From a virus: a stretch of DNA of 64,000 nucleotides. The stretch spans positions 1 to 64,000 of IMG/VR virus record IMGVR_UViG_3300019752_000004. One strand, given 5' to 3'. This document shows, piece after piece, positions 1 to 64,000 of this stretch (position 1 is the first letter of the stretch; each line of letters starts with the position of its first letter). The notes beneath the pieces are model-generated. The model was not told where the DNA came from. It was given only the letters and a program-made list of their open reading frames with translations, and did not search any database. The position numbers were made by a program, and so were the translations under genes.

Positions 1-117
1 GAAACAAAATCTATTGAAAATAAAACACACCCTTGTATGGTAGAATACTCTGAACTTCCAGAGGAACAAAAAATTAAAGACCGTCTATTCAAAGCTATTG
101 TAGACGTTTTTAAATAA
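1..117 (+). CDS. RyR-domain protein, C-terminal fragment (partial)
   Basis: The first 39 codons are open from the window edge to TAA at 115-117. The residues HPCMVEYSELPEEQK followed by a helix fit the end of a RyR repeat (PF02026), which typically reads hP..v.w.eLpe.ek. RyR domains occur in many phage proteins, where the function is unknown. The 5' end lies outside the window, so other domains may precede it. The family call rests on this short motif only. Confidence 0.6.
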   Translation, partial: ETKSIENKTHPCMVEYSELPEEQKIKDRLFKAIVDVFK

Positions 118-143
118 AACAATTTAACATAGGTAGGTAAGAA

Positions 144-401
144 ATGATTATAAAGGTAAAATCAGAAGGTTATGGATGGATATACGTTGAAGGTGATGAC
201 ATCTTTGTTCAAGATGAATGTAGTCTTGAAGAAATTGGACCGCCTAGTATCGGTGAACACACAGTATATGGTAACAGTTCTGATTCATTCAAAGGTGTTA
301 CTGTAAAGAAAAATGGTGGTGTTGTCGCTAGGATTTACGTTGGACACACTAACGATGCATTTATTATGAATGGCAATGGTGATACTATTGAACGTCTGTA
401 G
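144..401 (+). CDS. Hypothetical 85-aa protein
   Basis: A short soluble ORF preceded by an AGGTAAG ribosome site and followed by a strong hairpin terminator at 426-462. The protein is acidic and beta-rich, begins MIIKVKSEGYGWIYVEGDD, and has no membrane segment or recognisable motif. It probably ends the transcription unit that includes the RyR-domain gene. I do not recognise a family. Confidence 0.7.
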   Translation: MIIKVKSEGYGWIYVEGDDIFVQDECSLEEIGPPSIGEHTVYGNSSDSFKGVTVKKNGGVVARIYVGHTNDAFIMNGNGDTIERL

Positions 402-425
402 TCTAATTTTAAATTAATTGTTGTG

Positions 426-462
426 AAAGGGTTGATGGAGCATTCTATCAACCCTTTCTTTT
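426..462 (+). terminator. Intrinsic terminator
   Basis: The arms AAAGGGTTGAT and ATCAACCCTTT enclose a short loop (one further pair possible) and are followed by CTTTT. It separates the small gene at 144-401 from nrdG. The T-run runs directly into the late-promoter-like TATAAATA at 462-469. Confidence 0.85.
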
Positions 463-469
463 ATAAATA
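462..469 (+). promoter_or_regulatory. Candidate T4-type late promoter (TATAAATA)
   Basis: Exact match to the T4 late consensus TATAAATA, 33 nt upstream of the nrdG start and directly after a terminator. A chance match is possible in AT-rich DNA, but the position in a clean intergenic gap is right. If functional, nrdG and nrdD would be transcribed late. Confidence 0.5.
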
Positions 470-501
470 AACTTACCTGATATCAAAAGGAGTAGTTTTT
501 A

Positions 502-1026
502 ATGTTTGCAAAATCTGATTTCCAACACAGTTTTCTTGATTTTCCTGATCCATCTGGAAGTTCCGTCTCTGTGTTTTTTTATGGTTGTCCTCACAACTGT
601 GAGAATTGCCACAACAAGGAAATGACGACTCTAGAGAACTTAAATGTAGAACGGGCTATCAGTGACCCTAAAGAACTGTTAGAACGCCTCACAAAGCATT
701 GTAGGCGGTGTAGAACGGATCGTGTGGTGTTAATGGGTGGAGAACCTTTATCACCTGCTAACATTGAAGGTGTGAAAACATTTTTAAAACTAGCTAAAAA
801 TAAACTTGAAATCTGTATCTATACAGGATATAATATCTCTCATGTCACAAGAAATGAAATCAAACATTTCAAATATGTAAAGACTGGGGGATACAAACAC
901 AGTAAAAAGGTTGTCAGTGAAAAAACAGATGATTATTTTCAACTGGCATCTACAAACCAGAAAATATATGACAATGATTTAAAATTACTTACCGAGCGTG
1001 GTAAATTCGTATTTAATAGGAAATAA
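502..1026 (+). CDS. nrdG: Anaerobic ribonucleotide reductase activating enzyme (NrdG)
   Basis: Radical-SAM activase that installs the glycyl radical on NrdD. The CxxxCxxC iron-sulfur motif is visible as GCPHNCENC (C29, C33, C36), followed by a glycine-rich MGGEPL SAM-binding segment around residue 86. Length of 174 aa is close to T4 NrdG (156 aa). It has an AGGAG ribosome site and lies 2 nt upstream of nrdD, so the two are co-transcribed. The enzyme works only without oxygen, implying a host that grows anaerobically at least part of the time. Confidence 0.95.
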   Translation: MFAKSDFQHSFLDFPDPSGSSVSVFFYGCPHNCENCHNKEMTTLENLNVERAISDPKELLERLTKHCRRCRTDRVVLMGGEPLSPANIEGVKTFLKLAKNKLEICIYTGYNISHVTRNEIKHFKYVKTGGYKHSKKVVSEKTDDYFQLASTNQKIYDNDLKLLTERGKFVFNRK

Positions 1027-1028
1027 CG

Positions 1029-4000
1029 TTGAACTTAACAGAACTTAAAGATACCTTTAGTCCAGAGGCAAACACTAACTTTACACGTCAGCAGATTAGA
1101 AAATCTCTGAAATTGAATCTACAACGAAAATTCAAAAATAAATCTAAGACAGAAATTATTGCATGTGTTGATGAACTCATGACTATCAATGGATTGTCTG
1201 AGGATAAATTTAATTGTCTGGATTTTGTCCAGAAGATGATTGATAGTAATATTAATGATCTCAGTATTGATGATAACAGTAATAAGACTGAAAAAACTAT
1301 TGCTGGTATATATGCGGAATCAAATGCAGCTAATAAAAAAATAGTTGGATATGATTTTCTATACCGTGTGATGAAAGGTATGTATGGCAAGATTCGTGCC
1401 AAACGTCTTGTAGGAGAAATGATTGATCATAGTTTAGGACTCAGTGACAGTTCAAACATTCTCATTCCTTATTGCTATGCACTTGATGCAACTAAATTAA
1501 TTACTGAGGGTAGACCGTTTGGAACACTTCATAGTAAACCAGCTAAACGTGTGGATAGTTATATCAGTGCATTAAATGAAACTATACACCAGATGTCAAG
1601 TCATCTTGCGGGTGCAATTGCTATTGGAACATTCTTTTTTGACATCTCACACCTTTTGATTCGTACAGGTGTTTCTTTAGATGAAATTAAGACAAATGAA
1701 AAGACAAGAAAGCGTTTGCAAAATGATATGCAGAAATTTATTCATTCTGTTAATCATCTGAGCAGAAACAGCAACGAGAGTCCATTCACAAATGTTAACA
1801 TTTTTGACAGATTTAAATTAAAATACATCGTCGAAAATGAATTGAAATGGTTGTTCCCTGATCCATCTGGAATTGAAAGACCAGATTATAATGATATGGT
1901 CGTAGATTTTATTCTTGAAACTCAGGATATATTTTTAGACCTGTTTGATGCAGGTGATCCATGTAAAGCTGGACTTCCATATAGATTTCCAGTTTGTACG
2001 ATGAACATCAGTAAGTCATATGTTAAACTTGATGAAAAATGGAATCCAATTCTAGATAAAGATGGTGAAGAAATACCATGTGATCCTTATATTGTGGATA
2101 CAGAATTTCTGAAAAAATTTGTCAATGAACGTGATGTTCTGAGATACAATATTTTTGCAAGTGATGGCACAAAGGTTTGTAGCTGTTGCTTTGATGAAAA
2201 TCAAAAAGTCCTTGTCGAAGGTTCTGGGTATGGACCAAAGCTTATTACGATTAGAGAAGCTAATGAATTAACAAACGTTGAATGTCCAAATAAACGCATT
2301 TACCAAAATGGTATATGGTCAGAATTCAAACGTGCTGTTGTTAGACATAATCAAGAATACATTAAAGTAACTACTGTTAACAATAAAGAAGTTGTAATGA
2401 CAGGCGACCATTTATTACCATGTTTGGATGGGACAAAACCAGCAGATAAGATTAATTGCGACGATTATATTAGATTTTCTACTGCCGTTTATGAAGGAAA
2501 ATATGATAACGGTTATGGTCTTGGTGTTTTAGTTGGCGCATATGCAGGAGACGGAAGTCAAGGTATTAAAGATGACGGTGGAAACCCTAAACAGTTAGTT
2601 TTATCGTTGAATAGTGATAAAGTTGAAAAATTAAAACCATATTTAGTGGCGTTTGATATTAGTGCGGCTCAAAATAATACTATTAGAGCAACAACTAAAG
2701 ACAAAAAAATTATAGATTTTATAATGAACCGTGTTATAGGCAAAAAATCCTATAACAAATCATTTGCACTTGACAATATCATTAACGACAGTTTTATGTT
2801 TCGTCGTGGAGTAATTGATGGTTTTTATATGACTGATGGTGGTAATACCAATAGAATATACACTACTAGTGATGATCTCCGAGACGGTTTAGAGGCAATT
2901 TTCGCAACATGTGGTATGCAAACTATAATTAATACTAGTGATAGAACAGATGAAAAAGTCGTAATAAGAGGCGAAGAATATAATAGAAATTATCCATTAC
3001 ATTGTATCCGTTGGTATAGTACTTCTAATAAAACCTCAGTGAAGGACATTTATAAGAAACGAGGAAATGATATATTCTTTAAGGTTAAGTCTGTTGAATA
3101 CGTGTCTGGCAGTGAAAATGCATATTGTGTGCAAATAAAAGGCGACAGAGAACCATTCTTTACACTTGCCAATGGGATTGATACACACAATTGCCGAATG
3201 GTTAACGATTCCGATATGTTGGAAGTTGCAGAAAGTGTAAATGCGTTTGGTGCTGGTGCATTATCATCACTTGGTTCACACCGTGTATGTACGATTAACT
3301 ATCATCGTCTTGTACTTGAATCAGACAATATCAACGATTTCTGGAAGAACTATAAGTACAGAATCGAAGCTTCTAAAGATATTTTAGTTGCACATAAGAA
3401 ATTGATTATGTTGTTAGCTGATGCTGGTCTGCAGTCATTTGTTTCAAATTATTGGATCAACATGAAACGTATGTTCAGCACATTCGGCGTGCTTGGCATA
3501 TACGAAATGCAAAAAACAGCTGAAAAGAAATATGGCAAAGAAAATATTGGTGAAGATTTCACTGGTGAAGTACTTTCATTTTTAGAAAATAAAGTGCACA
3601 CATTCACTAAAACAATTGATGATCACCGTTTCAATATTGAACAGATTCCAGCCGAATCCTATGCGGTACGACTCTGCAATGCAGATAAAGTTCTGTTCGG
3701 TGATGAAAACGTTCCATATAATTTATATGCGAATCAGTTTGTCCCACTACATGCGGATGCAACTATTTGGGAAAAGCTTGATGCCGATGGAAAGTATAAT
3801 AAATTGCTTTCTGGTGGTGGGATAGTCCATGCTACTGTAGGTGAACGTCCTACAAGCGCACAGATTCTTGAAATCATCTACTATGCTGTAGACGTTGGTT
3901 GTGAACATTTTGCTATTAATGGTATCTATGGTGTGTGTGAAAATGGTCACCACTATCTAGGTGATACTGATGTATGTCCTGAATGTGGTGGTATGACTGT

Positions 4001-4124
4001 GGAGAAGCTTACAAGAGTCGTAGGGTTTTTCACACCAGTTAGTGGATGGAATAAGACCAGAAGAGAACTTGATTTTCCATTTAGAACCAAAGTTGATTTT
4101 AATGATCGACCAGTAATTGAATAA
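1029..4124 (+). CDS. nrdD: Anaerobic ribonucleoside-triphosphate reductase (NrdD) with intein
   Basis: Class III ribonucleotide reductase, making dNTPs anaerobically. The 1031-aa precursor carries a 335-aa intein at residues 387-721; the spliced enzyme would be 696 aa. The glycyl-radical motif RVVGFF is near the C-terminus. The zinc site is visible as VCENGHHY plus VCPECGG; one of the usual four cysteines appears replaced, possibly by His. The start is TTG with AGGA upstream. The intein sits between two adjacent cysteines of a conserved SCC-R motif (C386 and the Cys at nt 3192). An operon with nrdG. Confidence 0.93.
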   Translation: MNLTELKDTFSPEANTNFTRQQIRKSLKLNLQRKFKNKSKTEIIACVDELMTINGLSEDKFNCLDFVQKMIDSNINDLSIDDNSNKTEKTIAGIYAESNAANKKIVGYDFLYRVMKGMYGKIRAKRLVGEMIDHSLGLSDSSNILIPYCYALDATKLITEGRPFGTLHSKPAKRVDSYISALNETIHQMSSHLAGAIAIGTFFFDISHLLIRTGVSLDEIKTNEKTRKRLQNDMQKFIHSVNHLSRNSNESPFTNVNIFDRFKLKYIVENELKWLFPDPSGIERPDYNDMVVDFILETQDIFLDLFDAGDPCKAGLPYRFPVCTMNISKSYVKLDEKWNPILDKDGEEIPCDPYIVDTEFLKKFVNERDVLRYNIFASDGTKVCSCCFDENQKVLVEGSGYGPKLITIREANELTNVECPNKRIYQNGIWSEFKRAVVRHNQEYIKVTTVNNKEVVMTGDHLLPCLDGTKPADKINCDDYIRFSTAVYEGKYDNGYGLGVLVGAYAGDGSQGIKDDGGNPKQLVLSLNSDKVEKLKPYLVAFDISAAQNNTIRATTKDKKIIDFIMNRVIGKKSYNKSFALDNIINDSFMFRRGVIDGFYMTDGGNTNRIYTTSDDLRDGLEAIFATCGMQTIINTSDRTDEKVVIRGEEYNRNYPLHCIRWYSTSNKTSVKDIYKKRGNDIFFKVKSVEYVSGSENAYCVQIKGDREPFFTLANGIDTHNCRMVNDSDMLEVAESVNAFGAGALSSLGSHRVCTINYHRLVLESDNINDFWKNYKYRIEASKDILVAHKKLIMLLADAGLQSFVSNYWINMKRMFSTFGVLGIYEMQKTAEKKYGKENIGEDFTGEVLSFLENKVHTFTKTIDDHRFNIEQIPAESYAVRLCNADKVLFGDENVPYNLYANQFVPLHADATIWEKLDADGKYNKLLSGGGIVHATVGERPTSAQILEIIYYAVDVGCEHFAINGIYGVCENGHHYLGDTDVCPECGGMTVEKLTRVVGFFTPVSGWNKTRRELDFPFRTKVDFNDRPVIE
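2187..3191 (+). mobile_element. Intein with LAGLIDADG homing endonuclease in NrdD
   Basis: The N-terminal splice residue is Cys387, beginning CFDENQKVLVE (block A). Block B is TGDHLLP, and the C-terminal block ends FTLANGIDTHN directly before a Cys (+1). All splicing residues are present: Cys1, block B His, penultimate His, terminal Asn, +1 Cys. Two dodecapeptide endonuclease motifs are seen, LGVLVGAYAGDGS (precursor residues 498-510) and RGVIDGFYMTDGG (about 593-605), so it looks like a full-size homing intein. Residue -3 (C384) and residue -1 (C386) are also cysteines. Confidence 0.93.
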
Positions 4125-4139
4125 AATTAAAAATAGTTG

Positions 4140-4200
4140 TTGACTATTGAATCTAAGGTGTGTATTCCTGTATTTGTGAGCAGGTGATACACACCTTTTT
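4140..4200 (+). promoter_or_regulatory. Promoter embedded in stem-loop (PeSL-like), copy 1
   Basis: The -35 TTGACT (4140-4145) and -10 TATTCC (4163-4168) are separated by 17 bp. The end of the spacer and the -10 form the left arm AAGGTGTGTAT (4155-4165) of a hairpin whose right arm ATACACACCTT (4187-4197) is followed by a T-run. The loop holds an inner CCTG/CAGG pair. One of five near-identical copies (others at 19345, 23935, 35446, 44878). The same DNA can end nrdD transcription and start that of the next gene. Confidence 0.8.
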
Positions 4201-4226
4201 CAATTTTAAATGTAGGAGAATATGCA

Positions 4227-4571
4227 ATGTCAACTAGAAGTAACATCACTGTCAAAATCGAAGATGAATTTGTAAACGTATACTGTCATTTTGACGGATA
4301 TCCTGATTATTTGGGTTCAAAGTTGGTTGAATATTTTAACACCATTGAGAAAGCCACTAAACTTGTTGAAGGTGGTGATATTTCATCTATCAGTCGTGAC
4401 GGGGTTCCAGATTATTATGCTGCACGCGGCGAAACGAATGTAGACGCAGTGCGCGATCTTGTATTCACTGACTATGGGAACGAATACAATTATCTTTTTG
4501 TAGATGGTGAATGGTATGTAGTTGATTGTGATGATGGCAACACACATACACTTGTTACTGATTTGATTTAG
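4227..4571 (+). CDS. Conserved phage/bacterial hypothetical (MSTRSNI family)
   Basis: A 114-aa soluble acidic protein starting MSTRSNITVK with VYCHFDGYPDYLG close behind, the signature of a widespread family of unknown function found in large phages and bacteria. It is driven by the PeSL-like promoter upstream, with the leader GGAGAATATGCA before ATG, and is closed by a perfect palindromic terminator. The single-gene unit with its own promoter and terminator is a typical early accessory gene. Confidence 0.8.
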   Translation: MSTRSNITVKIEDEFVNVYCHFDGYPDYLGSKLVEYFNTIEKATKLVEGGDISSISRDGVPDYYAARGETNVDAVRDLVFTDYGNEYNYLFVDGEWYVVDCDDGNTHTLVTDLI

Positions 4572-4576
4572 AATCA

Positions 4577-4616
4577 AGAAGGTGTGGTTGATAATATTAT
4601 CAACCACACCTTCTTT
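4577..4616 (+). terminator. Perfect 38-nt palindrome, terminator
   Basis: AGAAGGTGTGGTTGATAAT (4577-4595) is followed immediately by its exact reverse complement (4596-4614), with no unpaired loop base by sequence. It lies 6 nt after a stop codon and before TTTGG. It most likely acts as a terminator; the T-run is short. Confidence 0.75.
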
Positions 4617-4629
4617 GGAGAAATAATTT

Positions 4630-4929
4630 ATGAGTAAACATATAAATTATTTGGTATATGACAAATATCCAAAAACTAATATTATGGGTAAAACTAATAT
4701 TAACTGTGACTGTTTCATTGTGTGTAAATCACCGTCATATGAAAAGCCATCAAAACATCAGAAATGGTGTGTTGTATATCATTGTGCAAATATGGTGTAT
4801 TATCATGGATTCTTTGCATCAAAGGATTGTGCAGTTGAATGCGCAAAGTTTGCGTGCGATAAACTCAATAATGATGATACAAATGTAGTGTTTGTAGATG
4901 GCAACTCAATAATTCGAATCGGCAGGTAA
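4630..4929 (+). CDS. Hypothetical 99-aa protein
   Basis: A soluble Lys/Cys-containing protein, no recognised domain. The ribosome site is GGAG in CTTTGGAGAAATAATTTATG. Central HQKWCVVYHCANMVYYHGF resembles a small beta-sheet core. It starts a run of closely packed small genes up to 6862. Confidence 0.65.
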   Translation: MSKHINYLVYDKYPKTNIMGKTNINCDCFIVCKSPSYEKPSKHQKWCVVYHCANMVYYHGFFASKDCAVECAKFACDKLNNDDTNVVFVDGNSIIRIGR

Positions 4930-4931
4930 AA

Positions 4932-5132
4932 ATGGAATATCCTGATCAAGAATGGCTTGAATTGATAGAAGATGTAAAAGATGTGACGTTAGGAATAAAA
5001 GGTTTGAATATAAGTCTTAACGAATTGAAAGTTCGTATTGACGATAATATACAGGCCAAGGAACGTTTAAACATCACTATAAAAAACTTTAACGAAAAAT
5101 TTACAGAAGATTGTGATGATGACAGAACATGA
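4932..5132 (+). CDS. Hypothetical 66-aa coiled-coil-like protein
   Basis: Charged and helical throughout, with heptad-like spacing of Leu/Ile (LELIEDVKDVTLGIKGL). It starts 2 nt after the previous stop and overlaps the next start by 20 nt, so translation is probably coupled. Function unknown. Confidence 0.6.
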   Translation: MEYPDQEWLELIEDVKDVTLGIKGLNISLNELKVRIDDNIQAKERLNITIKNFNEKFTEDCDDDRT

Positions 5133-5565
5133 TATTAAAAATAAAATTCGTGAAATTGTATTCAATGCGCCAATTGATGAAACAACCGATATGGACAATA
5201 TCGCTATTTTAATTGTAAGTGATCTAGAACGGTATGCAAATAGAATGGGGATTGAATCAGAGTATACAATTGATGAGAGTGACACGTGGAATGATTACAC
5301 AATGAAACGCTATAATGATTTAGAAACGCGTGTGGTTAATGAATTGTATGATCTCATTTTAAATAATGATGCACATAGTATACACCTGAGCAATCTTAAA
5401 GAATCTGATACAAAATACAACAAACGTTGTCATGTGTGCGGACGATTCGTAAAACGTGAAGAATGGGTGTTGAAATCCAATGAGAACAACCCTAGAGCAA
5501 ATAAACAACTTCCTGAATGTGAAGACTGTATTTCTAACATTGATACAGGAACAATGGGATATTAA
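5113..5565 (+). CDS. Hypothetical protein with Cys-pair (zinc-ribbon-like) C-terminus
   Basis: A 150-aa protein. The first 95 residues are acidic and helical; the C-terminal 45 residues contain RCHVCGR and PECEDCIS, two CxxC knuckles that could bind one zinc ion. Overlaps the preceding gene by 20 nt and stops directly before the next ATG. Role unknown; the zinc ribbon suggests nucleic-acid or protein contact. Confidence 0.65.
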   Translation: MMMTEHDIKNKIREIVFNAPIDETTDMDNIAILIVSDLERYANRMGIESEYTIDESDTWNDYTMKRYNDLETRVVNELYDLILNNDAHSIHLSNLKESDTKYNKRCHVCGRFVKREEWVLKSNENNPRANKQLPECEDCISNIDTGTMGY

Positions 5566-5566
5566 A

Positions 5567-6388
5567 ATGCTAAAATCACTAAAAAGACTTATCAAAAGAC
5601 GGATCACACCGTTTGATAAGTCTAAAATGAATTATAAAGTCAATAGGCATATTTTATCGACAGATAGAAAAGCATACAATCTGGACAATTCTGTATATGA
5701 AAATTACGTGTATGATAACGTTTTGGTTACAAGACCACGTGAATATTATAATTCAGATTCATTAGAATCTGTGTGTTCGTACATACCATACACACATACA
5801 GATATTGATGGTAATAAATATGCTTTACAACCAGTTGATTCTGGATGTAAAATGAAGTGCAATCATTTGTGCAATGACAATGATTCATTTTGTCCTTTAT
5901 ACGATTGTGAAACTTTGTGTGTGTCTAATGCAAATGGTCGTTCAATTGACACACCAATTCATTATGATAATTTTAGATTCAGACGTATTGATAAAAACGT
6001 TGTGTCTACTGAATGTTGTCATATTAACACACATTGTACGTCAAACAAATATGTGTATGTATATTTAAAAGGTGGTCATTCATTTCTTTTATGTGTAGAT
6101 TATGAATTTAGAAGTAATGAGAATATTAAAAAGTATTTTGATACAGTTTTAAATAATGTTCATTTTGATTTTTGGGATTATGCGGCATATTTTACACACA
6201 AAATTTTTGAAATGAAATCATATGAAGATATTGATCTAGGATATAAGACTATATCCACATACACCTGTAAAGATTGTGGCAAAGTGTTTTTCAATGTCGA
6301 TGAAAAATGGTTGGAACAAATTCAAAAGAAATATGTTAAAATAGAATGGATTGGCAATAAATATGCAGTTGCATTTTTGGACATGTAA
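5567..6388 (+). CDS. Hypothetical 273-aa Cys-rich protein
   Basis: I place the start at the ATG at 5567, just after the preceding stop with GGGA upstream; the frame is open further 5' inside the previous gene. The N-terminus is basic (MLKSLKRLIKRR), the middle has a Cys-rich stretch (KMKCNHLCNDNDSFCPLYDCE), and YTCKDCGKVFF near the C-terminus is a CxxC knuckle. No family recognised. Confidence 0.65.
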   Translation: MLKSLKRLIKRRITPFDKSKMNYKVNRHILSTDRKAYNLDNSVYENYVYDNVLVTRPREYYNSDSLESVCSYIPYTHTDIDGNKYALQPVDSGCKMKCNHLCNDNDSFCPLYDCETLCVSNANGRSIDTPIHYDNFRFRRIDKNVVSTECCHINTHCTSNKYVYVYLKGGHSFLLCVDYEFRSNENIKKYFDTVLNNVHFDFWDYAAYFTHKIFEMKSYEDIDLGYKTISTYTCKDCGKVFFNVDEKWLEQIQKKYVKIEWIGNKYAVAFLDM

Positions 6389-6400
6389 AGGGATATTAAA

Positions 6401-6862
6401 ATGAAAGAAGTAATTTATCATTGTGATGTATGCGAATGTAAAATGAGTGATAAGAATGTGTATCATTATCAGGTGTCACAGGTAAGAGAATATGATTTAT
6501 GTCCAGTGTGTAGTGGCAAAGCCAAGAGTATAACACGAGACATATTTTCAAAATTAAATCCAGATGATTATGACCATGATAAGCTCACAAAGAATGAAAT
6601 ATCGTTTGTCGTGATTGAATCCATGATTTGTGACCACATTGATAAGAATGTGAAGCCAGTGAATGATGATATTGGTGTAAAGATTAAACAATATCGTGAT
6701 CTTCAAGAAATGATTGAGAATTGTCCACATAGAAGAAAAGAGCCACATTTCTCTAGAAGAGGGAGAAAAACAAATTTGGTAAATTTTGTATGTCGTAAAA
6801 CCAATACATATTGCAATCCAAATACAAATTGTATATCAAAAATCAATGCTAACGCATTCTAA
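6401..6862 (+). CDS. Hypothetical zinc-ribbon protein, 153 aa
   Basis: The N-terminal YHCDVCECKM and DLCPVCSGK give two CxxC pairs about 25 residues apart, the layout of a small treble-clef or ribbon zinc site. The rest is charged. Its last codons and stop lie inside the repeated sequence CTAACGCATTCTAA, which also occurs at 37483 and 55790. Confidence 0.65.
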   Translation: MKEVIYHCDVCECKMSDKNVYHYQVSQVREYDLCPVCSGKAKSITRDIFSKLNPDDYDHDKLTKNEISFVVIESMICDHIDKNVKPVNDDIGVKIKQYRDLQEMIENCPHRRKEPHFSRRGRKTNLVNFVCRKTNTYCNPNTNCISKINANAF

Positions 6863-6864
6863 AC
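6849..6864 (+). repeat. Dispersed repeat CTAACGCATTCTAAAC, copy 1
   Basis: A 16-nt sequence identical to one arm of the inverted repeat at 37483-37498, and matching 14 nt at 55790-55803. All three copies lie at the 3' end of a gene or just past it. The following 60 nt (ATCTAAAATCATTTAAAACG and GTTTCTG) resemble a decayed version of the 37479-37546 hairpin. Confidence 0.6.
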
Positions 6865-6949
6865 GTAAATATGACTCATAGTATCTAAAATCATTTAAAA
6901 CGTGGTATAACCATGTTTCTGCGTGAATAAAACATATAGGAGTAAGTAT

Positions 6950-7216
6950 ATGAGTGTAACAGAAGGTAGTGGTAACGTTTTTCAAGACCTTGGAATCGAA
7001 AAACCATACACAATTCAGTTTAAAAGTAATTTAATGCTTGAAATTACAGAACGATTTAGAGAATATTCGGATCAAGAACTGGAAGACATTATTACAGAAG
7101 ATTTGAATATGACTAGAGAACAATTTTATAATCTAGAATTTTTAGTCTCAGGTGATGTTGAAAAACTTTTAGAAATATTCCACCGCATTGGTGGATCAAT
7201 TAATTTTAAATTTTAG
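6950..7216 (+). CDS. HTH transcriptional regulator, XRE/HTH_37-like
   Basis: An 88-aa protein starting MSVTEGSGNVFQDLGIE, the hallmark N-terminus of the HTH_37 (PF13744) XRE-type family, followed by a helix-turn-helix-like stretch and the usual ending FHRIGGSINFKF. I chose ATG 6950, 5 nt after AGGAGTAAG-type ribosome site; the frame is open 9 codons further. Many family members are antitoxins (HigA-like), but no toxin partner is seen next to it: the neighbour at 7225 is a membrane protein. Confidence 0.7.
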   Translation: MSVTEGSGNVFQDLGIEKPYTIQFKSNLMLEITERFREYSDQELEDIITEDLNMTREQFYNLEFLVSGDVEKLLEIFHRIGGSINFKF

Positions 7217-7224
7217 GAGATGTT

Positions 7225-7587
7225 ATGTTAGTGCGTGCACCAAAACCATTTGCGGTTTCCAGTAGAAAATCATTTTACATGTGTAGCATGATTTACTTGT
7301 TTATCATGATATTTTTCACATTAATCCACATGAATAATTTTATTATCACACCAAATATTGTTTCATTTGTATTAACCTTAACTTTTATGGTGTGTGCTTG
7401 TGTATTATTTGTGGGATCTCACACAGATGATATGTGGAATGCACATTATGACAATCTTGGTGTGATGGTTGCCGAAAACTATAATTATTATAAATCACAG
7501 TCTATTGAAACGCAATTCTGTGCTGAGATGTCTATTGCTGGTGTGCCACTCATTGGTGAGGAAAATGTTGTGACTTTTTCATTTTAG
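7225..7587 (+). CDS. Membrane protein, two predicted TM segments
   Basis: A 120-aa protein with hydrophobic spans about residues 20-37 and 44-65 joined by a short loop, then a soluble C-terminal half. AGGAG lies at the right distance before ATG. It follows the HTH gene by 8 nt and may be co-transcribed. Function unknown. Confidence 0.7.
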   Translation: MLVRAPKPFAVSSRKSFYMCSMIYLFIMIFFTLIHMNNFIITPNIVSFVLTLTFMVCACVLFVGSHTDDMWNAHYDNLGVMVAENYNYYKSQSIETQFCAEMSIAGVPLIGEENVVTFSF

Positions 7588-7590
7588 TTG

Positions 7591-7619
7591 TTGACAACAT
7601 ATATAAACTTTTGTATAGA
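7591..7619 (+). promoter_or_regulatory. Early sigma70-type promoter for the ParB/PAPS-reductase pair
   Basis: TTGACA (7591-7596), 17-bp spacer, TATAGA (7614-7619), 26 nt upstream of the TTG start at 7646. The preceding bases AGTTGTTGACAAC match the -35 region of the PeSL-like repeats, but no hairpin follows. Confidence 0.75.
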
Positions 7620-7645
7620 TGTTTTAAACATAAAGGATAATTATT

Positions 7646-8779
7646 TTGGATTTATTTACATTGATGGATAAGGTTAAAACAGTAGATTCATTGAAAGAAT
7701 CACTGATGAAAATGGACACCGATGAAATGATTGAAGAAATCAATAAGATTAAAATCATGTTACACGAGATCGGACCATTTAAAGATGAGCCTGTTGACTG
7801 TGTTTTATGGGTGAAGACAGATAATGTTGAGGCAAATGATTACAACCCTAATAGTGTTGCTCCACCAGAAATGGAATTGTTGAGACATTCTATTATGACT
7901 GATGGTTATACACAACCTGTAGTTACATGGGCTAGAGAAGGTGACGGTATCAGAGAAGTTGTTGATGGATTTCACCGAAACCGTGTGTGTCGTGAATGTG
8001 ATGACGTCAAACAGCGTGTAAAAGGATATCTTCCTGTTGTAAATATCAGAAGTGAACAGTCTGATAAAAATGATAGAATGGCATCTACAATTCGACACAA
8101 CAGGGCTAGAGGTAAACATAATGTTGATTCTATGTCTGATATCGTCATCGAATTGAAGAAACGCAACTGGAGTGATAAACGAGTTGGTAAAGAACTTGGA
8201 ATGGATGAAGATGAAGTTCTTCGTCTGTGTCAGGTTTCTGGTCTAACAGAAGTATTCGCAGACGAACAGTTTTCCAATTCATGGGAAGTAAACATTTTTG
8301 AAGATTCTGATCTGGATATTATCGATGAATCTGATATCAAAGATGAAAAGGTTGACGCAAATAGACTTCTTCACACATGGGACAAATGGGAATGTTACCC
8401 AGCTGGTTTTTATGAGGAACATCCACCTAAAGACATGACCAAAGAAGATTGTGAACTGAAATATAAAGAATTGTTGACAGATATTCCAGAATTCACTAGA
8501 TGTATTGATGGTATCATAAAAGATTGGACTAATTCATGTGAACATTATCTGACTAACGAAAAGATGAATAGAATTGCATGGATTGGACAAGCTGCATTGT
8601 GTTGGAAATATGCAATTCCATCTAAATTTAGAGGTGGTTTCAATCTGTTGACTAAAGAAGAAAAAGAAACTGCTGATAAATGTGCGTTGAAAGGTTTGAA
8701 TAGATGGCTGAAAGCAAATGACAGACCAGAATTGGATGAAAATAGTGTAGTATCTAAATCTAAAGCAAATATTTACTAA
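7646..8779 (+). CDS. ParB-like nuclease-fold protein, IbrB-like
   Basis: A 377-aa protein. Residues about 50-150 match the ParB/sulfiredoxin fold: NDYNPNSV, an SIMTDGYTQPVV strand-turn and VVDGFHRNRV, the phosphate-binding box. A C-terminal helical region follows. It starts at TTG with AAGGAT upstream and ends 1 nt before the PAPS-reductase-like gene. The pairing of a ParB-type protein with such a reductase is the IbrB-IbrA arrangement known from E. coli prophages, where the pair activates other genes. The mechanism in phages is unsettled. Confidence 0.8.
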   Translation: MDLFTLMDKVKTVDSLKESLMKMDTDEMIEEINKIKIMLHEIGPFKDEPVDCVLWVKTDNVEANDYNPNSVAPPEMELLRHSIMTDGYTQPVVTWAREGDGIREVVDGFHRNRVCRECDDVKQRVKGYLPVVNIRSEQSDKNDRMASTIRHNRARGKHNVDSMSDIVIELKKRNWSDKRVGKELGMDEDEVLRLCQVSGLTEVFADEQFSNSWEVNIFEDSDLDIIDESDIKDEKVDANRLLHTWDKWECYPAGFYEEHPPKDMTKEDCELKYKELLTDIPEFTRCIDGIIKDWTNSCEHYLTNEKMNRIAWIGQAALCWKYAIPSKFRGGFNLLTKEEKETADKCALKGLNRWLKANDRPELDENSVVSKSKANIY

Positions 8780-8780
8780 T

Positions 8781-9998
8781 ATGCAATTAAAAAAGTACAT
8801 AGATAAAGATGTCCTTACATCTGCTAGAGAGCGTGTTGAATTCACATTCGATAATTTTGAAAACATATGTCTATCTTTTTCAGGTGGCAAGGATAGTACT
8901 GTAATGTTTCATCTGGTTATGGAAGAAGCTATCAAACGGGGCCGCAAAGTGTGCGTAATGCTCATTGACTTTGAAGCACAGTATAAACGAACATCTGACC
9001 ATGCGTTGGAAATGTTCGAAAAGTATGAAAAATACATTGATCTTCACTGGATTTGCTTGCCAATCAAACTAAGAAATGCTAGTAGCAACTTTGAACCTGT
9101 ATGGTGTTGCTGGGATGAAGAACGTAAAGATGACTGGGTTCGTGATATGCCGTCTATCGATGGTGTCGTGAATATGGATAATTGTCCATACCCGTTCTTT
9201 GTACCTAAAATGGAGTTTGAAGAATTCGTTCCACTGTTTGCAGAATGGTACGGTGGTGATACTGAAACTGCTGTGTTCGTTGGAATTCGTGCAGATGAAA
9301 GTCTCAATCGTTTCAGAACGATTGCTGTATTTGATAAGGTGATGTATGACAATAAACGATGGACCACACAAGTAGTTGATAAGGTCTTCAACATTTATCC
9401 AATTTATGATTGGAAAACAAAAGATATTTGGTTATATCATTCTACATATCCAGAGAAGTGTCATAATGAAATATATGATTTAATGCAGAAAGCTGGAGTT
9501 CCATTTTCACAACAACGTTTATGTCAGCCATATGGTGATGATCAGAGGCGTGGACTTTGGTTGTATCATATTTTAGAACCAGAGACATGGTATAAGGTTG
9601 TTGCTAGGGTTAATGGAGTTAACAGTGGTTCTCTATATGTGAAAGAAACTGGTAACATTAATGGATACAACAAAATCAATAAACCAGATGGCCATACATA
9701 TAAATCATTTTGCAATCTGTTATTATCTACAATGCCCGATGTCACTCGTGACCACTATGTAGATTTGTTTAAAAGGCATATCAAAGGGTGGAAAAAACGT
9801 GGGTATGTAAATGAAATTCCTGATGAAGCACCACGGGTGTTGGAAAATAAACAATGGGTTCCTAGTTGGAGGCGACTGTGCAAGGTGCTTCTTAGAAATG
9901 ACTGGTGGGGTAAAGGTTTGGGTATGACTCAGCCTAAAAGTGAAGCATATGGCAAATATCTTAAAATGAAAAAGGCTAGACAGAAATCAAAAAAGTAA
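8781..9998 (+). CDS. PAPS-reductase-like PP-loop ATPase, IbrA-like
   Basis: A 405-aa protein. SFSGGKDSTVMF at residues 33-44 is the PP-loop of the N-type ATP pyrophosphatase superfamily (PAPS reductase, DndC, IbrA). The long C-terminal part with WCCWDEERKDDWVR and RLCQPYGDDQRRG matches the DUF3440/IbrA group rather than cysteine-biosynthesis CysH. It is translationally coupled to the ParB-like gene. A role in phosphosulfate reduction is unlikely; a nucleotide- or DNA-modifying or regulatory role is inferred. Confidence 0.82.
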   Translation: MQLKKYIDKDVLTSARERVEFTFDNFENICLSFSGGKDSTVMFHLVMEEAIKRGRKVCVMLIDFEAQYKRTSDHALEMFEKYEKYIDLHWICLPIKLRNASSNFEPVWCCWDEERKDDWVRDMPSIDGVVNMDNCPYPFFVPKMEFEEFVPLFAEWYGGDTETAVFVGIRADESLNRFRTIAVFDKVMYDNKRWTTQVVDKVFNIYPIYDWKTKDIWLYHSTYPEKCHNEIYDLMQKAGVPFSQQRLCQPYGDDQRRGLWLYHILEPETWYKVVARVNGVNSGSLYVKETGNINGYNKINKPDGHTYKSFCNLLLSTMPDVTRDHYVDLFKRHIKGWKKRGYVNEIPDEAPRVLENKQWVPSWRRLCKVLLRNDWWGKGLGMTQPKSEAYGKYLKMKKARQKSKK

Positions 9999-10000
9999 AA

Positions 10001-10623
10001 TCTACTCTGGTTGGTAATGTATATGGGAGATTGACCGTATTATCTGAGTCATCTCCCCATATATACCCTAGTGGCGCAAAACGTCGAAAATGGTTGTGCG
10101 TATGTGAGTGTGGAAATACACAATAAATGTACTTGACAATAATTTGAAATCAGGCGATACTAAATCATGTGGTTGTCATCAAATAGAATGTTCCACAAAA
10201 CATGGATTGTGTGACCATCCACTATATCAAATATGGATTAGCATGATAAATAGATGTCACAACCCAAACAATAAAGACTATAGTTCATACGGTGGACGTG
10301 GTATATATGTATGTGATGTATGGCGAAATGATATCAACAAATTCATTGAAGATGTTGGTGATAGACCAGATGGATATCAGCTTGATAGAATAAATAACGA
10401 TGGTGGATATCATAAAGACAATGTAAGATGGATATCATCAAAAGAAAATAATAGAAATCGTAGATCAAATAAATTGATATCGCATGATGATAAAACAATG
10501 ACCATGATAGAATGGTCTGAACATTTAAATATGGATTATCAAAAATTGAAAATCTTAATCAATCAAGGCTATGCCTTGGACGAAATAATAAATTTATTGA
10601 GAAGTAGTTACATATTGTTGTAA
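10001..10623 (+). pseudogene. HNH homing endonuclease, frameshifted
   Basis: The C-terminal part (10108-10623) has NLKSGDTKSCGC, YGGRGIYVCDVW, YQLDRINNDGGYHKDNVRW, typical of phage HNH homing endonucleases. The expected N-terminal half, NVYGRLTVLSE and KRRKWLCVCECGNT, is present just upstream in a different frame and runs into TAA. The two join perfectly if one CA is removed from ACACA at about 10118-10122 (giving CGNTINVLDNNLKSG). No usable start is visible before NVYGRL. It reads as a decayed endonuclease downstream of the IbrA-like gene. Confidence 0.8.
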
Positions 10624-10634
10624 TGCTCGAACAT

Positions 10635-10730
10635 GTGGGTTGTAGAAATATAGTGTCTGTGTGAATGCACTTCTATGACTGTGGTTTAACCCCACCTCCT
10701 TACGGTTAGATGTATCCATCTGTATACCCC
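10635..10730 (+). other. Structured intergenic sequence, unassigned
   Basis: Between the HNH remnant and the convergent terminator there is no ORF, but there are several short stems: GTGGGTT (10635) with AACCCCAC (10688-10695), AGTG with CACT inside it, GTGG-TTTAACC-CCAC (10681-10695) and AGATG-TATC-CATCT (10708-10721). It could be a small RNA or a remnant of a mobile intron. I cannot assign it. Confidence 0.35.
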
Positions 10731-10757
10731 GTTCAGAATAATTCACATAACAGAAAC

Positions 10758-10795
10758 AGGCTCATGATAAAAACGTTTTTATCATGAGCCTTCTT
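10758..10795. terminator. Bidirectional terminator, 34-nt perfect palindrome
   Basis: AGGCTCATGATAAAAAC (10758-10774) is followed by its exact complement (10775-10791), with TTTT after it on the plus strand and A-rich sequence on the other side. It lies between the HNH remnant and the 3' end of the convergent gene at 10796-11530, ending both. Confidence 0.88.
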
Positions 10796-11530
10796 TTATC
10801 TAATGCACAAAATATTTACGAGGATGTTGATGTTGGCTACAAGCACATTTATTTGATATGAAATTGTAGAATCTGGATTTAAAACTGCATCTAAACTGAA
10901 TAAACTTGATGGTCCAGTATTAACCCGTCCAAATCGTGTGATTGCTGCATCATTACTTGGATTGTCACGTACTATTTTCATACTCTCGACACTAACCACA
11001 CCAGATACAGGTTCACGTGCAGTTACTTCAATAGTTGCAGCATATTCAGTTGCACTCATGATTTCATCTGTAATGGTGCCTACAGGTTGATTATCATATT
11101 CTACTGGTGGCGTAGCATCAAATTCAACGGTGTTCCATGTACTGCCATCCCACCTTTGAAATTCGCCAAATCTACTTGTATTGCCGATGAATACAATTTC
11201 ACCACCAGTGAGTGTACTTGTATCAATACTAGTGTCCCTGTGTGCATTTGAAATAAATGAACCTCGGAAATCATCTGTCAGTATATTTAATTTTGTCTTT
11301 TCAGCGTCTGTATATCTGTTGCTATTTGTTGCCTGATCCACAAGGTCCGCAAGCGCATCAGGTGCAATTTTAGCATCAATTGCATCCGCATATGTTTTAA
11401 CTGCACCTGATGTCGGTAAATTACTAGAATCATCAATGACTGTTGTAATTTGACTCTGATCAACTTTTTGTGTAACGGCTCTAAGTCTTTCATCAATTTC
11501 AGAACCTGTAAAAAAACTTCTATATCCCAT
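10796..11530 (-). CDS. Tail-fibre-like or virion appendage protein
   Basis: A 244-aa protein. The N-terminus MGYRSFFTGSEIDERLRAV and the NLPTSGAVKTYADAIDAK segment are common at the start of phage fibre proteins. A GEFQRWDGSTWNTVEFDA stretch resembles the repeats in the gp5-like protein at 37942-40590. The Asn/Ser/Val-rich C-terminus is beta-structured. It stands alone on the minus strand with a late-promoter-like box upstream, supporting a virion role. Function inferred from composition. Confidence 0.6.
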   Translation of the reverse strand: MGYRSFFTGSEIDERLRAVTQKVDQSQITTVIDDSSNLPTSGAVKTYADAIDAKIAPDALADLVDQATNSNRYTDAEKTKLNILTDDFRGSFISNAHRDTSIDTSTLTGGEIVFIGNTSRFGEFQRWDGSTWNTVEFDATPPVEYDNQPVGTITDEIMSATEYAATIEVTAREPVSGVVSVESMKIVRDNPSNDAAITRFGRVNTGPSSLFSLDAVLNPDSTISYQINVLVANINILVNILCIR

Positions 11531-11552
11531 AATTTCCTACTTGATTTATATA

Positions 11553-11579
11553 TTGAGTTGGTATATACATGTATTTATC
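11553..11579 (-). promoter_or_regulatory. Candidate late promoter region
   Basis: On the minus strand TATAAATC (complement of 11553-11560) and GATAAATA (complement of 11572-11579) both lie upstream of the start at 11530. Either is one base from the T4 late consensus TATAAATA. The nearer one has a spacing like that of the other virion genes here. Confidence 0.5.
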
Positions 11580-11600
11580 AGAACATGAAGGAGAATAAAA

Positions 11601-12944
11601 ATGATTAACTATGAAAAGATTCTAAATGATGATGGTGTTCATGAAATTTCTGGAAAACTTTGTGAATATGACACATGGATTGTAGGTGGTTGTCTTCGTG
11701 ATACAATTTGGAATTATGTACATCCTGATATGATGCGTGAAATTAATGACATTGATATGGTTACGAATGCTGATGTAGAGACAGTAAAAGAACTGTTTCC
11801 AACATCTACTATTTCAGGCACTTGTCATGAAATTTTTAATATTAAATGTGAAAATGGGATCACATACGAATTGTCTTTACTTGGATCACAAAGTATTGAA
11901 GATAATCTGAGTGAACGTGATTTCATGGTGAATAGTGTTGGTCTGCACGTTAATACTGGTAAAATATATAATGAATGGTTGTCAGTGTATTTTACCGAAG
12001 AGCTTGGACTTTCAACTATTGAAACTAAAGATACAGATATGTATTGTAAATTGAAGAAAGACCCACTCAGACTATACCGAATTGCACGTATGGTTGCAAT
12101 GGGTTATTTTGATGTAAGTTTCATTTTAGATGCCCATGTAAGACATTTTTTGGAACATAATGATCCTATTATACCAGTTGAACGTATTCGTGATGAAATT
12201 ATGAAATCAATGTTGGTATCTACTAACTATAAGTTTTTCGACACTCTCGTGAAATATGATATCATAAATAAACATTTGAAACCTATGTCAGATATGATTG
12301 ATGTTGATGGTGGAGATTATCACAATGAAAGTGTATGGGACCACTGTATGAATGCTGGATTCATTGCCAGCGGACTTACAGACAATCCATTGCTTGTATT
12401 TGCTGCATTCATCCATGATATTGGAAAACCAGTTGCTTGGAACGGTAAGAATTTTATATCACACAATGTTATTGGTGCTGATATTGTAGAATCCCTTATT
12501 ACGGAATTAAAATTCAGTACAAAAGATATCCTGTATGTTAAGACGCTGGTTTCATGTCATATGGATATGGTTTTTGATGTAAAGGATAGTACCCTTCGAA
12601 AACATTTGAAAAGGCTTGATGCTGGTGGTGTTGATCCATATGATTTTATTATTCTGAGAAAGGCTGATTTTGAATCCAATAAAAAGCATGATGATAAATA
12701 CCCCGAAGAACATATCGCAAAATATATTGAAGCTGTTAAGCGTGTGAGAGAACCATTTGATGAAGGTTTCACAATTAAAAGCTTGAAAATCAATGGCAAT
12801 GATGTCATGAATATACTTAATCTTAATCAGGGTAAAGAAGTTGGTGATGTGCTTAGAGAAATATTTGAGTGTGTCATGGAAAATCCTGAAATGAACGAAC
12901 GAGAAACCCTTTTAAAACATATTGGAGTAAATTATGGGCAATAA
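11601..12944 (+). CDS. tRNA nucleotidyltransferase / poly(A) polymerase family with HD domain
   Basis: A 447-aa protein. Residues 27-55 hold the class II nucleotidyltransferase signature: VGGCLRD, then INDIDMVTNAD with the catalytic DxD. The middle matches the CCA-enzyme arm domain (KKDPLRLYRIARMVA). At about residue 270 a HD motif (AAFIHDIGKPVAW) starts the phosphohydrolase domain. The combination is that of bacterial CCA-adding enzymes; it may repair tRNA 3' ends damaged by host defence. GAAGGAG ribosome site. Overlaps the next gene by 11 nt. Confidence 0.85.
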   Translation: MINYEKILNDDGVHEISGKLCEYDTWIVGGCLRDTIWNYVHPDMMREINDIDMVTNADVETVKELFPTSTISGTCHEIFNIKCENGITYELSLLGSQSIEDNLSERDFMVNSVGLHVNTGKIYNEWLSVYFTEELGLSTIETKDTDMYCKLKKDPLRLYRIARMVAMGYFDVSFILDAHVRHFLEHNDPIIPVERIRDEIMKSMLVSTNYKFFDTLVKYDIINKHLKPMSDMIDVDGGDYHNESVWDHCMNAGFIASGLTDNPLLVFAAFIHDIGKPVAWNGKNFISHNVIGADIVESLITELKFSTKDILYVKTLVSCHMDMVFDVKDSTLRKHLKRLDAGGVDPYDFIILRKADFESNKKHDDKYPEEHIAKYIEAVKRVREPFDEGFTIKSLKINGNDVMNILNLNQGKEVGDVLREIFECVMENPEMNERETLLKHIGVNYGQ

Positions 12945-13317
12945 AGAATACGAGGAAAAGATGAAAACTCTTCAAACACAATACGTAGATATGATGGACC
13001 ACCATCAATATCATTCAGCTATAGTTGATGACTACGAAAACCGTGCTAATGAAATTCGTAGTCAGATTGAAGAATTGAAAGAAAAGAAACCTAAAACCCT
13101 TAAAGAAGTGAATGAAATTCCAGAATCTGGTGAATTTACTATTGTGAGTGTGGGATCATGTGGTAATATTATAACCAATGCGTATGAGAATGAAAAAGGG
13201 GTTCTGTATGAAAGTGTTCCATATGGTGGAACTGGATTCACACAAAAAATTAAACGTGCGAATATTGAAGATTGTTCACTAAATGATGTAAGTATGAAGA
13301 TTTTCATTGTGGAGTAA
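12934..13317 (+). CDS. Hypothetical 127-aa protein with N-terminal coiled coil
   Basis: Residues 1-55 are charged and helical (KEYEEKMKTLQTQYVDMM and RANEIRSQIEELKEKK); the rest is a small beta-rich domain with GSCGN. It overlaps the CCA-type gene by 11 nt. No family recognised. Confidence 0.65.
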   Translation: MGNKEYEEKMKTLQTQYVDMMDHHQYHSAIVDDYENRANEIRSQIEELKEKKPKTLKEVNEIPESGEFTIVSVGSCGNIITNAYENEKGVLYESVPYGGTGFTQKIKRANIEDCSLNDVSMKIFIVE

Positions 13318-13319
13318 AT

Positions 13320-13592
13320 ATGTTATGGATTACATCATTCATACTGATAGTAATAGTTTTATATTATAATTATATTCATGATGACAAATGCGTTGTGTGT
13401 GGTTGTAAAGCAACTAGATATCGTATGAAATTGTTTTCAGAATATCCGTATTGTGATACATGTGAATACGATGAATCAATTGTATATTATGATACTAGGC
13501 GGATGAAAAGAATTATAGCCACAATAGCATTTGTATTGATTATCGTGTGTGCTGTGTCTTTTATGCTATATACGTTACATGGAGTAAAATAA
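13320..13592 (+). CDS. Membrane protein with zinc-knuckle loop
   Basis: A 90-aa protein with TM segments at about residues 2-17 and 63-84, flanking a loop with CVVCGCK and YCDTCEY. A pair of CxxC knuckles between two membrane helices is unusual. Starts 2 nt after the previous stop, and its TAA overlaps the next ATG. Confidence 0.65.
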   Translation: MLWITSFILIVIVLYYNYIHDDKCVVCGCKATRYRMKLFSEYPYCDTCEYDESIVYYDTRRMKRIIATIAFVLIIVCAVSFMLYTLHGVK

Positions 13593-13909
13593 TGGATAAA
13601 TTAAAAGTGCTTGAAGCCGATGAAAATTTGAAGTATACTGTCAAAGCTCTTGCATACCTTGTGGGTGTGGATGAAGTATATGATCTTGCATTCTCATATG
13701 CACAGGAAGGTTATGAATCAAACATGACTGATGAAGAACTGATTAAACAACGCTGTAATGGCGTTGTATATGAAAATGGCAATGCATTCTGGCAATGTGA
13801 ATGTGGTGTAAAAATCCCATATACAGATAAACAGTCTTTCATTGATCATATTAAAAAATGTAGACCAGCTGAATTGACAGAAGAGGAATTTATTTCACGT
13901 GCGAATTAA
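13592..13909 (+). CDS. Hypothetical 105-aa protein with C-terminal zinc-finger-like motif
   Basis: Start at ATG 13592 overlapping the previous stop (TAATG), with GGAG upstream. The N-terminal half is helical. The C-terminal half has QCECGVKIPYTDKQSF followed by H-x3-C, a CxC/HxxxC finger. The frame is open upstream, but the gene junction favours this start. Confidence 0.6.
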   Translation: MDKLKVLEADENLKYTVKALAYLVGVDEVYDLAFSYAQEGYESNMTDEELIKQRCNGVVYENGNAFWQCECGVKIPYTDKQSFIDHIKKCRPAELTEEEFISRAN

Positions 13910-14228
13910 AAATTCAAAATTAGCTACTATACTCAATCTATCAGCTTTTATGCTGGTGTTTGGTGTAGTGGATAATGGGCTAATGATTCTATTCGGTGAT
14001 ATCATTGATAAGACGTTATCAGACACCTTTAACTTGTCTGTAATGGCAAGTGCTGGCTGGGGTAACGCTATTAGTGATGCTGTAAGCGTACTTGTTGCGT
14101 CACTAATTCCCGAATATATTCCAGAACAACCTTTAACCCGTGTAGTTGATACTGGCGTAAAGGCTTTTTCCGTATTTGCTGGTTGTGTACTAGCACTATC
14201 TATGATCCCGTTCCTGAGTTTATTCTAA
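13899..14228 (+). CDS. TMEM65-like integral membrane protein
   Basis: A 109-aa protein with about three TM segments. FGVVDNGLMILFGDIID, then LSVMASAGWGNAISD, then a C-terminal membrane helix, follow the order and spacing I recall for the TMEM65 family (PF10507): G-x-x-DN-x-(I/L)MI, A-x-(A/G)-x-GN-x-(I/V)SD. TMEM65 is a mitochondrial inner-membrane protein with bacterial homologues. Start is GTG overlapping the preceding gene by 11 nt. The family assignment is from memory. Confidence 0.65.
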   Translation: MRIKNSKLATILNLSAFMLVFGVVDNGLMILFGDIIDKTLSDTFNLSVMASAGWGNAISDAVSVLVASLIPEYIPEQPLTRVVDTGVKAFSVFAGCVLALSMIPFLSLF

Positions 14229-14247
14229 TTTCTTTAATGTAAAATGC

Positions 14248-14255
14248 TATAAATA
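14248..14255 (+). promoter_or_regulatory. Late promoter (TATAAATA)
   Basis: Exact T4 late consensus, 33 nt upstream of the ATG at 14288, in a 59-nt intergenic gap. It fits late expression of the membrane-anchored coiled-coil protein downstream. Confidence 0.65.
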
Positions 14256-14287
14256 AATATAGATTATTTTACATAAAGGAAAGAAGA

Positions 14288-14740
14288 ATGAGCAATAAGA
14301 AGAAACTTTCTGATATTGTTACACCTACTGTGGCTGTTGTCTCATTGTTGTTCTCAGTGATTCTCACCGTAGGGGGTGGTGTTGTCGGTATCATGACACA
14401 GATTTCTAAAATTGAAAGTCGGGTCGCTGGTATCGAAAACAATTTAGAAGAGTACAAAATTGATGCAGAAGCACTACAAGACCTTAGAACATCTTATGCT
14501 GTGATAAGTGATAGAGTAACACACAACACCAATAGTATTGTAGAACAAGCTGGTGTGTTGAAAAAGATTACTGATCAATTACAGGCAATGGATAGGAATA
14601 ATGTCGCCAATGTAGAGGCACAGCAAAGATTGGTTGCGACAGTTCAGAAAATTGCAGAAGATTGTAGTGAACTGCAGTTATCTGTACGAGAGGTTCAGGT
14701 TAAGCTTGATATTATATTCAAGCAGAAACAGAAAAAGTAG
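14288..14740 (+). CDS. Membrane-anchored coiled-coil protein (holin/spanin-like?)
   Basis: A 150-aa protein. A basic N-terminus (MSNKKK), one TM segment at residues 13-35, then a long alpha-helical coiled coil rich in Glu/Gln/Ile. Late promoter and terminator isolate it as a single-gene unit. The topology suits a lysis accessory (XhlA-like holin partner or i-spanin) or a late membrane scaffold. No sequence family recognised. Confidence 0.6.
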   Translation: MSNKKKLSDIVTPTVAVVSLLFSVILTVGGGVVGIMTQISKIESRVAGIENNLEEYKIDAEALQDLRTSYAVISDRVTHNTNSIVEQAGVLKKITDQLQAMDRNNVANVEAQQRLVATVQKIAEDCSELQLSVREVQVKLDIIFKQKQKK

Positions 14741-14744
14741 GAAA

Positions 14745-14764
14745 AGGCGGGAAACCGTCTTTTT
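14745..14764 (+). terminator. Intrinsic terminator
   Basis: AGGCGG-GAAA-CCGTCT stem (one G-U pair) with a GAAA tetraloop and TTTTT, directly after the stop at 14740. Ends the late transcript before the clamp promoter. Confidence 0.85.
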
Positions 14765-14768
14765 CAAT

Positions 14769-14797
14769 TTGCAATACAGAATATTCTGTGATATAAT
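14769..14797 (+). promoter_or_regulatory. Promoter of the clamp / clamp-loader operon with dyad in spacer
   Basis: TTGCAA (14769-14774), 17-bp spacer, TATAAT (14792-14797), 31 nt before the clamp ATG. The spacer contains the perfect 14-bp palindrome ACAGAATATTCTGT (14776-14789), positioned where a bound repressor would block RNA polymerase. Confidence 0.75.
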
Positions 14798-14828
14798 TTT
14801 AAAAACTTATTAAATGTGAGGATAATAA

Positions 14829-15506
14829 ATGAAATTGAGTAATGAAACTTTGAATGCGTTGATGAATGTCAGTGACGTGAACAACGAAATTAAAATTAGT
14901 TCTGGAAACGTAATCCAGAATGCACGTCAGGACGGCACTGTATTCATTCGTACAGTTATCAGTGAAGACTTTGAAGATTGTGTTATTGGCGACCTTAAAC
15001 AGTTCTGTAAAATTTTCAAGTTGAAAGGCATGAGTGCCGCTGATCTTGAATTCGATTCACAGGGACGATACGCCACAATCAAAGGTGATGATATTGTATT
15101 TAATTACAAATTCACTGAACAGATTTTCTGGCGTGACACCATTGAAGGATTCTATGAGGCGACAAAAGATGAAGATTACATCGCAAAACTTCGAATTGAA
15201 CCAGAAGAACTTTCTGAATTCCTCAATGCAAGTTCTGCAATGCAGTGTAAACGAATGGTTTTTAAAATTGAGGATCATAAAGTATATCTTGTTGGTCGAG
15301 GTGTTAATGTAGATTCTAACACACATACAAGATACATGTGTGATACCCCAGCAGAAGATGGGGAATATGTTCTTAACATTGATAACATTCGATTTCTGCC
15401 ACTAACATATGACGTGTACGTAAAACAAAAAATGATTTGTTTTGAATCTGTTGATGATGAATATGAGATGTATTATGTAATTGCAAATTGCTTTGATGAG
15501 GAGTAA
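14829..15506 (+). CDS. 45: Sliding clamp (gp45-like)
   Basis: A 225-aa DNA polymerase processivity factor; T4 gp45 is 228 aa. Sequence starts MKLSNETLNALMNVSDVNN and has the two-domain beta clamp pattern, with an acidic interior. Identity is secured by the following gp44, gp62 and regA genes in T4 order. gp45 also tracks on DNA as co-activator of late transcription with gp33 and gp55, both present here. AGGA ribosome site; 3 nt to gp44. Confidence 0.9.
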   Translation: MKLSNETLNALMNVSDVNNEIKISSGNVIQNARQDGTVFIRTVISEDFEDCVIGDLKQFCKIFKLKGMSAADLEFDSQGRYATIKGDDIVFNYKFTEQIFWRDTIEGFYEATKDEDYIAKLRIEPEELSEFLNASSAMQCKRMVFKIEDHKVYLVGRGVNVDSNTHTRYMCDTPAEDGEYVLNIDNIRFLPLTYDVYVKQKMICFESVDDEYEMYYVIANCFDEE

Positions 15507-15509
15507 TAT

Positions 15510-16457
15510 ATGGAAAGACTAGATTACATGTGGGCGCAGATTTACAGACCTAGAACTTTAGATGAAATCATTCTTCCAGATCATCTAAAATCTGAGTTTA
15601 AAAAATATGTTGAAAATAAATCTATTCCATCATTATTATTTTATAGTCCTAGTGCTGGCACAGGTAAGACTACATCAGCACTTGCATTAGCTCATGATAT
15701 TGGTTGCAATCATCCATTAAAGATTAATGCTAGTATGGAGACCAGTATTGATGTTATCCGTACCGATGTTAAAAAATACTGTATGCAGTACAGTATTTTT
15801 GATGATGCGGATACAAAAAAGGTTGTCATTCTAGATGAATTTGATAGAATGACGGTACAGGCACAGGAAGCTCTAAAAGGCTTCATGGAAGAAATGTCTA
15901 AAACCACTGCATTTATTATTACTACTAATAACAAGGATAAAATCATTGAGCCACTGATTGACAGGTGTATCAACCATGATTTTATTTGGGATGAAGAAAC
16001 ATCTAGACAACTATCTAAACAGATGTGTATGCGGTGTCTAGATATCTTTAAGCAGGAGAACGTTGAATGTGACATTCAGGTTCTTGCTACTGTTGTTAAA
16101 AAATGTGTACCATCTTTCCGTAAGGTGTTAAATGAATTGCAAAGATATGCAACTCAGTGTAATAATAAAATTGATGCTGGCATTCTTGCACAGGTTGATA
16201 AATCCAGTGTAGATAAGCTTGTAGAATATATTATTGGTAAGAAGTTTAAAGAGCTTGGACAATGGGCGGCTGACAATAAAGAACGTGGAGATATCTTTCA
16301 TATTCTTTATCCTGCTATCAGAGATAAGGTTGAACTTAATGACCTTCCAAGCATTGTGGTAACAATTAACGACTATGACCGTGATTACAGACATGTTAGT
16401 AATAAGTGGTTGCATTTATACGCCATGTTTGTTACTATTGCGGCTAATTTGGATTAA
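15510..16457 (+). CDS. 44: Clamp loader large subunit (gp44-like AAA+ ATPase)
   Basis: A 315-aa protein (T4: 319). Walker A is SPSAGTGKTT at about residues 47-56, Walker B is VVILDEFDRM, sensor 1 is FIITTNN and the RFC-type arginine finger is in PLIDRC. It loads gp45 on DNA together with gp62. Tight operon, 1 nt to the next ATG. Confidence 0.95.
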   Translation: MERLDYMWAQIYRPRTLDEIILPDHLKSEFKKYVENKSIPSLLFYSPSAGTGKTTSALALAHDIGCNHPLKINASMETSIDVIRTDVKKYCMQYSIFDDADTKKVVILDEFDRMTVQAQEALKGFMEEMSKTTAFIITTNNKDKIIEPLIDRCINHDFIWDEETSRQLSKQMCMRCLDIFKQENVECDIQVLATVVKKCVPSFRKVLNELQRYATQCNNKIDAGILAQVDKSSVDKLVEYIIGKKFKELGQWAADNKERGDIFHILYPAIRDKVELNDLPSIVVTINDYDRDYRHVSNKWLHLYAMFVTIAANLD

Positions 16458-16458
16458 T

Positions 16459-16857
16459 ATGTCATACACATTATTCAATTTTCTTGACAGTATTGCACTG
16501 AATAAAGTTGATTTGTATGAAATGGACCCTGTAGCATTTGAAACAGATTATAATGCGTTTATGGTTGCAACTGGATTGGGACAACATGTTGATTGTATTC
16601 TGGTTGCAAACGAAATGAATAAACGCCCTAAAGTTTCAAAATTGATGCATTATGATTATTTACGTGGTGCAATTAGTAAACGTAAACGTTATGGTAAATG
16701 GATCAAACCTAAACCCATTAACGAAGATGTAAAAATGTTGTCAGAATATTATGAAACTAGCATGGAAAAGGCAGAAGATATTCTTAGTATTCTGACACAC
16801 AAACAATTAGAAAATATTAAAAGTAGTTTAAACTCTAAAGATGAGGTAACAAGATGA
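16459..16857 (+). CDS. 62: Clamp loader small subunit (gp62-like)
   Basis: 132 aa, shorter than T4 gp62 (187 aa). Starts MSYTLFNFLDSIALNK; DYLRGAISKRKRYGKW and the YYETSMEKAEDILSIL helix match the gp62 pattern. I use ATG 16459 right after the gp44 stop. Ends ATGA-overlapping with regA. Position between gp44 and RegA supports the call. Confidence 0.85.
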   Translation: MSYTLFNFLDSIALNKVDLYEMDPVAFETDYNAFMVATGLGQHVDCILVANEMNKRPKVSKLMHYDYLRGAISKRKRYGKWIKPKPINEDVKMLSEYYETSMEKAEDILSILTHKQLENIKSSLNSKDEVTR

Positions 16858-17294
16858 GTTTTGAAAAGATTATTGGAAAGGTGTTTACACCAGATGAGTA
16901 TGTGGAAAATATGGTTGAAATTGAATTTACAGATAAAGATATTGACCGTGGATTTAATTTCACTAATGAAACACTAAAGCGTATTGGTGTCACAAGTCGT
17001 GATAAGAACGTACTGTATCCATCATGTGTGCTTTTGCACAAGCGTGGAAGATACTACGTAGCACATTTTAAAGAGATGTTCGTACTGGATGGACAGAGCA
17101 ACCATCTGACTGCAGGTGATTTGTGTAGACGCAATAAAATCTGTGAGATTCTTGAAAGTTGGAATTTAATTGAAATTAAAAATAAATCTGTCATGGAAGG
17201 AGAATTTGCTAGTATGGGTTCTATCAAGGTTCTCAAACATTCTGAACTTTCCGACTGGGAAGTTGTACACAAGTACGTGGTAGGTAATGGTTAG
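16854..17294 (+). CDS. regA: Translational repressor RegA
   Basis: A 146-aa mRNA-binding protein that shuts down translation of early phage genes. VLYPSCVLLHKRGRYYVAHFKEMF, followed by LDGQ, closely follows T4 RegA (VLYQSCHILQKKGLYYIVHFKEM). There is an N-terminal extension of about 19 residues relative to T4; MVEIEF at residue 20 is the T4-like start, but GAGG precedes the upstream ATG, which overlaps the gp62 stop. T4 RegA represses its own operon. Confidence 0.92.
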   Translation: MSFEKIIGKVFTPDEYVENMVEIEFTDKDIDRGFNFTNETLKRIGVTSRDKNVLYPSCVLLHKRGRYYVAHFKEMFVLDGQSNHLTAGDLCRRNKICEILESWNLIEIKNKSVMEGEFASMGSIKVLKHSELSDWEVVHKYVVGNG

Positions 17295-17676
17295 TTTTGA
17301 AGATTTCCTAAAAACTAATAATATCGATTTGCCCGTTGGACATTACAACGTTCAACGGGCCGATATGCCACAGATAGACAACGTAGAAGATTTGATATAT
17401 GTTCTTGTCCAGAATAATATTAAATATGAGCGTGGTCTCTGTGATGTGCAGAATCTAAAACTTACACAGTGTAAAATTGTCAAAGATAAAGTTGTAAAAA
17501 TCATGGACAATTATACTGAATCTGAAATTGTGGTTGCAAATGGATTTGTAATTGACGGTACACATAGATTTGTTGCCGCTTATAATATGGGATTGGAAAC
17601 GATTCCATGCATTCATATTGATGAAGACCCTATCAAAATGTTGGGGTTGCTTAAAGATTTTAGACATGAGGACTAA
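17287..17676 (+). CDS. ParB/sulfiredoxin-fold protein
   Basis: A 129-aa protein. FVIDGTHRFVAAYNMGLETIPC near residue 85-107 is the ParB/Srx box (GxHR..A), and the preceding strand KLTQCKIVKDKVV fits the fold. It is small, with no extra domain. It lies between RegA and the DinG-like helicase, where T4 has the DNA polymerase. Possibly a nuclease or NTP-binding regulator. Confidence 0.65.
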   Translation: MVSFEDFLKTNNIDLPVGHYNVQRADMPQIDNVEDLIYVLVQNNIKYERGLCDVQNLKLTQCKIVKDKVVKIMDNYTESEIVVANGFVIDGTHRFVAAYNMGLETIPCIHIDEDPIKMLGLLKDFRHED

Positions 17677-19344
17677 ATGACTAATCAGGAAATTGTAGAA
17701 TATGCTAAAGAATGCTTTCCTTTTGACACATTCAATCGTGGACAATTGGAAGCCATTGTAGCATGTGTTGATGGAATCGTTAATAAAGATAAATTCCATA
17801 TCTTCATTGAGGCTCCAACTGGTATAGGTAAATCTGTTATTGCTACCACCGTTCATAAGATACTGAGAAAATATAATTATGAACATCGTACAACAATTGC
17901 TACAGCTACTAAAGGTCTACAGGATCAATATCAATCTACACCAGATGCTGATATTTTTGATTTAAAAGGTATGCAGACATATGGATGCAGTTGCGGAAAT
18001 CATGATGCATGGTTCGGCAATCCAAAGTGTTTCGGAATGATTTCACAATCTAAATGCACACCAGAAAATGATTGTGAATATGTTAGAACCCGTGACTATT
18101 GGAAACATGATGCAGTGCTTCGTAGTACAAGTTGTGCATTACAAATTGTATCCCCATATGAATTTACTGGAATCAGAAATGAAAAGACAAATACACGTGC
18201 TGATCTTATTGTAGTTGATGAGTGTCATAAACTTGAAGAACAGATTATTTCAGCATGTACATTGAATCTGAATAAATATGTTTTCGGTGAAAATATGTGT
18301 GATGCTGATGACGATGTACGTAACGTGCAGGATATGATCAACGCACTAATTCTTCGATGTACTGTATATAAAGAAGGCCATGTATTTAAATCACACAATT
18401 CTGAATCTGTGATTGAAGAACACGCTAGAATCATCATCAGTGAATTGATGGACATATCCGAAAAATATAAAAGTATGAAAACTAAAAGTGCGGTTGAACG
18501 TCAGATTGCACAGAAAGTTTTCCAGATCGCGAATGAACTTGCTATGTGTGTACAGGCACGTACAATCATTTTGAATCGAATCGAACATGACTATATGCAG
18601 TTGAAGCCAGTCTTTGCAAAAGAATTGGCATATAACACATTATTCTGTAAGGCTGATTATTTCATTCATATGAGTGCTACTATATGTGGAATGGAATCAT
18701 ATGCTGAATCACTCGGTATCAAATCAAATGACTATCTTGCATATGCATTTGACAACCCGATTCCAGTCGAAAACAGGCGTATTGTATATATCCCGATGTA
18801 TAAAATGAGTGGTGGTGATATACCACGACAGAAAATCATTGGCATGGCTAAAGACATTGCTAAGATTCGAAAGGAACATGAGGGTGAAAATGGTGTTGTG
18901 CATACAGTCAGTTACAAACTTGCAGATTCACTCCAATACAATAGCATTGACAAAGATGGTATGTACATTCTCAAAGACCGTGAACGTATTGTGGAACTTA
19001 TGAAGACCCAAAAAGGTGTTTGTCTGCTCAGTCCAAGTGTGGAGGAGGGTTATGACTTTAAAGACGATGATGCACGGTTTCAGGTGATCGCCAAGATGCC
19101 ATTTGGGTATCTAGGAGACCCACTTATTAAACTTAACTGTGAACAACGACCTGATTCATATGGTAGAGCTACTGTACTTAGAGTTGTACAGGCATGTGGA
19201 CGGACGACCAGAGGGATGAATGATTACAGCACCACATATATTCTTGATAAGAATTTTGGTATGCTGTTAGCACGTAATGAAAAGTTCTTTCCCAAATGGT
19301 TTCTTGATGCAATTGAATGGTATGATCCAGAAGATTTAAAATAG
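17677..19344 (+). CDS. DinG/XPD-like superfamily 2 DNA helicase
   Basis: A 555-aa helicase. Walker A EAPTGIGKSV near residue 50, DEAH-type box VVDECHKLE near 184, motif V/VI QACGRTTRG near the C-terminus. The Cys-containing insert between motifs Ia and II (YGCSCGNH, KCFGM, KCTPENDC) matches the position of the iron-sulfur domain in DinG/XPD helicases. It abuts the ParB-like gene and ends at a PeSL-like element. Confidence 0.88.
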   Translation: MTNQEIVEYAKECFPFDTFNRGQLEAIVACVDGIVNKDKFHIFIEAPTGIGKSVIATTVHKILRKYNYEHRTTIATATKGLQDQYQSTPDADIFDLKGMQTYGCSCGNHDAWFGNPKCFGMISQSKCTPENDCEYVRTRDYWKHDAVLRSTSCALQIVSPYEFTGIRNEKTNTRADLIVVDECHKLEEQIISACTLNLNKYVFGENMCDADDDVRNVQDMINALILRCTVYKEGHVFKSHNSESVIEEHARIIISELMDISEKYKSMKTKSAVERQIAQKVFQIANELAMCVQARTIILNRIEHDYMQLKPVFAKELAYNTLFCKADYFIHMSATICGMESYAESLGIKSNDYLAYAFDNPIPVENRRIVYIPMYKMSGGDIPRQKIIGMAKDIAKIRKEHEGENGVVHTVSYKLADSLQYNSIDKDGMYILKDRERIVELMKTQKGVCLLSPSVEEGYDFKDDDARFQVIAKMPFGYLGDPLIKLNCEQRPDSYGRATVLRVVQACGRTTRGMNDYSTTYILDKNFGMLLARNEKFFPKWFLDAIEWYDPEDLK

Positions 19345-19396
19345 TTGACAAATGATATTAAGGTGTGTATTGCTATATGTGATACACACCTTTTAA
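19345..19396 (+). promoter_or_regulatory. Promoter embedded in stem-loop (PeSL-like), copy 2
   Basis: TTGACA (19345-19350), 17-bp spacer, TATTGC (19368-19373). Stem AAGGTGTGTAT (19360-19370) pairs with ATACACACCTT (19382-19392) across an 11-nt loop, followed by TT. It is shorter-looped than the other four copies. Drives gp52. Confidence 0.8.
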
Positions 19397-19414
19397 TTTA
19401 TAAGGAAACAGTAT

Positions 19415-20710
19415 ATGAGAATTAAAGAATTTGTAGACACTGAATTAAAATCATATTCGGTGTGTGATAATAAGAGGTCAATTCCTGAACTCATGGATGG
19501 GTTAAAAACCACACAACGTAGATTGGTCTACTGTATGATGAAACACCCCAAACGCGCAAAGGTGAGTGTAATTGGACCTAAAGCAAGCCAGATGACAAAC
19601 TATCCACATGGTGAGACATCTATCATGGGTGCAGCTGTTAATATGGCACAAGATTTTGTTGGATCAAACAATCTTCCACTTTTGAATGGTATTGGTATGT
19701 TTGGCACGATTCTTGACAAGGAAAGTAGTTCATTTAGATACATTCATGCCGAATTGAACACAAAAAACTCTAAGATTTTCAATCCAAATGATGACATTGT
19801 ACTACAATACAAAGAAAAGGAAGGTCATCAGATTGAACCCAAAACATATTATCCTATGTTTCCACTTGCATTTGTAAATGGGTGTAAGGGTATCGGTAAT
19901 GGATATTCTATCAATCTGTTACCACATGACATCAAGGATTTGAAAAAATGTGCAAGGGAATATGTTAGAACTGGTTATATCAAAACTAAACTTGTACCTC
20001 ATTTTAATGGATACAAAGGAAAGGTTGAACGTGATGGGGAACAGATTATTATCACGGGAGTAATTGAAAAAGTAAATTCGACCACACTCAGAATCACTGA
20101 ACTTCCACCTAAACACGAAATCAGCAAATATAAAAAACTGTTGTTCAAACTAGTAGATGACAAATTCATCAAAGGTTTTAAAAATAATTCTACCAAAGAT
20201 GGGTGGAATATTGAAATTAAAGCCACTAGAGAAACCGTCAAACTAGATGAAAGTGTTCTGTTAGATAAGTTTAAAATGATTGATAGAATGACACAGACCG
20301 TTGTGTTCTGGAATGAAGGTGTTCTTACACAGTTTAAAACGCCAGAACATGCCCTAGAAACGTTTTTTAAGCATCGTCTGGATATCTACCATTCCAGAAA
20401 CAAGAAAATGATTTCTAGGCTTAAATCAGAGCTTAATATGATGTGTCATAAAATTAACTTCATCAATCTGTGGAATGAAGAATCTGTGACAATGCGTAAA
20501 TTTGATAAACAGTCTTTAATTCGATACGTGACTGATGAAATAGATTGTAGTTTTGAAGAAGCTGAGCCACTTATCAAAATGCCTGTATATAATCTTACTG
20601 AATCCGAGATTGATAAATGTAGGGGTAAAATGCGAGAATGTGAAAACAATATTCAGGAACTGCTTGATCAGGATGTAAATAAACAATATTTGAAAGAAAT
20701 TAATTTCTAA
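19415..20710 (+). CDS. 52: Type II DNA topoisomerase medium subunit (gp52-like)
   Basis: A 431-aa GyrA/ParC-type breakage-reunion subunit (T4 gp52: 442 aa). Visible motifs are RSIPELMDGLKTTQRRLVYC, SQMTNYPHGETSIMGAAVNM and the catalytic Tyr109 in SSSFRYIHAEL. It acts with a large ATPase subunit not in this window. AAGGAA ribosome site. Closed by a hairpin at 20715-20744. Confidence 0.95.
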   Translation: MRIKEFVDTELKSYSVCDNKRSIPELMDGLKTTQRRLVYCMMKHPKRAKVSVIGPKASQMTNYPHGETSIMGAAVNMAQDFVGSNNLPLLNGIGMFGTILDKESSSFRYIHAELNTKNSKIFNPNDDIVLQYKEKEGHQIEPKTYYPMFPLAFVNGCKGIGNGYSINLLPHDIKDLKKCAREYVRTGYIKTKLVPHFNGYKGKVERDGEQIIITGVIEKVNSTTLRITELPPKHEISKYKKLLFKLVDDKFIKGFKNNSTKDGWNIEIKATRETVKLDESVLLDKFKMIDRMTQTVVFWNEGVLTQFKTPEHALETFFKHRLDIYHSRNKKMISRLKSELNMMCHKINFINLWNEESVTMRKFDKQSLIRYVTDEIDCSFEEAEPLIKMPVYNLTESEIDKCRGKMRECENNIQELLDQDVNKQYLKEINF

Positions 20711-20714
20711 TAAA

Positions 20715-20750
20715 ATGGGTTTGGTGTGGAAATACCAAACCCATAAATAT
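20715..20750 (+). terminator. Terminator overlapping a late promoter
   Basis: ATGGGTTTGGT (20715-20725) pairs with ACCAAACCCAT (20734-20744). The last bases of the stem begin the late-promoter-like CATAAATA (20742-20749). One short segment would therefore end the gp52 transcript and start the late unit at 20778. Confidence 0.75.
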
Positions 20751-20777
20751 GTTTATAACATAATAAAGGTAGTAAAT

Positions 20778-21920
20778 ATGAAAATAAATTTAACAGAAGC
20801 TTTCGATTCGACTCCGTATGACACCCAAATGGTTAAACGTGCTGGTGGGTATCACTATATTTTTGAAGATGAAGAGGGCAAAGGTTGGCGTGTATCATTC
20901 AACCCGCCATCTAAATTTGGCAAGAAAGTCCGTATTGTCACAATCGGAAAGCGTATCGGTAAAGGTAAATCATACGATGAACGTAATCTGAAAAGGTTCA
21001 AGAAGCCACAGAAAATTATTGCAACATTTCTGGCGGCATATAGACAATTTATTAAATCCCCTGTAGGTAAAGGTACTTTAGGATACGCTGTAAAATTCCC
21101 TAAAGGTGTGTTTGGTCGCGCTGAACGCATTTTAAAGAAAATCATTAACAGGAAGTTTAGGCAGTTCCTAACAATTGTTGATACAGATTATACTCCACAG
21201 GAAAAGTATAGTTTCATTTGGATCGTAAAGAAAGGTCAGAATCCAGAAAAGGTGTTTAGTGGACCAGCACTTGCAAGTGAAGTATTTGGTGTGTCAGATG
21301 AACCTGAATCAGTTGATGATGATATGAATGTTGATGATGCTGGTGTGAGTGTAATTGCGTTGTCTGGATTCCGTGGAACAAATGGTGAACGATATATTGT
21401 TATCGCTGATGATACAATCACAGATAGTATCAATGCCATCAATATTGAAACGGGTGAAGTTGAAACGACAGATGTAAATAGAACTATTAATCTTACACAA
21501 GAAGATTATATCAGTGCACTAGATGAAATCGAATCTGAATATGGCGACACTGCTATTAAAGATATTGCAGATGATTCTGGATATGGATATGATAAAGCGT
21601 CTAAATTTATGAGTGAACTTCTGAATAAAGCTGGATATGAGGATGAAGATATTGTAGATGAACCAGAAGATGATGCGGACGTTCCAGAGCCTGTCGATGA
21701 ACCAGAACCCGAAACCGAGCCTGAAATTGATGTAGTTGATATTATTAATCAACTAAATGATTTACTTTCAGGTGAATATGACGATGATCCAGAACAATTC
21801 GAAGATGCGTTTGAAACTGCATTAGACGCAATTGAACAAAGTGGTTTAATTGATGAATATAATGATTTGTTAATGCGAGTAAGTGATTATTATACACAAT
21901 TGTTAAGGGCATTGGTGTAA
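20778..21920 (+). CDS. Virion-associated hypothetical with acidic C-terminus
   Basis: A 380-aa protein. I use ATG 20778 (MKINLTEAFDS) preceded by AAAGGT; the frame is open 21 codons upstream across the terminator. Residues 1-175 are basic (KFGKKVRIVTIGKRIGKGK), residues 190-380 very acidic with PEP-type repeats (EPVDEPEPETEPE). Late promoter, and immediately upstream of the polyvalent protein, so probably packaged or involved in head assembly. No family recognised. Confidence 0.65.
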   Translation: MKINLTEAFDSTPYDTQMVKRAGGYHYIFEDEEGKGWRVSFNPPSKFGKKVRIVTIGKRIGKGKSYDERNLKRFKKPQKIIATFLAAYRQFIKSPVGKGTLGYAVKFPKGVFGRAERILKKIINRKFRQFLTIVDTDYTPQEKYSFIWIVKKGQNPEKVFSGPALASEVFGVSDEPESVDDDMNVDDAGVSVIALSGFRGTNGERYIVIADDTITDSINAINIETGEVETTDVNRTINLTQEDYISALDEIESEYGDTAIKDIADDSGYGYDKASKFMSELLNKAGYEDEDIVDEPEDDADVPEPVDEPEPETEPEIDVVDIINQLNDLLSGEYDDDPEQFEDAFETALDAIEQSGLIDEYNDLLMRVSDYYTQLLRALV

Positions 21921-21921
21921 C

Positions 21922-23925
21922 ATGACTGTACGGGAAAAATTAGAATATCAGAAAAAGATTAGACTCGCATTAGCTGATATACCAGATGCACCGATTAGAG
22001 TTAAAATGAACCTTCTGAAATCGCTTAGACAGTGGTTTCAGAAGCTAAAGGTTAAAACAGAAGCACCTGAACCAGAAAAACAATTGATGACTCAGGCGGA
22101 TATCAATATCCGCCGTAAACGTAGAGAATATGTAGATGTTGGCGAAAAAATTGGTGGTGCTAAGAAAGATTTATGGTCAACTAAATCAGATAGAGGTTTA
22201 GATGTATCTGATTATGAAAATATGGATTCTGGCGCAGCACATAAACTGGTCACTAAGACAAACGTGTTTAAAGGTGTACTTGATGAGTTCATTGATGAAA
22301 ATGGCATGGATGCACAATCCGCATTCGTTTTCAACAAAGTTATGGGTTCGATACAAACAAAACCGAATGACAGCGATCAGGATAGAAAGAATTATGTAAT
22401 TGCATGTGATAAACTAAAAGAATATTTCCGTGGTGCAACCAATATAGATGAATTTTATGAAGTGTATAAACAGATTCGTATGGAGGTACGAGGATATCAT
22501 TTGACTGCTGATGAACTTCCATATAAAGAATTTATGGATAAATGGCGTAAAGAATATTTTGATGCAGTTGATAAATTAACAAAAGAAAATGAAAAAGGAG
22601 GTATGACATACTATAGTGCTTCGGGGGATGCTAGAAGAAAAGCAATGGAAAAATATAAAAATGACCCAAAATATATAGAAGCTAAAAAGATTCTTGATGA
22701 TGCCTATGATAGAGAAGTTAATGATCCAAATTCAGTCGCCAATCAGTATCAATCTCTTGGAAAAAGATTTAATAATCTTATACTGGGTCGATCAAATGCG
22801 TTTAATAAAAATTTTGAGGCATCACAGTATTTGGAAAAGGATGATTTTTCATGGCGTGAAAAGAAAAAACGTAGTGCAGATTCAAAGAAAAATAAAGAAA
22901 AATGGAAACGAATCGTACCAGAATCCGTAGAACGTTCTGGTGGACGCAATTTTGATTTTAAACCAGATGATATTTTGAATGAATTTAAAATTAGAGGTCT
23001 GGAATACGGAAACTACGTTGACGAAGAGAGTGCTAAACACCACACTCAGATGATGGGGTTAGGGTTTGTTGATATGGCGGATGCACTTGATATACCATTT
23101 GAACAGATTTCATATGGCGGAAAACTTGGCATGGCTATCGGTGCACGTGGTTCTGGAAATGCACTTGCTCATTATGAACCTGCTAAGAAAGTTATTAATA
23201 TGACTAAACTCAAAGGTGGTGGCAGTCTAGCTCACGAATGGGGACATTATCTAGACAATATGATAACAAACGTTCTGACTGATGGTGAAAATTCATTTTC
23301 ATTCATGACTCAAAGTGACGTTGATGGTATAGCAGCTAGTAGTAAAAAAACTGGTGCAAAGGAGATAGCATCAATTTATAAACGCATCCTTAAAAATATG
23401 AAAAGTGGTGACAAAGGTAGAAAATCATCTTCTGTATCAGCAGATGACGGAACTAGAACATATAGATGGCCTTTCTACGGTGAACCAGATGAAATTCAAG
23501 ACGCACAGGCTCTGATGGACAGGGTTGCGGGGCAAACTAAAAGACGTGGAAATAAAAGAGTACCAGCATTTAAAGATGCAGTTTTACAACGTGCAGCAGA
23601 CTATATTGAACATAAAACAGGTCAAACTGTTTACTGGGGTGAAGGTAAATCACAATTTCAGATTGATTCAGAAAATGCTGGCACGGGGAAGAAGAGTAAG
23701 TACTGGACTTCCGATGTTGAGATGTTCGCACGTATGTTTGAAGCTGTGATTCAAAATAAACTCACAAAAAAGGGAATTAAAAACACATATCTAGTGACAG
23801 ATGTTAAAAGAATCCAAGGACCTTATCCACGGGGCGAAGAACTTGAATATCTTGAAACAGAAGTTGATAATCTGTTTGCAGTTCTAAAAAGAAACAATCT
23901 TTTAGAACAATTTTCAAAATATTAA
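21922..23925 (+). CDS. Polyvalent protein with LPD1-like HExxH metallopeptidase domain
   Basis: A 667-aa protein. Residues about 345-450 match the LPD1 domain of large polyvalent proteins: FKIRGLEYGNYV, ADALDIPFEQ, GKLGMAIGARGSG, ALAHYEPAKKVINMTK and GGGSLAHEWGHYLDNM, with the zinc motif HEWGH at residues 438-442. The N-terminal region is charged and helical. Polyvalent proteins are thought to be co-injected with DNA and to counter host defences. Starts 1 nt after the preceding gene in the same late unit. Confidence 0.82.
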   Translation: MTVREKLEYQKKIRLALADIPDAPIRVKMNLLKSLRQWFQKLKVKTEAPEPEKQLMTQADINIRRKRREYVDVGEKIGGAKKDLWSTKSDRGLDVSDYENMDSGAAHKLVTKTNVFKGVLDEFIDENGMDAQSAFVFNKVMGSIQTKPNDSDQDRKNYVIACDKLKEYFRGATNIDEFYEVYKQIRMEVRGYHLTADELPYKEFMDKWRKEYFDAVDKLTKENEKGGMTYYSASGDARRKAMEKYKNDPKYIEAKKILDDAYDREVNDPNSVANQYQSLGKRFNNLILGRSNAFNKNFEASQYLEKDDFSWREKKKRSADSKKNKEKWKRIVPESVERSGGRNFDFKPDDILNEFKIRGLEYGNYVDEESAKHHTQMMGLGFVDMADALDIPFEQISYGGKLGMAIGARGSGNALAHYEPAKKVINMTKLKGGGSLAHEWGHYLDNMITNVLTDGENSFSFMTQSDVDGIAASSKKTGAKEIASIYKRILKNMKSGDKGRKSSSVSADDGTRTYRWPFYGEPDEIQDAQALMDRVAGQTKRRGNKRVPAFKDAVLQRAADYIEHKTGQTVYWGEGKSQFQIDSENAGTGKKSKYWTSDVEMFARMFEAVIQNKLTKKGIKNTYLVTDVKRIQGPYPRGEELEYLETEVDNLFAVLKRNNLLEQFSKY

Positions 23926-23934
23926 TAAAAGTTG

Positions 23935-23996
23935 TTGACAACTAAAACTAAGGTGTGTATTCCTGTATTTGTGAGCAGGTGATACACACCTTTTTT
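23935..23996 (+). promoter_or_regulatory. Promoter embedded in stem-loop (PeSL-like), copy 3
   Basis: TTGACA (23935-23940), 17-bp spacer, TATTCC (23958-23963). Stem AAGGTGTGTAT (23950-23960) and ATACACACCTT (23982-23992) with a T-run. Sequence identical to copy 4 except for two positions in the hairpin. It closes the late polyvalent unit and opens the early one. Confidence 0.82.
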
Positions 23997-24018
23997 AATT
24001 TTTAAAATGGAGAACACA

Positions 24019-24255
24019 ATGATCGATTACAGAACAAAGATTAAAATTATTCAGCAGGGCATGGTATTGAATCAACTTAAATTTGAAATCAACCCGTACA
24101 TCGATGACGATTATGCTATCACACTCACAACAGATTTGACTGAAATGGATGATGAAACTTTCAATGCACATGTCGATAATATGTCAACTGATACTATATC
24201 ATACGTGAAATTAGGATTGTTTCTCAGTGCACATTATATACTGAATGTGATGTAA
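24019..24255 (+). CDS. Hypothetical 78-aa protein
   Basis: Start at ATG 24019; GGAG inside the preceding ATGGAGAACACA is the ribosome site, so the ATG at 24007 is not used. Small acidic protein without motifs. Its first 13 coding bases (ATGATCGATTACA) recur at 35531 after another PeSL-like copy. Confidence 0.65.
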   Translation: MIDYRTKIKIIQQGMVLNQLKFEINPYIDDDYAITLTTDLTEMDDETFNAHVDNMSTDTISYVKLGLFLSAHYILNVM

Positions 24256-24284
24256 TACGTAATTTTAAATGTATGGAGACCAAA

Positions 24285-24626
24285 ATGTCTAGAGATTATG
24301 ATTCATTTGTAGTTGTTTACACAAATTCCCTTGGTGAAAATGAACTTTATATCATTGATGGTAAAAAGGTTGATGACGAAACTGCTAAAATCATCTATGA
24401 ATCATGCAATGCATATATCAATGATGTGAACACTATTGATGACAGTGCTGCATTGAAATTCTATGCTATGGTTGATACTAATACCGATGTTGAATTTTGT
24501 GAAGAAAATTCAATTGATCCAACACTCATTGGAAAATTTGCAGATTGTAAACGCAATACCAATATAAACCAGTCTGTATTGTGCAAGGAAGAAGTGAATA
24601 TCATCTTTACTGGATGGCGAATGTAA
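24285..24626 (+). CDS. Hypothetical 113-aa acidic protein
   Basis: ATG 24285 with GGAG seven bases upstream. Begins MSRDYDSFVVVYTNSLGE. Soluble and acidic, a beta-strand-rich start followed by helices. Second gene of the unit started by PeSL-like copy 3 and ended by the hairpin at 24650. No family recognised. Confidence 0.65.
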   Translation: MSRDYDSFVVVYTNSLGENELYIIDGKKVDDETAKIIYESCNAYINDVNTIDDSAALKFYAMVDTNTDVEFCEENSIDPTLIGKFADCKRNTNINQSVLCKEEVNIIFTGWRM

Positions 24627-24649
24627 CTGGACAACATAAAAATTTATAA

Positions 24650-24688
24650 ACCACAGTGCTTGACTGCACTGTGGTTTTCTGTTATGGT
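24650..24688 (+). promoter_or_regulatory. Terminator hairpin whose loop is the -35 box
   Basis: ACCACAGTGC (24650-24659) and GCACTGTGGT (24666-24675) form a perfect 10-bp stem; the 6-nt loop is TTGACT, a -35 element. TTTTCTG follows the stem, and TATGGT (24683-24688) lies 17 bp after the -35, with an extended TGN. It ends the upstream unit and starts the RNase H unit within 39 nt. Confidence 0.75.
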
Positions 24689-24710
24689 ATTTCAAACAAA
24701 GGAGAATTCG

Positions 24711-25187
24711 ATGATTGAAATTTATACCGATGGTAGTGGGAACAACACCACAGACAGAAGAGGCGGTTGGGCATACGTAATCTTACATGAACATCATAAA
24801 TTCATTAGATATGGTCATATACCACCACCAACAACTAACAACATTGCTGAGATGATGGCGGCGTTCAACGCTATGAAAGCATGTTCCAAAATTAAGGATA
24901 AGAAGATTAGAATTTATTCTGATTCTAATTATTGTGTACAGGGGTTAAAAACGTGGTCTGATAACTGGATCAAGAATAATTGGATGGGTTCAAACGGTCC
25001 TGTTAAAAACTGTGGACTTTGGAAACAGATGAAACCACTGTATGACTCATTTGATGATCTAGAAATATTTCATGTGAAAGGTCATGCTGGTAACAAGTAC
25101 AATGAACTTGCAGATGAGTACGCTGGCAATGGCACGAACGAAAAAATTGTAGAATCCCATGCAGGGTATGATGTGGCATACATATGA
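24711..25187 (+). CDS. Ribonuclease HI
   Basis: A 158-aa RNase HI. Catalytic DEDD is visible: IYTDGSG, NNIAEMMAA, IYSDSNYCV and NELADEYA, with the KGHAGN loop. It removes RNA primers at Okazaki fragments; T4 uses an unrelated FEN-type Rnh. Start ATG 24711 with AAGGAG; overlaps the gp55 gene by 4 nt. Confidence 0.95.
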   Translation: MIEIYTDGSGNNTTDRRGGWAYVILHEHHKFIRYGHIPPPTTNNIAEMMAAFNAMKACSKIKDKKIRIYSDSNYCVQGLKTWSDNWIKNNWMGSNGPVKNCGLWKQMKPLYDSFDDLEIFHVKGHAGNKYNELADEYAGNGTNEKIVESHAGYDVAYI

Positions 25188-25822
25188 AAATAGACAAATC
25201 CAAGATATCTAAATTAAACTTCGAAAAGAAAAAGAGAGTTGCGCAACCCCAACCAAAATTGAATCAGTATGTTGATAATGCACTGTTGTCATCAGAGCTT
25301 GAAAAATGGTTGGACGATAGGAAAAAATGTATTGAAAATGGGGATGACACACCACAGATGCCTGAATATGTAGGCAAGTGTATCATCCAGATTGCAAACA
25401 ACCTGAGCAAGAAAGGCAATTTCCGAGGATATACATATGCTGATGAAATGGTGAGTGACGGAATCCTGACTGTATGTAAATACATTCACAATTTTGATCC
25501 TCATGCCGTAACTAAATCTGGCAAAGCAAATGCATTTTCATACATCACAATGATTCTGTACAATGCATTTAAACAGCGCATCAACACTGAAAAGCGTCAA
25601 AATTATAACAAACAAAAGGCATTCCAGATGTGTGGTGGATTTTCTTCTATTGACGGGGAAGATTATTCTGTGGTAACACAACAATTAGAGTGTGCAGGTG
25701 TTGGTAAAGATTATCTTGATAGTATTAATGCATATGAAGAAGCACATAGACTTAAAAGAGAATCAAAACGTGTAAAGGTTGAAAAAAACTCTAAAGTAGG
25801 ATTGTTCAAGGATTTAAAATGA
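25184..25822 (+). CDS. 55: Late-transcription sigma factor (gp55-like)
   Basis: A 212-aa protein (T4 gp55: 185). NFRGYTYADEMVSDGIL and FSYITMILYNAFKQRI are sigma region 2-like segments that closely follow gp55; region 4 is absent as in T4. It directs RNA polymerase to TATAAATA-type late promoters, several of which are visible here. Coupled to RNase H by an ATGA overlap and to the next gene by 4 nt. Confidence 0.92.
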   Translation: MKIDKSKISKLNFEKKKRVAQPQPKLNQYVDNALLSSELEKWLDDRKKCIENGDDTPQMPEYVGKCIIQIANNLSKKGNFRGYTYADEMVSDGILTVCKYIHNFDPHAVTKSGKANAFSYITMILYNAFKQRINTEKRQNYNKQKAFQMCGGFSSIDGEDYSVVTQQLECAGVGKDYLDSINAYEEAHRLKRESKRVKVEKNSKVGLFKDLK

Positions 25823-26061
25823 AAAAATTAGTATTCGCTATTTTGTTGACTATGGTATGTACGTGTGCACATGCACAAGATTATGGTGTGTCATTCACAC
25901 TAAAAGACATTGCTAATGACAAGGTGTTATATTGTAAACAAGATCATATGTTTGTAATGGATAGTCGGGAACTTGGTAAAATGGATGTGACCTATCTTGA
26001 AGCAGATGACAACAGCACAGTCCATGATTGCCTTACACTCTTTAAATGGATTGAAGAATAA
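25819..26061 (+). CDS. Exported small protein (signal peptide)
   Basis: An 80-aa protein. The N-terminus MKKLVFAILLTMVCTCAHAQ is a classic Sec signal peptide with AHA cleavage site, leaving a mature domain of about 60 residues. Residues KVLYCKQDHMFVMDSRE and HDCLTLFKWIEE suggest a single disulfide. Periplasmic function unknown; could act in superinfection exclusion or envelope change, which is inference only. Confidence 0.75.
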   Translation: MKKLVFAILLTMVCTCAHAQDYGVSFTLKDIANDKVLYCKQDHMFVMDSRELGKMDVTYLEADDNSTVHDCLTLFKWIEE

Positions 26062-26960
26062 TGAGAAACTATATTCATGATGCGGTTGTTCGTGGGCTTA
26101 AAGATACTAAAGGACATCCATTGAATCCACCGTATGTGGCTGAACATGAAACTGTGTATCAGGTTTTGACTGGATCAACTGCATACGGAGTGTCTTCTGA
26201 TACATCTGATATGGATATCATTTCAATTTCCATGCCAGTGATTGAAGATATTATTCAGACACCAATTTTAGGATTTGACAGTACGCCAACATACTTTAAG
26301 ACTTGGCAACATCATCACATTCAAGACCCTGACAAACGAAAAGAATATGATTTCTCTGTTTACGGTCTTCCATTCTTTTTCAAACTTGCTAGTGAATGTA
26401 ATCCTAATATCATTGATTGTCTTTTTGTGCCTGATGAATATGTATTATATCATGATAAAATCGGTGAGATGATCCGTGCCAACAGACATCTGTTCTTATC
26501 AAAAGCTGCATACCCTAAATTCATTGGTTATAGCTGTAGTCAATATAAGAAATTGAAGAACGGAATGAAGAATGGACGAAAATCAGAATCAAGACAATCT
26601 GACATCAATGAACATGGATATGATTTAAAATTTGCATATCACACAGCAAGATTGTTAGAAGAAGGCATTCAGATTTTAAATGAAGGTGATCTCGATTTAC
26701 AGAAATCAAGAAAACTGTTAAAGTCTATTCGTAATGGTGACTGGGAATTCAAAGATTTTGATGAATATTACAACACTACCAAGAGTAGAATTAGTAAGGC
26801 TGTTGAAAATTCTGATTTGCCTGAGAAACCTAGAATGGGTAGAATTAGAAATCTACTGGTCGAATGTATCGAACACAGACACGGTGATATGAATACTGAA
26901 ACCAGTGCAGAAATATATAAAGAAAAATTAAAACAGATTTCATTAATTGTGAATAAATAA
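26061..26960 (+). CDS. Predicted nucleotidyltransferase (YcgL/COG3541 type)
   Basis: A 299-aa protein. LTGSTAYGVSSDTSDMDIIS near residue 36 has the GS-x(n)-D-x-D signature of minimal nucleotidyltransferases, followed by a helical C-terminal half (YSCSQYKKLK, HTARLLEEG). Homologues are common in large phages and of unknown substrate. Overlaps the upstream stop by 1 nt. Confidence 0.8.
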   Translation: MRNYIHDAVVRGLKDTKGHPLNPPYVAEHETVYQVLTGSTAYGVSSDTSDMDIISISMPVIEDIIQTPILGFDSTPTYFKTWQHHHIQDPDKRKEYDFSVYGLPFFFKLASECNPNIIDCLFVPDEYVLYHDKIGEMIRANRHLFLSKAAYPKFIGYSCSQYKKLKNGMKNGRKSESRQSDINEHGYDLKFAYHTARLLEEGIQILNEGDLDLQKSRKLLKSIRNGDWEFKDFDEYYNTTKSRISKAVENSDLPEKPRMGRIRNLLVECIEHRHGDMNTETSAEIYKEKLKQISLIVNK

Positions 26961-26973
26961 AAGGAATTTAATT

Positions 26974-28035
26974 TTGAGAATCTTAATTTTAGGGGATAAA
27001 CATATTGGATGTAGAGGTGGTAATAAAAGTTTTCTCACATTCGTGTATGAATATCTCAAACATATTGTAGAAGTTATTAGACATAATGATATTGATAGAG
27101 TCATTGTGTTAGGTGATATCATGGACAGAAGAAAATCAACAGATAACTTTGTGATTCATTTTGTAGTTCAGATTATCTCTAAGCTCATTGAATCGACTGG
27201 GGTTCGCTGGGATATCATTGTAGGTAACCATGACACGTATTATAAGAATAGAATTGATATCAATACGCCAGTGAATTTAATTCATGCTAATAACGTGCAT
27301 GTATATGATAAAATGTTTGAGGCAGAGGGATTAGTTTATATTCCTTGGTTGTGTGAATCTAATCTTGATTCATTGAATCGTATGGATGTAGATGGTAAAT
27401 ACGTTTTTGGTCATTTCGAATTTGCTGATTTCGCCATGTATCGTGGCACAATATCAAAGAGTGGATTGGAACCAAATCTATTTAAATATGCTAAACGTGT
27501 TTTCAGTGGTCACTATCATACCAGAAGTGAAAAAGGTAACATCACGTATGTTGGATCACCTTACTGGTTGACATGGCAGGATTATGGAGATGCTAGAGGA
27601 TATCATATTCTAGACACAGAAACAGGTGAATGTGATTTCACTAGGACCTCTGATATGTTCAACATGTTTGAATGTCTCGTATACAATTCTGATGATGCTG
27701 AGTTCATGAAAAATGCTGATGATCCTGAATGGATCGAAAACAGACTTAAAGATAAAATCTGTAAAATCGTTGTGGAAAAGCGTGATAGACCACGTAAATT
27801 TAAACAGTTTGCCCAGCTAGCAAAGAACGTTCAAGTCATTGATTTGATTTTTATCGATAAAACTGTTACAGATACAACTACATCTGAATTGTCTGAGGAA
27901 GAACTTAACACAGATACCATTTCAGTGTTTGGAAACTATCTTGATGAAACAGATGGTTATGATGAAACAGATAAGGCCCATATTATGAATAACATCAACG
28001 TATACTACAAAAAGGCTAGTGAAATCGATGTCTAA
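26974..28035 (+). CDS. 47: Recombination endonuclease subunit gp47 (Mre11/SbcD-like)
   Basis: A 353-aa metallophosphoesterase (T4: 339). Motifs in order: GDKHIGC, LGDIMDRR, VGNHDTYY and FSGHYHTRS. TTG start with AAGGAA upstream. Works with gp46 in DNA end resection for recombination-dependent replication and host DNA degradation. Overlaps gp46 by 8 nt. Confidence 0.95.
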   Translation: MRILILGDKHIGCRGGNKSFLTFVYEYLKHIVEVIRHNDIDRVIVLGDIMDRRKSTDNFVIHFVVQIISKLIESTGVRWDIIVGNHDTYYKNRIDINTPVNLIHANNVHVYDKMFEAEGLVYIPWLCESNLDSLNRMDVDGKYVFGHFEFADFAMYRGTISKSGLEPNLFKYAKRVFSGHYHTRSEKGNITYVGSPYWLTWQDYGDARGYHILDTETGECDFTRTSDMFNMFECLVYNSDDAEFMKNADDPEWIENRLKDKICKIVVEKRDRPRKFKQFAQLAKNVQVIDLIFIDKTVTDTTTSELSEEELNTDTISVFGNYLDETDGYDETDKAHIMNNINVYYKKASEIDV

Positions 28036-30148
28036 ATTAGAATTTATTGAAATCAGTGTACGCAATTTCAGGTCAGTTGGTAATATTCCAATGACTGTTA
28101 ATTACACTGAGAACGACACAACACTTGTTACCGCCACACAGAACGGTAGTGGTAAATCTACGCTCCTGCAACATGCACTGTATTTTGCACTCTTTGGCAA
28201 GCCATATGGTAAGAAGAGTAAAAAAGGTGGATTGGTTAACAGTCATAATAATAAAAACTGTGAAGTTGAACTTTATTTTAAAACTAAAGGCAAGTCCTAT
28301 AAAGTCATTCGTGGCATGAAACCGAATGTGTTTGATATATGGTGTGATGGAGAAAAACTTGATGAGCAAGCCAGTTCATCAAATCAACAGACAGCGTTGG
28401 AACAGATTACAGGTCTGACAGAAACTATGTTTGTCAATACAGTTGCACTTGGTAAAGATAAATTTGTACCATTTGTTGAAATGACTGCAGGTGACCGTAG
28501 AAAAATGGTTGAAGATATTCTTGATCTCACTGTCTTCACTCGTATGAATGAACTGGCTAAAGAAGATGTTAAATCTAAAATGAGTGAATGTGAATCTTTG
28601 AAAAGGGATGCAGAGGATAAAAAGGCTCATATTTCGATTCTAACGAATTCTAAGGCCGATAATGAATCTACTATCCAGATGATGATTAAAACACGGGAGA
28701 ACCGAACTACAGACGTTTTAAAGACCATCTCAGAGTATGAATCAGAACTACAAGACTATGATTTTGAATCCAATGAAGCAGAACTGCAAAAATTGAATGA
28801 TGAAATCAAAGAAGTTGATTTACAGATTCAGCTTGGATTTAGTTATATCAAAAACAGTGAGAATCAACAGGCTCGAAAAACTGAATTGAATCTATTGCAG
28901 ACCACACTCACAGAAGCCGAATCTGAAATGACAGAATATTATTCTGAATATTTGGAAAATTCTGTAGATAATTTTGAAGAACGAATCAAACTCAAATCTA
29001 TTATGAATGATGGATTTGACAACCTTCGTACGATGCAAAATGAATTGAGTTCAAAGAAGGCAGAATTATCAAGGGTTGAACGCGAATACGAGGCACAGCT
29101 AGCTATTGATACATGTGACAAGTGTGGACAGAAAATCAGTAGCACTATTATCACTGATATCAAAACAAAATATGATTCAATCATTGATGAATTGAAAACC
29201 GACATTCATAATCTATCATCAACAACAGTTGATATGGAAATGAAATCAGGTGAAAATGAATCCAAGTACAATGAAATCAATGAACTTGAAAAAACTAGGC
29301 TTGAACACGTGGCAAAGTACGAGAGTCTAGTTTCAAATGTAGATAGTATTAAAAATAAATTGGTCAATTGCCAGAGAGATATTGATTCCATCGGTGAAAT
29401 TGAAGGTCAAACAGAGTATGAAATCATCGACGAACTGAATAATGTTCGGAATTTGAAAACAAGTCATTCGAAATCCCTGTATACAACTTTTGAAAAACAG
29501 AACAATGTTCGGAAATCTTTAGATACGGCTAAAAACGAATACAATAGACTTTGTGAACCAGATGATACAATTTCCAAGATTCAGAATGACGTTGAATCCA
29601 CTACAAACAAGATCAAAGATTGTGAAACCAATCTGATTGAAATCAATAAACGGTATGATGAAACACTGAATGAACTTAAATACTGTAATATGACGCTGAA
29701 ACTGTTGTCCGACACAGAAGTCAAGGCTCAAATCATTGAACAGTATATCCCATTCATCAATGCTAAAATTAATGACACCCTGATTAAGATGAATATGTAT
29801 GTTGATTTCAGCATGGATATGACATTTAATATTGAATTAAAAGACCCTACTCGAAAGAATCAGACCCTGTTTGATTTGTCTAGTGGACAGAAGGCTAAAA
29901 TCAATATTGCAATTCTCATGGCGTTTCGTGAGGTTGCCAGACTTAAATCAAGTACTGATTGTAACATTCTGATCCTAGATGAAATTCTTGAACCACTTGC
30001 ACAGGATAGTGTTGCTGATTGTGTTGAAGCTTTGAAAACAGACGATATTAAATTGTGGGTTATTTCACAGCGTCATGATGAATTTGCAGAGTATTTTGAT
30101 AAGGTTAAACGTTACAAACTTGTAAATGATTTTACTACGGAGTTCTAA
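28028..30148 (+). CDS. 46: Recombination endonuclease subunit gp46 (Rad50/SbcC-like)
   Basis: A 706-aa SMC-like ATPase, longer than T4 gp46 (560). Walker A is QNGSGKST near residue 43, the zinc hook is TCDKCGQK in the centre of long coiled coils, the signature is DLSSGQKAK and Walker B is NILILDEILE. Start ATG 28028 preferred over the upstream in-frame GTG. Partner of gp47. Confidence 0.95.
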   Translation: MSKLEFIEISVRNFRSVGNIPMTVNYTENDTTLVTATQNGSGKSTLLQHALYFALFGKPYGKKSKKGGLVNSHNNKNCEVELYFKTKGKSYKVIRGMKPNVFDIWCDGEKLDEQASSSNQQTALEQITGLTETMFVNTVALGKDKFVPFVEMTAGDRRKMVEDILDLTVFTRMNELAKEDVKSKMSECESLKRDAEDKKAHISILTNSKADNESTIQMMIKTRENRTTDVLKTISEYESELQDYDFESNEAELQKLNDEIKEVDLQIQLGFSYIKNSENQQARKTELNLLQTTLTEAESEMTEYYSEYLENSVDNFEERIKLKSIMNDGFDNLRTMQNELSSKKAELSRVEREYEAQLAIDTCDKCGQKISSTIITDIKTKYDSIIDELKTDIHNLSSTTVDMEMKSGENESKYNEINELEKTRLEHVAKYESLVSNVDSIKNKLVNCQRDIDSIGEIEGQTEYEIIDELNNVRNLKTSHSKSLYTTFEKQNNVRKSLDTAKNEYNRLCEPDDTISKIQNDVESTTNKIKDCETNLIEINKRYDETLNELKYCNMTLKLLSDTEVKAQIIEQYIPFINAKINDTLIKMNMYVDFSMDMTFNIELKDPTRKNQTLFDLSSGQKAKINIAILMAFREVARLKSSTDCNILILDEILEPLAQDSVADCVEALKTDDIKLWVISQRHDEFAEYFDKVKRYKLVNDFTTEF

Positions 30149-30435
30149 TGAAATTAAATGAAATGTGTAGGGCCGAACAGCTTAATCTAGTTATTATTAT
30201 AATTTTGATTGTAATTTTTAGTTATCAGGTGTATATGAATTATACTGGATTGGTTCCAGTTGCGTACCATGAAAAGGTTGTTGGTGAATTGCAAAGTGAC
30301 ATAAACCATCTAAAGATTCAGGAACAACAACATGCTGTACGTATGCGTATGATGTATGAACGTGATCGTTCAATTTATGATGAAATGGGTTTTTCTAAAG
30401 CACCTTCACATACAGATGGTGTAAAGTTGGATTAA
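30148..30435 (+). CDS. Single-pass membrane protein with periplasmic helix (i-spanin-like?)
   Basis: A 95-aa protein. A TM segment at residues 13-30 is followed by a charged helical segment (ELQSDINHLKIQEQQH). It overlaps gp46 by 1 nt and is followed by a TM-anchored transglycosylase-like protein and a lipoprotein. The topology is that of an inner-membrane spanin. Function inferred from context only. Confidence 0.55.
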   Translation: MKLNEMCRAEQLNLVIIIILIVIFSYQVYMNYTGLVPVAYHEKVVGELQSDINHLKIQEQQHAVRMRMMYERDRSIYDEMGFSKAPSHTDGVKLD

Positions 30436-30436
30436 A

Positions 30437-31120
30437 ATGAAAATTAAAATTGGTATGATTCTAGGTTGTGTAGTATTGTGTATATCACTCTTCATGAATG
30501 GATATCAGTATTTTAAAACTGGTTCACAATTTGAAAGTTTTAATGAATCTGTCATGGAATATGAAAAACAGCTTAATGTGTCTAATGAAATAATTCTTGA
30601 ATTGAATCATGTGCTGAACACTCATAATTCACACAGATTTATGTGGTTTGGTGGGGAGTCAATGGACGCTGAATATTTAAAATTAAGAGTCCAGAGAGTC
30701 ATGAATGAATTGGGTGTATATGATTCTGATTTCATGTATCTGATTCTAGGAACCGTTTCAACTGAATCTGATCTAGGATATAATATTGAGACTAAAAATG
30801 ATTTGGGTTCATTCATGGTAAACCGAAATACATTACAGGATATGTATGATGTGTTTTTCAAAAAGAACCCTAATTATAAAAAAGTAGTTGACAGTTATAG
30901 AACACCTCGTGTAAGTAGAGAATTCGATGCACGTTATAATGTTGATTATGGTATAGGTTTATCTATCTGTTATTATCTGTATAGAGGTGTTGATGGTGAA
31001 ACTGATCTATCCACACTGGAAAAACGTGCTGATGTATGGAAGAAAGAATATAACAGTCATTTGGGTGCAGGTCATCCAAAACATTTTAAGAAAAAATATA
31101 CTTTGTATTATGGCGACTAA
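30437..31120 (+). CDS. TM-anchored putative muralytic enzyme
   Basis: A 227-aa protein. An N-terminal signal-anchor (residues 4-22), coiled segment, then from residue 75 a helical domain with YLILGTVSTESDLGY, which resembles the catalytic Glu segment of lysozyme/transglycosylase folds, and KNDLGSFMVNRNTLQDMY behind it. The anchor could be a SAR-type signal. Enzyme identity is uncertain. Confidence 0.5.
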   Translation: MKIKIGMILGCVVLCISLFMNGYQYFKTGSQFESFNESVMEYEKQLNVSNEIILELNHVLNTHNSHRFMWFGGESMDAEYLKLRVQRVMNELGVYDSDFMYLILGTVSTESDLGYNIETKNDLGSFMVNRNTLQDMYDVFFKKNPNYKKVVDSYRTPRVSREFDARYNVDYGIGLSICYYLYRGVDGETDLSTLEKRADVWKKEYNSHLGAGHPKHFKKKYTLYYGD

Positions 31121-31157
31121 GAGAAAATATATTTTCACATTTTAAAGGAGAATGATA

Positions 31158-31457
31158 ATGAGGTATCTGATTTTGTGTGTGATTCTACTGTCGATGACTG
31201 CATGTGCATCTGTTGATAAAGTTGGTCACATTGGAAAATGGGAAGTTCATAAGGTTGCTACTGTAGGTGTGATTGAGAATAGTGCCACTAGCCTTGTAGC
31301 ATATGATAACGCCAGTGGATCACTTGTACCGCTTCATGTCACATCTGGTGACAGTGTTGCGGGTAATCTGGTGAAAGCTGGTGCTGTAGTTGGTGGTGCT
31401 GCTATTATGAGTAATGCACTTTCTGATATGGAAATGAACGCAGTCATCAAACCTTAG
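31158..31457 (+). CDS. Small lipoprotein
   Basis: Start ATG 31158 with AGGAG seven bases upstream. MRYLILCVILLSMTACAS carries a lipobox (M-T-A-C), so the mature protein starts at Cys16 and is about 83 residues. It is Gly/Ala/Val-rich with a hydrophobic stretch (VKAGAVVGGAAIM). May be the outer-membrane partner of the TM protein at 30148 (spanin pair) or a superinfection-exclusion lipoprotein. Confidence 0.7.
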   Translation: MRYLILCVILLSMTACASVDKVGHIGKWEVHKVATVGVIENSATSLVAYDNASGSLVPLHVTSGDSVAGNLVKAGAVVGGAAIMSNALSDMEMNAVIKP

Positions 31458-31462
31458 AATTT

Positions 31463-31496
31463 ATGTGGGTGTATGATTACGATTGTACACCCACAT
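31463..31496 (+). terminator. Stem-loop, probable terminator
   Basis: ATGTGGGTGTA (31463-31473) pairs with TACACCCACAT (31486-31496) around a 12-nt loop, just after the lipoprotein stop. There is no T-run, so termination may be weak. Confidence 0.6.
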
Positions 31497-31505
31497 GGAG
31501 TGTGA

Positions 31506-31718
31506 ATGAAAATACTTGAAAATATCATTTGTCACCTTGGAATCCACAAATGGAAACGTGTCGATAAATTTGGACGACAGCGGTGTGAATATTGTGGTTT
31601 AAATCGTGAATGGGAAGATTTTGTATATTATTACTGGTGGAGTGGTGGAAATGCATGGTTTGGCGATTCATTCCAGAATGGTAAAAAATATAAAGATGGT
31701 GGCGAAAATGGAAATTAA
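31506..31718 (+). CDS. Small zinc-finger protein (DUF1660-like)
   Basis: A 70-aa protein. CHLGIHKW followed by RQRCEYCGLNREW gives the C-x4-H-x-W ... C-x2-C pattern of small prophage zinc-binding proteins. The rest is Trp/Tyr/Gly-rich (YYYWWSGGNAWFG). Function unknown. Confidence 0.65.
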   Translation: MKILENIICHLGIHKWKRVDKFGRQRCEYCGLNREWEDFVYYYWWSGGNAWFGDSFQNGKKYKDGGENGN

Positions 31719-32055
31719 AGAACAATGGAAATTAGACTTTCTCTCATTTTTAGGTGATAAACTTGATCTTCGAGAAATGGTATCATGGGATTCTAATTTT
31801 AATTTTCACGTAGCTAGCTCTGATATGTGTGTATTGTGTGCAACTGTGGTTGAAAATATTGAAAACGAAGATGATTTTGAATTATTCATGCAATGCTTTC
31901 AAGACATTGTAAAATATGATGAAGATTATGAGTATGACACATGCAATCTATATGTTTGTCGTAAAAATGAAATGTCTTCTGAGAAGATTGATATGGGAAA
32001 ATATCCAGAATGGTTAGTAAAGTTATTCAAGGAATGTAACAATGAAAAAATTTAA
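31708..32055 (+). CDS. Hypothetical 115-aa protein
   Basis: ATG 31708 overlaps the previous gene's end, with GGTGGCG-type weak ribosome site; the frame is open further 5' inside the zinc-finger gene. MEIKEQWKLDFLSFLGDKLD onward is acidic with scattered cysteines. Overlaps the next gene by 14 nt. No family recognised. Confidence 0.6.
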   Translation: MEIKEQWKLDFLSFLGDKLDLREMVSWDSNFNFHVASSDMCVLCATVVENIENEDDFELFMQCFQDIVKYDEDYEYDTCNLYVCRKNEMSSEKIDMGKYPEWLVKLFKECNNEKI

Positions 32056-32266
32056 ATACGATGGCGTTATGTTGTTCCTAGTACCAACAGGTAAACCCCC
32101 ATGTGAGGGTTGTATTTTTGAGCGTAAAGTTCCATGTCCTAGTGATGTGTGTAATGACCCTGATAATCTATATCATGGCATCCGTTGTGTGTTCAGAACA
32201 ACACCATTTATAGAATATTTTGATGAAGAATTGTTTGAAGAGGTTGGAGATATTGATGAAGACTAA
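32042..32266 (+). CDS. Small Cys-rich protein, paralogue of 37022-37231
   Basis: A 74-aa protein. Starts MKKFKYDGVMLFLV; CEGCIF and several further cysteines suggest a metal or disulfide site; ends ELFEEVGDIDED. The same opening (K-Y-D-G-V-x-L-x-L-V), CxxC and acidic end are found in the 69-aa protein at 37022. Overlaps neighbours on both sides. Confidence 0.65.
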   Translation: MKKFKYDGVMLFLVPTGKPPCEGCIFERKVPCPSDVCNDPDNLYHGIRCVFRTTPFIEYFDEELFEEVGDIDED

Positions 32267-32591
32267 AAATGAACAAATTCTAGACAATCTCATGAAAATT
32301 GTGTTAAATATAAATCACCTTAAAAAGTCTCTAGATAATATAACATTGGATATTGAGGAATCCATAAAAAATGTAGAAAATGTACAAAAAACATTATCTC
32401 ATATTGACATGCGTGCTAAGACAATGGCTCAAGACTTAGATATGATTGGTGATCAAAACGTAGATATGATTGAATGTAAAATTATGGAACTTAATGATAC
32501 ATTAGATAGTTTCAGTTGTAATATCGACAATATACCATTAGGTGTGGGCAACTACGATAGTAGCAGAAAAGAACGACCATATAGGAGATAG
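32256..32591 (+). CDS. Hypothetical coiled-coil protein, 111 aa
   Basis: Start ATG 32256 (GGAG 8 nt upstream), inside the end of the previous gene. Residues 10-70 have heptad spacing (NHLKKSLDNITLDIEES). Basic C-terminus ending RKERPYRR. Function unknown. Confidence 0.6.
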   Translation: MKTKNEQILDNLMKIVLNINHLKKSLDNITLDIEESIKNVENVQKTLSHIDMRAKTMAQDLDMIGDQNVDMIECKIMELNDTLDSFSCNIDNIPLGVGNYDSSRKERPYRR

Positions 32592-32593
32592 TG

Positions 32594-32695
32594 ATGAAGA
32601 AAACTAAAATAGAATGGAAATATCCACCAAAGGATATGCCGACATTAGGTCAATCAGTTAGATTTAAAATCGTGTGGTGTGAACATGATGAATAA
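32594..32695 (+). CDS. Very small hypothetical protein, 33 aa
   Basis: MKKTKIEWKYPPKDMPTLGQ opens a 33-codon ORF with an excellent AGGAG site 5-6 nt ahead and placed 2 nt after the previous stop. It overlaps the start of the next gene by 11 nt. Spacing and ribosome site support translation; function unknown. Confidence 0.5.
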   Translation: MKKTKIEWKYPPKDMPTLGQSVRFKIVWCEHDE

Positions 32696-32870
32696 ACAAA
32701 TTCTAGTCATTGGTGATAATCGATACACCAATCTTTCAATTATTGAAGAAATTGGTGCTGTTTATAAATTGCCAGAACAACCTGAGCAAATTATTGACAA
32801 AGGGGTATTATCCTCATATGGTCCAAGAAAACACAGGAAATGGCCCGTACCTAACAAGAAAGACAGATAG
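32685..32870 (+). CDS. Hypothetical 61-62-aa protein
   Basis: Begins MMNKQILVIGDNRYTNLSII, so either of the adjacent ATGs (32685, 32688) may be used. Basic C-terminus (YGPRKHRKWPVPNKKDR). Overlaps the 33-aa gene. The start resembles a Rossmann beta-strand but is too short to call. Confidence 0.5.
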   Translation: MMNKQILVIGDNRYTNLSIIEEIGAVYKLPEQPEQIIDKGVLSSYGPRKHRKWPVPNKKDR

Positions 32871-32899
32871 AATTATAAAGTTAAACATGATGAAGAATA

Positions 32900-33004
32900 A
32901 TGCTTGACAAACCATGCCAAACTTGTGTATATGATGATCTCAATTGTGACAGTGGACGATGCAATAGTTGCATCAATGAACAACATTATAAACAGAGGAA
33001 ATAA
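32900..33004 (+). CDS. Very small Cys-rich protein, 34 aa
   Basis: MLDKPCQTCVYDDLNC and GRCNSCIN give five cysteines in two CxxC pairs, a compact zinc knuckle. Ends 2 nt before the start of the 687-aa gene, and its last codons (CAGAGGAAATAA) supply that gene's ribosome site. Weak upstream ribosome site (GAAGAATA). Confidence 0.5.
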   Translation: MLDKPCQTCVYDDLNCDSGRCNSCINEQHYKQRK

Positions 33005-33006
33005 GA

Positions 33007-35070
33007 ATGAGCAATTTTAAACAGATGGTTTTATTTTTACAAGTCCATATTGGATACATCACTAAGGATGCCACACATCTTTTTGAAGTTGATGTAGACG
33101 ATGATACAATTTGGAATACATATCTGGATAGTTTTCCAGAGGGTACAAATGAAATCTTTCGTGAACGTAGATATTATGATTGTCAGTGTTGTAAAAACTT
33201 CATTCGCAATTTCGGCAAAGTAGTCGTAATTGATCCAGACACGTTTGAAAAAACCAGCATCTGGTCCAACTACAATGAAGATGATAAGTTTAAACCAGTG
33301 TTTGATGCACTGAATACACTTGTAACTGGTGCTAATATCAAAAATGTATTTGTGAATGATATGAAACGCATTGGAACAGATTCTAATTTTGATAAAAATC
33401 CTGAATTGGAATGGGATCATTTCTTTGTAGATGTACCTGAGAAATTCATTACGTCACTTAGAAATACTACGGCAAGTAGTGTTATGTCTAAATACAATTC
33501 TACACAGGGTGTGATGACCCGTTCATTTCAGCAGATTGATACGGATGCCGTAGAAACTGTTCTGGATATCATTGCACAGAATAATCTGTACCGTGGTGAA
33601 GAATGGGAAAAACCATTGAAAGCGTTTTCTCTGTTACAGAAGAAATTCAACACCCTTAATGATGATGAAAAATCTACATTCTGCTGGTTTCACGCAACAC
33701 TACCACATGGGGAAGTTCTCGGACGAATGAAGAATCACTCTATTGGTACACTTCTTTTAGATTTGTCTGATAATATGGATTTGGAAACTGCTGTAAAACG
33801 TTATGAGAATGTAGTTGCACCTCATAACTATAAACGTCCATCAACCCTTGTAACTAAACGTATGGTTGAAACCGCACAGAAAACAGTTGTTGACCTTGGA
33901 TACACTGATTCTCTTGAAAGACGACATGCTGCACTAAGTGATATGAATATCAATGATGTTCTTTTTGCTGACAGAGATGCAAAGTCTGTTATGTCTACTG
34001 GTGTACTTGGAGTGTTTGATGATATTAAATCTGATGCTAAATCCAGCTGTAAATCTCAGAATTTTGACAATGTACAGGAAGTCAGTATTGCAGATTTCAT
34101 GGAAACACATCTTCCCACTGCACGGGGTCTTGAACTATATCTTGAAAACCGACACACAACCAATATGGTATCGCTCATTGCACCAGTAAATGATGGTTGT
34201 AAAAGTATGTTTAAATGGGACAAACCATTTTCATGGAGTTACAACGGCAACATTGCAGATTCATCCACCAAAGCCCTTGTAAAAGATCATGGTGGTGACG
34301 TTGAAGGTGTGCTTAGATTCAGTCTCCGTTGGAATGATGACGGTGATTGTAATGATGACCTTGATGCACATTGTGTGGAACCTAACGGCAACATAATTCA
34401 CTATGCAGATAAATTGAGTCGGGCAACCAGAGGTAGTCTTGATGTAGATATCATTGATCCAGCTGGTAAAACTGCTGTAGAGAATATTACATGGCCATAT
34501 AAGACTCGTATGAGTGGCGGCGAATATCAATTCATGGTGCATTGTTATTCTAAGAATGGTGGTCAAAGTGGATTCACTGCTGAAATTGAATTTGATAATG
34601 GTGTTATCTATACGTTTGCATATGATGAACCATTGTCACATGGACAATATGTAAAGGTAGCTAACGTTATTAAATCTGGTGATAAATTCACTATGATTCC
34701 AAAACTCAGTTTGAACAAATCAAATAAAGAGCTTTGGGGTCTGAACACAAATAAGTTTGTACGTGTATCAACTGTAATGTTGTCTCCAAATCACTGGGTT
34801 GATCAGGAGAAGATTGGCAACAAACACTTTTTCTTCATGCTTGAAAACTGCTTGAATCCAGATGACACCAGAGGTTTCTACAATGAATTCCTTTGTGATA
34901 GTCTTGCACGTGACCACAAACGTGTGATGGAAATTCTTGGCAACAAGATGAAAGTGTGTTATGCTGATGAACAGTTGTCTGGTGTTGGATTTTCATCCAC
35001 TAAAAGAAATGATGTAGTATGCAAATATACTACAGAAACCGAAACAAAAGTTATTAAAATTAAATTCTAG
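33007..35070 (+). CDS. Large conserved phage protein of unknown function, 687 aa
   Basis: No enzymatic motif recognised. N-terminal part has CQCC around residue 60. Residues about 435-560 form a beta domain rich in Asp/Asn: RFSLRWNDDGDCNDDLDAHC, GSLDVDIIDPAG, ENITWPYK, YQFMVHCYS, which resembles DUF2135/YfaP-type beta-sandwich modules (W-N-x-x-x-DLDxH...). Such modules are usually in extracellular or virion proteins. Good AGAGG site. Followed after 9 nt by a 120-aa partner. Confidence 0.65.
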   Translation: MSNFKQMVLFLQVHIGYITKDATHLFEVDVDDDTIWNTYLDSFPEGTNEIFRERRYYDCQCCKNFIRNFGKVVVIDPDTFEKTSIWSNYNEDDKFKPVFDALNTLVTGANIKNVFVNDMKRIGTDSNFDKNPELEWDHFFVDVPEKFITSLRNTTASSVMSKYNSTQGVMTRSFQQIDTDAVETVLDIIAQNNLYRGEEWEKPLKAFSLLQKKFNTLNDDEKSTFCWFHATLPHGEVLGRMKNHSIGTLLLDLSDNMDLETAVKRYENVVAPHNYKRPSTLVTKRMVETAQKTVVDLGYTDSLERRHAALSDMNINDVLFADRDAKSVMSTGVLGVFDDIKSDAKSSCKSQNFDNVQEVSIADFMETHLPTARGLELYLENRHTTNMVSLIAPVNDGCKSMFKWDKPFSWSYNGNIADSSTKALVKDHGGDVEGVLRFSLRWNDDGDCNDDLDAHCVEPNGNIIHYADKLSRATRGSLDVDIIDPAGKTAVENITWPYKTRMSGGEYQFMVHCYSKNGGQSGFTAEIEFDNGVIYTFAYDEPLSHGQYVKVANVIKSGDKFTMIPKLSLNKSNKELWGLNTNKFVRVSTVMLSPNHWVDQEKIGNKHFFFMLENCLNPDDTRGFYNEFLCDSLARDHKRVMEILGNKMKVCYADEQLSGVGFSSTKRNDVVCKYTTETETKVIKIKF

Positions 35071-35079
35071 GAGAATCCT

Positions 35080-35442
35080 ATGGAAATGTTTGAAAGATGC
35101 GTAAGAGAGAAAGTTAGATTCAATTACAATGGTGTTATCACGACAGAAGATTTGTGGGATTTACATACACTTACACTGGATGTAATCTATTCTGAAATTC
35201 AGTTGAAAATTGAAAGACTTCCAAAAACCAGCCTCATTAAAGGTGGGGTTAGTAAGGAACGTGAAAAACTTGAATTTAAAGCCTCTGTGGTCGCATATGT
35301 TTATAAGGTAAAGACAGAGGAAGAAAAAGAACGTGAACGTGTGGAAATCAATTCACAGCGTAGACAGAAGATTCTTAAACAGATCGAAGAACAGGAATTT
35401 AAAAACCTGTCTATTGATGAATTGAAAGAAATGTTGAAATAG
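35080..35442 (+). CDS. Hypothetical 120-aa protein, partner of the 687-aa gene
   Basis: AGGAG site; begins MEMFERCVREKVRFNYNG. The first 75 residues look globular; the last 40 are a charged helix (TEEEKERERVEINSQRRQK). Ends at PeSL-like copy 4, so it closes the unit with the 687-aa protein. Confidence 0.65.
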   Translation: MEMFERCVREKVRFNYNGVITTEDLWDLHTLTLDVIYSEIQLKIERLPKTSLIKGGVSKEREKLEFKASVVAYVYKVKTEEEKERERVEINSQRRQKILKQIEEQEFKNLSIDELKEMLK

Positions 35443-35445
35443 TTG

Positions 35446-35506
35446 TTGACAACTAAAACTAAGGTGTGTATTCCTGTATTTGTGAACAGGTGATGCACAC
35501 CTTTTT
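35446..35506 (+). promoter_or_regulatory. Promoter embedded in stem-loop (PeSL-like), copy 4
   Basis: TTGACA (35446-35451), 17-bp spacer, TATTCC (35469-35474). Stem AAGGTGTGTAT (35461-35471) with ATGCACACCTT (35493-35503; one G-T pair) and a T-run. The downstream TTTTTAAAATGGAGAA leader is shared with copy 3. Confidence 0.82.
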
Positions 35507-35530
35507 AATTTTTAAAATGGAGAATATGCA

Positions 35531-35738
35531 ATGATCGATTACAAATGCTAAAGTTATCTTGACAGACGGTGCGGACACTATCTTATTCACAACAGATGTG
35601 AAAAGTCCTAACTATGGCGAAGAATATGTAACAATGAAAACAATTCTTGTTTCGGGCACTGCAATCAAAATGATGCAAAACGAATGGCCTAGTCTTCCAT
35701 ACACACTGATAGACGCTACAACACAGAATGGAGAATAA
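35531..35738 (+). pseudogene. Small gene with start out of frame
   Basis: The only well-placed start, ATG 35531 (after GGAGAATATGCA), reads M-I-D-Y-K-C-stop. A second frame is open from about 35540 to TAA 35736-35738 and looks coding: ITNAKVILTDGADTILFTTD, then KSPNYGEEYVTMKTILVSGT. Deleting the G at 35535-35537 region restores M-I-I-T-N-A-K. The first 13 bases match the gene start at 24019, so a recombined leader seems to have been joined out of frame. A TTG at 35559 could still start a shorter product. Confidence 0.6.
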
Positions 35739-35739
35739 A

Positions 35740-36219
35740 ATGGCTACTAACAAACAGGTTGAAGATTTTGCATATGAAATGATTGAATACTATGCAATGG
35801 TAGAAGCTGTGGATAAGTTGTCTGATAACGTCACAAAGCTTTCACATACTGGTAAAGTAATCAAAGAACGTGCAAAGTGTGTCGAAAAGATTCAAAACAT
35901 CAGAAAAGAATTTGAATATGCATCAAATTGGATTATTACACCAGTTGAAGGTTACCCTGCTGTAATCATTAAAATTTGGGTGTGTGAATACAGACTAATT
36001 TGCAAACACCCTCACATTTCACAAGCATATTTCAAACTAGAACACGGTCTTAAAGATGTAGATATTCTTAAAATGTACTGTGATTATGTAGAGTTGAAAA
36101 ATCTTCTGAATGAGAAGGTAACTCAGACTTTTACAGTTTACTGTGGTATGCCTTACCAACAACGTAGATCGCAATTGGCAAAACTTAGATATAAAGTGAA
36201 AAATCAAAATGTCTCGTAA
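35740..36219 (+). CDS. Hypothetical 159-aa helical protein
   Basis: ATG 35740 with GGAG 7 nt upstream; an in-frame ATG at 35728 lies before the ribosome site. Starts MATNKQVEDFAYEMIEYYAM. Mostly helical, basic near the end. No motif recognised. Confidence 0.65.
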   Translation: MATNKQVEDFAYEMIEYYAMVEAVDKLSDNVTKLSHTGKVIKERAKCVEKIQNIRKEFEYASNWIITPVEGYPAVIIKIWVCEYRLICKHPHISQAYFKLEHGLKDVDILKMYCDYVELKNLLNEKVTQTFTVYCGMPYQQRRSQLAKLRYKVKNQNVS

Positions 36220-36385
36220 AGAAAGACTTTACAAAGCTGCATTATTCTGGCATAGAAAAGCTCTAGGCTATTGCAACAAGACAGATGATATGGAAAGATT
36301 TAGAAACCTTTGTCAACGTGCATATAGTTATGCACAATGGTTTGAAGCACTTGCAGAAATGGAGAAACAAAATGAAAGATATTAA
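36209..36385 (+). CDS. Small basic protein, 58 aa
   Basis: MSRKERLYKAALFWHRKALG opens an ORF of 58 codons overlapping the previous stop by 11 nt and the next start by 14 nt. The helical pattern (tetratricopeptide-like spacing of A/L/W/Y) is protein-like. Function unknown. Confidence 0.55.
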   Translation: MSRKERLYKAALFWHRKALGYCNKTDDMERFRNLCQRAYSYAQWFEALAEMEKQNERY

Positions 36386-36593
36386 AGTTGGAAGATGGTC
36401 ATATGAGTTTGCAATTACAGAAGAAGAAAAGAAGGAAGCTCTTGATATTGTTTCTTGTCGAACTGGTGTATGTTGTCTGCATTGTGTAAAAGACAACACA
36501 TCAATCGAATACGGATATGATGAATTTGAAGACGACATTCTTCCATCTTTGAACGTGTTTGATGAAAATTATTATTTAGCAGTAGAATGTTAG
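36372..36593 (+). CDS. Hypothetical 73-aa Cys-containing protein
   Basis: ATG 36372 with GGAG 8 nt upstream. MKDIKVGRWSYEFAITEEEK, then CRTGVCCLHC, a close cluster of four cysteines. Possibly metal-binding. Unknown family. Confidence 0.6.
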   Translation: MKDIKVGRWSYEFAITEEEKKEALDIVSCRTGVCCLHCVKDNTSIEYGYDEFEDDILPSLNVFDENYYLAVEC

Positions 36594-36600
36594 GTGAGTC

Positions 36601-37035
36601 ATGGAATTCACAACAGCATTTTTAATATTAATTGTAATTGCATGTGTATGTGGTTTTATATGTAGGGATAATCCTAACAAACCAAATACATCAACGGCAT
36701 CCAACAAATGCAATCATGATTGGATACCAACACGAACTAAAGGGTATCTGGTATCGTTTGATCAAACTGGTGTGAGACTGCCATACTCTATCATTTACAA
36801 ACAACGTGTATGTGTATTATGTGGAGAATTGTATGATCACGCAAAACGTCAGTGTATGAGTGGCACATATCATGAAATCACAAAAGAACAGTTTGACGAA
36901 TATCAGAAACAGGACTCTGAAAAGTTTTGGGAAGAATTGCACCGTGAAGTTGATTCTGAAAACCACAAAAACTTTATGTCTAAAGTAGAACGTGCTGAAA
37001 CAATTTTAAAGGAGAAACAAAATGAAAACTTATAA
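36601..37035 (+). CDS. N-terminally anchored protein with zinc-ribbon features
   Basis: A 144-aa protein. A hydrophobic segment at residues 5-20 (TAFLILIVIACVCGF) may be a signal anchor. KCNHDW and RVCVLCGELYDH, about 40 residues apart, form a C/H...CxxC metal site. C-terminal helix. Overlaps the following gene by 14 nt. Confidence 0.6.
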   Translation: MEFTTAFLILIVIACVCGFICRDNPNKPNTSTASNKCNHDWIPTRTKGYLVSFDQTGVRLPYSIIYKQRVCVLCGELYDHAKRQCMSGTYHEITKEQFDEYQKQDSEKFWEELHREVDSENHKNFMSKVERAETILKEKQNENL

Positions 37036-37231
37036 GTACGATGGTGTGGAATTGGTATTAGTAGCAGACGGACACGGTTTGTATTCAGGTACGTGTGTAG
37101 GATGTTATTTTGATTCGTTTGAAGGGGGATGTCCAGAAATATGCGGAGATGGTAGCATATTTATCCATGTGAATGAGAATGCTGTATTCCATGAAGACTT
37201 ATTTGAAGTAACGGATGTCGATGATGGATAA
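37022..37231 (+). CDS. Small Cys-rich protein, paralogue of 32042-32266
   Basis: A 69-aa protein: MKTYKYDGVELVLV, CVGCYF, CPEICGDG, ending EDLFEVTDVDDG. The order of motifs matches the 74-aa protein at 32042. GGAGAAACAA ribosome site. Overlaps the next gene by 17 nt, as the paralogue does. Confidence 0.65.
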   Translation: MKTYKYDGVELVLVADGHGLYSGTCVGCYFDSFEGGCPEICGDGSIFIHVNENAVFHEDLFEVTDVDDG

Positions 37232-37466
37232 TTCACTCATAGAAGCTCTAATAGAAGCCCTAGAAGATATTGACAGACTTATTGAAAATGGTGAAATCAC
37301 TAAGAACGATGATACAGATTATTGTTTTCCACATCACTGTGACGGACAATGCCAAGGAATGGGTGGTTGTCCATACTGTTGTGAATTCTGGTATGATGAT
37401 GCCGTAGAACGTGGTGTTGATCCAGAAAATTTAAAAGAACTTGATTGTTGTATGCAAGGATACTAA
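37215..37466 (+). CDS. Hypothetical 83-aa Cys-rich protein
   Basis: Begins MSMMDNSLIEALIEALEDID; any of three close ATGs may be used. HHCDGQCQGMGGCPYCCEFW is a dense cysteine/histidine cluster likely to bind metal. Last plus-strand gene before the convergent tail cluster. Confidence 0.6.
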   Translation: MSMMDNSLIEALIEALEDIDRLIENGEITKNDDTDYCFPHHCDGQCQGMGGCPYCCEFWYDDAVERGVDPENLKELDCCMQGY

Positions 37467-37478
37467 ATCTCTCAAATT

Positions 37479-37546
37479 GATTCTAACGCATTCTAAACTT
37501 AAAGATAGGTCAATATACCTAAAATGGTTTAGAATGCGTTAGAATC
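37479..37546. repeat. 20-bp inverted repeat between convergent gene clusters
   Basis: GATTCTAACGCATTCTAAAC (37479-37498) and its exact reverse complement (37527-37546) flank 28 nt that contain a smaller AGGT/ACCT pair. It lies between the plus-strand stop at 37466 and the minus-strand stop at 37562, so a bidirectional terminator is the simplest reading, although there are no T-runs. The CTAACGCATTCTAA core recurs at 6849 and 55790. Confidence 0.75.
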
Positions 37547-37561
37547 GTGTTTCTGGCCGTT

Positions 37562-37942
37562 TTATCGTAGTCTGGATAGTGGAAGACTAAACGTATTTAA
37601 AGTTTCCTGATTGATTATGAAATATTTAATATCAATAACCAACGTATTATCATCTTGTTCCATTACATTAATCTCATCAACTTCACATCTAGGTTCATAT
37701 TCATCTATCAAGTTCTTTAGACTCTGTTGAATTTGAGTTGTAAATGCAATGTCCAGATTTTCAAACAGTTGATCCTCTATACCAGCACCATAAAATGGGT
37801 CATATAGAATCTCACCTTGTCTCGTTAAAATTAAATGTCTTAGACTCTGATTGACACTACTAGCATTATTTTTAACACCAATATCTCCTGTAACTGGATT
37901 ACGAACTAGACTAAAATCCATATCCTTGTATATATTTCCCAT
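37562..37942 (-). CDS. 25: Baseplate wedge subunit (gp25-like)
   Basis: A 126-aa protein (T4: 132). FSLVRNPVTGDIGVKNNA, then SVNQSLRHLILTRQGEILYD and FYGAGIEDQLFENLD match the gp25/GpW lysozyme-like baseplate family found in all contractile tails. It bridges wedge and hub and triggers sheath assembly. Its ATG overlaps the stop of the gp5-like gene upstream. Confidence 0.93.
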   Translation of the reverse strand: MGNIYKDMDFSLVRNPVTGDIGVKNNASSVNQSLRHLILTRQGEILYDPFYGAGIEDQLFENLDIAFTTQIQQSLKNLIDEYEPRCEVDEINVMEQDDNTLVIDIKYFIINQETLNTFSLPLSRLR

Positions 37943-40590
37943 TATACTATTACTCCATTGTCTGAAAATGCTAACCAGTTTGTACCATTACTATATGCTG
38001 GTTTAAGATCACCGCTATCTATAATCATAATGATACTCCCATTATTTGATGTTGCTGATGGAAAATTTGCATCAGTCGTGTCTATTGGTGTTAGTGTCAA
38101 AAGTTTTCCTGCATCTACAGTTACATCATCATTAAAACTTGATGTTGAATTTGCTGTGAGCGTTCCGTTCAAAGTGGTTCCATTAGTGACTGTGACAGTA
38201 TCTTTTAATTCTACGTCATCATTAAAACTAGCGGTTCCACTGACTTCCAGTCCAGCATTAGCATTTACTTTAGATTCAGCTTGTAAAGCAACTCTAGCTG
38301 ATGTGATTGATCCGAGTGTTACTATGGGTCCAGTATTGCCGCCTATAGTAGCCAATCTAACTACTGTACTACTATCATTGACATTATCAAATGCAAATTC
38401 TAAAGGTGATTTAGTAATTTCAATCTTAGCAGCATTTGCTGTATCAGATGTCGTTAATCCTGTATTTGTTAATGTGCCACCATCAACACTGTCACCACTT
38501 GTTAAAACTAGATTCCAATCACTACCGTCCCATCTGTATGTTAGGTCTGCGTCTGTATCAAACCATATATCACCTTCAACTAGTGTGATAGTCGGGTCAT
38601 TCTGTGGGTCTGTAGTTCTAAAGTATGATGTAGATTTACCATTGTCCAAATCATTGAGGTTAGCAAGTATTGGACCAATATCACTATTATCAATAACCCA
38701 TTGACCGTTATTGCGTATATACAAACGGTTTTCGTCGCTGGTATCAACCCAGTAATCACCTTGATCCCCTATAGGCGGCTCAGTAGATGAGTAGAATACC
38801 TGCACGTCACCATTTAGTGCTGCAGCGGTTTTACTAAATTCATCTAGTGCCCTGATACTGTTTTCATATCCCTGTAGTGATTTAGTTGCAACCTCGTTTG
38901 CATCCGTATTGCCCACAAGTTTAGTGTCATTAGCAATCTTTCTGATAGTGATTCCAGTAGCCGCAACCCATACACCAGCTTTATAGATCATAGGGTCATC
39001 AAGAGATTCAGGAAACCAGATGTCATTCGTTTGCGGTTCATTTGGTTCAACCGCACTTGTAAAAACCTGTTTTGTTCCACCACCTACAGCACCAATGTCT
39101 GTAATTGCAAATGAAATAGTAGGGTTATCATCCTGTATCCAACCATCTACAGTTCTTTTGTACTGCACAAAATTAGCTTGATCAGCCGTGTCAACCCATA
39201 TTTGACCAATTGATGGATTTACTGGTTCGCCGTCCTGAATTGACAATGTTGTAGGTGCACTACTTCGTAACAGCGCATTATCAATACCAGATGTAATAGC
39301 AGATGCTGGACTACCACCTAATTGACTTGCATTGGTAGCAAATTGAGAATTTTGAATCCAACCCTGTGCGACACCACCTACACTGAGTTGACCTATGAAT
39401 GTTGGTCCTATAAAACCAACAGATTCAGCTTCCACTTCAAAAGATTTAGATTTAATATTATATCTGTTTTCTACTGTTGTGAAATAATTTAGACCCACAT
39501 ATTGATGTTTAACCATCTTGGCAATTGACACCATATCAAGTACAGATTTAACTGTTAGTGTCCCATCATCTGCAAATTCCTGATAACTACCTGTTCTGTG
39601 CTGGTGATTGATGCGTGTGTTATTAGGTGTGTCATCAATCTCAATTAGATGACCAGACATAGATTGAAAAACTCTGTTGAAAGGATAATCTGATGGTCCT
39701 ACTGTTTTTTCACTAAATCCACTCTGATCAATCTCCTTATCATAGTTAACAAGTGCATCCTCTTGTCTAGGGAATCTGAGTGATAATACACGACTTCTAT
39801 CAAATCTTCTTACATTTACTGCATCACTCTGATTGCCGCCTAATATCCATACACTGTTTTCATCCCATTTTGTCAGGAACCCTACGTGACCTTGCCAAGT
39901 CGTGTTACCTCGTGTAATGACTATAATAGCACCGAACACATAATCAGATTCGGCACCCCATTCAACCCATGAACGTGCAGCTGCACTACGTGTGCCCTGA
40001 ATAGGTGTCTTACTGTTTCGCATAACCCAGTTTACGAATGCTGAACACCAAGGTGTATTATCATCACTAGCATTTAACAATGTCTCATCATGATATCTTA
40101 GAATCTGTGGATTGCTGCCATTGACAAATTCTTTTACACCACGTTGTGAATATGCCACATTCATCCAGTCGCTTGGATCAATTTCCACTTCATCCAATTC
40201 AACTGTATTTGATTCAACTGATGTCTGGTCTTCATTACGTCTACGCTGTGAATCAATAATTTCACCACGTGCACGTGCATTTACATCATGTTCACCTGTA
40301 GTCTGATTAAAACCATGATAAACAGCTAATACCACTGGTTCCTGTTTATCATCACCATCTTTAAAAAAGCATATTACTGTACTACCCACTACAATGCCAT
40401 TAGGGGACCAACCAAGCCCCCTGAATCCAGCATTATTAGGTGATATACACACTGTAGACCATCTAAGAGCCTCTGTAGGTATATCACTTCTACTCTGTGA
40501 GTGTACACCATATACGCGCACACGAACCCTACCAGCCTGTAGTGGGTCATCTACGTCTTCTACTATACCGAAGTACAAATAATCTATCAT
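37942..40590 (-). CDS. 5: gp5-like baseplate hub spike fused to peptidase and fibre-like repeats
   Basis: An 882-aa protein. Residues 1-95 are the gp5/VgrG OB fold (LYFGIVEDVDDPLQAGRVRV). Residues about 140-275 match the TIGR02594 NlpC/P60-like family with Cys182 (DNTPWCSAFVNW) and His235 (GHVGFLTKW) as catalytic pair, in place of the T4 gp5 lysozyme. Residues 310-400 resemble the gp5C beta-prism (SGHLIEIDDTPNNTRI). Residues about 445-700 hold four repeats of the type P-x-x-G-D-x-W-x-D-T ... G-x-W, then a beta-rich tail. Late promoter upstream. Confidence 0.88.
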   Translation of the reverse strand: MIDYLYFGIVEDVDDPLQAGRVRVRVYGVHSQSRSDIPTEALRWSTVCISPNNAGFRGLGWSPNGIVVGSTVICFFKDGDDKQEPVVLAVYHGFNQTTGEHDVNARARGEIIDSQRRRNEDQTSVESNTVELDEVEIDPSDWMNVAYSQRGVKEFVNGSNPQILRYHDETLLNASDDNTPWCSAFVNWVMRNSKTPIQGTRSAAARSWVEWGAESDYVFGAIIVITRGNTTWQGHVGFLTKWDENSVWILGGNQSDAVNVRRFDRSRVLSLRFPRQEDALVNYDKEIDQSGFSEKTVGPSDYPFNRVFQSMSGHLIEIDDTPNNTRINHQHRTGSYQEFADDGTLTVKSVLDMVSIAKMVKHQYVGLNYFTTVENRYNIKSKSFEVEAESVGFIGPTFIGQLSVGGVAQGWIQNSQFATNASQLGGSPASAITSGIDNALLRSSAPTTLSIQDGEPVNPSIGQIWVDTADQANFVQYKRTVDGWIQDDNPTISFAITDIGAVGGGTKQVFTSAVEPNEPQTNDIWFPESLDDPMIYKAGVWVAATGITIRKIANDTKLVGNTDANEVATKSLQGYENSIRALDEFSKTAAALNGDVQVFYSSTEPPIGDQGDYWVDTSDENRLYIRNNGQWVIDNSDIGPILANLNDLDNGKSTSYFRTTDPQNDPTITLVEGDIWFDTDADLTYRWDGSDWNLVLTSGDSVDGGTLTNTGLTTSDTANAAKIEITKSPLEFAFDNVNDSSTVVRLATIGGNTGPIVTLGSITSARVALQAESKVNANAGLEVSGTASFNDDVELKDTVTVTNGTTLNGTLTANSTSSFNDDVTVDAGKLLTLTPIDTTDANFPSATSNNGSIIMIIDSGDLKPAYSNGTNWLAFSDNGVIV

Positions 40591-40607
40591 ACGTTTTCCT
40601 TAAATCA

Positions 40608-40730
40608 TTATTTATTTTGAATATTGTCATATTCTTCTTTCAGACGCTGATATAATAATTTTTGATGAACATCGAAATGCCACGGCAACATATTATTATA
40701 TTCTGTTAGTGTGAAATTGTGACGGATCAT
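40608..40730 (-). CDS. Small ORF downstream of gp26, possible frameshift extension
   Basis: From ATG 40730 the ORF encodes 40 aa (MIRHNFTLTEYNNMLPWHFD...). The same frame stays open and protein-like upstream to within the last codons of gp26 (IIFEGKTLIDYFKNSQ), without another ATG and without a ribosome site at 40730. It may be the second product of a -1 frameshift from gp26, or be started at a non-ATG codon. The LTEYNNMLPW segment resembles C-terminal pieces of phage tail assembly chaperones. Confidence 0.5.
   Translation of the reverse strand: MIRHNFTLTEYNNMLPWHFDVHQKLLYQRLKEEYDNIQNK
40609..40616 (-). promoter_or_regulatory. Candidate late promoter for gp5-gp25
   Basis: AATAAATA on the minus strand, 19 nt before the gp5-like ATG with AAGGAAAA in between. 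One base from the T4 late consensus. Confidence 0.5.
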
Positions 40731-40777
40731 AATCTGTGAATTTTTAAAATAATCAATCAGTGTCTTACCTTCAAAAA

Positions 40778-41482
40778 TTATCTGAAAACCTGTGTGAATT
40801 TATCCAGTTTGATTGTGTGTTCGTGTCCACAATTAGGACATACGAATTTAGTTTCATAGTAAATATGAGGCATTTTTGATACAAATTTCTCTACAATCTC
40901 TTTTTTCTGAATTACAGTGAGGCTGTTTAGAAATCTAATTTTAGAATCATATGTCTCATTCATCATATCATACACTTCATCACTATGAGTAACGTAATCA
41001 ATACAGGTCAAAAGCATATTGTTTTCAGTGATTTTATCCATATTCATCATTTTACCCATTGTAGGATAACCTAATTTGATACTGATACTATCAGATAATT
41101 TAATTACATCATCACCTGATTCATATTCTTTGATGACAAAATCACCGATTTTAATATTGCATTCAATTGTTTCATTGCATGGTTGACCATCTACATCATT
41201 TTTACATCTATATGGCGCACGAATGACTTCACCAATACTGATTTCTCTAATTTTTAGAAACAAATATTCTAGTGCGAATAATGGAATTGAATCTACATCA
41301 AAATCTTTTTCAATCACACATTCTTTAGTAATCTGTCTGACTGCATTCATTTGATCTTTAAATTCACCATCCTGTGCCTGTAGAAAGATTGATTCCTGTC
41401 CTACAGTGAATCCAGAATAGTTAATTTTACCAATATATTTGTTGTTTAATAATTTAGTTTGTTTTGGAAGAGTTGGTAACAT
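40778..41482 (-). CDS. 26: Baseplate hub assembly protein (gp26-like)
   Basis: A 234-aa protein (T4 gp26: 208). Fits the T4-type baseplate protein family (PF12322): MLPTLPKQTKLLNNKYIGKI, ALEYLFLKIREISIGEV, and a zinc-ribbon-like YRCKNDVDGQPCNETI plus CPNCGHEHTI at the C-terminus. AGGAG site. Upstream of the gp5-gp25 pair as in T4-like hub clusters. Confidence 0.8.
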   Translation of the reverse strand: MLPTLPKQTKLLNNKYIGKINYSGFTVGQESIFLQAQDGEFKDQMNAVRQITKECVIEKDFDVDSIPLFALEYLFLKIREISIGEVIRAPYRCKNDVDGQPCNETIECNIKIGDFVIKEYESGDDVIKLSDSISIKLGYPTMGKMMNMDKITENNMLLTCIDYVTHSDEVYDMMNETYDSKIRFLNSLTVIQKKEIVEKFVSKMPHIYYETKFVCPNCGHEHTIKLDKFTQVFR

Positions 41483-41500
41483 ATATTATCTCCTTTATCG

Positions 41501-41508
41501 TATTTATG
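41501..41508 (-). promoter_or_regulatory. Candidate late promoter for gp26
   Basis: CATAAATA on the minus strand, 18 nt before the ATG at 41482, with AAAGGAG in between. One base from the T4 late consensus. Confidence 0.55.
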
Positions 41509-41556
41509 TCTAGAAAACGAACACTAAATACCTACAAACGAAAAGGAGAAATGAGA

Positions 41557-41940
41557 ATGAAAATTAGTAAAAAATCTCATGAAATTATTAGATATTGTAA
41601 AGAACAGTTCAATGAAATGGAAATTGAACATAGTGACAACAGTGTATATGAATTATTGATTGGTCCAGAGAATACATTCCTTATCACGTTGTCTAAAGAC
41701 ACAGCATACATCTCATTCAGCCTGAAATGCGATCCTAGCTTCTCTGCTGTCATAGGTAATATGCTGTGTCCAAAATTTAATTTAAACATCACAGAACCCC
41801 ATATAACGACAAAAACTGGTATGGTGGCTTATGGTAGAGATGCTTATACTGAATTAAATGTAATGAGAGCTGATGAATATAATGAAGCTGTGAAAACTTT
41901 AATTCAGAATCAAATTATTGAAAATGCGATGGAGAAATAA
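41557..41940 (+). CDS. Hypothetical 127-aa protein
   Basis: ATG 41557 lies 8 nt after AGGAG; the in-frame ATG at 41551 is too close to it. MKISKKSHEIIRYCKEQFNE, then beta-rich (ELLIGPENTFLITLS). Divergent from gp26. Ends directly before the next ATG. No family recognised. Confidence 0.65.
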   Translation: MKISKKSHEIIRYCKEQFNEMEIEHSDNSVYELLIGPENTFLITLSKDTAYISFSLKCDPSFSAVIGNMLCPKFNLNITEPHITTKTGMVAYGRDAYTELNVMRADEYNEAVKTLIQNQIIENAMEK

Positions 41941-42099
41941 ATGGAAACTGAAACTACATATTTTAAAATGGAATGCAGGGCTTGCAGACAACATTATTTT
42001 CTGGTATATGAATGTGATGAAGATGAACATGATGATAATAAATCTATTTGTTGTCCATTTTGTAAATCAGAAGCTATTGAAACACTGGTTGAAGAATAA
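41941..42099 (+). CDS. Small zinc-ribbon protein, 52 aa
   Basis: METETTYFKMECRACRQHYF and SICCPFCKSE give two CxxC pairs about 26 residues apart, a classical zinc ribbon. ATG immediately follows the previous stop; its TAA overlaps the RuvC-like ATG (TAATG). Possibly a DNA- or RNA-polymerase-contact protein. Confidence 0.65.
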   Translation: METETTYFKMECRACRQHYFLVYECDEDEHDDNKSICCPFCKSEAIETLVEE

Positions 42100-42665
42100 T
42101 GATTGTAGCAGGTATAGATTATAGTATGAGTAGTCCAGCTATTTGTATTATAGACACTGAAAAACAATCATTTGATGATTTTAAATTCTACAATACTATT
42201 AAAGGTAAAAAATATTCTGGTATATATAATAATATTAGGATAGATGAGACACCAGCTAATAAAACATTTCTAAATGACATTGAAAGATATAGTTATCTAG
42301 CTAAATGGACTGTCAACATTTTAAATAAAAATAATGTTGACAAGGTTATATTAGAAGGTTATGCTATGAACGTAGTGAATAAAGGTCTTATATTTAATAT
42401 TGCAGAGAATACAGCTATATTAAAGTATATGTTATTATTAAATGGTTATGATAATATTTACACACCTGCACCAAAAGAAGTAAAAAAGTTCTTTACAGGA
42501 AGAGGTAATGCTGATAAACATGAGTGTATAGAAACCTTTGAAACTAAACATCATGTCACTATGCGTAAACTATTAGGTATTACTAAGAAAGACCCTAAAC
42601 CGATTGATGATCTAGTAGATGCGTCTGCAATTGCCGAATACGGCATAACTCTAACAGGAGAATGA
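42099..42665 (+). CDS. RuvC-like Holliday-junction resolvase / RNase H-fold nuclease
   Basis: A 188-aa protein. GIDYSMSSPAICI at the N-terminus, VILEGYAM in the middle and KPIDDLVDASAIAEY at the C-terminus give the acidic residues D, E, D(D) of RuvC-type nucleases. It could resolve branched phage DNA before packaging, the job of endonuclease VII (gp49) in T4. Whether a gp49 homologue exists elsewhere cannot be seen. Confidence 0.78.
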   Translation: MIVAGIDYSMSSPAICIIDTEKQSFDDFKFYNTIKGKKYSGIYNNIRIDETPANKTFLNDIERYSYLAKWTVNILNKNNVDKVILEGYAMNVVNKGLIFNIAENTAILKYMLLLNGYDNIYTPAPKEVKKFFTGRGNADKHECIETFETKHHVTMRKLLGITKKDPKPIDDLVDASAIAEYGITLTGE

Positions 42666-43157
42666 ATGGATAAATTTGCACTTGACAAGAATTTCATTTT
42701 ACAGTATTATAAAAATGATCCAGCTTTTCTAGTACGTATATTAGAATATAAAGTTGATTTCCGTGACATCATGAATGTCATTCTGGAACAGGATACTATT
42801 GAAGAACAGATTGAGATTATGAAAATCTGTAATGTGTCGCCACTGTTCCGTAAACTTACAAAGTCCATCCTACCGAGAAAGAATTTTCTCGTCAAAACCA
42901 AGAATATGAAAGATGATTTCGTATTCGACACCCAACAGCATACTACATGGTATGCACTTGCACGTGATATTCATCTGTATGAAGATATTGGTGAATATAG
43001 CGTAGAACAATCACAAAATCATTTACATGAAAAACTTACCGCTATGGGCGAGTATGAAGGTAATTACATACTGGGATTTATCCTAGGGGAACAATCAGAC
43101 ACACGCATCACAGATCAACTACTGATTGAGTGTGGTGTCATAGACCCTTGGGAGTAA
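42666..43157 (+). CDS. Hypothetical 163-aa protein near gp33
   Basis: GGAG site shared with the previous gene's end. Mostly helical, MDKFALDKNFILQYYKNDPA; no motif recognised. It sits where T4 carries the helicase loader gp59 (just upstream of 33 and 32), but I see no convincing gp59 similarity. Confidence 0.6.
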   Translation: MDKFALDKNFILQYYKNDPAFLVRILEYKVDFRDIMNVILEQDTIEEQIEIMKICNVSPLFRKLTKSILPRKNFLVKTKNMKDDFVFDTQQHTTWYALARDIHLYEDIGEYSVEQSQNHLHEKLTAMGEYEGNYILGFILGEQSDTRITDQLLIECGVIDPWE

Positions 43158-43163
43158 TAGTAT

Positions 43164-43406
43164 ATGCCTTTATATGAAGCTTATTGTCCATGTGGGAACA
43201 CAGAGGATTTCTTTTCTAGTGTGACCGAACGTCATGCAGATGCAGAGTCACTTGTGTGTTCTGACTGTGGTAAAAACATGTTATTAGGTTGTGGAAACGC
43301 TGCTATTATCGCTGGTGTAGCAAGCGCATATAGCAAGACTCCACAGGATTTTCGTGATCTTATGAAGAAGATAAATAAAGACCATAGGGGGTGTATGGAC
43401 CTATGA
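43164..43406 (+). CDS. FmdB-like zinc-ribbon protein
   Basis: An 80-aa protein. MPLYEAYCPCGNTEDF, then LVCSDCGKNM, matches the FmdB-type zinc ribbon (MP.Yey.C..C ... C..Cg). C-terminal tail with CGNAAI. Overlaps the next gene by 4 nt. Function unknown; FmdB-type proteins are common beside phage transcription genes. Confidence 0.65.
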   Translation: MPLYEAYCPCGNTEDFFSSVTERHADAESLVCSDCGKNMLLGCGNAAIIAGVASAYSKTPQDFRDLMKKINKDHRGCMDL

Positions 43407-43633
43407 TTAAATCAGCAGATGAAATATCAAGAGAAATAATTCTGTTATCACAGGATTCTGGCGATTCAGTTTTCAGTTGCGTCATTGATGTTTTTGAAAA
43501 ATATCAGATTGATCATATTGATGCACTCAAATTTTTGACACCTCAAATTCTGTCTGTGTTGGAAAACGAGTGTGCTGAAAAACGTATGATTGATGCAACC
43601 CCTGTAAAGTCTTTATTCGAGATGTTAAAATGA
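43403..43633 (+). CDS. 33: Late transcription coactivator (gp33-like)
   Basis: A 76-aa protein. FSCVIDVFEKYQIDHIDALK and LKFLTPQILSVLENECAEKR fit the gp33 pattern; the C-terminal PVKSLFEMLK would be the clamp-binding tail. T4 gp33 (112 aa) links gp45 to RNA polymerase in late transcription. It lies upstream of gp32 as in T4. I use ATG 43403; a GTG at 43391 is an alternative. Confidence 0.72.
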   Translation: MIKSADEISREIILLSQDSGDSVFSCVIDVFEKYQIDHIDALKFLTPQILSVLENECAEKRMIDATPVKSLFEMLK

Positions 43634-43827
43634 AATATTTAATACGTAATTATTTTAGTGAAAAGTTTCCTAATTATGATTGTGTAGAAGATAATGAAAT
43701 ACAGTGTGGTGTAACAGAAACCATACAAATTCCGTCTAGCAAAAACTATATTACAGTGTTGTACTGTGTGTGTAGTAAAACTATTAGTTACAAAATAATT
43801 CAAAACAAGCAAAAACTATGGCTATAA
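43630..43827 (+). CDS. Hypothetical 65-aa protein
   Basis: Overlaps the gp33-like stop by 4 nt (ATGA). MKYLIRNYFSEKFPNYDCVE; a small beta-rich protein. No motif recognised. Confidence 0.55.
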   Translation: MKYLIRNYFSEKFPNYDCVEDNEIQCGVTETIQIPSSKNYITVLYCVCSKTISYKIIQNKQKLWL

Positions 43828-43855
43828 GCCAAATGTAAGCAAAAAAGGAAAACTT

Positions 43856-44851
43856 ATGAACTTGAACAAATTGAGAACAATGCAGGGCAAAGGTACAGAC
43901 GCACTTAAAAAACGTTTGGAAAAGGACGGTCAAAGTGGTGGATTTAAAAAGGATGAACGCATCTGGAAACAGAGTCCTAATAGCAAAAATATCTGCGAAT
44001 GTCGTATCAGACTTCTGCCTATCCCTGCTGTAGATTTTAAGGGTGTAGAAGAAGGTAAATGGGAAGAAGATGATTTGACACCAGCAGCAAAGATTCAATC
44101 TGTATTCTTTCGCTCAAGCTCTAATCAGGTGTATGCTGAGAATTCTTTGCAGACGTTCGGTGAAGATGATCCTGTACGTGACATGGATGGACCTAACTGG
44201 GCTATCGCCAATGAAAATGATGATGAAGTGTTGAAAAAGATTTTGCGTAGAAGACTTCCACAGCACAAATTTTATGCAAATGCTTTGATCATCAATGATA
44301 GCACAAATCCAGAAAATAATGGTCAGGTTCGTCTTTTTGAATTCGGTAAGGCTATTTACAAAATCATTGAAGAAGCCAAAGAACCTGAATTTGCAGATCA
44401 GGAACCTATTGATGCCTTTTGTCCCTTTACTGGTGCAGACCTCATTCTTAATATTAAATATGAGAATCGAAAATTTAATGGTAACGATTGTAAGGTACCA
44501 AAGGATTTTGCTAACGTTAAATTTGATACACCTAAACCATTGTGCGATGGAGATGAAGAAGCTATTAAAGAGCTTTGGGAAAAATCATATTCTATCATGG
44601 AATTTTATGACCGTAAAAACTTTAAAACCTATGACGAACTTAAAAAACGTCTGATGAAAGTAATGGATTTGGATGAAGATTTGAAACCTAAAGGACTCGC
44701 ATCTAAATCTACTGGTTCTAGTCTTGAAAATGATGTCAAGGAACGTCCTGCACAGGTATCTAAACCTAATGATAATGAAGCAGTCAATGAAACTCCTGTA
44801 GAACATACAGAAGATAATCTTGATGATAGGCTTGAAAAACTGTTAGGATAG
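43856..44851 (+). CDS. 32: Single-stranded DNA-binding protein (gp32-like)
   Basis: A 331-aa protein (T4: 301). Basic N-terminus for cooperativity (LNKLRTMQGKGTDALKKRLE), OB-fold core with CECRIRLLPIP, PQHKFYANALIIND and GQVRLFEFGKAIYKII, and an acidic C-terminal tail (EHTEDNLDDRLEKLLG) for protein contacts. The zinc-binding His/Cys cluster of T4 gp32 is not seen between residues 55 and 105. AAGGAAAA site. Confidence 0.93.
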   Translation: MNLNKLRTMQGKGTDALKKRLEKDGQSGGFKKDERIWKQSPNSKNICECRIRLLPIPAVDFKGVEEGKWEEDDLTPAAKIQSVFFRSSSNQVYAENSLQTFGEDDPVRDMDGPNWAIANENDDEVLKKILRRRLPQHKFYANALIINDSTNPENNGQVRLFEFGKAIYKIIEEAKEPEFADQEPIDAFCPFTGADLILNIKYENRKFNGNDCKVPKDFANVKFDTPKPLCDGDEEAIKELWEKSYSIMEFYDRKNFKTYDELKKRLMKVMDLDEDLKPKGLASKSTGSSLENDVKERPAQVSKPNDNEAVNETPVEHTEDNLDDRLEKLLG

Positions 44852-44877
44852 ATTTAGAAATTAATTCATAAAAGTTG

Positions 44878-44938
44878 TTGACAACGTTTTTAAAGGTGTG
44901 TATTCCTGTATTTGTGAGCAGGTGATACACACCTTTTA
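44878..44938 (+). promoter_or_regulatory. Promoter embedded in stem-loop (PeSL-like), copy 5
   Basis: TTGACA (44878-44883), 17-bp spacer, TATTCC (44901-44906). Stem AAGGTGTGTAT (44893-44903) with ATACACACCTT (44925-44935) and TTT. Ends the gp32 transcript and starts the next gene. Confidence 0.82.
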
Positions 44939-44960
44939 CTTTAACAAAATGGAGAACATT

Positions 44961-45356
44961 ATGGAACTTGAAGTTGTCATTAACAAATGTTATGGTGGGT
45001 TTGGATTGTCTTTGAATGCGGTTGTAAAATACTTAGAATTATGTGACCAAGATTATTATATATACCATGACAATCATAAGATCGCTGATTTGAGTGGTCA
45101 TATTGGAAACGATGCAGACATGTACATTGTATGCACAGAGAATCATGGTGAATATATCTCTAACTCAAAAGTATTATCGGTGGATGTATTCAATTATCAT
45201 ACAATCAAAAGAACTGATAAAAATTTGATACATGTTGTGAGAGAGCTTGGAGAAATGGCAAATGTCAACGGATCAAATTTAAAAATTGAGTCAATTGAAA
45301 TTGATTTGGATACTATGATCACTGATCTTGATGGATATGAAAATATTAATCTTTAA
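44961..45356 (+). CDS. Conserved hypothetical (INKCYGGFGLS family)
   Basis: A 131-aa protein. MELEVVINKCYGGFGLSLNA is the start of a family seen in phages and bacteria, of unknown function. ATG 44961 with GGAG in the shared ATGGAGAACATT leader. Single gene under PeSL-like copy 5. Confidence 0.75.
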   Translation: MELEVVINKCYGGFGLSLNAVVKYLELCDQDYYIYHDNHKIADLSGHIGNDADMYIVCTENHGEYISNSKVLSVDVFNYHTIKRTDKNLIHVVRELGEMANVNGSNLKIESIEIDLDTMITDLDGYENINL

Positions 45357-45418
45357 AAGTGCTGATGAAATTGAACGTGTAACAGCTTTGTACGAAAGTA
45401 TTTAACATTCACCCTGTT

Positions 45419-45426
45419 TATAAATA
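45419..45426 (+). promoter_or_regulatory. Late promoter (TATAAATA) of gp4
   Basis: Exact T4 late consensus only 6 nt before the gp4 ATG. With initiation about 11-13 nt past the first base of the box, the mRNA would be nearly leaderless, and no ribosome site is visible. Confidence 0.75.
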
Positions 45427-45431
45427 TCTAC

Positions 45432-45926
45432 ATGAGTAGAAAATATAAACAGGGTGTTTTTGTACCTAAGAACCCACAAAAATATAAAGGCAATGTTAAT
45501 AACATCATATATCGTAGTTCATGGGAACAGATAGCTTTTAGATTCTGCGACCAGACTACAGATGTTATATGGTGGCAAAGTGAAGAAACTGTAATCGAAT
45601 ATATTTCACCAGTTGATAATAATTCTCACAGATATTATATGGATATCACTATGTGTGTAAGACAAGCATCTGGTAAAGAACAGGTGTTCATGGTCGAAAT
45701 CAAACCTAAAGAACAGACTGTATTTCCTCAGAGGAAACGGAAAAAAGAGTTGACATTTCTAAAAGAAGTTGAAACATATAGTATTAACGCAGCAAAATGG
45801 AATGCAGCTAAAAAGGTTTGTGAACGACATGGATATAAATTTTTAATCTGGACACAGGATCATCTATTGCCTAAAAAGCCAGCTAGATTAAAAAGATTTA
45901 AAAAACCTGTTGACAAACGAAAATGA
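45432..45926 (+). CDS. 4: Head completion protein (gp4-like)
   Basis: A 164-aa protein (T4: 150). MSRKYKQGVFVPKNPQKYKG is the expected start; IIYRSSWE, YYMDITMCV and FMVEIKPK fit a PD-(D/E)xK nuclease core. gp4 trims or completes the DNA-filled head before tail joining. Late promoter directly upstream. The early promoter of the next unit overlaps its last codons. Confidence 0.93.
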   Translation: MSRKYKQGVFVPKNPQKYKGNVNNIIYRSSWEQIAFRFCDQTTDVIWWQSEETVIEYISPVDNNSHRYYMDITMCVRQASGKEQVFMVEIKPKEQTVFPQRKRKKELTFLKEVETYSINAAKWNAAKKVCERHGYKFLIWTQDHLLPKKPARLKRFKKPVDKRK

Positions 45927-45938
45927 GTTGAATATAAC
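45910..45938 (+). promoter_or_regulatory. Early promoter with conserved leader (family B), copy 1
   Basis: TTGACA (45910-45915), 17-bp spacer, TATAAC (45933-45938). The downstream leader (ATTCATGGAAGGCAAAGAT, then AACTTAACAAAATGGAG) is shared with copies at 49980, 50347 and 52256. The -35 lies inside gp4. Drives the small genes 45989-47537. Confidence 0.85.
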
Positions 45939-45988
45939 TGGATTCATGGAAGGCAAAGATTTATAAACTTAACAAAATGGAGTTCGTG

Positions 45989-46192
45989 ATGGAAAAGGCA
46001 TTTATTATTGTACGTGTGGTTGACAATCTCAGATGGAATGAAACAACAAAATACAACCAGTGTGTTATGTTGGATGAAGAACTTGCCAATAAAAAGTGTG
46101 ATGAACTGAATACAGAAGCACGGGTGCATAATGCTGGCAATGGTCATGTTAAAAACAGTTACCGTGTAGAAATCGTTAACGTGGAGAAATAA
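45989..46192 (+). CDS. Hypothetical 67-aa protein
   Basis: ATG 45989 with GGAG upstream (ATGGAGTTCGTG leader). MEKAFIIVRVVDNLRWNETT: beta-alpha, basic/acidic mixed, ends with VNVEK directly before the next gene. First gene under early promoter B copy 1. Confidence 0.65.
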   Translation: MEKAFIIVRVVDNLRWNETTKYNQCVMLDEELANKKCDELNTEARVHNAGNGHVKNSYRVEIVNVEK

Positions 46193-46193
46193 A

Positions 46194-46439
46194 ATGAAAC
46201 TGTATGGATTGAGACATAAAGAAACTGGGGTAATCCTCCGTGTTATTACACCACTTCCACAGGACCATTATTTAACAGTTAGACCAATTGGCGGTGTATG
46301 GGCTACACCTAACTACGATGATGCACTTTATGTGGCTAATAATGAAAACTTAGAATTTGCAGCATGTCCATACAATAGACCACAAAATGGTTATTGTGGT
46401 TACCTCGAAGTTGTTGAACTTGAAATCGTGGAGAAATAA
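46194..46439 (+). CDS. Hypothetical 81-aa protein
   Basis: MKLYGLRHKETGVILRVITP; small beta-rich protein. GTGGAGAAATAAA before ATG is the same junction as before the next gene. Its ending (VELEIVEK) resembles the end of its neighbour upstream (VEIVNVEK), so the pair may be a duplicated family. Confidence 0.65.
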   Translation: MKLYGLRHKETGVILRVITPLPQDHYLTVRPIGGVWATPNYDDALYVANNENLEFAACPYNRPQNGYCGYLEVVELEIVEK

Positions 46440-46440
46440 A

Positions 46441-46710
46441 ATGGAAGTTAAATACGCATTGGATAAACGAAATTTCAAAATTATCAGTGGCGAATATCGT
46501 GAGGAAACCGTTGGATACGTTAGAGAGTTCTACCTTGGAAAAACTCAGATTTATGGTGTGCCTATTTTTGACACAATGGAACAGTTATATGAGCATTATA
46601 ATACACTTCTGGCATCTGAGAAACACCGTGGTGAACTGATTATAACTGAAGCAGCGTCTAACATGGTCAAACTTACTAAATTGTGTTTCGGCAATGATTC
46701 TGTTCTTTAA
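46441..46710 (+). CDS. Hypothetical 89-aa protein
   Basis: ATG 46441 with GGAG 9 nt upstream and the same GTGGAGAAATAAA junction as the gene before. MEVKYALDKRNFKIISGEYR. No motif recognised. Confidence 0.65.
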   Translation: MEVKYALDKRNFKIISGEYREETVGYVREFYLGKTQIYGVPIFDTMEQLYEHYNTLLASEKHRGELIITEAASNMVKLTKLCFGNDSVL

Positions 46711-46754
46711 ACCTCATACAGACCATTATATTGGTCACAATAAAGGATATTAAA

Positions 46755-46982
46755 ATGAAACGTAAACTTGAGATTGGTGATTCATTTATTGATAGGTATG
46801 AAAATGGTTACATATTCTCTGGCATCGTTGGTGGTAGTGTATGCCTTACTATGATGCTTGGAACCGTACCAGTTCCTTTATATTTCAAAGTCAATGAAAT
46901 GCACTATTACCGTGATGTATTTATTGTAGAGTCTGATACAGTTGATGGTGAAACATATGTGTATGTAGAGATGCACAAATAA
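46755..46982 (+). CDS. Hypothetical 75-aa protein
   Basis: ATG 46755 after AAAGGATATTAAA, a junction repeated before the next gene (AAAGGATATTGAA). MKRKLEIGDSFIDRYENGYI; beta-rich with one moderately hydrophobic stretch. No family recognised. Confidence 0.65.
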   Translation: MKRKLEIGDSFIDRYENGYIFSGIVGGSVCLTMMLGTVPVPLYFKVNEMHYYRDVFIVESDTVDGETYVYVEMHK

Positions 46983-46993
46983 AGGATATTGAA

Positions 46994-47161
46994 ATGAAAC
47001 CAGTTGTAGGAAAATACTATTACATCCGAATTGTTGAACTTTCAGAAGATGTTCTTGATTTAACTACATTCACCACATACTGTTTTATGGTAATTGGTTT
47101 CATGGGTCCGTTAGGGACTCTCTATTTAACATCAGAGAAAAAGGTTGGTTTCAATGACTAA
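46994..47161 (+). CDS. Small hypothetical protein, 55 aa
   Basis: MKPVVGKYYYIRIVELSEDV, ending SEKKVGFND. AAAGGATATTGAA gives a good ribosome site. It overlaps the next start by 8 nt. Beta-rich; the opening resembles small SH3-like phage proteins, not further assignable. Confidence 0.6.
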   Translation: MKPVVGKYYYIRIVELSEDVLDLTTFTTYCFMVIGFMGPLGTLYLTSEKKVGFND

Positions 47162-47537
47162 AGACACAGAAGTAATTTCAGAATGTGTACAGTTGCTTGA
47201 TCTCAATTATGAACGTGAATTTCTACTCAGTGAGTTGAATAAACACCTGACACATCCACTCGAAAAAGAACATGTAACATACATCACATCTAATAAAGAT
47301 TTGGATAGAAGACTGACAAACCAATGGCAGACGTTTTTAGAAGTTGTTGATGAGTATATTGACACCTATGATCTTAGATATGAACTTGAAACCATCAATG
47401 GTTTTGACTGGATGCTTGTATTTTATCAAAACCTCTATCTTTTTAAAATTTATAAGAAACCACAGGATGTAGACGCATCTAATTATATGGAAGAATTCAT
47501 GTTGAATCTAATCAAGACTTCAAAGTGTGGTTTCTAA
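47154..47537 (+). CDS. Hypothetical 127-aa helical protein
   Basis: ATG 47154 overlaps the preceding stop; AAAAGGTT lies upstream. MTKDTEVISECVQLLDLNYE, helical and acidic. Last gene of the unit started at 45910; the following late promoter overlaps its 3' end. Confidence 0.62.
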   Translation: MTKDTEVISECVQLLDLNYEREFLLSELNKHLTHPLEKEHVTYITSNKDLDRRLTNQWQTFLEVVDEYIDTYDLRYELETINGFDWMLVFYQNLYLFKIYKKPQDVDASNYMEEFMLNLIKTSKCGF

Positions 47538-47545
47538 CATAAATA
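47538..47545 (+). promoter_or_regulatory. Late promoter (CATAAATA)
   Basis: One base from the T4 late consensus, 5 nt before the ATG at 47551, with GGGA in between. As for gp4, the mRNA leader would be extremely short. Confidence 0.6.
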
Positions 47546-47550
47546 GGGAT

Positions 47551-48237
47551 ATGGCACCTAAAAAACAAAAACAAGATTTTCTAAGCGCAACTGAAAGACA
47601 ACAGTCTGGTGATATTGCTGCACGTTATAAAAATGCCTACAGGAACTCTGTAGGTCAACGTGCGGCTCTTCACACACGTAAAGCACATCAATGGTACATG
47701 AAACGTATCTCAAAGGATGTGAAACAGGCTAACAGTCTGAGAAAGAAAGTTGTAGGTGAAGAAAAATATAGAAGACGGGGTAGAGGGGAAATTAGAATAG
47801 GTGATTTGTATCTGTTTCAATATCCTGATCCAGTTCATAAAGACACCTTACCATATTATGATACATGGCCCTGTGTATTCTTTTTTGATGAATACACATC
47901 AAAGGCTGGTAAACGTATTGTGCTTGGTTTAAATTTCCACTATCTGCCGCCAGCACTCCGATATAAATTATTTGATGATCTACTTAAACTCAGAAATGAA
48001 AAACGGTATAGACCAACCACTCGGTTGAAAATGAGTTGGAAGACCATCAAAGCAGCTTCAAAAACAAATGCATATGCGGCAGCTGTACACGCATATAGAG
48101 TTGACAGAATACGTGGTGGTCTGATAAAGGTTAATCCTACTGACTGGGCACAAGTTATTGCATTGCCTATTGCTAACTGGAAAAAATCTAGTAGACAAAA
48201 TGTATATGCTGATACAAAATCTAAATTGAGGAAGTAG
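47551..48237 (+). CDS. Virion structural protein, conserved in T4-like marine phages
   Basis: A 228-aa protein, basic N-terminus. LYLFQYPDPVHKDTLPYYDT, then WPCVFFFDEY and LGLNFHYLPPALRYKLFDDL resemble a conserved virion protein of T4-related phages that usually lies near gp4 and gp53. Late promoter upstream. The exact role (head or baseplate) is not clear from sequence. Confidence 0.65.
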   Translation: MAPKKQKQDFLSATERQQSGDIAARYKNAYRNSVGQRAALHTRKAHQWYMKRISKDVKQANSLRKKVVGEEKYRRRGRGEIRIGDLYLFQYPDPVHKDTLPYYDTWPCVFFFDEYTSKAGKRIVLGLNFHYLPPALRYKLFDDLLKLRNEKRYRPTTRLKMSWKTIKAASKTNAYAAAVHAYRVDRIRGGLIKVNPTDWAQVIALPIANWKKSSRQNVYADTKSKLRK

Positions 48238-48238
48238 T

Positions 48239-48649
48239 ATGAAAGATTTAGGAATGATTGAATCTCATGATGACATCAATCAATATATCATCGCTATAGG
48301 TGATGAAAGATTTTATAATATGAAACCTATACACGGATTCAATATATTTGGATTATTAGAATATAAAGATGAAATACATTTTATGTGTGCAGATGATGGT
48401 CATTATTGGTCCGAAGGTATTGTGAACCCAGTCAATATCAATAAATTTCGTGAATTTGTCTGTATGTTGGAAAACGCTATTGATATTAAGAAATCTAGAA
48501 TTATTATAAGAAATAAAAAATTGTTCCGTAACAATGATTATTGTTGTAAAATTGATGGAAAGACTATTTCTATGATTTTTGAGGATATAAATCTTACTTT
48601 CGATATCGCGTGGCTTCCAGTGTTGATTAAAACATTAGATATAGAATAG
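48239..48649 (+). CDS. Hypothetical 136-aa protein
   Basis: Starts 1 nt after the structural gene's stop with GAGGAAG upstream. MKDLGMIESHDDINQYIIAI; mixed alpha/beta, no motif recognised. Confidence 0.62.
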   Translation: MKDLGMIESHDDINQYIIAIGDERFYNMKPIHGFNIFGLLEYKDEIHFMCADDGHYWSEGIVNPVNINKFREFVCMLENAIDIKKSRIIIRNKKLFRNNDYCCKIDGKTISMIFEDINLTFDIAWLPVLIKTLDIE

Positions 48650-48657
48650 GAATTAGT

Positions 48658-48930
48658 ATGTATTTGAAAAAGGAAAAGAGAAAAGTTGAAGTTGTGAGTG
48701 AAGTTGATGTATTGTTTGTGACGGTCCAATGTGATCGTTGTGGTAAAATTGAAGAATTGGAAGACAAAGAACCTGATGACTATTTATATCAGAGTATCAC
48801 ATATGTCAATGGTTGGGCTGTTGTTATTGCGGAGTCTAAAAACCATGATAGGGATAATATAAACATCTGTCCTGATTGCACAAAAAGCTTCTTTGAAGAA
48901 TATACAAAATTTCATAAATTAGATGATTAA
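48658..48930 (+). CDS. Zinc-ribbon-like hypothetical, 90 aa
   Basis: VQCDRCGKIEELEDKEPDDY and NICPDCTKSFFEEY supply two CxxC pairs about 40 residues apart, a layout seen in small bacterial and phage zinc proteins. Overlaps the next gene by 8 nt. Confidence 0.65.
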   Translation: MYLKKEKRKVEVVSEVDVLFVTVQCDRCGKIEELEDKEPDDYLYQSITYVNGWAVVIAESKNHDRDNINICPDCTKSFFEEYTKFHKLDD

Positions 48931-49228
48931 CATTGAACATATTGAAAAGACTCTAAATGATTTGTTGGAATCATACGGATATGGTAAGAAAATGGTTTTA
49001 ATAGAATCATCTGGTGCCAAAATCGAATTATCTGCCAATTTAGAACGTGAACGGATGTTGCAAGGGTTTGACGATATCAATAATTCATGGGATATTAGAT
49101 CAATGAATAAAATGATTCGTAGACAAAACACTGTTACTGAATTTGTTAAAATCCCAAAGGGTACTGGAATGATTCGAAGACGTGGAAACAACACTGGATA
49201 TAGAAGAGAACGTTTTTACAGACGATGA
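48923..49228 (+). CDS. Hypothetical 101-aa protein with basic tail
   Basis: MINIEHIEKTLNDLLESYGY; C-terminus rich in Arg and Gly (RRRGNNTGYRRERFYRR), suggesting nucleic-acid binding. Ends before a hairpin terminator. Confidence 0.62.
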   Translation: MINIEHIEKTLNDLLESYGYGKKMVLIESSGAKIELSANLERERMLQGFDDINNSWDIRSMNKMIRRQNTVTEFVKIPKGTGMIRRRGNNTGYRRERFYRR

Positions 49229-49235
49229 ATAAACA

Positions 49236-49287
49236 CCCGAAACCCCGTATCATGAATACGTAATATGATTTAATCAGGGGTTTTGGG
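49236..49287 (+). terminator. Large-loop hairpin, probable terminator
   Basis: CCCGAAACCCC (49236-49246) pairs with GGGGTTTTGGG (49277-49287) around a 30-nt loop (one G-T pair), after the stop at 49228. The following TTAATT is only a weak T-run. Confidence 0.6.
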
Positions 49288-49307
49288 TTAATTAAAAGGA
49301 GTGATGA

Positions 49308-49517
49308 ATGGGTAGTAGTTATCAATCTACATATGTAAATGGTAAGAGAATTGTTGTTGAAACCAGTGGCCATAAGATTTTCATCAATGGGCACGAACTT
49401 TCAGATGATATGAAATCTATTGTTAAGAAAGATTTTGGTTCCAATGGATTCGTAACTGGGTTTATGATTGGTATTGCAGTTCCTTTTGTTCTGCAATTTA
49501 TTTATAACTTGTTTTAA
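49308..49517 (+). CDS. Tail-anchored small membrane protein
   Basis: A 69-aa protein. MGSSYQSTYVNGKRIVVETS is a hydrophilic domain; residues 47-66 (FVTGFMIGIAVPFVLQFIYN) are a C-terminal TM segment. AAGGAG site. Function unknown. Confidence 0.68.
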   Translation: MGSSYQSTYVNGKRIVVETSGHKIFINGHELSDDMKSIVKKDFGSNGFVTGFMIGIAVPFVLQFIYNLF

Positions 49518-49530
49518 AATGGAGAACAAA

Positions 49531-49959
49531 ATGAATGAAATTGAACGTGTGAAGACATAATTAAGAAATCTTGATCCAGATAATTATGTTGGCAAGCATA
49601 TTACATGCACTGCACCTGAATATGATGGATATCCAGAATTTAAATGTCCATGTGTAGTAACTGGATTTGATTATGATATTGGTATCAGCATTCAAGCAAG
49701 TGAAGATTGTAGCAATGAATATGAATATACATCTGCTTATAAAAATGAATATATTCTTTGTCTTAATGGTCCATCGTCACCAGTAGTGAAGAAAATTAGT
49801 GTTGAAAATAGAATGGGTGAAGATGTATATACCAACATGTTTAAATACCTTGTCAATGCAATAGATATCGGTGATGTTAATTATGATGATCTTGAAGAAT
49901 CTAAAGGTTCTTATATTGCAGGACATCCTACATCGGATACATGTGCATTTGCTCAATAA
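49531..49959 (+). pseudogene. Gene with in-frame TAA at codon 10
   Basis: ATG 49531 with GGAG in the shared ATGGAGAACAAA leader reads M-N-E-I-E-R-V-K-T-stop; the same frame is then open for 132 further codons (LRNLDPDNYVGKHITCTAPE ... DTCAFAQ) to TAA at 49957. The continuation is clearly protein-like (CPC, YDGYPEF). A single C-to-T change (CAA to TAA) explains it. Could be a nonsense allele, a suppressed stop or a sequence error. No other start with a good ribosome site is seen. Confidence 0.72.
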
Positions 49960-49979
49960 TAAAAAATTTAAAAAACTTG

Positions 49980-50061
49980 TTGACAAGTGAATGAGGTCTG
50001 CATATAACTAGACTCATGGAAGGGAGAATTCCTTAATAACTTAACAAAATGGAGAAAGAAA
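49980..50061 (+). promoter_or_regulatory. Early promoter with conserved leader (family B), copy 2
   Basis: TTGACA (49980-49985), 17-bp spacer, TATAAC (50003-50008), followed by ACTAGACTCATGGAAGG and AACTTAACAAAATGGAG. The leader contains an AAGG/CCTT pair (interrupted here). Same module as 50347 and 52256. Confidence 0.88.
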
Positions 50062-50253
50062 ATGAATGTTCATGAAATGCGTATCATCCTCAATAAGATT
50101 TACAACGGAAATGTGTTATATGAATCTGATGACACAGACACTCTATTTCATGAAGGTCTGATTACTACAACTAAAGTTAATTGTTGCGGAGAGGTTCATC
50201 CGTTAATAATCCTAACCCCACTCGGTGAACGTGTGAGAAGTAATTTTAAATAG
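50062..50253 (+). CDS. Cassette ORF 1, 63-aa hypothetical
   Basis: MNVHEMRIILNKIYNGNVLY; contains CC and ends TPLGERVRSNFK, somewhat like a small winged-helix end. Flanked by promoter module B and terminator/late-promoter module C. The first five codons (M-x-V-H-E) are shared with cassette ORF 2. Confidence 0.65.
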   Translation: MNVHEMRIILNKIYNGNVLYESDDTDTLFHEGLITTTKVNCCGEVHPLIILTPLGERVRSNFK

Positions 50254-50280
50254 TTTGTCACCACACCATACATAAATTTT

Positions 50281-50333
50281 ACCCCTAGTAGAAACATTAA
50301 TTCTACTAGGGGTTTCTTGTTTCTGATAAATAC
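50281..50333 (+). terminator. Repeated terminator plus late promoter (module C), copy 1
   Basis: ACCCCTAGTAGAA (50281-50293) pairs with TTCTACTAGGGGT (50301-50313), followed by TTCTTGTTT and the late-type box GATAAATA (50325-50332). Near-identical copies at 50647 and 52882. Here it is followed not by a late gene but by a second early promoter at 50347. Confidence 0.85.
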
Positions 50334-50346
50334 TTTTAAAAACTTG

Positions 50347-50426
50347 TTGACAAGTGAATATGGTCTGTATATAACTAGACTCATGGAAGGCAAATCCTTA
50401 ATAACTTAACAAAATGGAGATACAAA
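50347..50426 (+). promoter_or_regulatory. Early promoter with conserved leader (family B), copy 3
   Basis: TTGACA (50347-50352), 17-bp spacer, TATAAC (50370-50375), then the conserved leader CTAGACTCATGGAAGGCAAA and AACTTAACAAAATGGAG. It starts 14 nt after the late box of module C copy 1. Confidence 0.88.
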
Positions 50427-50618
50427 ATGACTGTTCATGAAATCCAAAATCAATTAGCACCGTATAGACTATATTGGGATTCTAATGACGATTGTGTATA
50501 TAATGAAGATGATGTCTTCTTTGAATATGTACCTTACAACGATATGGTGGGTTTTATTTCTAGATGTATAACCGGAGAAGCATTTTCTGCACAGAAAATT
50601 ATTACAGCTGGCGAATAA
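50427..50618 (+). CDS. Cassette ORF 2, 63-aa hypothetical
   Basis: MTVHEIQNQLAPYRLYWDSN; acidic and aromatic-rich (YNEDDVFFEYVPYNDMV). Unrelated to cassette ORF 1 after the first five codons. Same flanking modules B and C. Confidence 0.65.
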   Translation: MTVHEIQNQLAPYRLYWDSNDDCVYNEDDVFFEYVPYNDMVGFISRCITGEAFSAQKIITAGE

Positions 50619-50646
50619 GACAACCAATTAAACAAACCAAAATTTT

Positions 50647-50699
50647 ACCCCTAGTAGAAACCTTCATTCTACTAGGGGTTTCTTGTTTCTGATAAATAC
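50647..50699 (+). terminator. Repeated terminator plus late promoter (module C), copy 2
   Basis: ACCCCTAGTAGAA (50647-50659) with TTCTACTAGGGGT (50667-50679), TTCTTGTTT, then GATAAATA (50691-50698), 21 nt upstream of the tail-tube gene at 50719, which it would drive late. Confidence 0.85.
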
Positions 50700-50718
50700 T
50701 TTTAAAAGAGATATTTTT

Positions 50719-51678
50719 ATGAGATTTGCAACAAGAACAAGAAATATAATTAACCGTATCAACGGCAGAAAACCAGATTCAACCACTACAGGAACATATG
50801 ATCCAACGACTTTAAAACAGTTGGTATTCCCCCGTGACGTTCTAACACTCACAGAGGGTAATGGTCATTACATCCTTTTTAACATCAACACTGTTGTTGG
50901 TTCTAGATTTAGTTCCCGTGCAACCCGTGTAGTAGAAAACACTGTTAACAATCCATTCGGTGATGAACCAGTTGTACAGCAATCAGGGAGTTCTAGTCTT
51001 AGAACATTGACACGAAATCATGTTCGTAGTGATGAAAGTATAGTCATGTTCATGCCACCTAACCTAAGTACAGCATATAATGTTGACTGGTCTGCAACTG
51101 AATTAGGTGTACTTGGATCAGTATTAGCCGATGGTCTTAATTTTGATTCAGTCAACCTAGAGGATGTTAAACGTGTTACAGGTAGACTTGTAAAAGAAAC
51201 TGCATTGAATCTAGCCAGCCTAGTTGGTGTAAATGCAGAGGAATCATATAGATTGTATAGTGCTGAGACAAAGAATCCATTTACAGAAACACTTTTCAAC
51301 GGGATTTCAAACAGGACATTACCTCTGAATTTTAGAATGAATGCACGGTCTGAAAATGAAGCCGAAACCATTAAAGAGATTGTACGTAGATTTAAATTTC
51401 ATGCTGCACCAGAAATTGTAGATGGGGATATCAGGTCATCTTATTTTAAAGCACCATCTACCTTTGATATTACATTCATGAACAAAGACCAGAACAATGT
51501 TTACCTTCACAGAATGTCTACATGTGCGCTATCAGATATTAACGTTAATTATACGCCTAATGGCGAATATAGCACGTTAAAGAATGGTGCACCAACACAG
51601 ATTGAACTTGAACTTAAATTCACAGAGCTTGAAGTTCTCACTAAATCTAAATTTCTTGATCCAGATAACAGTTTCTAG
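50719..51678 (+). CDS. Baseplate tail-tube protein (gp48/gp54-like)
   Basis: A 319-aa protein. Start ATG 50719. LVFPRDVLTLTEGNGHYILF near residue 35 and the C-terminal GAPTQIELELKFTELEVLT are typical of T4 gp48-type tube caps that start tail-tube polymerisation on the hub. A low-complexity Arg/Asn start. Late promoter in module C copy 2. gp53 follows after 9 nt. Assignment between gp48 and gp54 is not certain. Confidence 0.78.
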   Translation: MRFATRTRNIINRINGRKPDSTTTGTYDPTTLKQLVFPRDVLTLTEGNGHYILFNINTVVGSRFSSRATRVVENTVNNPFGDEPVVQQSGSSSLRTLTRNHVRSDESIVMFMPPNLSTAYNVDWSATELGVLGSVLADGLNFDSVNLEDVKRVTGRLVKETALNLASLVGVNAEESYRLYSAETKNPFTETLFNGISNRTLPLNFRMNARSENEAETIKEIVRRFKFHAAPEIVDGDIRSSYFKAPSTFDITFMNKDQNNVYLHRMSTCALSDINVNYTPNGEYSTLKNGAPTQIELELKFTELEVLTKSKFLDPDNSF

Positions 51679-51687
51679 GAGGTTCCA

Positions 51688-52242
51688 ATGTATTTTCAAC
51701 TTTTTCCACACAGATGGTTTACACTCTCAAACGGTGAAACCATATTATACAATAACTTTACACGAGCCGTAGGCGTTACAAATAGTATAGTAGAAGATGA
51801 AACTAATCTGATTAATTATATTATTGCCGATGGTGAACGTGCTGAACAGATTAGTCAACGTGTATATGGATCAACAGAATACTGGTGGATTATATATCAT
51901 GTGAATAGAATTGAGAATCCAGTTGTAGATTGGCCTTATCCAAATTCAATATTAGATGATATTAGATTGGAAGAGTTTCCGAATAGTTCGCCAGTGGATG
52001 TTCATCACTATGAGGATAAGTATGATAATATAGTTGATATAAATCATTTCAGAGCCTTGTATCCTAATTATGATGATGCTCGGATTGTGGCTGAAAATGA
52101 ATTGACTATAGTGACGTTAGATGAATTTTATACTGGTGAAAATGAAGAGAAACGTAATATTAGACTAGTTGATCCACTGTATATAGATGTAATTGCTGGA
52201 CAATTAGAAGCATTATTTTATAGTGCAATAAATCGAAATTAA
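51688..52242 (+). CDS. 53: Baseplate wedge subunit (gp53-like)
   Basis: A 184-aa protein (T4: 196). MYFQLFPHRWFTLSNGETIL, then GERAEQISQRVYGSTEYWWI, the LysM-like segment typical of gp53 (PF11246), and a C-terminal RNIRLVDPLYIDVIAGQLEA. gp53 joins baseplate wedges around the hub. AGGAG site; same late unit as the preceding gene. Confidence 0.92.
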   Translation: MYFQLFPHRWFTLSNGETILYNNFTRAVGVTNSIVEDETNLINYIIADGERAEQISQRVYGSTEYWWIIYHVNRIENPVVDWPYPNSILDDIRLEEFPNSSPVDVHHYEDKYDNIVDINHFRALYPNYDDARIVAENELTIVTLDEFYTGENEEKRNIRLVDPLYIDVIAGQLEALFYSAINRN

Positions 52243-52255
52243 TTTAAAAAACTTG

Positions 52256-52336
52256 TTGACAAGTGAATTAGGTCTGCATATAACTAGACTCATGGAAGGC
52301 AAATCCTTAAAAACTTAACAAAATGGAGAAAGAAAA
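52256..52336 (+). promoter_or_regulatory. Early promoter with conserved leader (family B), copy 4
   Basis: TTGACA (52256-52261), 17-bp spacer, TATAAC (52279-52284), then the conserved leader to AACTTAACAAAATGGAG. Starts 13 nt after the gp53 stop. Confidence 0.88.
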
Positions 52337-52858
52337 ATGACAACTACAGAAACCATAATCAATGTCATTAAGGACCAAATAAGACCAGCTATGGATGTGT
52401 GGGAAGATGATATGTATAACTTTATTAAGGATTTGCAAGAATATTGTACAAAGACTGTATATAATGATTATGAAGATCAGAAAGGTTCCTTCAATTTGAT
52501 GGGGAACTACACCGCAAATGAGAGCAAATCCTATATTATTCATATTCTTAAAGAACGGAATGGATATAAGAAAACCTATGAACGATTCTTTCACAGAAGT
52601 GAAACTGATCTTAAAGATATGATTCATAAAGAAGCTACACATAAGCTTAACAAAATTGATGTTGCCGTAAAAAAGAAACTTAATGGTGTTGACATAGAAA
52701 AGATTGAAATGCTTGGTTTTAATGCTTATTCTGCAAACGGCTTTTGTGATGGTGCTTGGAAAATTAATGATAATAAGGTGTTTTCATTCCGAGGTATTTA
52801 TGCAGGTGGATATAACATACAGTGTCATCATGTAAGAACACTTTACACATACAAGTAA
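52337..52858 (+). CDS. Cassette ORF 3, 173-aa hypothetical
   Basis: MTTTETIINVIKDQIRPAMD; helical and basic, with NGFCDGAWKINDNKVFSFRG near the C-terminus. No family recognised. Flanked by modules B (copy 4) and C (copy 3), lying between the late genes for gp53 and gp27. Confidence 0.65.
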   Translation: MTTTETIINVIKDQIRPAMDVWEDDMYNFIKDLQEYCTKTVYNDYEDQKGSFNLMGNYTANESKSYIIHILKERNGYKKTYERFFHRSETDLKDMIHKEATHKLNKIDVAVKKKLNGVDIEKIEMLGFNAYSANGFCDGAWKINDNKVFSFRGIYAGGYNIQCHHVRTLYTYK

Positions 52859-52881
52859 TAAACTATATAAATTAAAATTTT

Positions 52882-52934
52882 ACCCCTAGTAGAAACCTTC
52901 ATTCTACTAGGGGTTTCTTGTTTCTGATAAATAC
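52882..52934 (+). terminator. Repeated terminator plus late promoter (module C), copy 3
   Basis: ACCCCTAGTAGAA (52882-52894) with TTCTACTAGGGGT (52902-52914), TTCTTGTTT, then GATAAATA (52926-52933), 22 nt before the gp27-like ATG. Confidence 0.85.
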
Positions 52935-52954
52935 TACTAAAAGAGATATATTAT

Positions 52955-54136
52955 ATGGCTACATTAATAGAAGAAGGAAAATATGAATTATTTTCCTGTT
53001 ACATACTCACGCACATGCAGGAACAAATTGATGTGCGAAACCTGATGATAGAATTTGATGTATATGAATCTATGTACAGTGATTCTGTTACAGGTACACT
53101 CATTTTAGGTGACACCCTAAATTTACTTGCTAATGCCCCCATCATCGGTGGTGAAACAGTAGTTTTCCAATTTAGAACCACAGGTAAATTTGAAACCAGA
53201 ACCCATAGATTCATAGTGTATAGCTGCACTAACAGAAACGTAGATAAAAATAAAACCCAGCTGTATAAATTAAAATTATGCACATCAGAAAAGTATGATG
53301 ATTTAAATCAAAGTATTTCACGTGCTATCAATGGTCATTATAGTGATTCTGTAGTTTCTATATTAAATGAAATCAGTGATAAACCTGTTGTATCCGATAA
53401 ATCTACTGGGATACACCAATATATAATTCCATATACCACACCATTTGATGCGATACGTAGATTAACACAGAAATCGATCGACAGTGATAATAATCCATTT
53501 GTTTTCTACGAATCTACTGTTACAGGATATAATATTAGAAGTGTATCGGCATTGTATGAACAGGAAGCAGTTACAACCTACATATTTTCACCATCAAACA
53601 CTCGTCCAGTTGAAGAACGTTATAGGAATATTAAAGAATATGATGTTCAGCAATCCAATAACGTGAATAAATATAATGAGAGATTTGTCAATGGTGGGGT
53701 CATGCAGACATTCGATCTATTTTCAAAAACGTATGTAGAGGATAACATTGTACGGGATAATAGCGTTGTATTAGATAATTCACCTGTGCCAGATGTATAT
53801 AATAAACGTAGGACAAGAACCAAGTTTCAGATAGATGATATGTCTACAGGTAGATTTGATGATTTTCATAAGAACAGTGAGGCTGTAATGCACCGAAACT
53901 ATGCTATGACATGGCTTTTAGCTGGTGATGAAAATCTTGTACTGGGATCAGTAGTTAATTTTGATATTCCATCACTAGAAGAACAGACTGATGTACTAAA
54001 AATAGACCCACTATATAGCGGTAGGTTCCTAGTCAGTGCTATTAAACATACATGGACTAAAGTTGAATATAGCATGAATGTAGAGGTTGTTAAAAATAGT
54101 TTCAATAGGGAAACGGGAATAAACAATGGCAGATAA
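52955..54136 (+). CDS. 27: Baseplate hub protein (gp27-like)
   Basis: A 393-aa protein, same size as T4 gp27 (391). RNLMIEFDVYESMYSDSVTG and LILGDTLNLLANAPIIGGET match the first tube-like domain; later HIS-type IPYTTPFDAIRRLTQKS. gp27 forms the trimeric hub that carries the gp5 spike. Overlaps the tape-measure gene by 11 nt. Confidence 0.92.
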   Translation: MATLIEEGKYELFSCYILTHMQEQIDVRNLMIEFDVYESMYSDSVTGTLILGDTLNLLANAPIIGGETVVFQFRTTGKFETRTHRFIVYSCTNRNVDKNKTQLYKLKLCTSEKYDDLNQSISRAINGHYSDSVVSILNEISDKPVVSDKSTGIHQYIIPYTTPFDAIRRLTQKSIDSDNNPFVFYESTVTGYNIRSVSALYEQEAVTTYIFSPSNTRPVEERYRNIKEYDVQQSNNVNKYNERFVNGGVMQTFDLFSKTYVEDNIVRDNSVVLDNSPVPDVYNKRRTRTKFQIDDMSTGRFDDFHKNSEAVMHRNYAMTWLLAGDENLVLGSVVNFDIPSLEEQTDVLKIDPLYSGRFLVSAIKHTWTKVEYSMNVEVVKNSFNRETGINNGR

Positions 54137-55793
54137 TAAAAAATCAGGATTAGACGCAACTAGCGATCAGCTGAGACAACAACAGACTGTAGAATCAGGA
54201 ATGGATGAAATCCATATTCAAGTAGAATCCGCTTTGAATAAACTGGCTATGTCCTTTGAACAGAATGACAAGCGTAGTGTTAGACAGACACAGAATCAGT
54301 TGAAGGGTTTAGAATCCAAATTGCTGGAAAGAACTGATGTACAATCAAAAGAATATTTACAACTCGTTTCAGCAAATCTATCACAGACTGCTAATAGTGT
54401 TAGTCTTGCGTCCAGAGCGTCAGAAACGGCCTTGTCACGCATCCAAAGCAGTTTACCTACACGTGATACCTTTTTAGCTGCATTAACCACAGCAAACCCC
54501 ATTGTGGGTCTCTCTGCGAGTCTTGCAACAAACTCTTTAGCAAGTTTGTCAGAATCTCGCAAAATGCGAAGACTTGAACACAAACAGCAGGGCAAAAACC
54601 TTAAAGCTGAATTGGAACGCATTAAAGAATCAAAAGCTATTGCTCCCGCATCTGAACCATCTAATGTATTAGAACCTGAAATAGTTGATATTGAACCTAT
54701 CACATCTAATTTAGAAAAAGTTCAAGACCCTTTAAATGATATAGTTGCTGTAAATGAAAAGATTTTAGAACGACTTGATGACAGTGTAGATATAGCTAAA
54801 CAGAATGAATTGGAAGAAGATAGGAATGCAGCTATTGCCAGAAGAGAAGACATTAGAGAAGGTAATATAGTTCCTAAAGATGATGCTGAAAAGGTTGGGG
54901 ATGAAAAAGATACTGGATTGCTAGGTAGTCTAGGTGGATTCTTTTCATCATTCGCCGCATCTATTACAGGATTTCTTGCTGGTGGTGCTGGACTCATAGG
55001 TGGATTGGGATTGGCTTTTGCTGGATTCTATGCAGCTTATCAAATTATTGAGGGATTTTTCAATGCTGGTGAAATCTTTGGAAAGGATAGTGTCACATTC
55101 ATTGAACGTATCAGTGGCGGTCTAGCTGGTCTTCTAGGTGGTTTTTTGGATTTATTTGAAGGTGTGTTTAGTTTCTTTGGCGTTGAATTGGATTTGAAGG
55201 GTGATGAAATCACACAGACCGTAGCATATTTTCTTAGAGATATGATAACAGGCATAGTAGATTTCTTCACAGGTATTGGTCAAGGTGTACTAATGATATT
55301 CACTGACCCAGAACAGGGATTTAATAAAATTAAAGACACCTTTGTTGAAACATTTGATAAAGTGCTAGACAGTATAGTAGCTGGTTTTGAATTTATACAG
55401 GATGCAATTGCGGAACCAATTGAAAGAGTCGAATCAGCTGTATCAGGTATGTTTGATTTCATGACTGATGCTATCAATGATATGATTCAGAGTGCTGCAC
55501 AACTAGCTGTAGATATTTTACCAGATATAGTAACACCCGATTCGCTGAAAGATGTCGCTGAATATGGATTGTTTGAAAAGCAGATTTCTCCATCATCTAC
55601 AATGCCTGAAAATATAGATCGTGTAGAACAGAATATTAAACAGCGTGAAAGAGAATCAAATGTAGCTGCTACAGCTGCACAGGTTATCAATGCACCATCT
55701 GTCAATTCTAGGAATGAAAATGTTCAGGTTGTTGGTGGTGTGTTGAATGCTAACGCTAATGATGGTGATTTTGGAACCTCACGGTGGTTCTAA
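54126..55793 (+). CDS. Tail tape-measure protein (gp29-like)
   Basis: A 555-aa protein (T4 gp29: 590). N-terminal half charged and coiled-coil, centre with long hydrophobic, Gly/Ala-rich membrane-like segments (SITGFLAGGAGLIGGLGLAF, LAGLLGGFLDLFEGVFSFFG), C-terminus low complexity. Composition and position after gp27 identify the tape measure, which sets tail length and enters the cell envelope. Its stop lies in the dispersed repeat at 55790. Confidence 0.85.
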   Translation: MADNKKSGLDATSDQLRQQQTVESGMDEIHIQVESALNKLAMSFEQNDKRSVRQTQNQLKGLESKLLERTDVQSKEYLQLVSANLSQTANSVSLASRASETALSRIQSSLPTRDTFLAALTTANPIVGLSASLATNSLASLSESRKMRRLEHKQQGKNLKAELERIKESKAIAPASEPSNVLEPEIVDIEPITSNLEKVQDPLNDIVAVNEKILERLDDSVDIAKQNELEEDRNAAIARREDIREGNIVPKDDAEKVGDEKDTGLLGSLGGFFSSFAASITGFLAGGAGLIGGLGLAFAGFYAAYQIIEGFFNAGEIFGKDSVTFIERISGGLAGLLGGFLDLFEGVFSFFGVELDLKGDEITQTVAYFLRDMITGIVDFFTGIGQGVLMIFTDPEQGFNKIKDTFVETFDKVLDSIVAGFEFIQDAIAEPIERVESAVSGMFDFMTDAINDMIQSAAQLAVDILPDIVTPDSLKDVAEYGLFEKQISPSSTMPENIDRVEQNIKQRERESNVAATAAQVINAPSVNSRNENVQVVGGVLNANANDGDFGTSRWF

Positions 55794-55803
55794 CGCATTC
55801 TAA
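55790..55803 (+). repeat. Dispersed repeat CTAACGCATTCTAA, copy 3
   Basis: Overlaps the stop codon of the tape-measure gene, as copy 1 overlaps a stop at 6862. Preceded by GGTT, making TTCTAACGCATTCTAA identical to 16 nt at 37481-37496. Confidence 0.6.
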
Positions 55804-55870
55804 TTCATTTCTGGATTCATAGTACCATTTTAAAATTAAAAGCTCTTAGAAGCTAAAATAGAGACAATTT

Positions 55871-56488
55871 ATGATAGAATTATTTAAAGGGCATATAAGT
55901 GCATTAGGGATATCAAGACAGAACAGGTTTAGGGTTATCATACCAGTGCCTGTAAATATTGTTGATGACCTGTTTGATGATGAAACACTAAATGATATTT
56001 CATCACTCATCCAGACAGGTGCACAAACATATGCATTGAGTCTAATGTGTACTACTGCACAGACTAACGGCAGAACTATTAATCTGGTTGATAGTAAAAA
56101 TACTGGATCACTATTACAATTTCCATCAGGGATTACAAAAGAGCCAGTTGAACTGACATTTATATTGACTGAACCCCTGTTAGAACAGCGTATCATTGAT
56201 AACTGGCTGGATACAATTGTTGATCCATATACAGGTGAGATGGGATATATGGATGAATATACAACTGATATTGATATTGAACAGTTATCTAATGCAGAGG
56301 GATTAATAAGTCAGTTGCCAGTATACAGAACAATTTTACATGATGCATATCCTGTGTCGCGTGGACCACTGGTATATGATAACAGTTCTCAGAACACATT
56401 TCATACTATGAATGTATCATTTACTTACAAAAGGTCTGTTAATGGTCTGGATTTGAGTCCTATTGCGGCTCTATCTAGATTTGTATAA
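55871..56488 (+). CDS. Baseplate-tail tube protein (gp54-like)
   Basis: A 205-aa protein. MIELFKGHISALGISRQNRF, then RVIIPVPVNI and YALSLMCTTAQTNGRTI show the tail-tube beta-barrel pattern; EPVELTFILTEPLLEQRIID follows. T4 gp54 (320 aa) is longer, so a tail tube gp19-type or another tube-fold protein is possible. Last gene of the tail block, closed by a strong terminator. Confidence 0.65.
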   Translation: MIELFKGHISALGISRQNRFRVIIPVPVNIVDDLFDDETLNDISSLIQTGAQTYALSLMCTTAQTNGRTINLVDSKNTGSLLQFPSGITKEPVELTFILTEPLLEQRIIDNWLDTIVDPYTGEMGYMDEYTTDIDIEQLSNAEGLISQLPVYRTILHDAYPVSRGPLVYDNSSQNTFHTMNVSFTYKRSVNGLDLSPIAALSRFV

Positions 56489-56489
56489 T

Positions 56490-56529
56490 GGAATCCCCTG
56501 TTGATACGGTGTGAACAACAGGGGATTCC
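56490..56529. terminator. Bidirectional terminator between convergent genes
   Basis: GGAATCCCCTGTTG (56490-56503) and CAACAGGGGATTCC (56516-56529) form a perfect 14-bp stem with a 12-nt loop, between the plus-strand tail genes and the minus-strand gene ending at 56547. Confidence 0.85.
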
Positions 56530-56546
56530 AATATTAATTTCATTCA

Positions 56547-57041
56547 TTATCCAAACATAATTCTGAACAATCGTTCTTGGCGGTTTCTAGCACCCTCATA
56601 ATCAACCTTATAAGCCACAGCATAAGTAGCCGCAGCATAAGCAACGGCATAATCAACGGCATGAACATTGATGTTAGCCGTATAAGCTGGCGCGGTATTA
56701 ATTTCAATAACAGCATTATATGCAAATTCCAATTCATCTTTAGTTGCTTCACCATGACAATATAGGTGTGCAATTTTCACAGCATTTAAACTTCTTTCAT
56801 CCTCAATGAGATGTAAAATGTCCTGACAACATGCAACTGCAAATAGTCTTACAAGTTTCTCATCTTCAACTGTTCTTAAAGTCCAAACAGCATCATTCAA
56901 ACCATTAATATCTAAGATAGTAGTTAGTGCTAATGGATCATTATCAGCTTTAGATTTATTCAAGCCTTTGAGAAGTGCTTTCCAACCATCCTCACAAGGT
57001 TTATGTTCACGTATTTCATTAAGTGTTGTGTAAACTGTCAT
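56547..57041 (-). CDS. Hypothetical protein with Ala/Tyr-rich repeats
   Basis: A 164-aa protein; ATG 57041 (MTVYTTLNEIREHKPCEDGW) preferred because the ATGAAGAATAAA before it matches the shared leader. KLVRLFAVACCQDILHLIED resembles a conserved segment of a family in actinobacteria and phages (unknown function). The C-terminus has VDYAVAYAAATYAVAYKVDY, a short-period repeat. Confidence 0.65.
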   Translation of the reverse strand: MTVYTTLNEIREHKPCEDGWKALLKGLNKSKADNDPLALTTILDINGLNDAVWTLRTVEDEKLVRLFAVACCQDILHLIEDERSLNAVKIAHLYCHGEATKDELEFAYNAVIEINTAPAYTANINVHAVDYAVAYAAATYAVAYKVDYEGARNRQERLFRIMFG

Positions 57042-57068
57042 TTTATTCTTCATTTTGTTAAATTTTCA

Positions 57069-57272
57069 TCATTCTAAAGTCTGTACAATTTCGGTTGAAT
57101 TAGTATTCTTAGCCATGAACGTTGGATCAATAGTATGAACTACAGCGACAAACATTGCAAAAATGAAACTTACAATGAACAGCCATTTTACAACAAACAA
57201 AAAGCCTTTCAAGAAATATTTCAGCACAAAAAACAACAACACACCAAAAATAAAAGCAATAATAAAACTCAT
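57069..57272 (-). CDS. Small membrane protein, 67 aa
   Basis: Two TM segments at residues 2-19 and 26-47 (FIIAFIFGVLLFFVLKYFLK; KWLFIVSFIFAMFVAVVHTI), then a short polar tail. GGAG site. Function unknown. Confidence 0.68.
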   Translation of the reverse strand: MSFIIAFIFGVLLFFVLKYFLKGFLFVVKWLFIVSFIFAMFVAVVHTIDPTFMAKNTNSTEIVQTLE

Positions 57273-57291
57273 TTCTAATTCTCCATTCCAG

Positions 57292-57660
57292 TTAAGTCAA
57301 TCCGTTAAAACATTCGATTTCAGCTTTCAACTTATTGCGAACTGTGTATACATCCAAAAATTCACCAGTCACTACAAGTTGATTTCCATCAACAATATAA
57401 GTGAATTTAGCAGAACGATAATAAGTTGTCAACACCTTTTTTACATCTTCATGAAACTCTTGTGAAATGTAACGAGCTTCATTGCCACCAGAATAATATT
57501 TGATAAAAGTATCTTTCGTGATAGTCAAATACTTATCCACTCTCATATCATCCCACGGTGACATTTCAAAATATGTTTCACATTCATCAAAGAATTCCAA
57601 TTCAGACACATATGAAACTTTACCCATATCAATCATACCAATACCATCAATTTTAATCAT
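57292..57660 (-). CDS. Hypothetical 122-aa protein
   Basis: MIKIDGIGMIDMGKVSYVSE; acidic alpha/beta protein. Overlaps the upstream 82-aa gene by 8 nt. No motif recognised. Confidence 0.63.
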   Translation of the reverse strand: MIKIDGIGMIDMGKVSYVSELEFFDECETYFEMSPWDDMRVDKYLTITKDTFIKYYSGGNEARYISQEFHEDVKKVLTTYYRSAKFTYIVDGNQLVVTGEFLDVYTVRNKLKAEIECFNGLT

Positions 57661-57901
57661 CTCTATAATCCATTTTTAATTTATTACGTTTTTCCTGTAC
57701 TGTAAATACATTTGAACCTCTGATTCTTCTAGAATTTCCACAACAGAACGGGTTTGAACATAGTGTTCTGGTATTTTTAGCCAATCCAAATGCACGAGGT
57801 CGCCATTTTTCATCAATTTCATCAAGATATCCACGATGAATTTTCATAGATTTGTGGTAACCAATTTTTGCACGTTCTCTTTTGTTGCGGGGATGTTTCA
57901 T
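57653..57901 (-). CDS. Small basic Cys-containing protein under a late promoter
   Basis: An 82-aa protein: MKHPRNKRERAKIGYHKSMK, then LCSNPFCCGNSRRIRG. Strongly basic, with a CxxxxCC cluster; a nucleic-acid-binding or ribosome-like role is possible. AAAGGAG site and an exact TATAAATA at 57918-57925 upstream. Confidence 0.68.
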   Translation of the reverse strand: MKHPRNKRERAKIGYHKSMKIHRGYLDEIDEKWRPRAFGLAKNTRTLCSNPFCCGNSRRIRGSNVFTVQEKRNKLKMDYRDD

Positions 57902-57917
57902 AAAACTCCTTTTCTAA

Positions 57918-57925
57918 TATTTATA
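57918..57925 (-). promoter_or_regulatory. Late promoter (TATAAATA, minus strand)
   Basis: Exact T4 late consensus on the minus strand, overlapping the stop of the gene at 57921-58391 and 17 nt before the next ATG. Confidence 0.65.
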
Positions 57926-58391
57926 CACCTGTAACACTCAGATACTGTATACCATTTATTGATCCCAAACCAGTTTCAGTTTTATATCTGTCAATGTGAT
58001 TGTGGTTATTAACTACAGGTGGTCTATTCACACAAGCATTCAAATGTCGTTCACATAGTTCTATATCTTCCAAGACATATTTGATATTTGCTTCATATGC
58101 TTTAGTTGTGTCAGGAAATGATTTAAAGTTCCAATTATTGACCAAATCATATAGTTTTGAATTGTTGTGATGAATAACATCATAGCACACATCTTTGAGT
58201 TTATCATAATCTGATCTGGATATCAGAATTGAATTGCCCATTTTAATGCAACCAGTTTTCCAATTCTTAGGATTCTTGACCCATTTTCTCACAATACGTT
58301 TACGTTTAGACTTTGGGAATCTAAACTGAATATGAATACAATCCAGATATTGATCTTCAATCACATGAACATTCAAACCAAACAAATCCAT
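57921..58391 (-). CDS. Hypothetical 156-aa protein
   Basis: ATG 58391 overlaps the helicase stop (TAATG), with AAAAGG upstream; an in-frame ATG at 58400 is too close to that site. MDLFGLNVHVIEDQYLDCIH, then a basic stretch (FPKSKRKRIVRKWVKNPKNW). Translationally coupled to gp41. Unknown family. Confidence 0.65.
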   Translation of the reverse strand: MDLFGLNVHVIEDQYLDCIHIQFRFPKSKRKRIVRKWVKNPKNWKTGCIKMGNSILISRSDYDKLKDVCYDVIHHNNSKLYDLVNNWNFKSFPDTTKAYEANIKYVLEDIELCERHLNACVNRPPVVNNHNHIDRYKTETGLGSINGIQYLSVTGV

Positions 58392-59767
58392 TACGTCCAT
58401 CCTTTTTTAAGATTGTTGTCCAAAGGTGAAGTGCCTTTTATTCTTTCATCATACGCTTTATCAGATTCAGACATTACACCTTCCTGTGACCTTTTGTCAA
58501 CATCAAAAAATCTTTGTCTGTCATTATCTAAACCCACAACAAATTTCTTCATCTTAGATTTATTATTATAACGGTTTTTATTGACAATAGCTATTGCTTC
58601 ATTCATTGCCGCCATATCGTCAGGTTGAAGCAATGCTATGACTAAATCAGCAATCTTTACAAGGTTGATTGCGTCACTTGTATCTGATAATGAAATATTG
58701 TCGGTCGCGTCCTGTGATTTTCTGTTAACCTGACCACCTGACCACGTAATAGCATTATATCTCACAGCTAGTGATCTAACCTCTCTAGCAATCGAACCAT
58801 AATAGTTATTGGAATTTAACATAGCACTTGCGGGTAAACTTGCACTAGCCATTTCACCAATATAGTCAAACAACAATACATCTGGTAAACATTTGTGTAA
58901 TAACTTAACTTCTTTAATATGATTCTCTACATGAGTAGCAGATGCACCGCCACTAGGAAATTCTTTGATAATGAACTTGCCATCAGTTTTTGACCGCATT
59001 TCATTAATCTTCATCATATATTCATTTAGAGTCTTGCGTTCGAGTTTATCAAATGTAGTTTCAAAGTTATTTACATCTGCACGATGTTTAATAACACTAT
59101 CTGATACTTCAAACGTATAATAATAAACATTTAAACCCTGTTTCAAATACATTATAGCCAGATGGATTAATGCCGTGGTCTTACCTACGTTAACACCCGC
59201 CTGAATAATATTAAGGGTTTTTCGGGGTACGCCACCTTTGGTACATTTATTGAACAACTCAATGTCAAACGGTGTTCTATTCATTTCCTGATAGAAAGTT
59301 TTATAATGTTCTTCGGCATCGTCATAATAGTCTATACCTAGATCATTATCAATCTGAATAGAAACTGCATTCCTGAGAATCTCAGGAATATTATTCATTT
59401 CATCCTTTTTATTCTCTAGGATATCAATACATTTGTATAGTGCAAGGTGTGTTGCTCTATCAGTTACCCATTGCTGTGTCTGATCCAGCAACCAATTATT
59501 ATCTGGTTCATCACTATAATCTTTAATTTCCTGTAGGCAATCAATGATAGATTCATAAATGCTATCATTTACTTTTAATTTTGTAACTTCGAGTACAATA
59601 GCATCTAGACTTGGATTGTTATTGTACGTGTCAATGTAATTGCTGATAATTTTGAAAATCTCTTTGGTACCATAATCTTCAAAATATTCTGAATCAAGTA
59701 TTGTAATTACTTGGGTCTGGTAACGGTTATTATTAATAAGATTTGCTAAAATCGTGGTTTCAATCAT
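58391..59767 (-). CDS. 41: Replicative DNA helicase (gp41/DnaB-like)
   Basis: A 458-aa hexameric helicase (T4: 475). Walker A QAGVNVGKTTAL near residue 200, Walker B PDVLLFDYIGEM, motif with SGGQVNRKSQD. N-terminal domain helical. Start ATG 59767 (MIETTILANLINN) after AAAGGAG; an in-frame ATG five codons upstream precedes that site. Unwinds the lagging strand template; associates with a primase not in this window. Confidence 0.94.
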   Translation of the reverse strand: MIETTILANLINNNRYQTQVITILDSEYFEDYGTKEIFKIISNYIDTYNNNPSLDAIVLEVTKLKVNDSIYESIIDCLQEIKDYSDEPDNNWLLDQTQQWVTDRATHLALYKCIDILENKKDEMNNIPEILRNAVSIQIDNDLGIDYYDDAEEHYKTFYQEMNRTPFDIELFNKCTKGGVPRKTLNIIQAGVNVGKTTALIHLAIMYLKQGLNVYYYTFEVSDSVIKHRADVNNFETTFDKLERKTLNEYMMKINEMRSKTDGKFIIKEFPSGGASATHVENHIKEVKLLHKCLPDVLLFDYIGEMASASLPASAMLNSNNYYGSIAREVRSLAVRYNAITWSGGQVNRKSQDATDNISLSDTSDAINLVKIADLVIALLQPDDMAAMNEAIAIVNKNRYNNKSKMKKFVVGLDNDRQRFFDVDKRSQEGVMSESDKAYDERIKGTSPLDNNLKKGWT

Positions 59768-59786
59768 GAATACTCCTTTCAATGAG

Positions 59787-59815
59787 AGTATATATTATAA
59801 TTTTTAATATTGCAA
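59787..59815 (-). promoter_or_regulatory. Early promoter for gp41
   Basis: Minus strand: TTGCAA (59815-59810), 17-bp spacer, TATACT (59792-59787), 20 nt before the gp41 start. The TTGCAA -35 is shared with the clamp promoter at 14769. Confidence 0.72.
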
Positions 59816-59819
59816 TAGA

Positions 59820-59852
59820 AAAGTGGAGAAAGATCATTTCTTTCTCCACTTT
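59820..59852 (-). terminator. Terminator after the uvsX unit
   Basis: AAAGTGGAGAAAGA (59820-59833) pairs with TCTTTCTCCACTTT (59839-59852), 5-nt loop. On the minus strand it follows the stop at 59855 and precedes the gp41 promoter. Confidence 0.82.
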
Positions 59853-59854
59853 GA

Positions 59855-60109
59855 TTATGACATTTTAAATTGTGTGTCATCACGCTTTAGAAGTTCTGTT
59901 ACAACATTCCCAACACATTCATTGAGTTCATCTGTAATTTCAATATCAGTCGTATATGATATTTTGGTTTTAAACTCCTTAGTGTTTTCATTCACCTTTA
60001 GAATGATTTTATCAATCTGGACACACACACCTTCAAATGGATGGTCCAATATGACATTACTCTGTTTAGGGTCTGATGGAACTATTGTTATTTTTCGGTG
60101 TCCGAACAC
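59855..60109 (-). CDS. Hypothetical 84-aa protein
   Basis: GTG start with AAGGAG 6-8 nt upstream, overlapping the preceding gene by 44 nt. FGHRKITIVPSDPKQSNVIL; beta-rich and acidic. No family recognised. Confidence 0.6.
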   Translation of the reverse strand: MFGHRKITIVPSDPKQSNVILDHPFEGVCVQIDKIILKVNENTKEFKTKISYTTDIEITDELNECVGNVVTELLKRDDTQFKMS

Positions 60110-60326
60110 GTCCCAACTCCTTATAAAACATCCAACACATTTCAGACTCTACAGCCTTCTTACAAGCCTCGTAAGATTCATTCCGAGTCTTACCATAGAA
60201 TTCACCTAAAGTGTCTTCATACTCGACACAGACGGTTTTAAACATATCACCAGCACTACAAGTCTTGTATGCATAATGTGTAGAACGAATTTTAATATCA
60301 CTTGGGAAGATTTCAGTATCAGTCAT
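60066..60326 (-). CDS. Hypothetical 86-aa protein
   Basis: MTDTEIFPSDIKIRSTHYAY; a small alpha/beta protein with CKKAVESEMCWMFYKELGR helix. GGAA site; lies 2 nt downstream of uvsX and probably co-transcribed with it. Unknown family. Confidence 0.62.
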   Translation of the reverse strand: MTDTEIFPSDIKIRSTHYAYKTCSAGDMFKTVCVEYEDTLGEFYGKTRNESYEACKKAVESEMCWMFYKELGRVRTPKNNNSSIRP

Positions 60327-60328
60327 AA

Positions 60329-61417
60329 TTATTCCTTTTCAGCAGTTTTAACGATCATTTCACCAGTTGTTTCATCAACGACAAATGTTGAATTTGCCTT
60401 GCCACGATTCAATTGAAACATGTCTTTTACATATTCTTTAAAGTTATCATTTTCCAGAATAGGTGTCAAGTATTCTTCATCAAATTCGATATGTTTACGC
60501 CATTGCAATTTATTATCATCAATACCAAGGATATCAGCGTATTTATAACGTTTACCTTCTGCTTCAATGAATCCACCAGCTACGGCCCATTCAAACACAC
60601 CAGACATCTTTTCAATACCACCATCAAATTTAACAGTAAGTGGAATTGCAGACTTTTCTTTGACTGCACGGGATTTTAAAAGATTCATAATGAAATTATA
60701 ACCTACAAGATTTTTATCATTATCTTTTACAACCCTACGACCCATCAACAATTGTGAATTGCAACTAAGTGTAGCCTGTTTACCACCTTTCACAATTGGA
60801 TCAGCATATTTATTAGAAATGTCTTCATATGTACTGTTAATAATGAGACATGGAATTCTAAGCATATTAAGTTTAGGTGTAATAATTCTAAACATTGAAT
60901 TCAAAGATTTTGCACGAGTCATATCAGCAACTTCCTTTTCATTCAGTGCATCATTAACTTCCTTTGAGCTTGCAATCTGTGAAATAGAGTCTACTAAAAT
61001 AATGATTCTAGTTTCTTCCCCCTGCATGGCTTCAAGAACTTTGGAAAGTGTTTGTTTCATTTCCTCTACGTTAGTAGCAAACTTATGAATCACCCTGTTC
61101 GCATCGATACCAAAATATTCAAAACTTTCAATTGGAATACCATCCTCTGCATTCAGATAGTATAGATACGAATCTTCGTGTGCGTCAAGAAAGTTTGAAC
61201 ACTGTTTCAAAGCAATGTTAGATTTAAAATGTTTACTTGGACCCAAAATCATATGAATACCTCTCATAAGACCACCATCAATTTCACCAGACATGGCTAC
61301 AGCAATTGCTGGGGTATCCAATGGACATTCATATTTTTTGGCTGGATCAAAATGATCAGATTTACTAATCAATTCTGAACCAGTTGTTTTCATCAGTTTC
61401 TTAGCAAATGAACTCAT
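60329..61417 (-). CDS. uvsX: RecA-like recombinase (UvsX)
   Basis: A 362-aa protein (T4: 391). Walker A ILGPSKHFKSN near residue 57, as in T4 UvsX (GPSKSFKSN), Walker B IIILVDSISQIAS, loop TYEDISNKYADPIVKGGKQA. Catalyses strand invasion for recombination-dependent replication with gp32 and gp46/47. AGGAG-like site; 3 nt after the dCTP-deaminase-like gene. Confidence 0.95.
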   Translation of the reverse strand: MSSFAKKLMKTTGSELISKSDHFDPAKKYECPLDTPAIAVAMSGEIDGGLMRGIHMILGPSKHFKSNIALKQCSNFLDAHEDSYLYYLNAEDGIPIESFEYFGIDANRVIHKFATNVEEMKQTLSKVLEAMQGEETRIIILVDSISQIASSKEVNDALNEKEVADMTRAKSLNSMFRIITPKLNMLRIPCLIINSTYEDISNKYADPIVKGGKQATLSCNSQLLMGRRVVKDNDKNLVGYNFIMNLLKSRAVKEKSAIPLTVKFDGGIEKMSGVFEWAVAGGFIEAEGKRYKYADILGIDDNKLQWRKHIEFDEEYLTPILENDNFKEYVKDMFQLNRGKANSTFVVDETTGEMIVKTAEKE

Positions 61418-61420
61418 AGG

Positions 61421-61939
61421 CTAATCTCCGTAAATTTCTTTTTCCATAGATTTCTTTTCACCGTCTTTATCGTTACCATAATCACCATCATATTCTTTGA
61501 GTGCTTCGGCATCAGCACAAATGTACTGGGCTACGCGGGTTCCACGTTTAATCATGGCTTTGCCATCACACTTCAAACCTTGTGTCATAGGACCATTATA
61601 ACCAGAATCATATAAACACGTCTTAACATGCAAACCATTTCTTTGAAGTGTTGAACGTGGTACAACCCAGCCAGCTTCTCCAACAGCTACATCAACTTCA
61701 CCTTCCATACGAATCTGATAATAGGAACCTTCTTTAAAATGGTAATAACCATTAGCATCTGGGGAGATTTCGTCTACATCACGATGAACTTTCTTATCTT
61801 CATCCAAAATGAACGGTGTGTGCATATGAACTTTAAATACACGGTCAAGTCGAAGGTCTACAGCATTAGGCTGAACCATATCTTCATCAATTTTAGTAAG
61901 ACTACTTTTAGCCTTATCTCCAGCAATGTTTTTAAGCAT
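61421..61939 (-). CDS. dCTP deaminase / dUTPase superfamily protein
   Basis: A 172-aa protein. VQPNAVDLRLDRVF, GWVVPRSTLQRNGLHV, YDSGYNGPM and GTRVAQYICADAEAL are the conserved strands of the trimeric dUTPase/Dcd fold (motifs P-R-S-T-L and D-S-G-Y-x-G). Keeps dUTP low or makes dUMP for dTMP synthesis. Dcd and dUTPase cannot be told apart safely from sequence. AGGAG site. Confidence 0.85.
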   Translation of the reverse strand: MLKNIAGDKAKSSLTKIDEDMVQPNAVDLRLDRVFKVHMHTPFILDEDKKVHRDVDEISPDANGYYHFKEGSYYQIRMEGEVDVAVGEAGWVVPRSTLQRNGLHVKTCLYDSGYNGPMTQGLKCDGKAMIKRGTRVAQYICADAEALKEYDGDYGNDKDGEKKSMEKEIYGD

Positions 61940-61948
61940 TAAATTCTC

Positions 61949-62533
61949 CTAGTAGTTAGTTTTAATACGACTATAGATTGTTTTCCAGTCTGACACTATA
62001 TCAAGACCTTCTTTATAGTCATTACAATTAGTTGGTGTCTCATACAAAAATAGATGTGCATGAGGTTGGTGTTTACACATAGGATACAAATACTCAGGTC
62101 TATCATCAATCATGATATCACATGGTACAGTATATTTATCACCAGTATCATAGAACCCATCATACTTGAAAAACTGAGATAAAAATCTTAGTTTTGATTC
62201 TACATGAGGTTTACCACAGCAATGTGATACAAAATTAATTTTATATCCATCACTATGTAATTGGTTAATATAAAGATCACTGTATGGAATTGGAAGAATA
62301 TCATCATAGATATCTCCACGTTCCCAGTAATCAAGACATCTGAACTCAGGTCTCCATTCTCTTACAATAGATTCCATTCCATCAAAATGCCTGTAACCCA
62401 GTTGTTCAATACACTCCATAACGTCAAACTTATGTTCTTCTGGTATGAAGTTGTCAATCCACTTGGCATAGTTCCAAAGTGGATTGACAACACACAAGTC
62501 AACATCAATATTGATTGTTTTCATAAAATACAA
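61949..62533 (-). CDS. HAD-fold 5'(3')-deoxyribonucleotidase-like protein
   Basis: A 194-aa protein. INIDVDLCVVNP near the N-terminus supplies the DxD nucleophile motif of HAD phosphatases and CDIMIDDRPEY the late acidic DD motif, as in phage NT5C-type nucleotidases. TTG 62533 fits AGGAT four nt upstream; the ATG at 62524 is an alternative. Lies in the nucleotide and recombination unit. Confidence 0.78.
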   Translation of the reverse strand: MYFMKTINIDVDLCVVNPLWNYAKWIDNFIPEEHKFDVMECIEQLGYRHFDGMESIVREWRPEFRCLDYWERGDIYDDILPIPYSDLYINQLHSDGYKINFVSHCCGKPHVESKLRFLSQFFKYDGFYDTGDKYTVPCDIMIDDRPEYLYPMCKHQPHAHLFLYETPTNCNDYKEGLDIVSDWKTIYSRIKTNY

Positions 62534-62567
62534 TTTATCCTAATTAGAATATGATGTCAAATGGTTT

Positions 62568-64000
62568 TTAAAATAATGTGTTTTTACGCACATATGCATA
62601 ATCAGTAGCCGATACAAAGTTGTCTAATGCATTCTTAAACGACTTTTCAAACATAGAATCATAATCAATGAAATTATCTAAATCAAATTCCCTTGGCATG
62701 AAATCTGTATACGCAATTACATCAGTAGGTGTAGGGTTACTTTTTCTAAGATTCAGCATCTTAATCTTTTCGCCCGATCCAATCTTTTCATAATCCAAAC
62801 CAAGCTTGTCAACCATATAGTTGAATGTGAGTGCACCTTTTACGTGTCTAGGGCAACCCTTTTTAAATACAGTGGTCGGACTATGATATTTTTCAACGTT
62901 GTTAACGTTAGATACTATAGCAATATCATTCAAAGGCAATTCTTTGAATTCTTTCTTAATCTGTTTGTACAATGCAGTTAATTCAGTGCTATCATCATTC
63001 TCTAAAATAGATTTATAACACTTTTTGAGCTGTTCTCTACTCCATTCTGAATATGTGGATTGAATAGCTTCTAATCCCATCACTTTCATCTTAGGAGTAT
63101 CATACTGAATACCCTCGTTATTATTGACTATCATAGCATAACGTTTCTTGGCAGTCCACACAGCTGTTTCAGCAATGACTTCACGACTCCAGAACATACG
63201 GTTTTCATACCCATTCATGAATTCGTTGTAATCTAATGCGGCCTGTTGAATAACTGGGTTTAATACAGTTTCACACCAATTGTCAATGTTTTTAGTGATT
63301 TCAATGCTAGATAATTTATCCCATCCATGTTTTAGCACAACTGCTTCAATACAATAATAGTCTGAATCTGTGTCACCAGCAATAGTATAATCTACATTAC
63401 GTGTGTCACAATATTCATTCAAGAATTTGTTCACAGTATAGTATGTATACTTGTTGATGGCTCTAGAACTGCCTGTAATAGCCTCTGCAATCACTTTCTT
63501 TGAATACCTGAACCATTTGTTACCTATAGCACCATAAAGGCTGTTAATCATGATTTTGATACCCATTTGCTTTGTATCATGACTTGCAATAAGATTCTTC
63601 AATTCAGTGATTTTACTTATAGCAGGAGTCTCAAGTGACTCCAAATCAACTAACTGCTGTTTTAGGGCCTTCATCTCCGTCTTAATTGCTTTACGTTGTG
63701 CATATAGTTCACGTGTAAATATAGAGAGATCAGACATTTCATCTAGTTTAAAAAATTCAAAATTAAGAGCCAGAGACACATTATATTTCTTCAACGTCTT
63801 AAATTTAATTTTATTCACACATGGTACAAGTTCATCATCAATGACTTTACCAGATTGTAATGCGGAGAACAGAGATTTTAAATTATCTACATCAGCTGGA
63901 TCAGATACATCAATAGCATCTCTGATTTCATCTAATATTTCATTTCTAATCTGAGTTCTAAGTTTATAATCCTGTACAAGTGTGAACAGGCTCATATTAC
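62568..64000 (-). CDS. 43: DNA polymerase gp43, C-terminal part (5' end outside window)
   Basis: Family B polymerase. Motif B is IKIMINSLYGAIGNKWFRY and motif C is AGDTDSDYYC; the thumb follows (HVKGALTFNYMVDKLGLDYE). The reading frame stays open to the window edge (codon before ATG 63995 is AAT), so that ATG is internal and the exonuclease domain and motif A lie outside. The last residues (YAYVRKNTLF) would carry the clamp-binding tail. In T4, gene 43 follows regA; here it is on the other strand with uvsX. Confidence 0.94.
   Translation of the reverse strand, partial: NMSLFTLVQDYKLRTQIRNEILDEIRDAIDVSDPADVDNLKSLFSALQSGKVIDDELVPCVNKIKFKTLKKYNVSLALNFEFFKLDEMSDLSIFTRELYAQRKAIKTEMKALKQQLVDLESLETPAISKITELKNLIASHDTKQMGIKIMINSLYGAIGNKWFRYSKKVIAEAITGSSRAINKYTYYTVNKFLNEYCDTRNVDYTIAGDTDSDYYCIEAVVLKHGWDKLSSIEITKNIDNWCETVLNPVIQQAALDYNEFMNGYENRMFWSREVIAETAVWTAKKRYAMIVNNNEGIQYDTPKMKVMGLEAIQSTYSEWSREQLKKCYKSILENDDSTELTALYKQIKKEFKELPLNDIAIVSNVNNVEKYHSPTTVFKKGCPRHVKGALTFNYMVDKLGLDYEKIGSGEKIKMLNLRKSNPTPTDVIAYTDFMPREFDLDNFIDYDSMFEKSFKNALDNFVSATDYAYVRKNTLF

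Follow-up and report, generated by a model that had tools for sequence, protein, structure and literature searches.

Related promoter-terminator units in phages

The late operons of phages are usually tightly packed and collinear. Two arrangements described in phages come close to the units considered here. First, promoter-early stem-loops (PeSLs) have been reported in RB49, phi1 and other T4-like phages (Arbiol et al., 2010; Comeau et al., 2014; via PMC4503421 and PMC3950731). According to the latter two articles, a PeSL is a stem-loop terminator combined with a strong sigma70-type early promoter; such elements are scattered among small genes without annotated function and have been proposed to drive gene shuffling. 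In the RB49 sequence itself, we find a hairpin, TTGACA-16/17-(T/C)ATAAT 38–54 nt further on, and then a shared leader with a ribosome-binding site. Second, the moron of lambdoid phages is an ORF with its own promoter and terminator, placed between genes that are adjacent in relatives (PMC1524935). For five T4-like phages, the same article reports that late promoters were confined to sites 5′ of orthologs of T4 late genes and that most of the novel ORFs did not have the GC content of morons (PMC1524935).

The window analysed here is a stretch of 64,000 nt, positions 1 to 64,000 of IMG/VR record IMGVR_UViG_3300019752_000004 (82,849 bases), from an uncultivated T4-like myovirus whose tail genes are about 30% identical to their counterparts in Ackermannviridae and Vibrio phages. 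Its late tail cluster carries three small units, each composed of an early-type promoter block (B), one ORF, and a hairpin followed by a late-promoter box (C). The unit is best read as a PeSL- or moron-like early cassette with an added late promoter, derived by copying of the native gp48 border. In it, the promoter-ORF-terminator design by which phages are known to acquire genes would be extended by a late promoter. The features are as follows.

25184–25822, plus strand: gp55-type late sigma factor, expected reader of GATAAATA (phrog_234, 4.5e-49)
45891–45990, plus strand: fourth, diverged B block, 75% identical to B2, overlapping the end of gp4, without C
49966–50061, plus strand: B1, with A-tract, TTGACA-17-TATAAC and a leader containing GGAG
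50062–50253, plus strand: cargo ORF1, 63 aa, no homolog found in phage records
50274–50341, plus strand: C1, stem at 50281–50313, GATAAATA at 50325–50332, B2 immediately after
50333–50426, plus strand: B2, candidate promoter and leader
50427–50618, plus strand: cargo ORF2, 63 aa, no homolog found in phage records
50640–50717, plus strand: C2, stem at 50647–50679, GATAAATA at 50691–50698, then the gp48 leader; likely the native border
50719–51678, plus strand: baseplate tail tube cap (gp48-like), head of the late operon (phrog_230, 5e-65)
51688–52242, plus strand: baseplate wedge gp53 (phrog_232, 6e-34; PF11246)
52242–52336, plus strand: B3, candidate promoter and leader, beginning at the gp53 stop codon
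52337–52858, plus strand: cargo ORF3, 173 aa, its C-terminal part common to early-region proteins of other phages (AGGYNIQCxHxR)
52875–52952, plus strand: C3, stem at 52882–52914, GATAAATA at 52926–52933, then a leader apparently copied from gp48
52955–54136, plus strand: tail/baseplate hub protein, gp27-like (phrog_350, 9e-62)

Compared with PeSLs, the C1-B2 junction keeps the order seen in RB49, with about 34 nt from the hairpin to TTGACA. Among the three units, it is the only place where stem-loop and early promoter stand together as one composite: B1 and B3 are not immediately preceded by a hairpin, and C2 and C3 precede late genes. The units also differ from PeSLs in that a late promoter box separates the hairpin from the early promoter or structural gene behind it, and in that unit 3 lies within a late tail operon, whereas PeSLs are placed in early hyperplastic regions. 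Unit 3 resembles a moron in being an ORF with its own promoter and terminator, as judged by sequence, between genes adjacent in relatives. It differs in its ordinary GC content, in borders that are repeated with different cargo and in the late promoter behind it, and the phage is T4-like rather than lambdoid. In contrast to the five T4-like phages mentioned above, the late box of C1 precedes a novel ORF; the ordinary GC content is shared with them.

Repeated border blocks

An earlier note on this DNA had described three units with the same two borders, and the comparison bears this out. Exact matches to the B core lie at 49980, 50347 and 52256 (chance expectation 0.00), each with a 17-nt spacer between TTGACA and TATAAC and with an upstream A-tract. 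The B blocks, about 95 nt long, are 89, 93 and 91% identical in pairs. Their sequence is that of a strong sigma70-like early promoter such as PeSLs have; B is thus a candidate early promoter. The leader, given as about 60 nt in the note, is present but shorter: TATAAC lies 51–53 nt from the ATG, which leaves about 45 nt from the usual start point. Its RNA structure was discarded as a feature, being no more stable than that of shuffled sequences.

The C blocks (68 nt) consist of a perfect 13-bp terminator stem and GATAAATA, and in pairs they are 97, 94 and 97% identical. As the note had claimed, one such stem stands behind each ORF (chance expectation 0.00), with TGATAAATAC 3′ of it. The folding energy of the stems is −20.8 kcal/mol, with z from −5.6 to −7.1; as in PeSLs, there is a stem-loop with terminator features. 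The tail behind the hairpin, TTTCTTGTTTC, is not a pure T run, which counts against the cassette explanation. The likeness of C2 and C3 extends into the leader of the following gene (AAAAGAGATAT), while C1 instead runs into B2. The late box of C1 leads only into unit 2 and has no obvious late use, which also counts against the cassette explanation. Convergence as the source of these likenesses is ruled out, since the positions of the spacer and the loop are alike too. The motif TTTAAAA at the unit ends was considered as a site of recombination but, with 59 occurrences in the contig, has no weight.

Over the whole 82.8-kb contig, the census of repeats gave four B blocks, three C blocks and no further copies. 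The note's count of three B modules was therefore incomplete: it missed the fourth B, which leads into small early-type ORFs, as well as four composites of a hairpin and TTGACA described below.

The expected reader of the late box is encoded. The phage carries the gp55-type sigma factor and a gp45-type sliding clamp, and ATAAATA stands 16–21 nt before minus-strand ORFs at 40616-, 41508-, 57925- and 73642-, the first two of which are the tail lysozyme and baseplate hub genes. A TATAAATA-like box at a late gene, together with gp55 and gp45, is what characterizes a T4-type late promoter. This makes the GATAAATA of C credible as a late promoter.

Origin of the borders and proposed course of transcription

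Among relatives, ATAAATA precedes gp48 in 39 of 73 cases. Ahead of gp53 it was seen in none of 84, and ahead of gp27 in three of 88, all inside the end of gp53. With the box native to gp48, C2 can most simply be taken for the original head of that operon. C3 matches C2 as far as the leader of the gene behind it, and the simplest view of the gp27 leader is that it was copied from gp48. The pairing of a terminator with a late box is also known elsewhere: a terminator and then GATAAATA precede gp48 in one relative (L090), and a terminator and then TATAAATA precede gene 9 in T4. Both the T4 gene 8/9 junction and L090 resemble C in having a strong hairpin, T/GATAAATA within 6–12 nt, and then the next late gene. 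However, there the pair separates two late genes or heads an operon, whereas the present phage has it three times, always behind an early-type gene.

From these observations, the units are probably cassettes with copied borders, in which the native gp48 border, B and an early gene were duplicated and the cargo was then replaced or diverged. The native terminator and late promoter ahead of gp48 would have been copied together with B and the early gene, one copy arising in tandem (units 1 and 2) and another in the gp53-gp27 junction (unit 3). The non-coding borders would stay alike while the gene between them was replaced or diverged past recognition. As the phage encodes UvsX and a gp32-type single-stranded DNA-binding protein, recombination between copies is a plausible route to such replacement. 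The activity of the signals, the order of copying and replacement by recombination are what we infer from the arrangement.

In such a scheme, host RNA polymerase with the housekeeping sigma factor would start at B soon after infection, transcribe one small gene and halt at the C hairpin, and early transcripts would thereby be kept out of the tail genes. Later, polymerase with the gp55-type sigma factor would start at GATAAATA just past the hairpin, transcribing gp48-gp53 from C2 and gp27 onwards from C3. By the late restart at C3, the gene of unit 3 would leave the tail operon connected to late transcription. The note had likewise read C as ending the early RNA and restarting late transcription. 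The order of the signals and the presence of the late sigma gene agree with this; its view of C as an element made for insertion fares less well, because C looks like a copied native gp48 border and was probably not purpose-built. If the scheme is true, a cassette that stops early and restarts late transcription would explain how early genes can enter late operons harmlessly. A hairpin and late box right behind a promoter-ORF unit would also be a signature by which new early genes could be searched for in T4-like phages.

A more far-reaching version is that the unit is a portable format, in which the added late promoter prevents polar effects, so that early genes can enter any late operon, and the borders act as homology arms for cargo exchange between co-infecting phages. 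We regard this as doubtful.

The cargo ORFs

The three ORFs have the lengths given in the note (63, 63 and 173 aa), and their codon usage is the phage's own (p 0.007, 0.000 and 0.000), which supports real genes. Their GC contents, 0.354, 0.333 and 0.322, are not distinct from that of the contig (0.345), unlike those expected of morons. The pairwise identities are 51, 26 and 29% against shuffled means of 47, 26 and 26%. The linkers between stop codon and C are likewise unrelated among the units, at the shuffled level. The note's statement that the cargo is dissimilar past the first five codons thus holds for the dissimilarity; the shared first codons (M-x-VHE, 17 nt) are common to ORF1 and ORF2 only and absent from ORF3.

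The cargo also bears on a simpler history, in which two rounds of copying of one early gene, promoter and terminator included, were followed by fast divergence of the ORFs under selection while the control regions changed slowly, with no exchange of cargo. ORF1 and ORF2 are equal in length, their units measure 367 and 366 bp, and with the shared N-terminus their similarity is borderline (p 0.026; 51% identity, against a shuffled maximum of 52%); this equal length and weak similarity leave room for plain divergence. However, once the first six residues are removed, the similarity falls to chance level (p 0.14). ORF3 is unlike ORF1 and ORF2 (p 0.95 and 0.105) and belongs to a family of its own in other phages, and the linkers are unrelated though they are non-coding and adjoin conserved sequence. 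Plain duplication is therefore considered unlikely, and copied borders with replaced or diverged cargo remain the preferred reading.

For ORF3, no homolog was found in IMG/VR and no match of note among PDB sequences, and the predicted structure model has a pLDDT of 53. Its C-terminal part matches a protein of Vibrio phage 1.081.O (40%, E 4e-10) and, weakly, proteins of Rhizobium phages and Serratia phage WSPA. By eye, the homologs in WSPA and 1.081.O, both T4-like phages, stand right after a promoter of early type (GTTTACA); the one in WSPA has a hairpin on its 3′ side. Thus, ORF3 is probably an early, singly promoted gene in those phages too. None of the three ORFs has a domain of a mobile endonuclease or intron, and such an origin was set aside. 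A role of the cargo in host takeover, as the note suggested, is a guess. Separately, 49531–49962 shows a strong coding signal with an in-frame TAA at codon 10 (MNEIERVKT*LRN...), which may reflect a broken gene, a sequencing error or a start further down.

Insertion between gp53 and gp27

Intergenic gaps were taken from profile searches of gp4, gp2, gp48, gp53 and gp27 over fetched relatives. The gp53-gp27 gap is 712 bp in the window against a median of about 11 bp over 152 loci, a set that includes the window and counts a few contigs twice; in about 148 relatives the two genes nearly touch. The largest other gaps are 58 bp, 104 bp (L159, a partial alignment) and 1597 bp (L114). Unit 3 is therefore a true insertion, with B3 and C3 exactly on its two edges. 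The note had placed all units between late tail genes: this is right for unit 3, the only one that lies like a moron between genes adjacent in relatives, whereas units 1 and 2 sit between a run of small ORFs and gp48.

Those two units end the gp2-gp48 interval (2481 bp), and the fourth B heads the gp4-gp2 interval (1624 bp); that both intervals are enlarged is judged from one or two comparison genomes, among them cyanophage L016, the sole relative with gp4, gp2, gp48 and gp53 on one strand, in which the four genes touch. Each of three enlarged intervals of the late cluster thus has a B block.

The remaining alternative, ordinary early promoters and late promoters with terminators kept alike by gene conversion, with no unit moving whole, would fit B without C at 45891 and terminators followed by a late promoter without B (position 425 of the window, L090 gp48, T4 gene 9), but it is improbable because in relatives gp27 lacks a separate promoter and here its leader matches that of gp48, so that C3 had to arrive with the insertion or simultaneously with it, and because B3 and C3 are placed exactly at both insertion edges.

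The junction can be entered elsewhere, albeit rarely, as the insertion in L114 indicates: it holds a promoter-like site, TTGACA-17-TATTAT, and unrelated genes, and no strong terminator was found in this gp53-gp27 interval. This independent insertion (L114:5490-7077) encodes a predicted lipoprotein with a metalloprotease-like motif, HExxHxxGLxD, and a second gene of the same sort lies 3′ of gp27.

No match turned up in IMG/VR for exact C patterns, a B pattern or the second repeat family's hairpin; B and C gave only short AT-rich matches by blastn in phage records, and gp53 alone as a query found no relative in IMG/VR. The one match to C among genomes, in an Omnitrophota MAG, was rejected: it is a generic terminator outside any phage context, and the MAG otherwise has nothing notable in common with the contig. 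These collections, which may omit records very near the window, thus yielded no relative that shares B or C.

Other elements at gene borders

In two related phage contigs (L021:137-525 and L022:5070-5458), an iscU-like gene, for an iron-sulphur scaffold, was seen by eye between gp48 and gp53, tightly fused into the late operon and without signals of its own. In Acinetobacter phage nACB2 (L015:3823-3958), a terminator-like hairpin without an ORF lies between the same two genes, possibly a left-over border. In the window, positions 425–510 hold a 15-bp terminator stem followed directly by TATAAATA and the gene for the small subunit of anaerobic nucleotide reductase; this is a C-like element of different sequence. 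Finally, four 88-nt elements (4123–4210, 23918–24005, 35429–35516 and 44861–44948) each stand at the end of one gene, ahead of the next. In them, a TTGAC(A/T) box is followed by a strong hairpin (GGTGTGTAT...ATACACACC, with folding energies of about −24 to −28 kcal/mol) and then by a T run; they look like a promoter/terminator composite peculiar to this phage.
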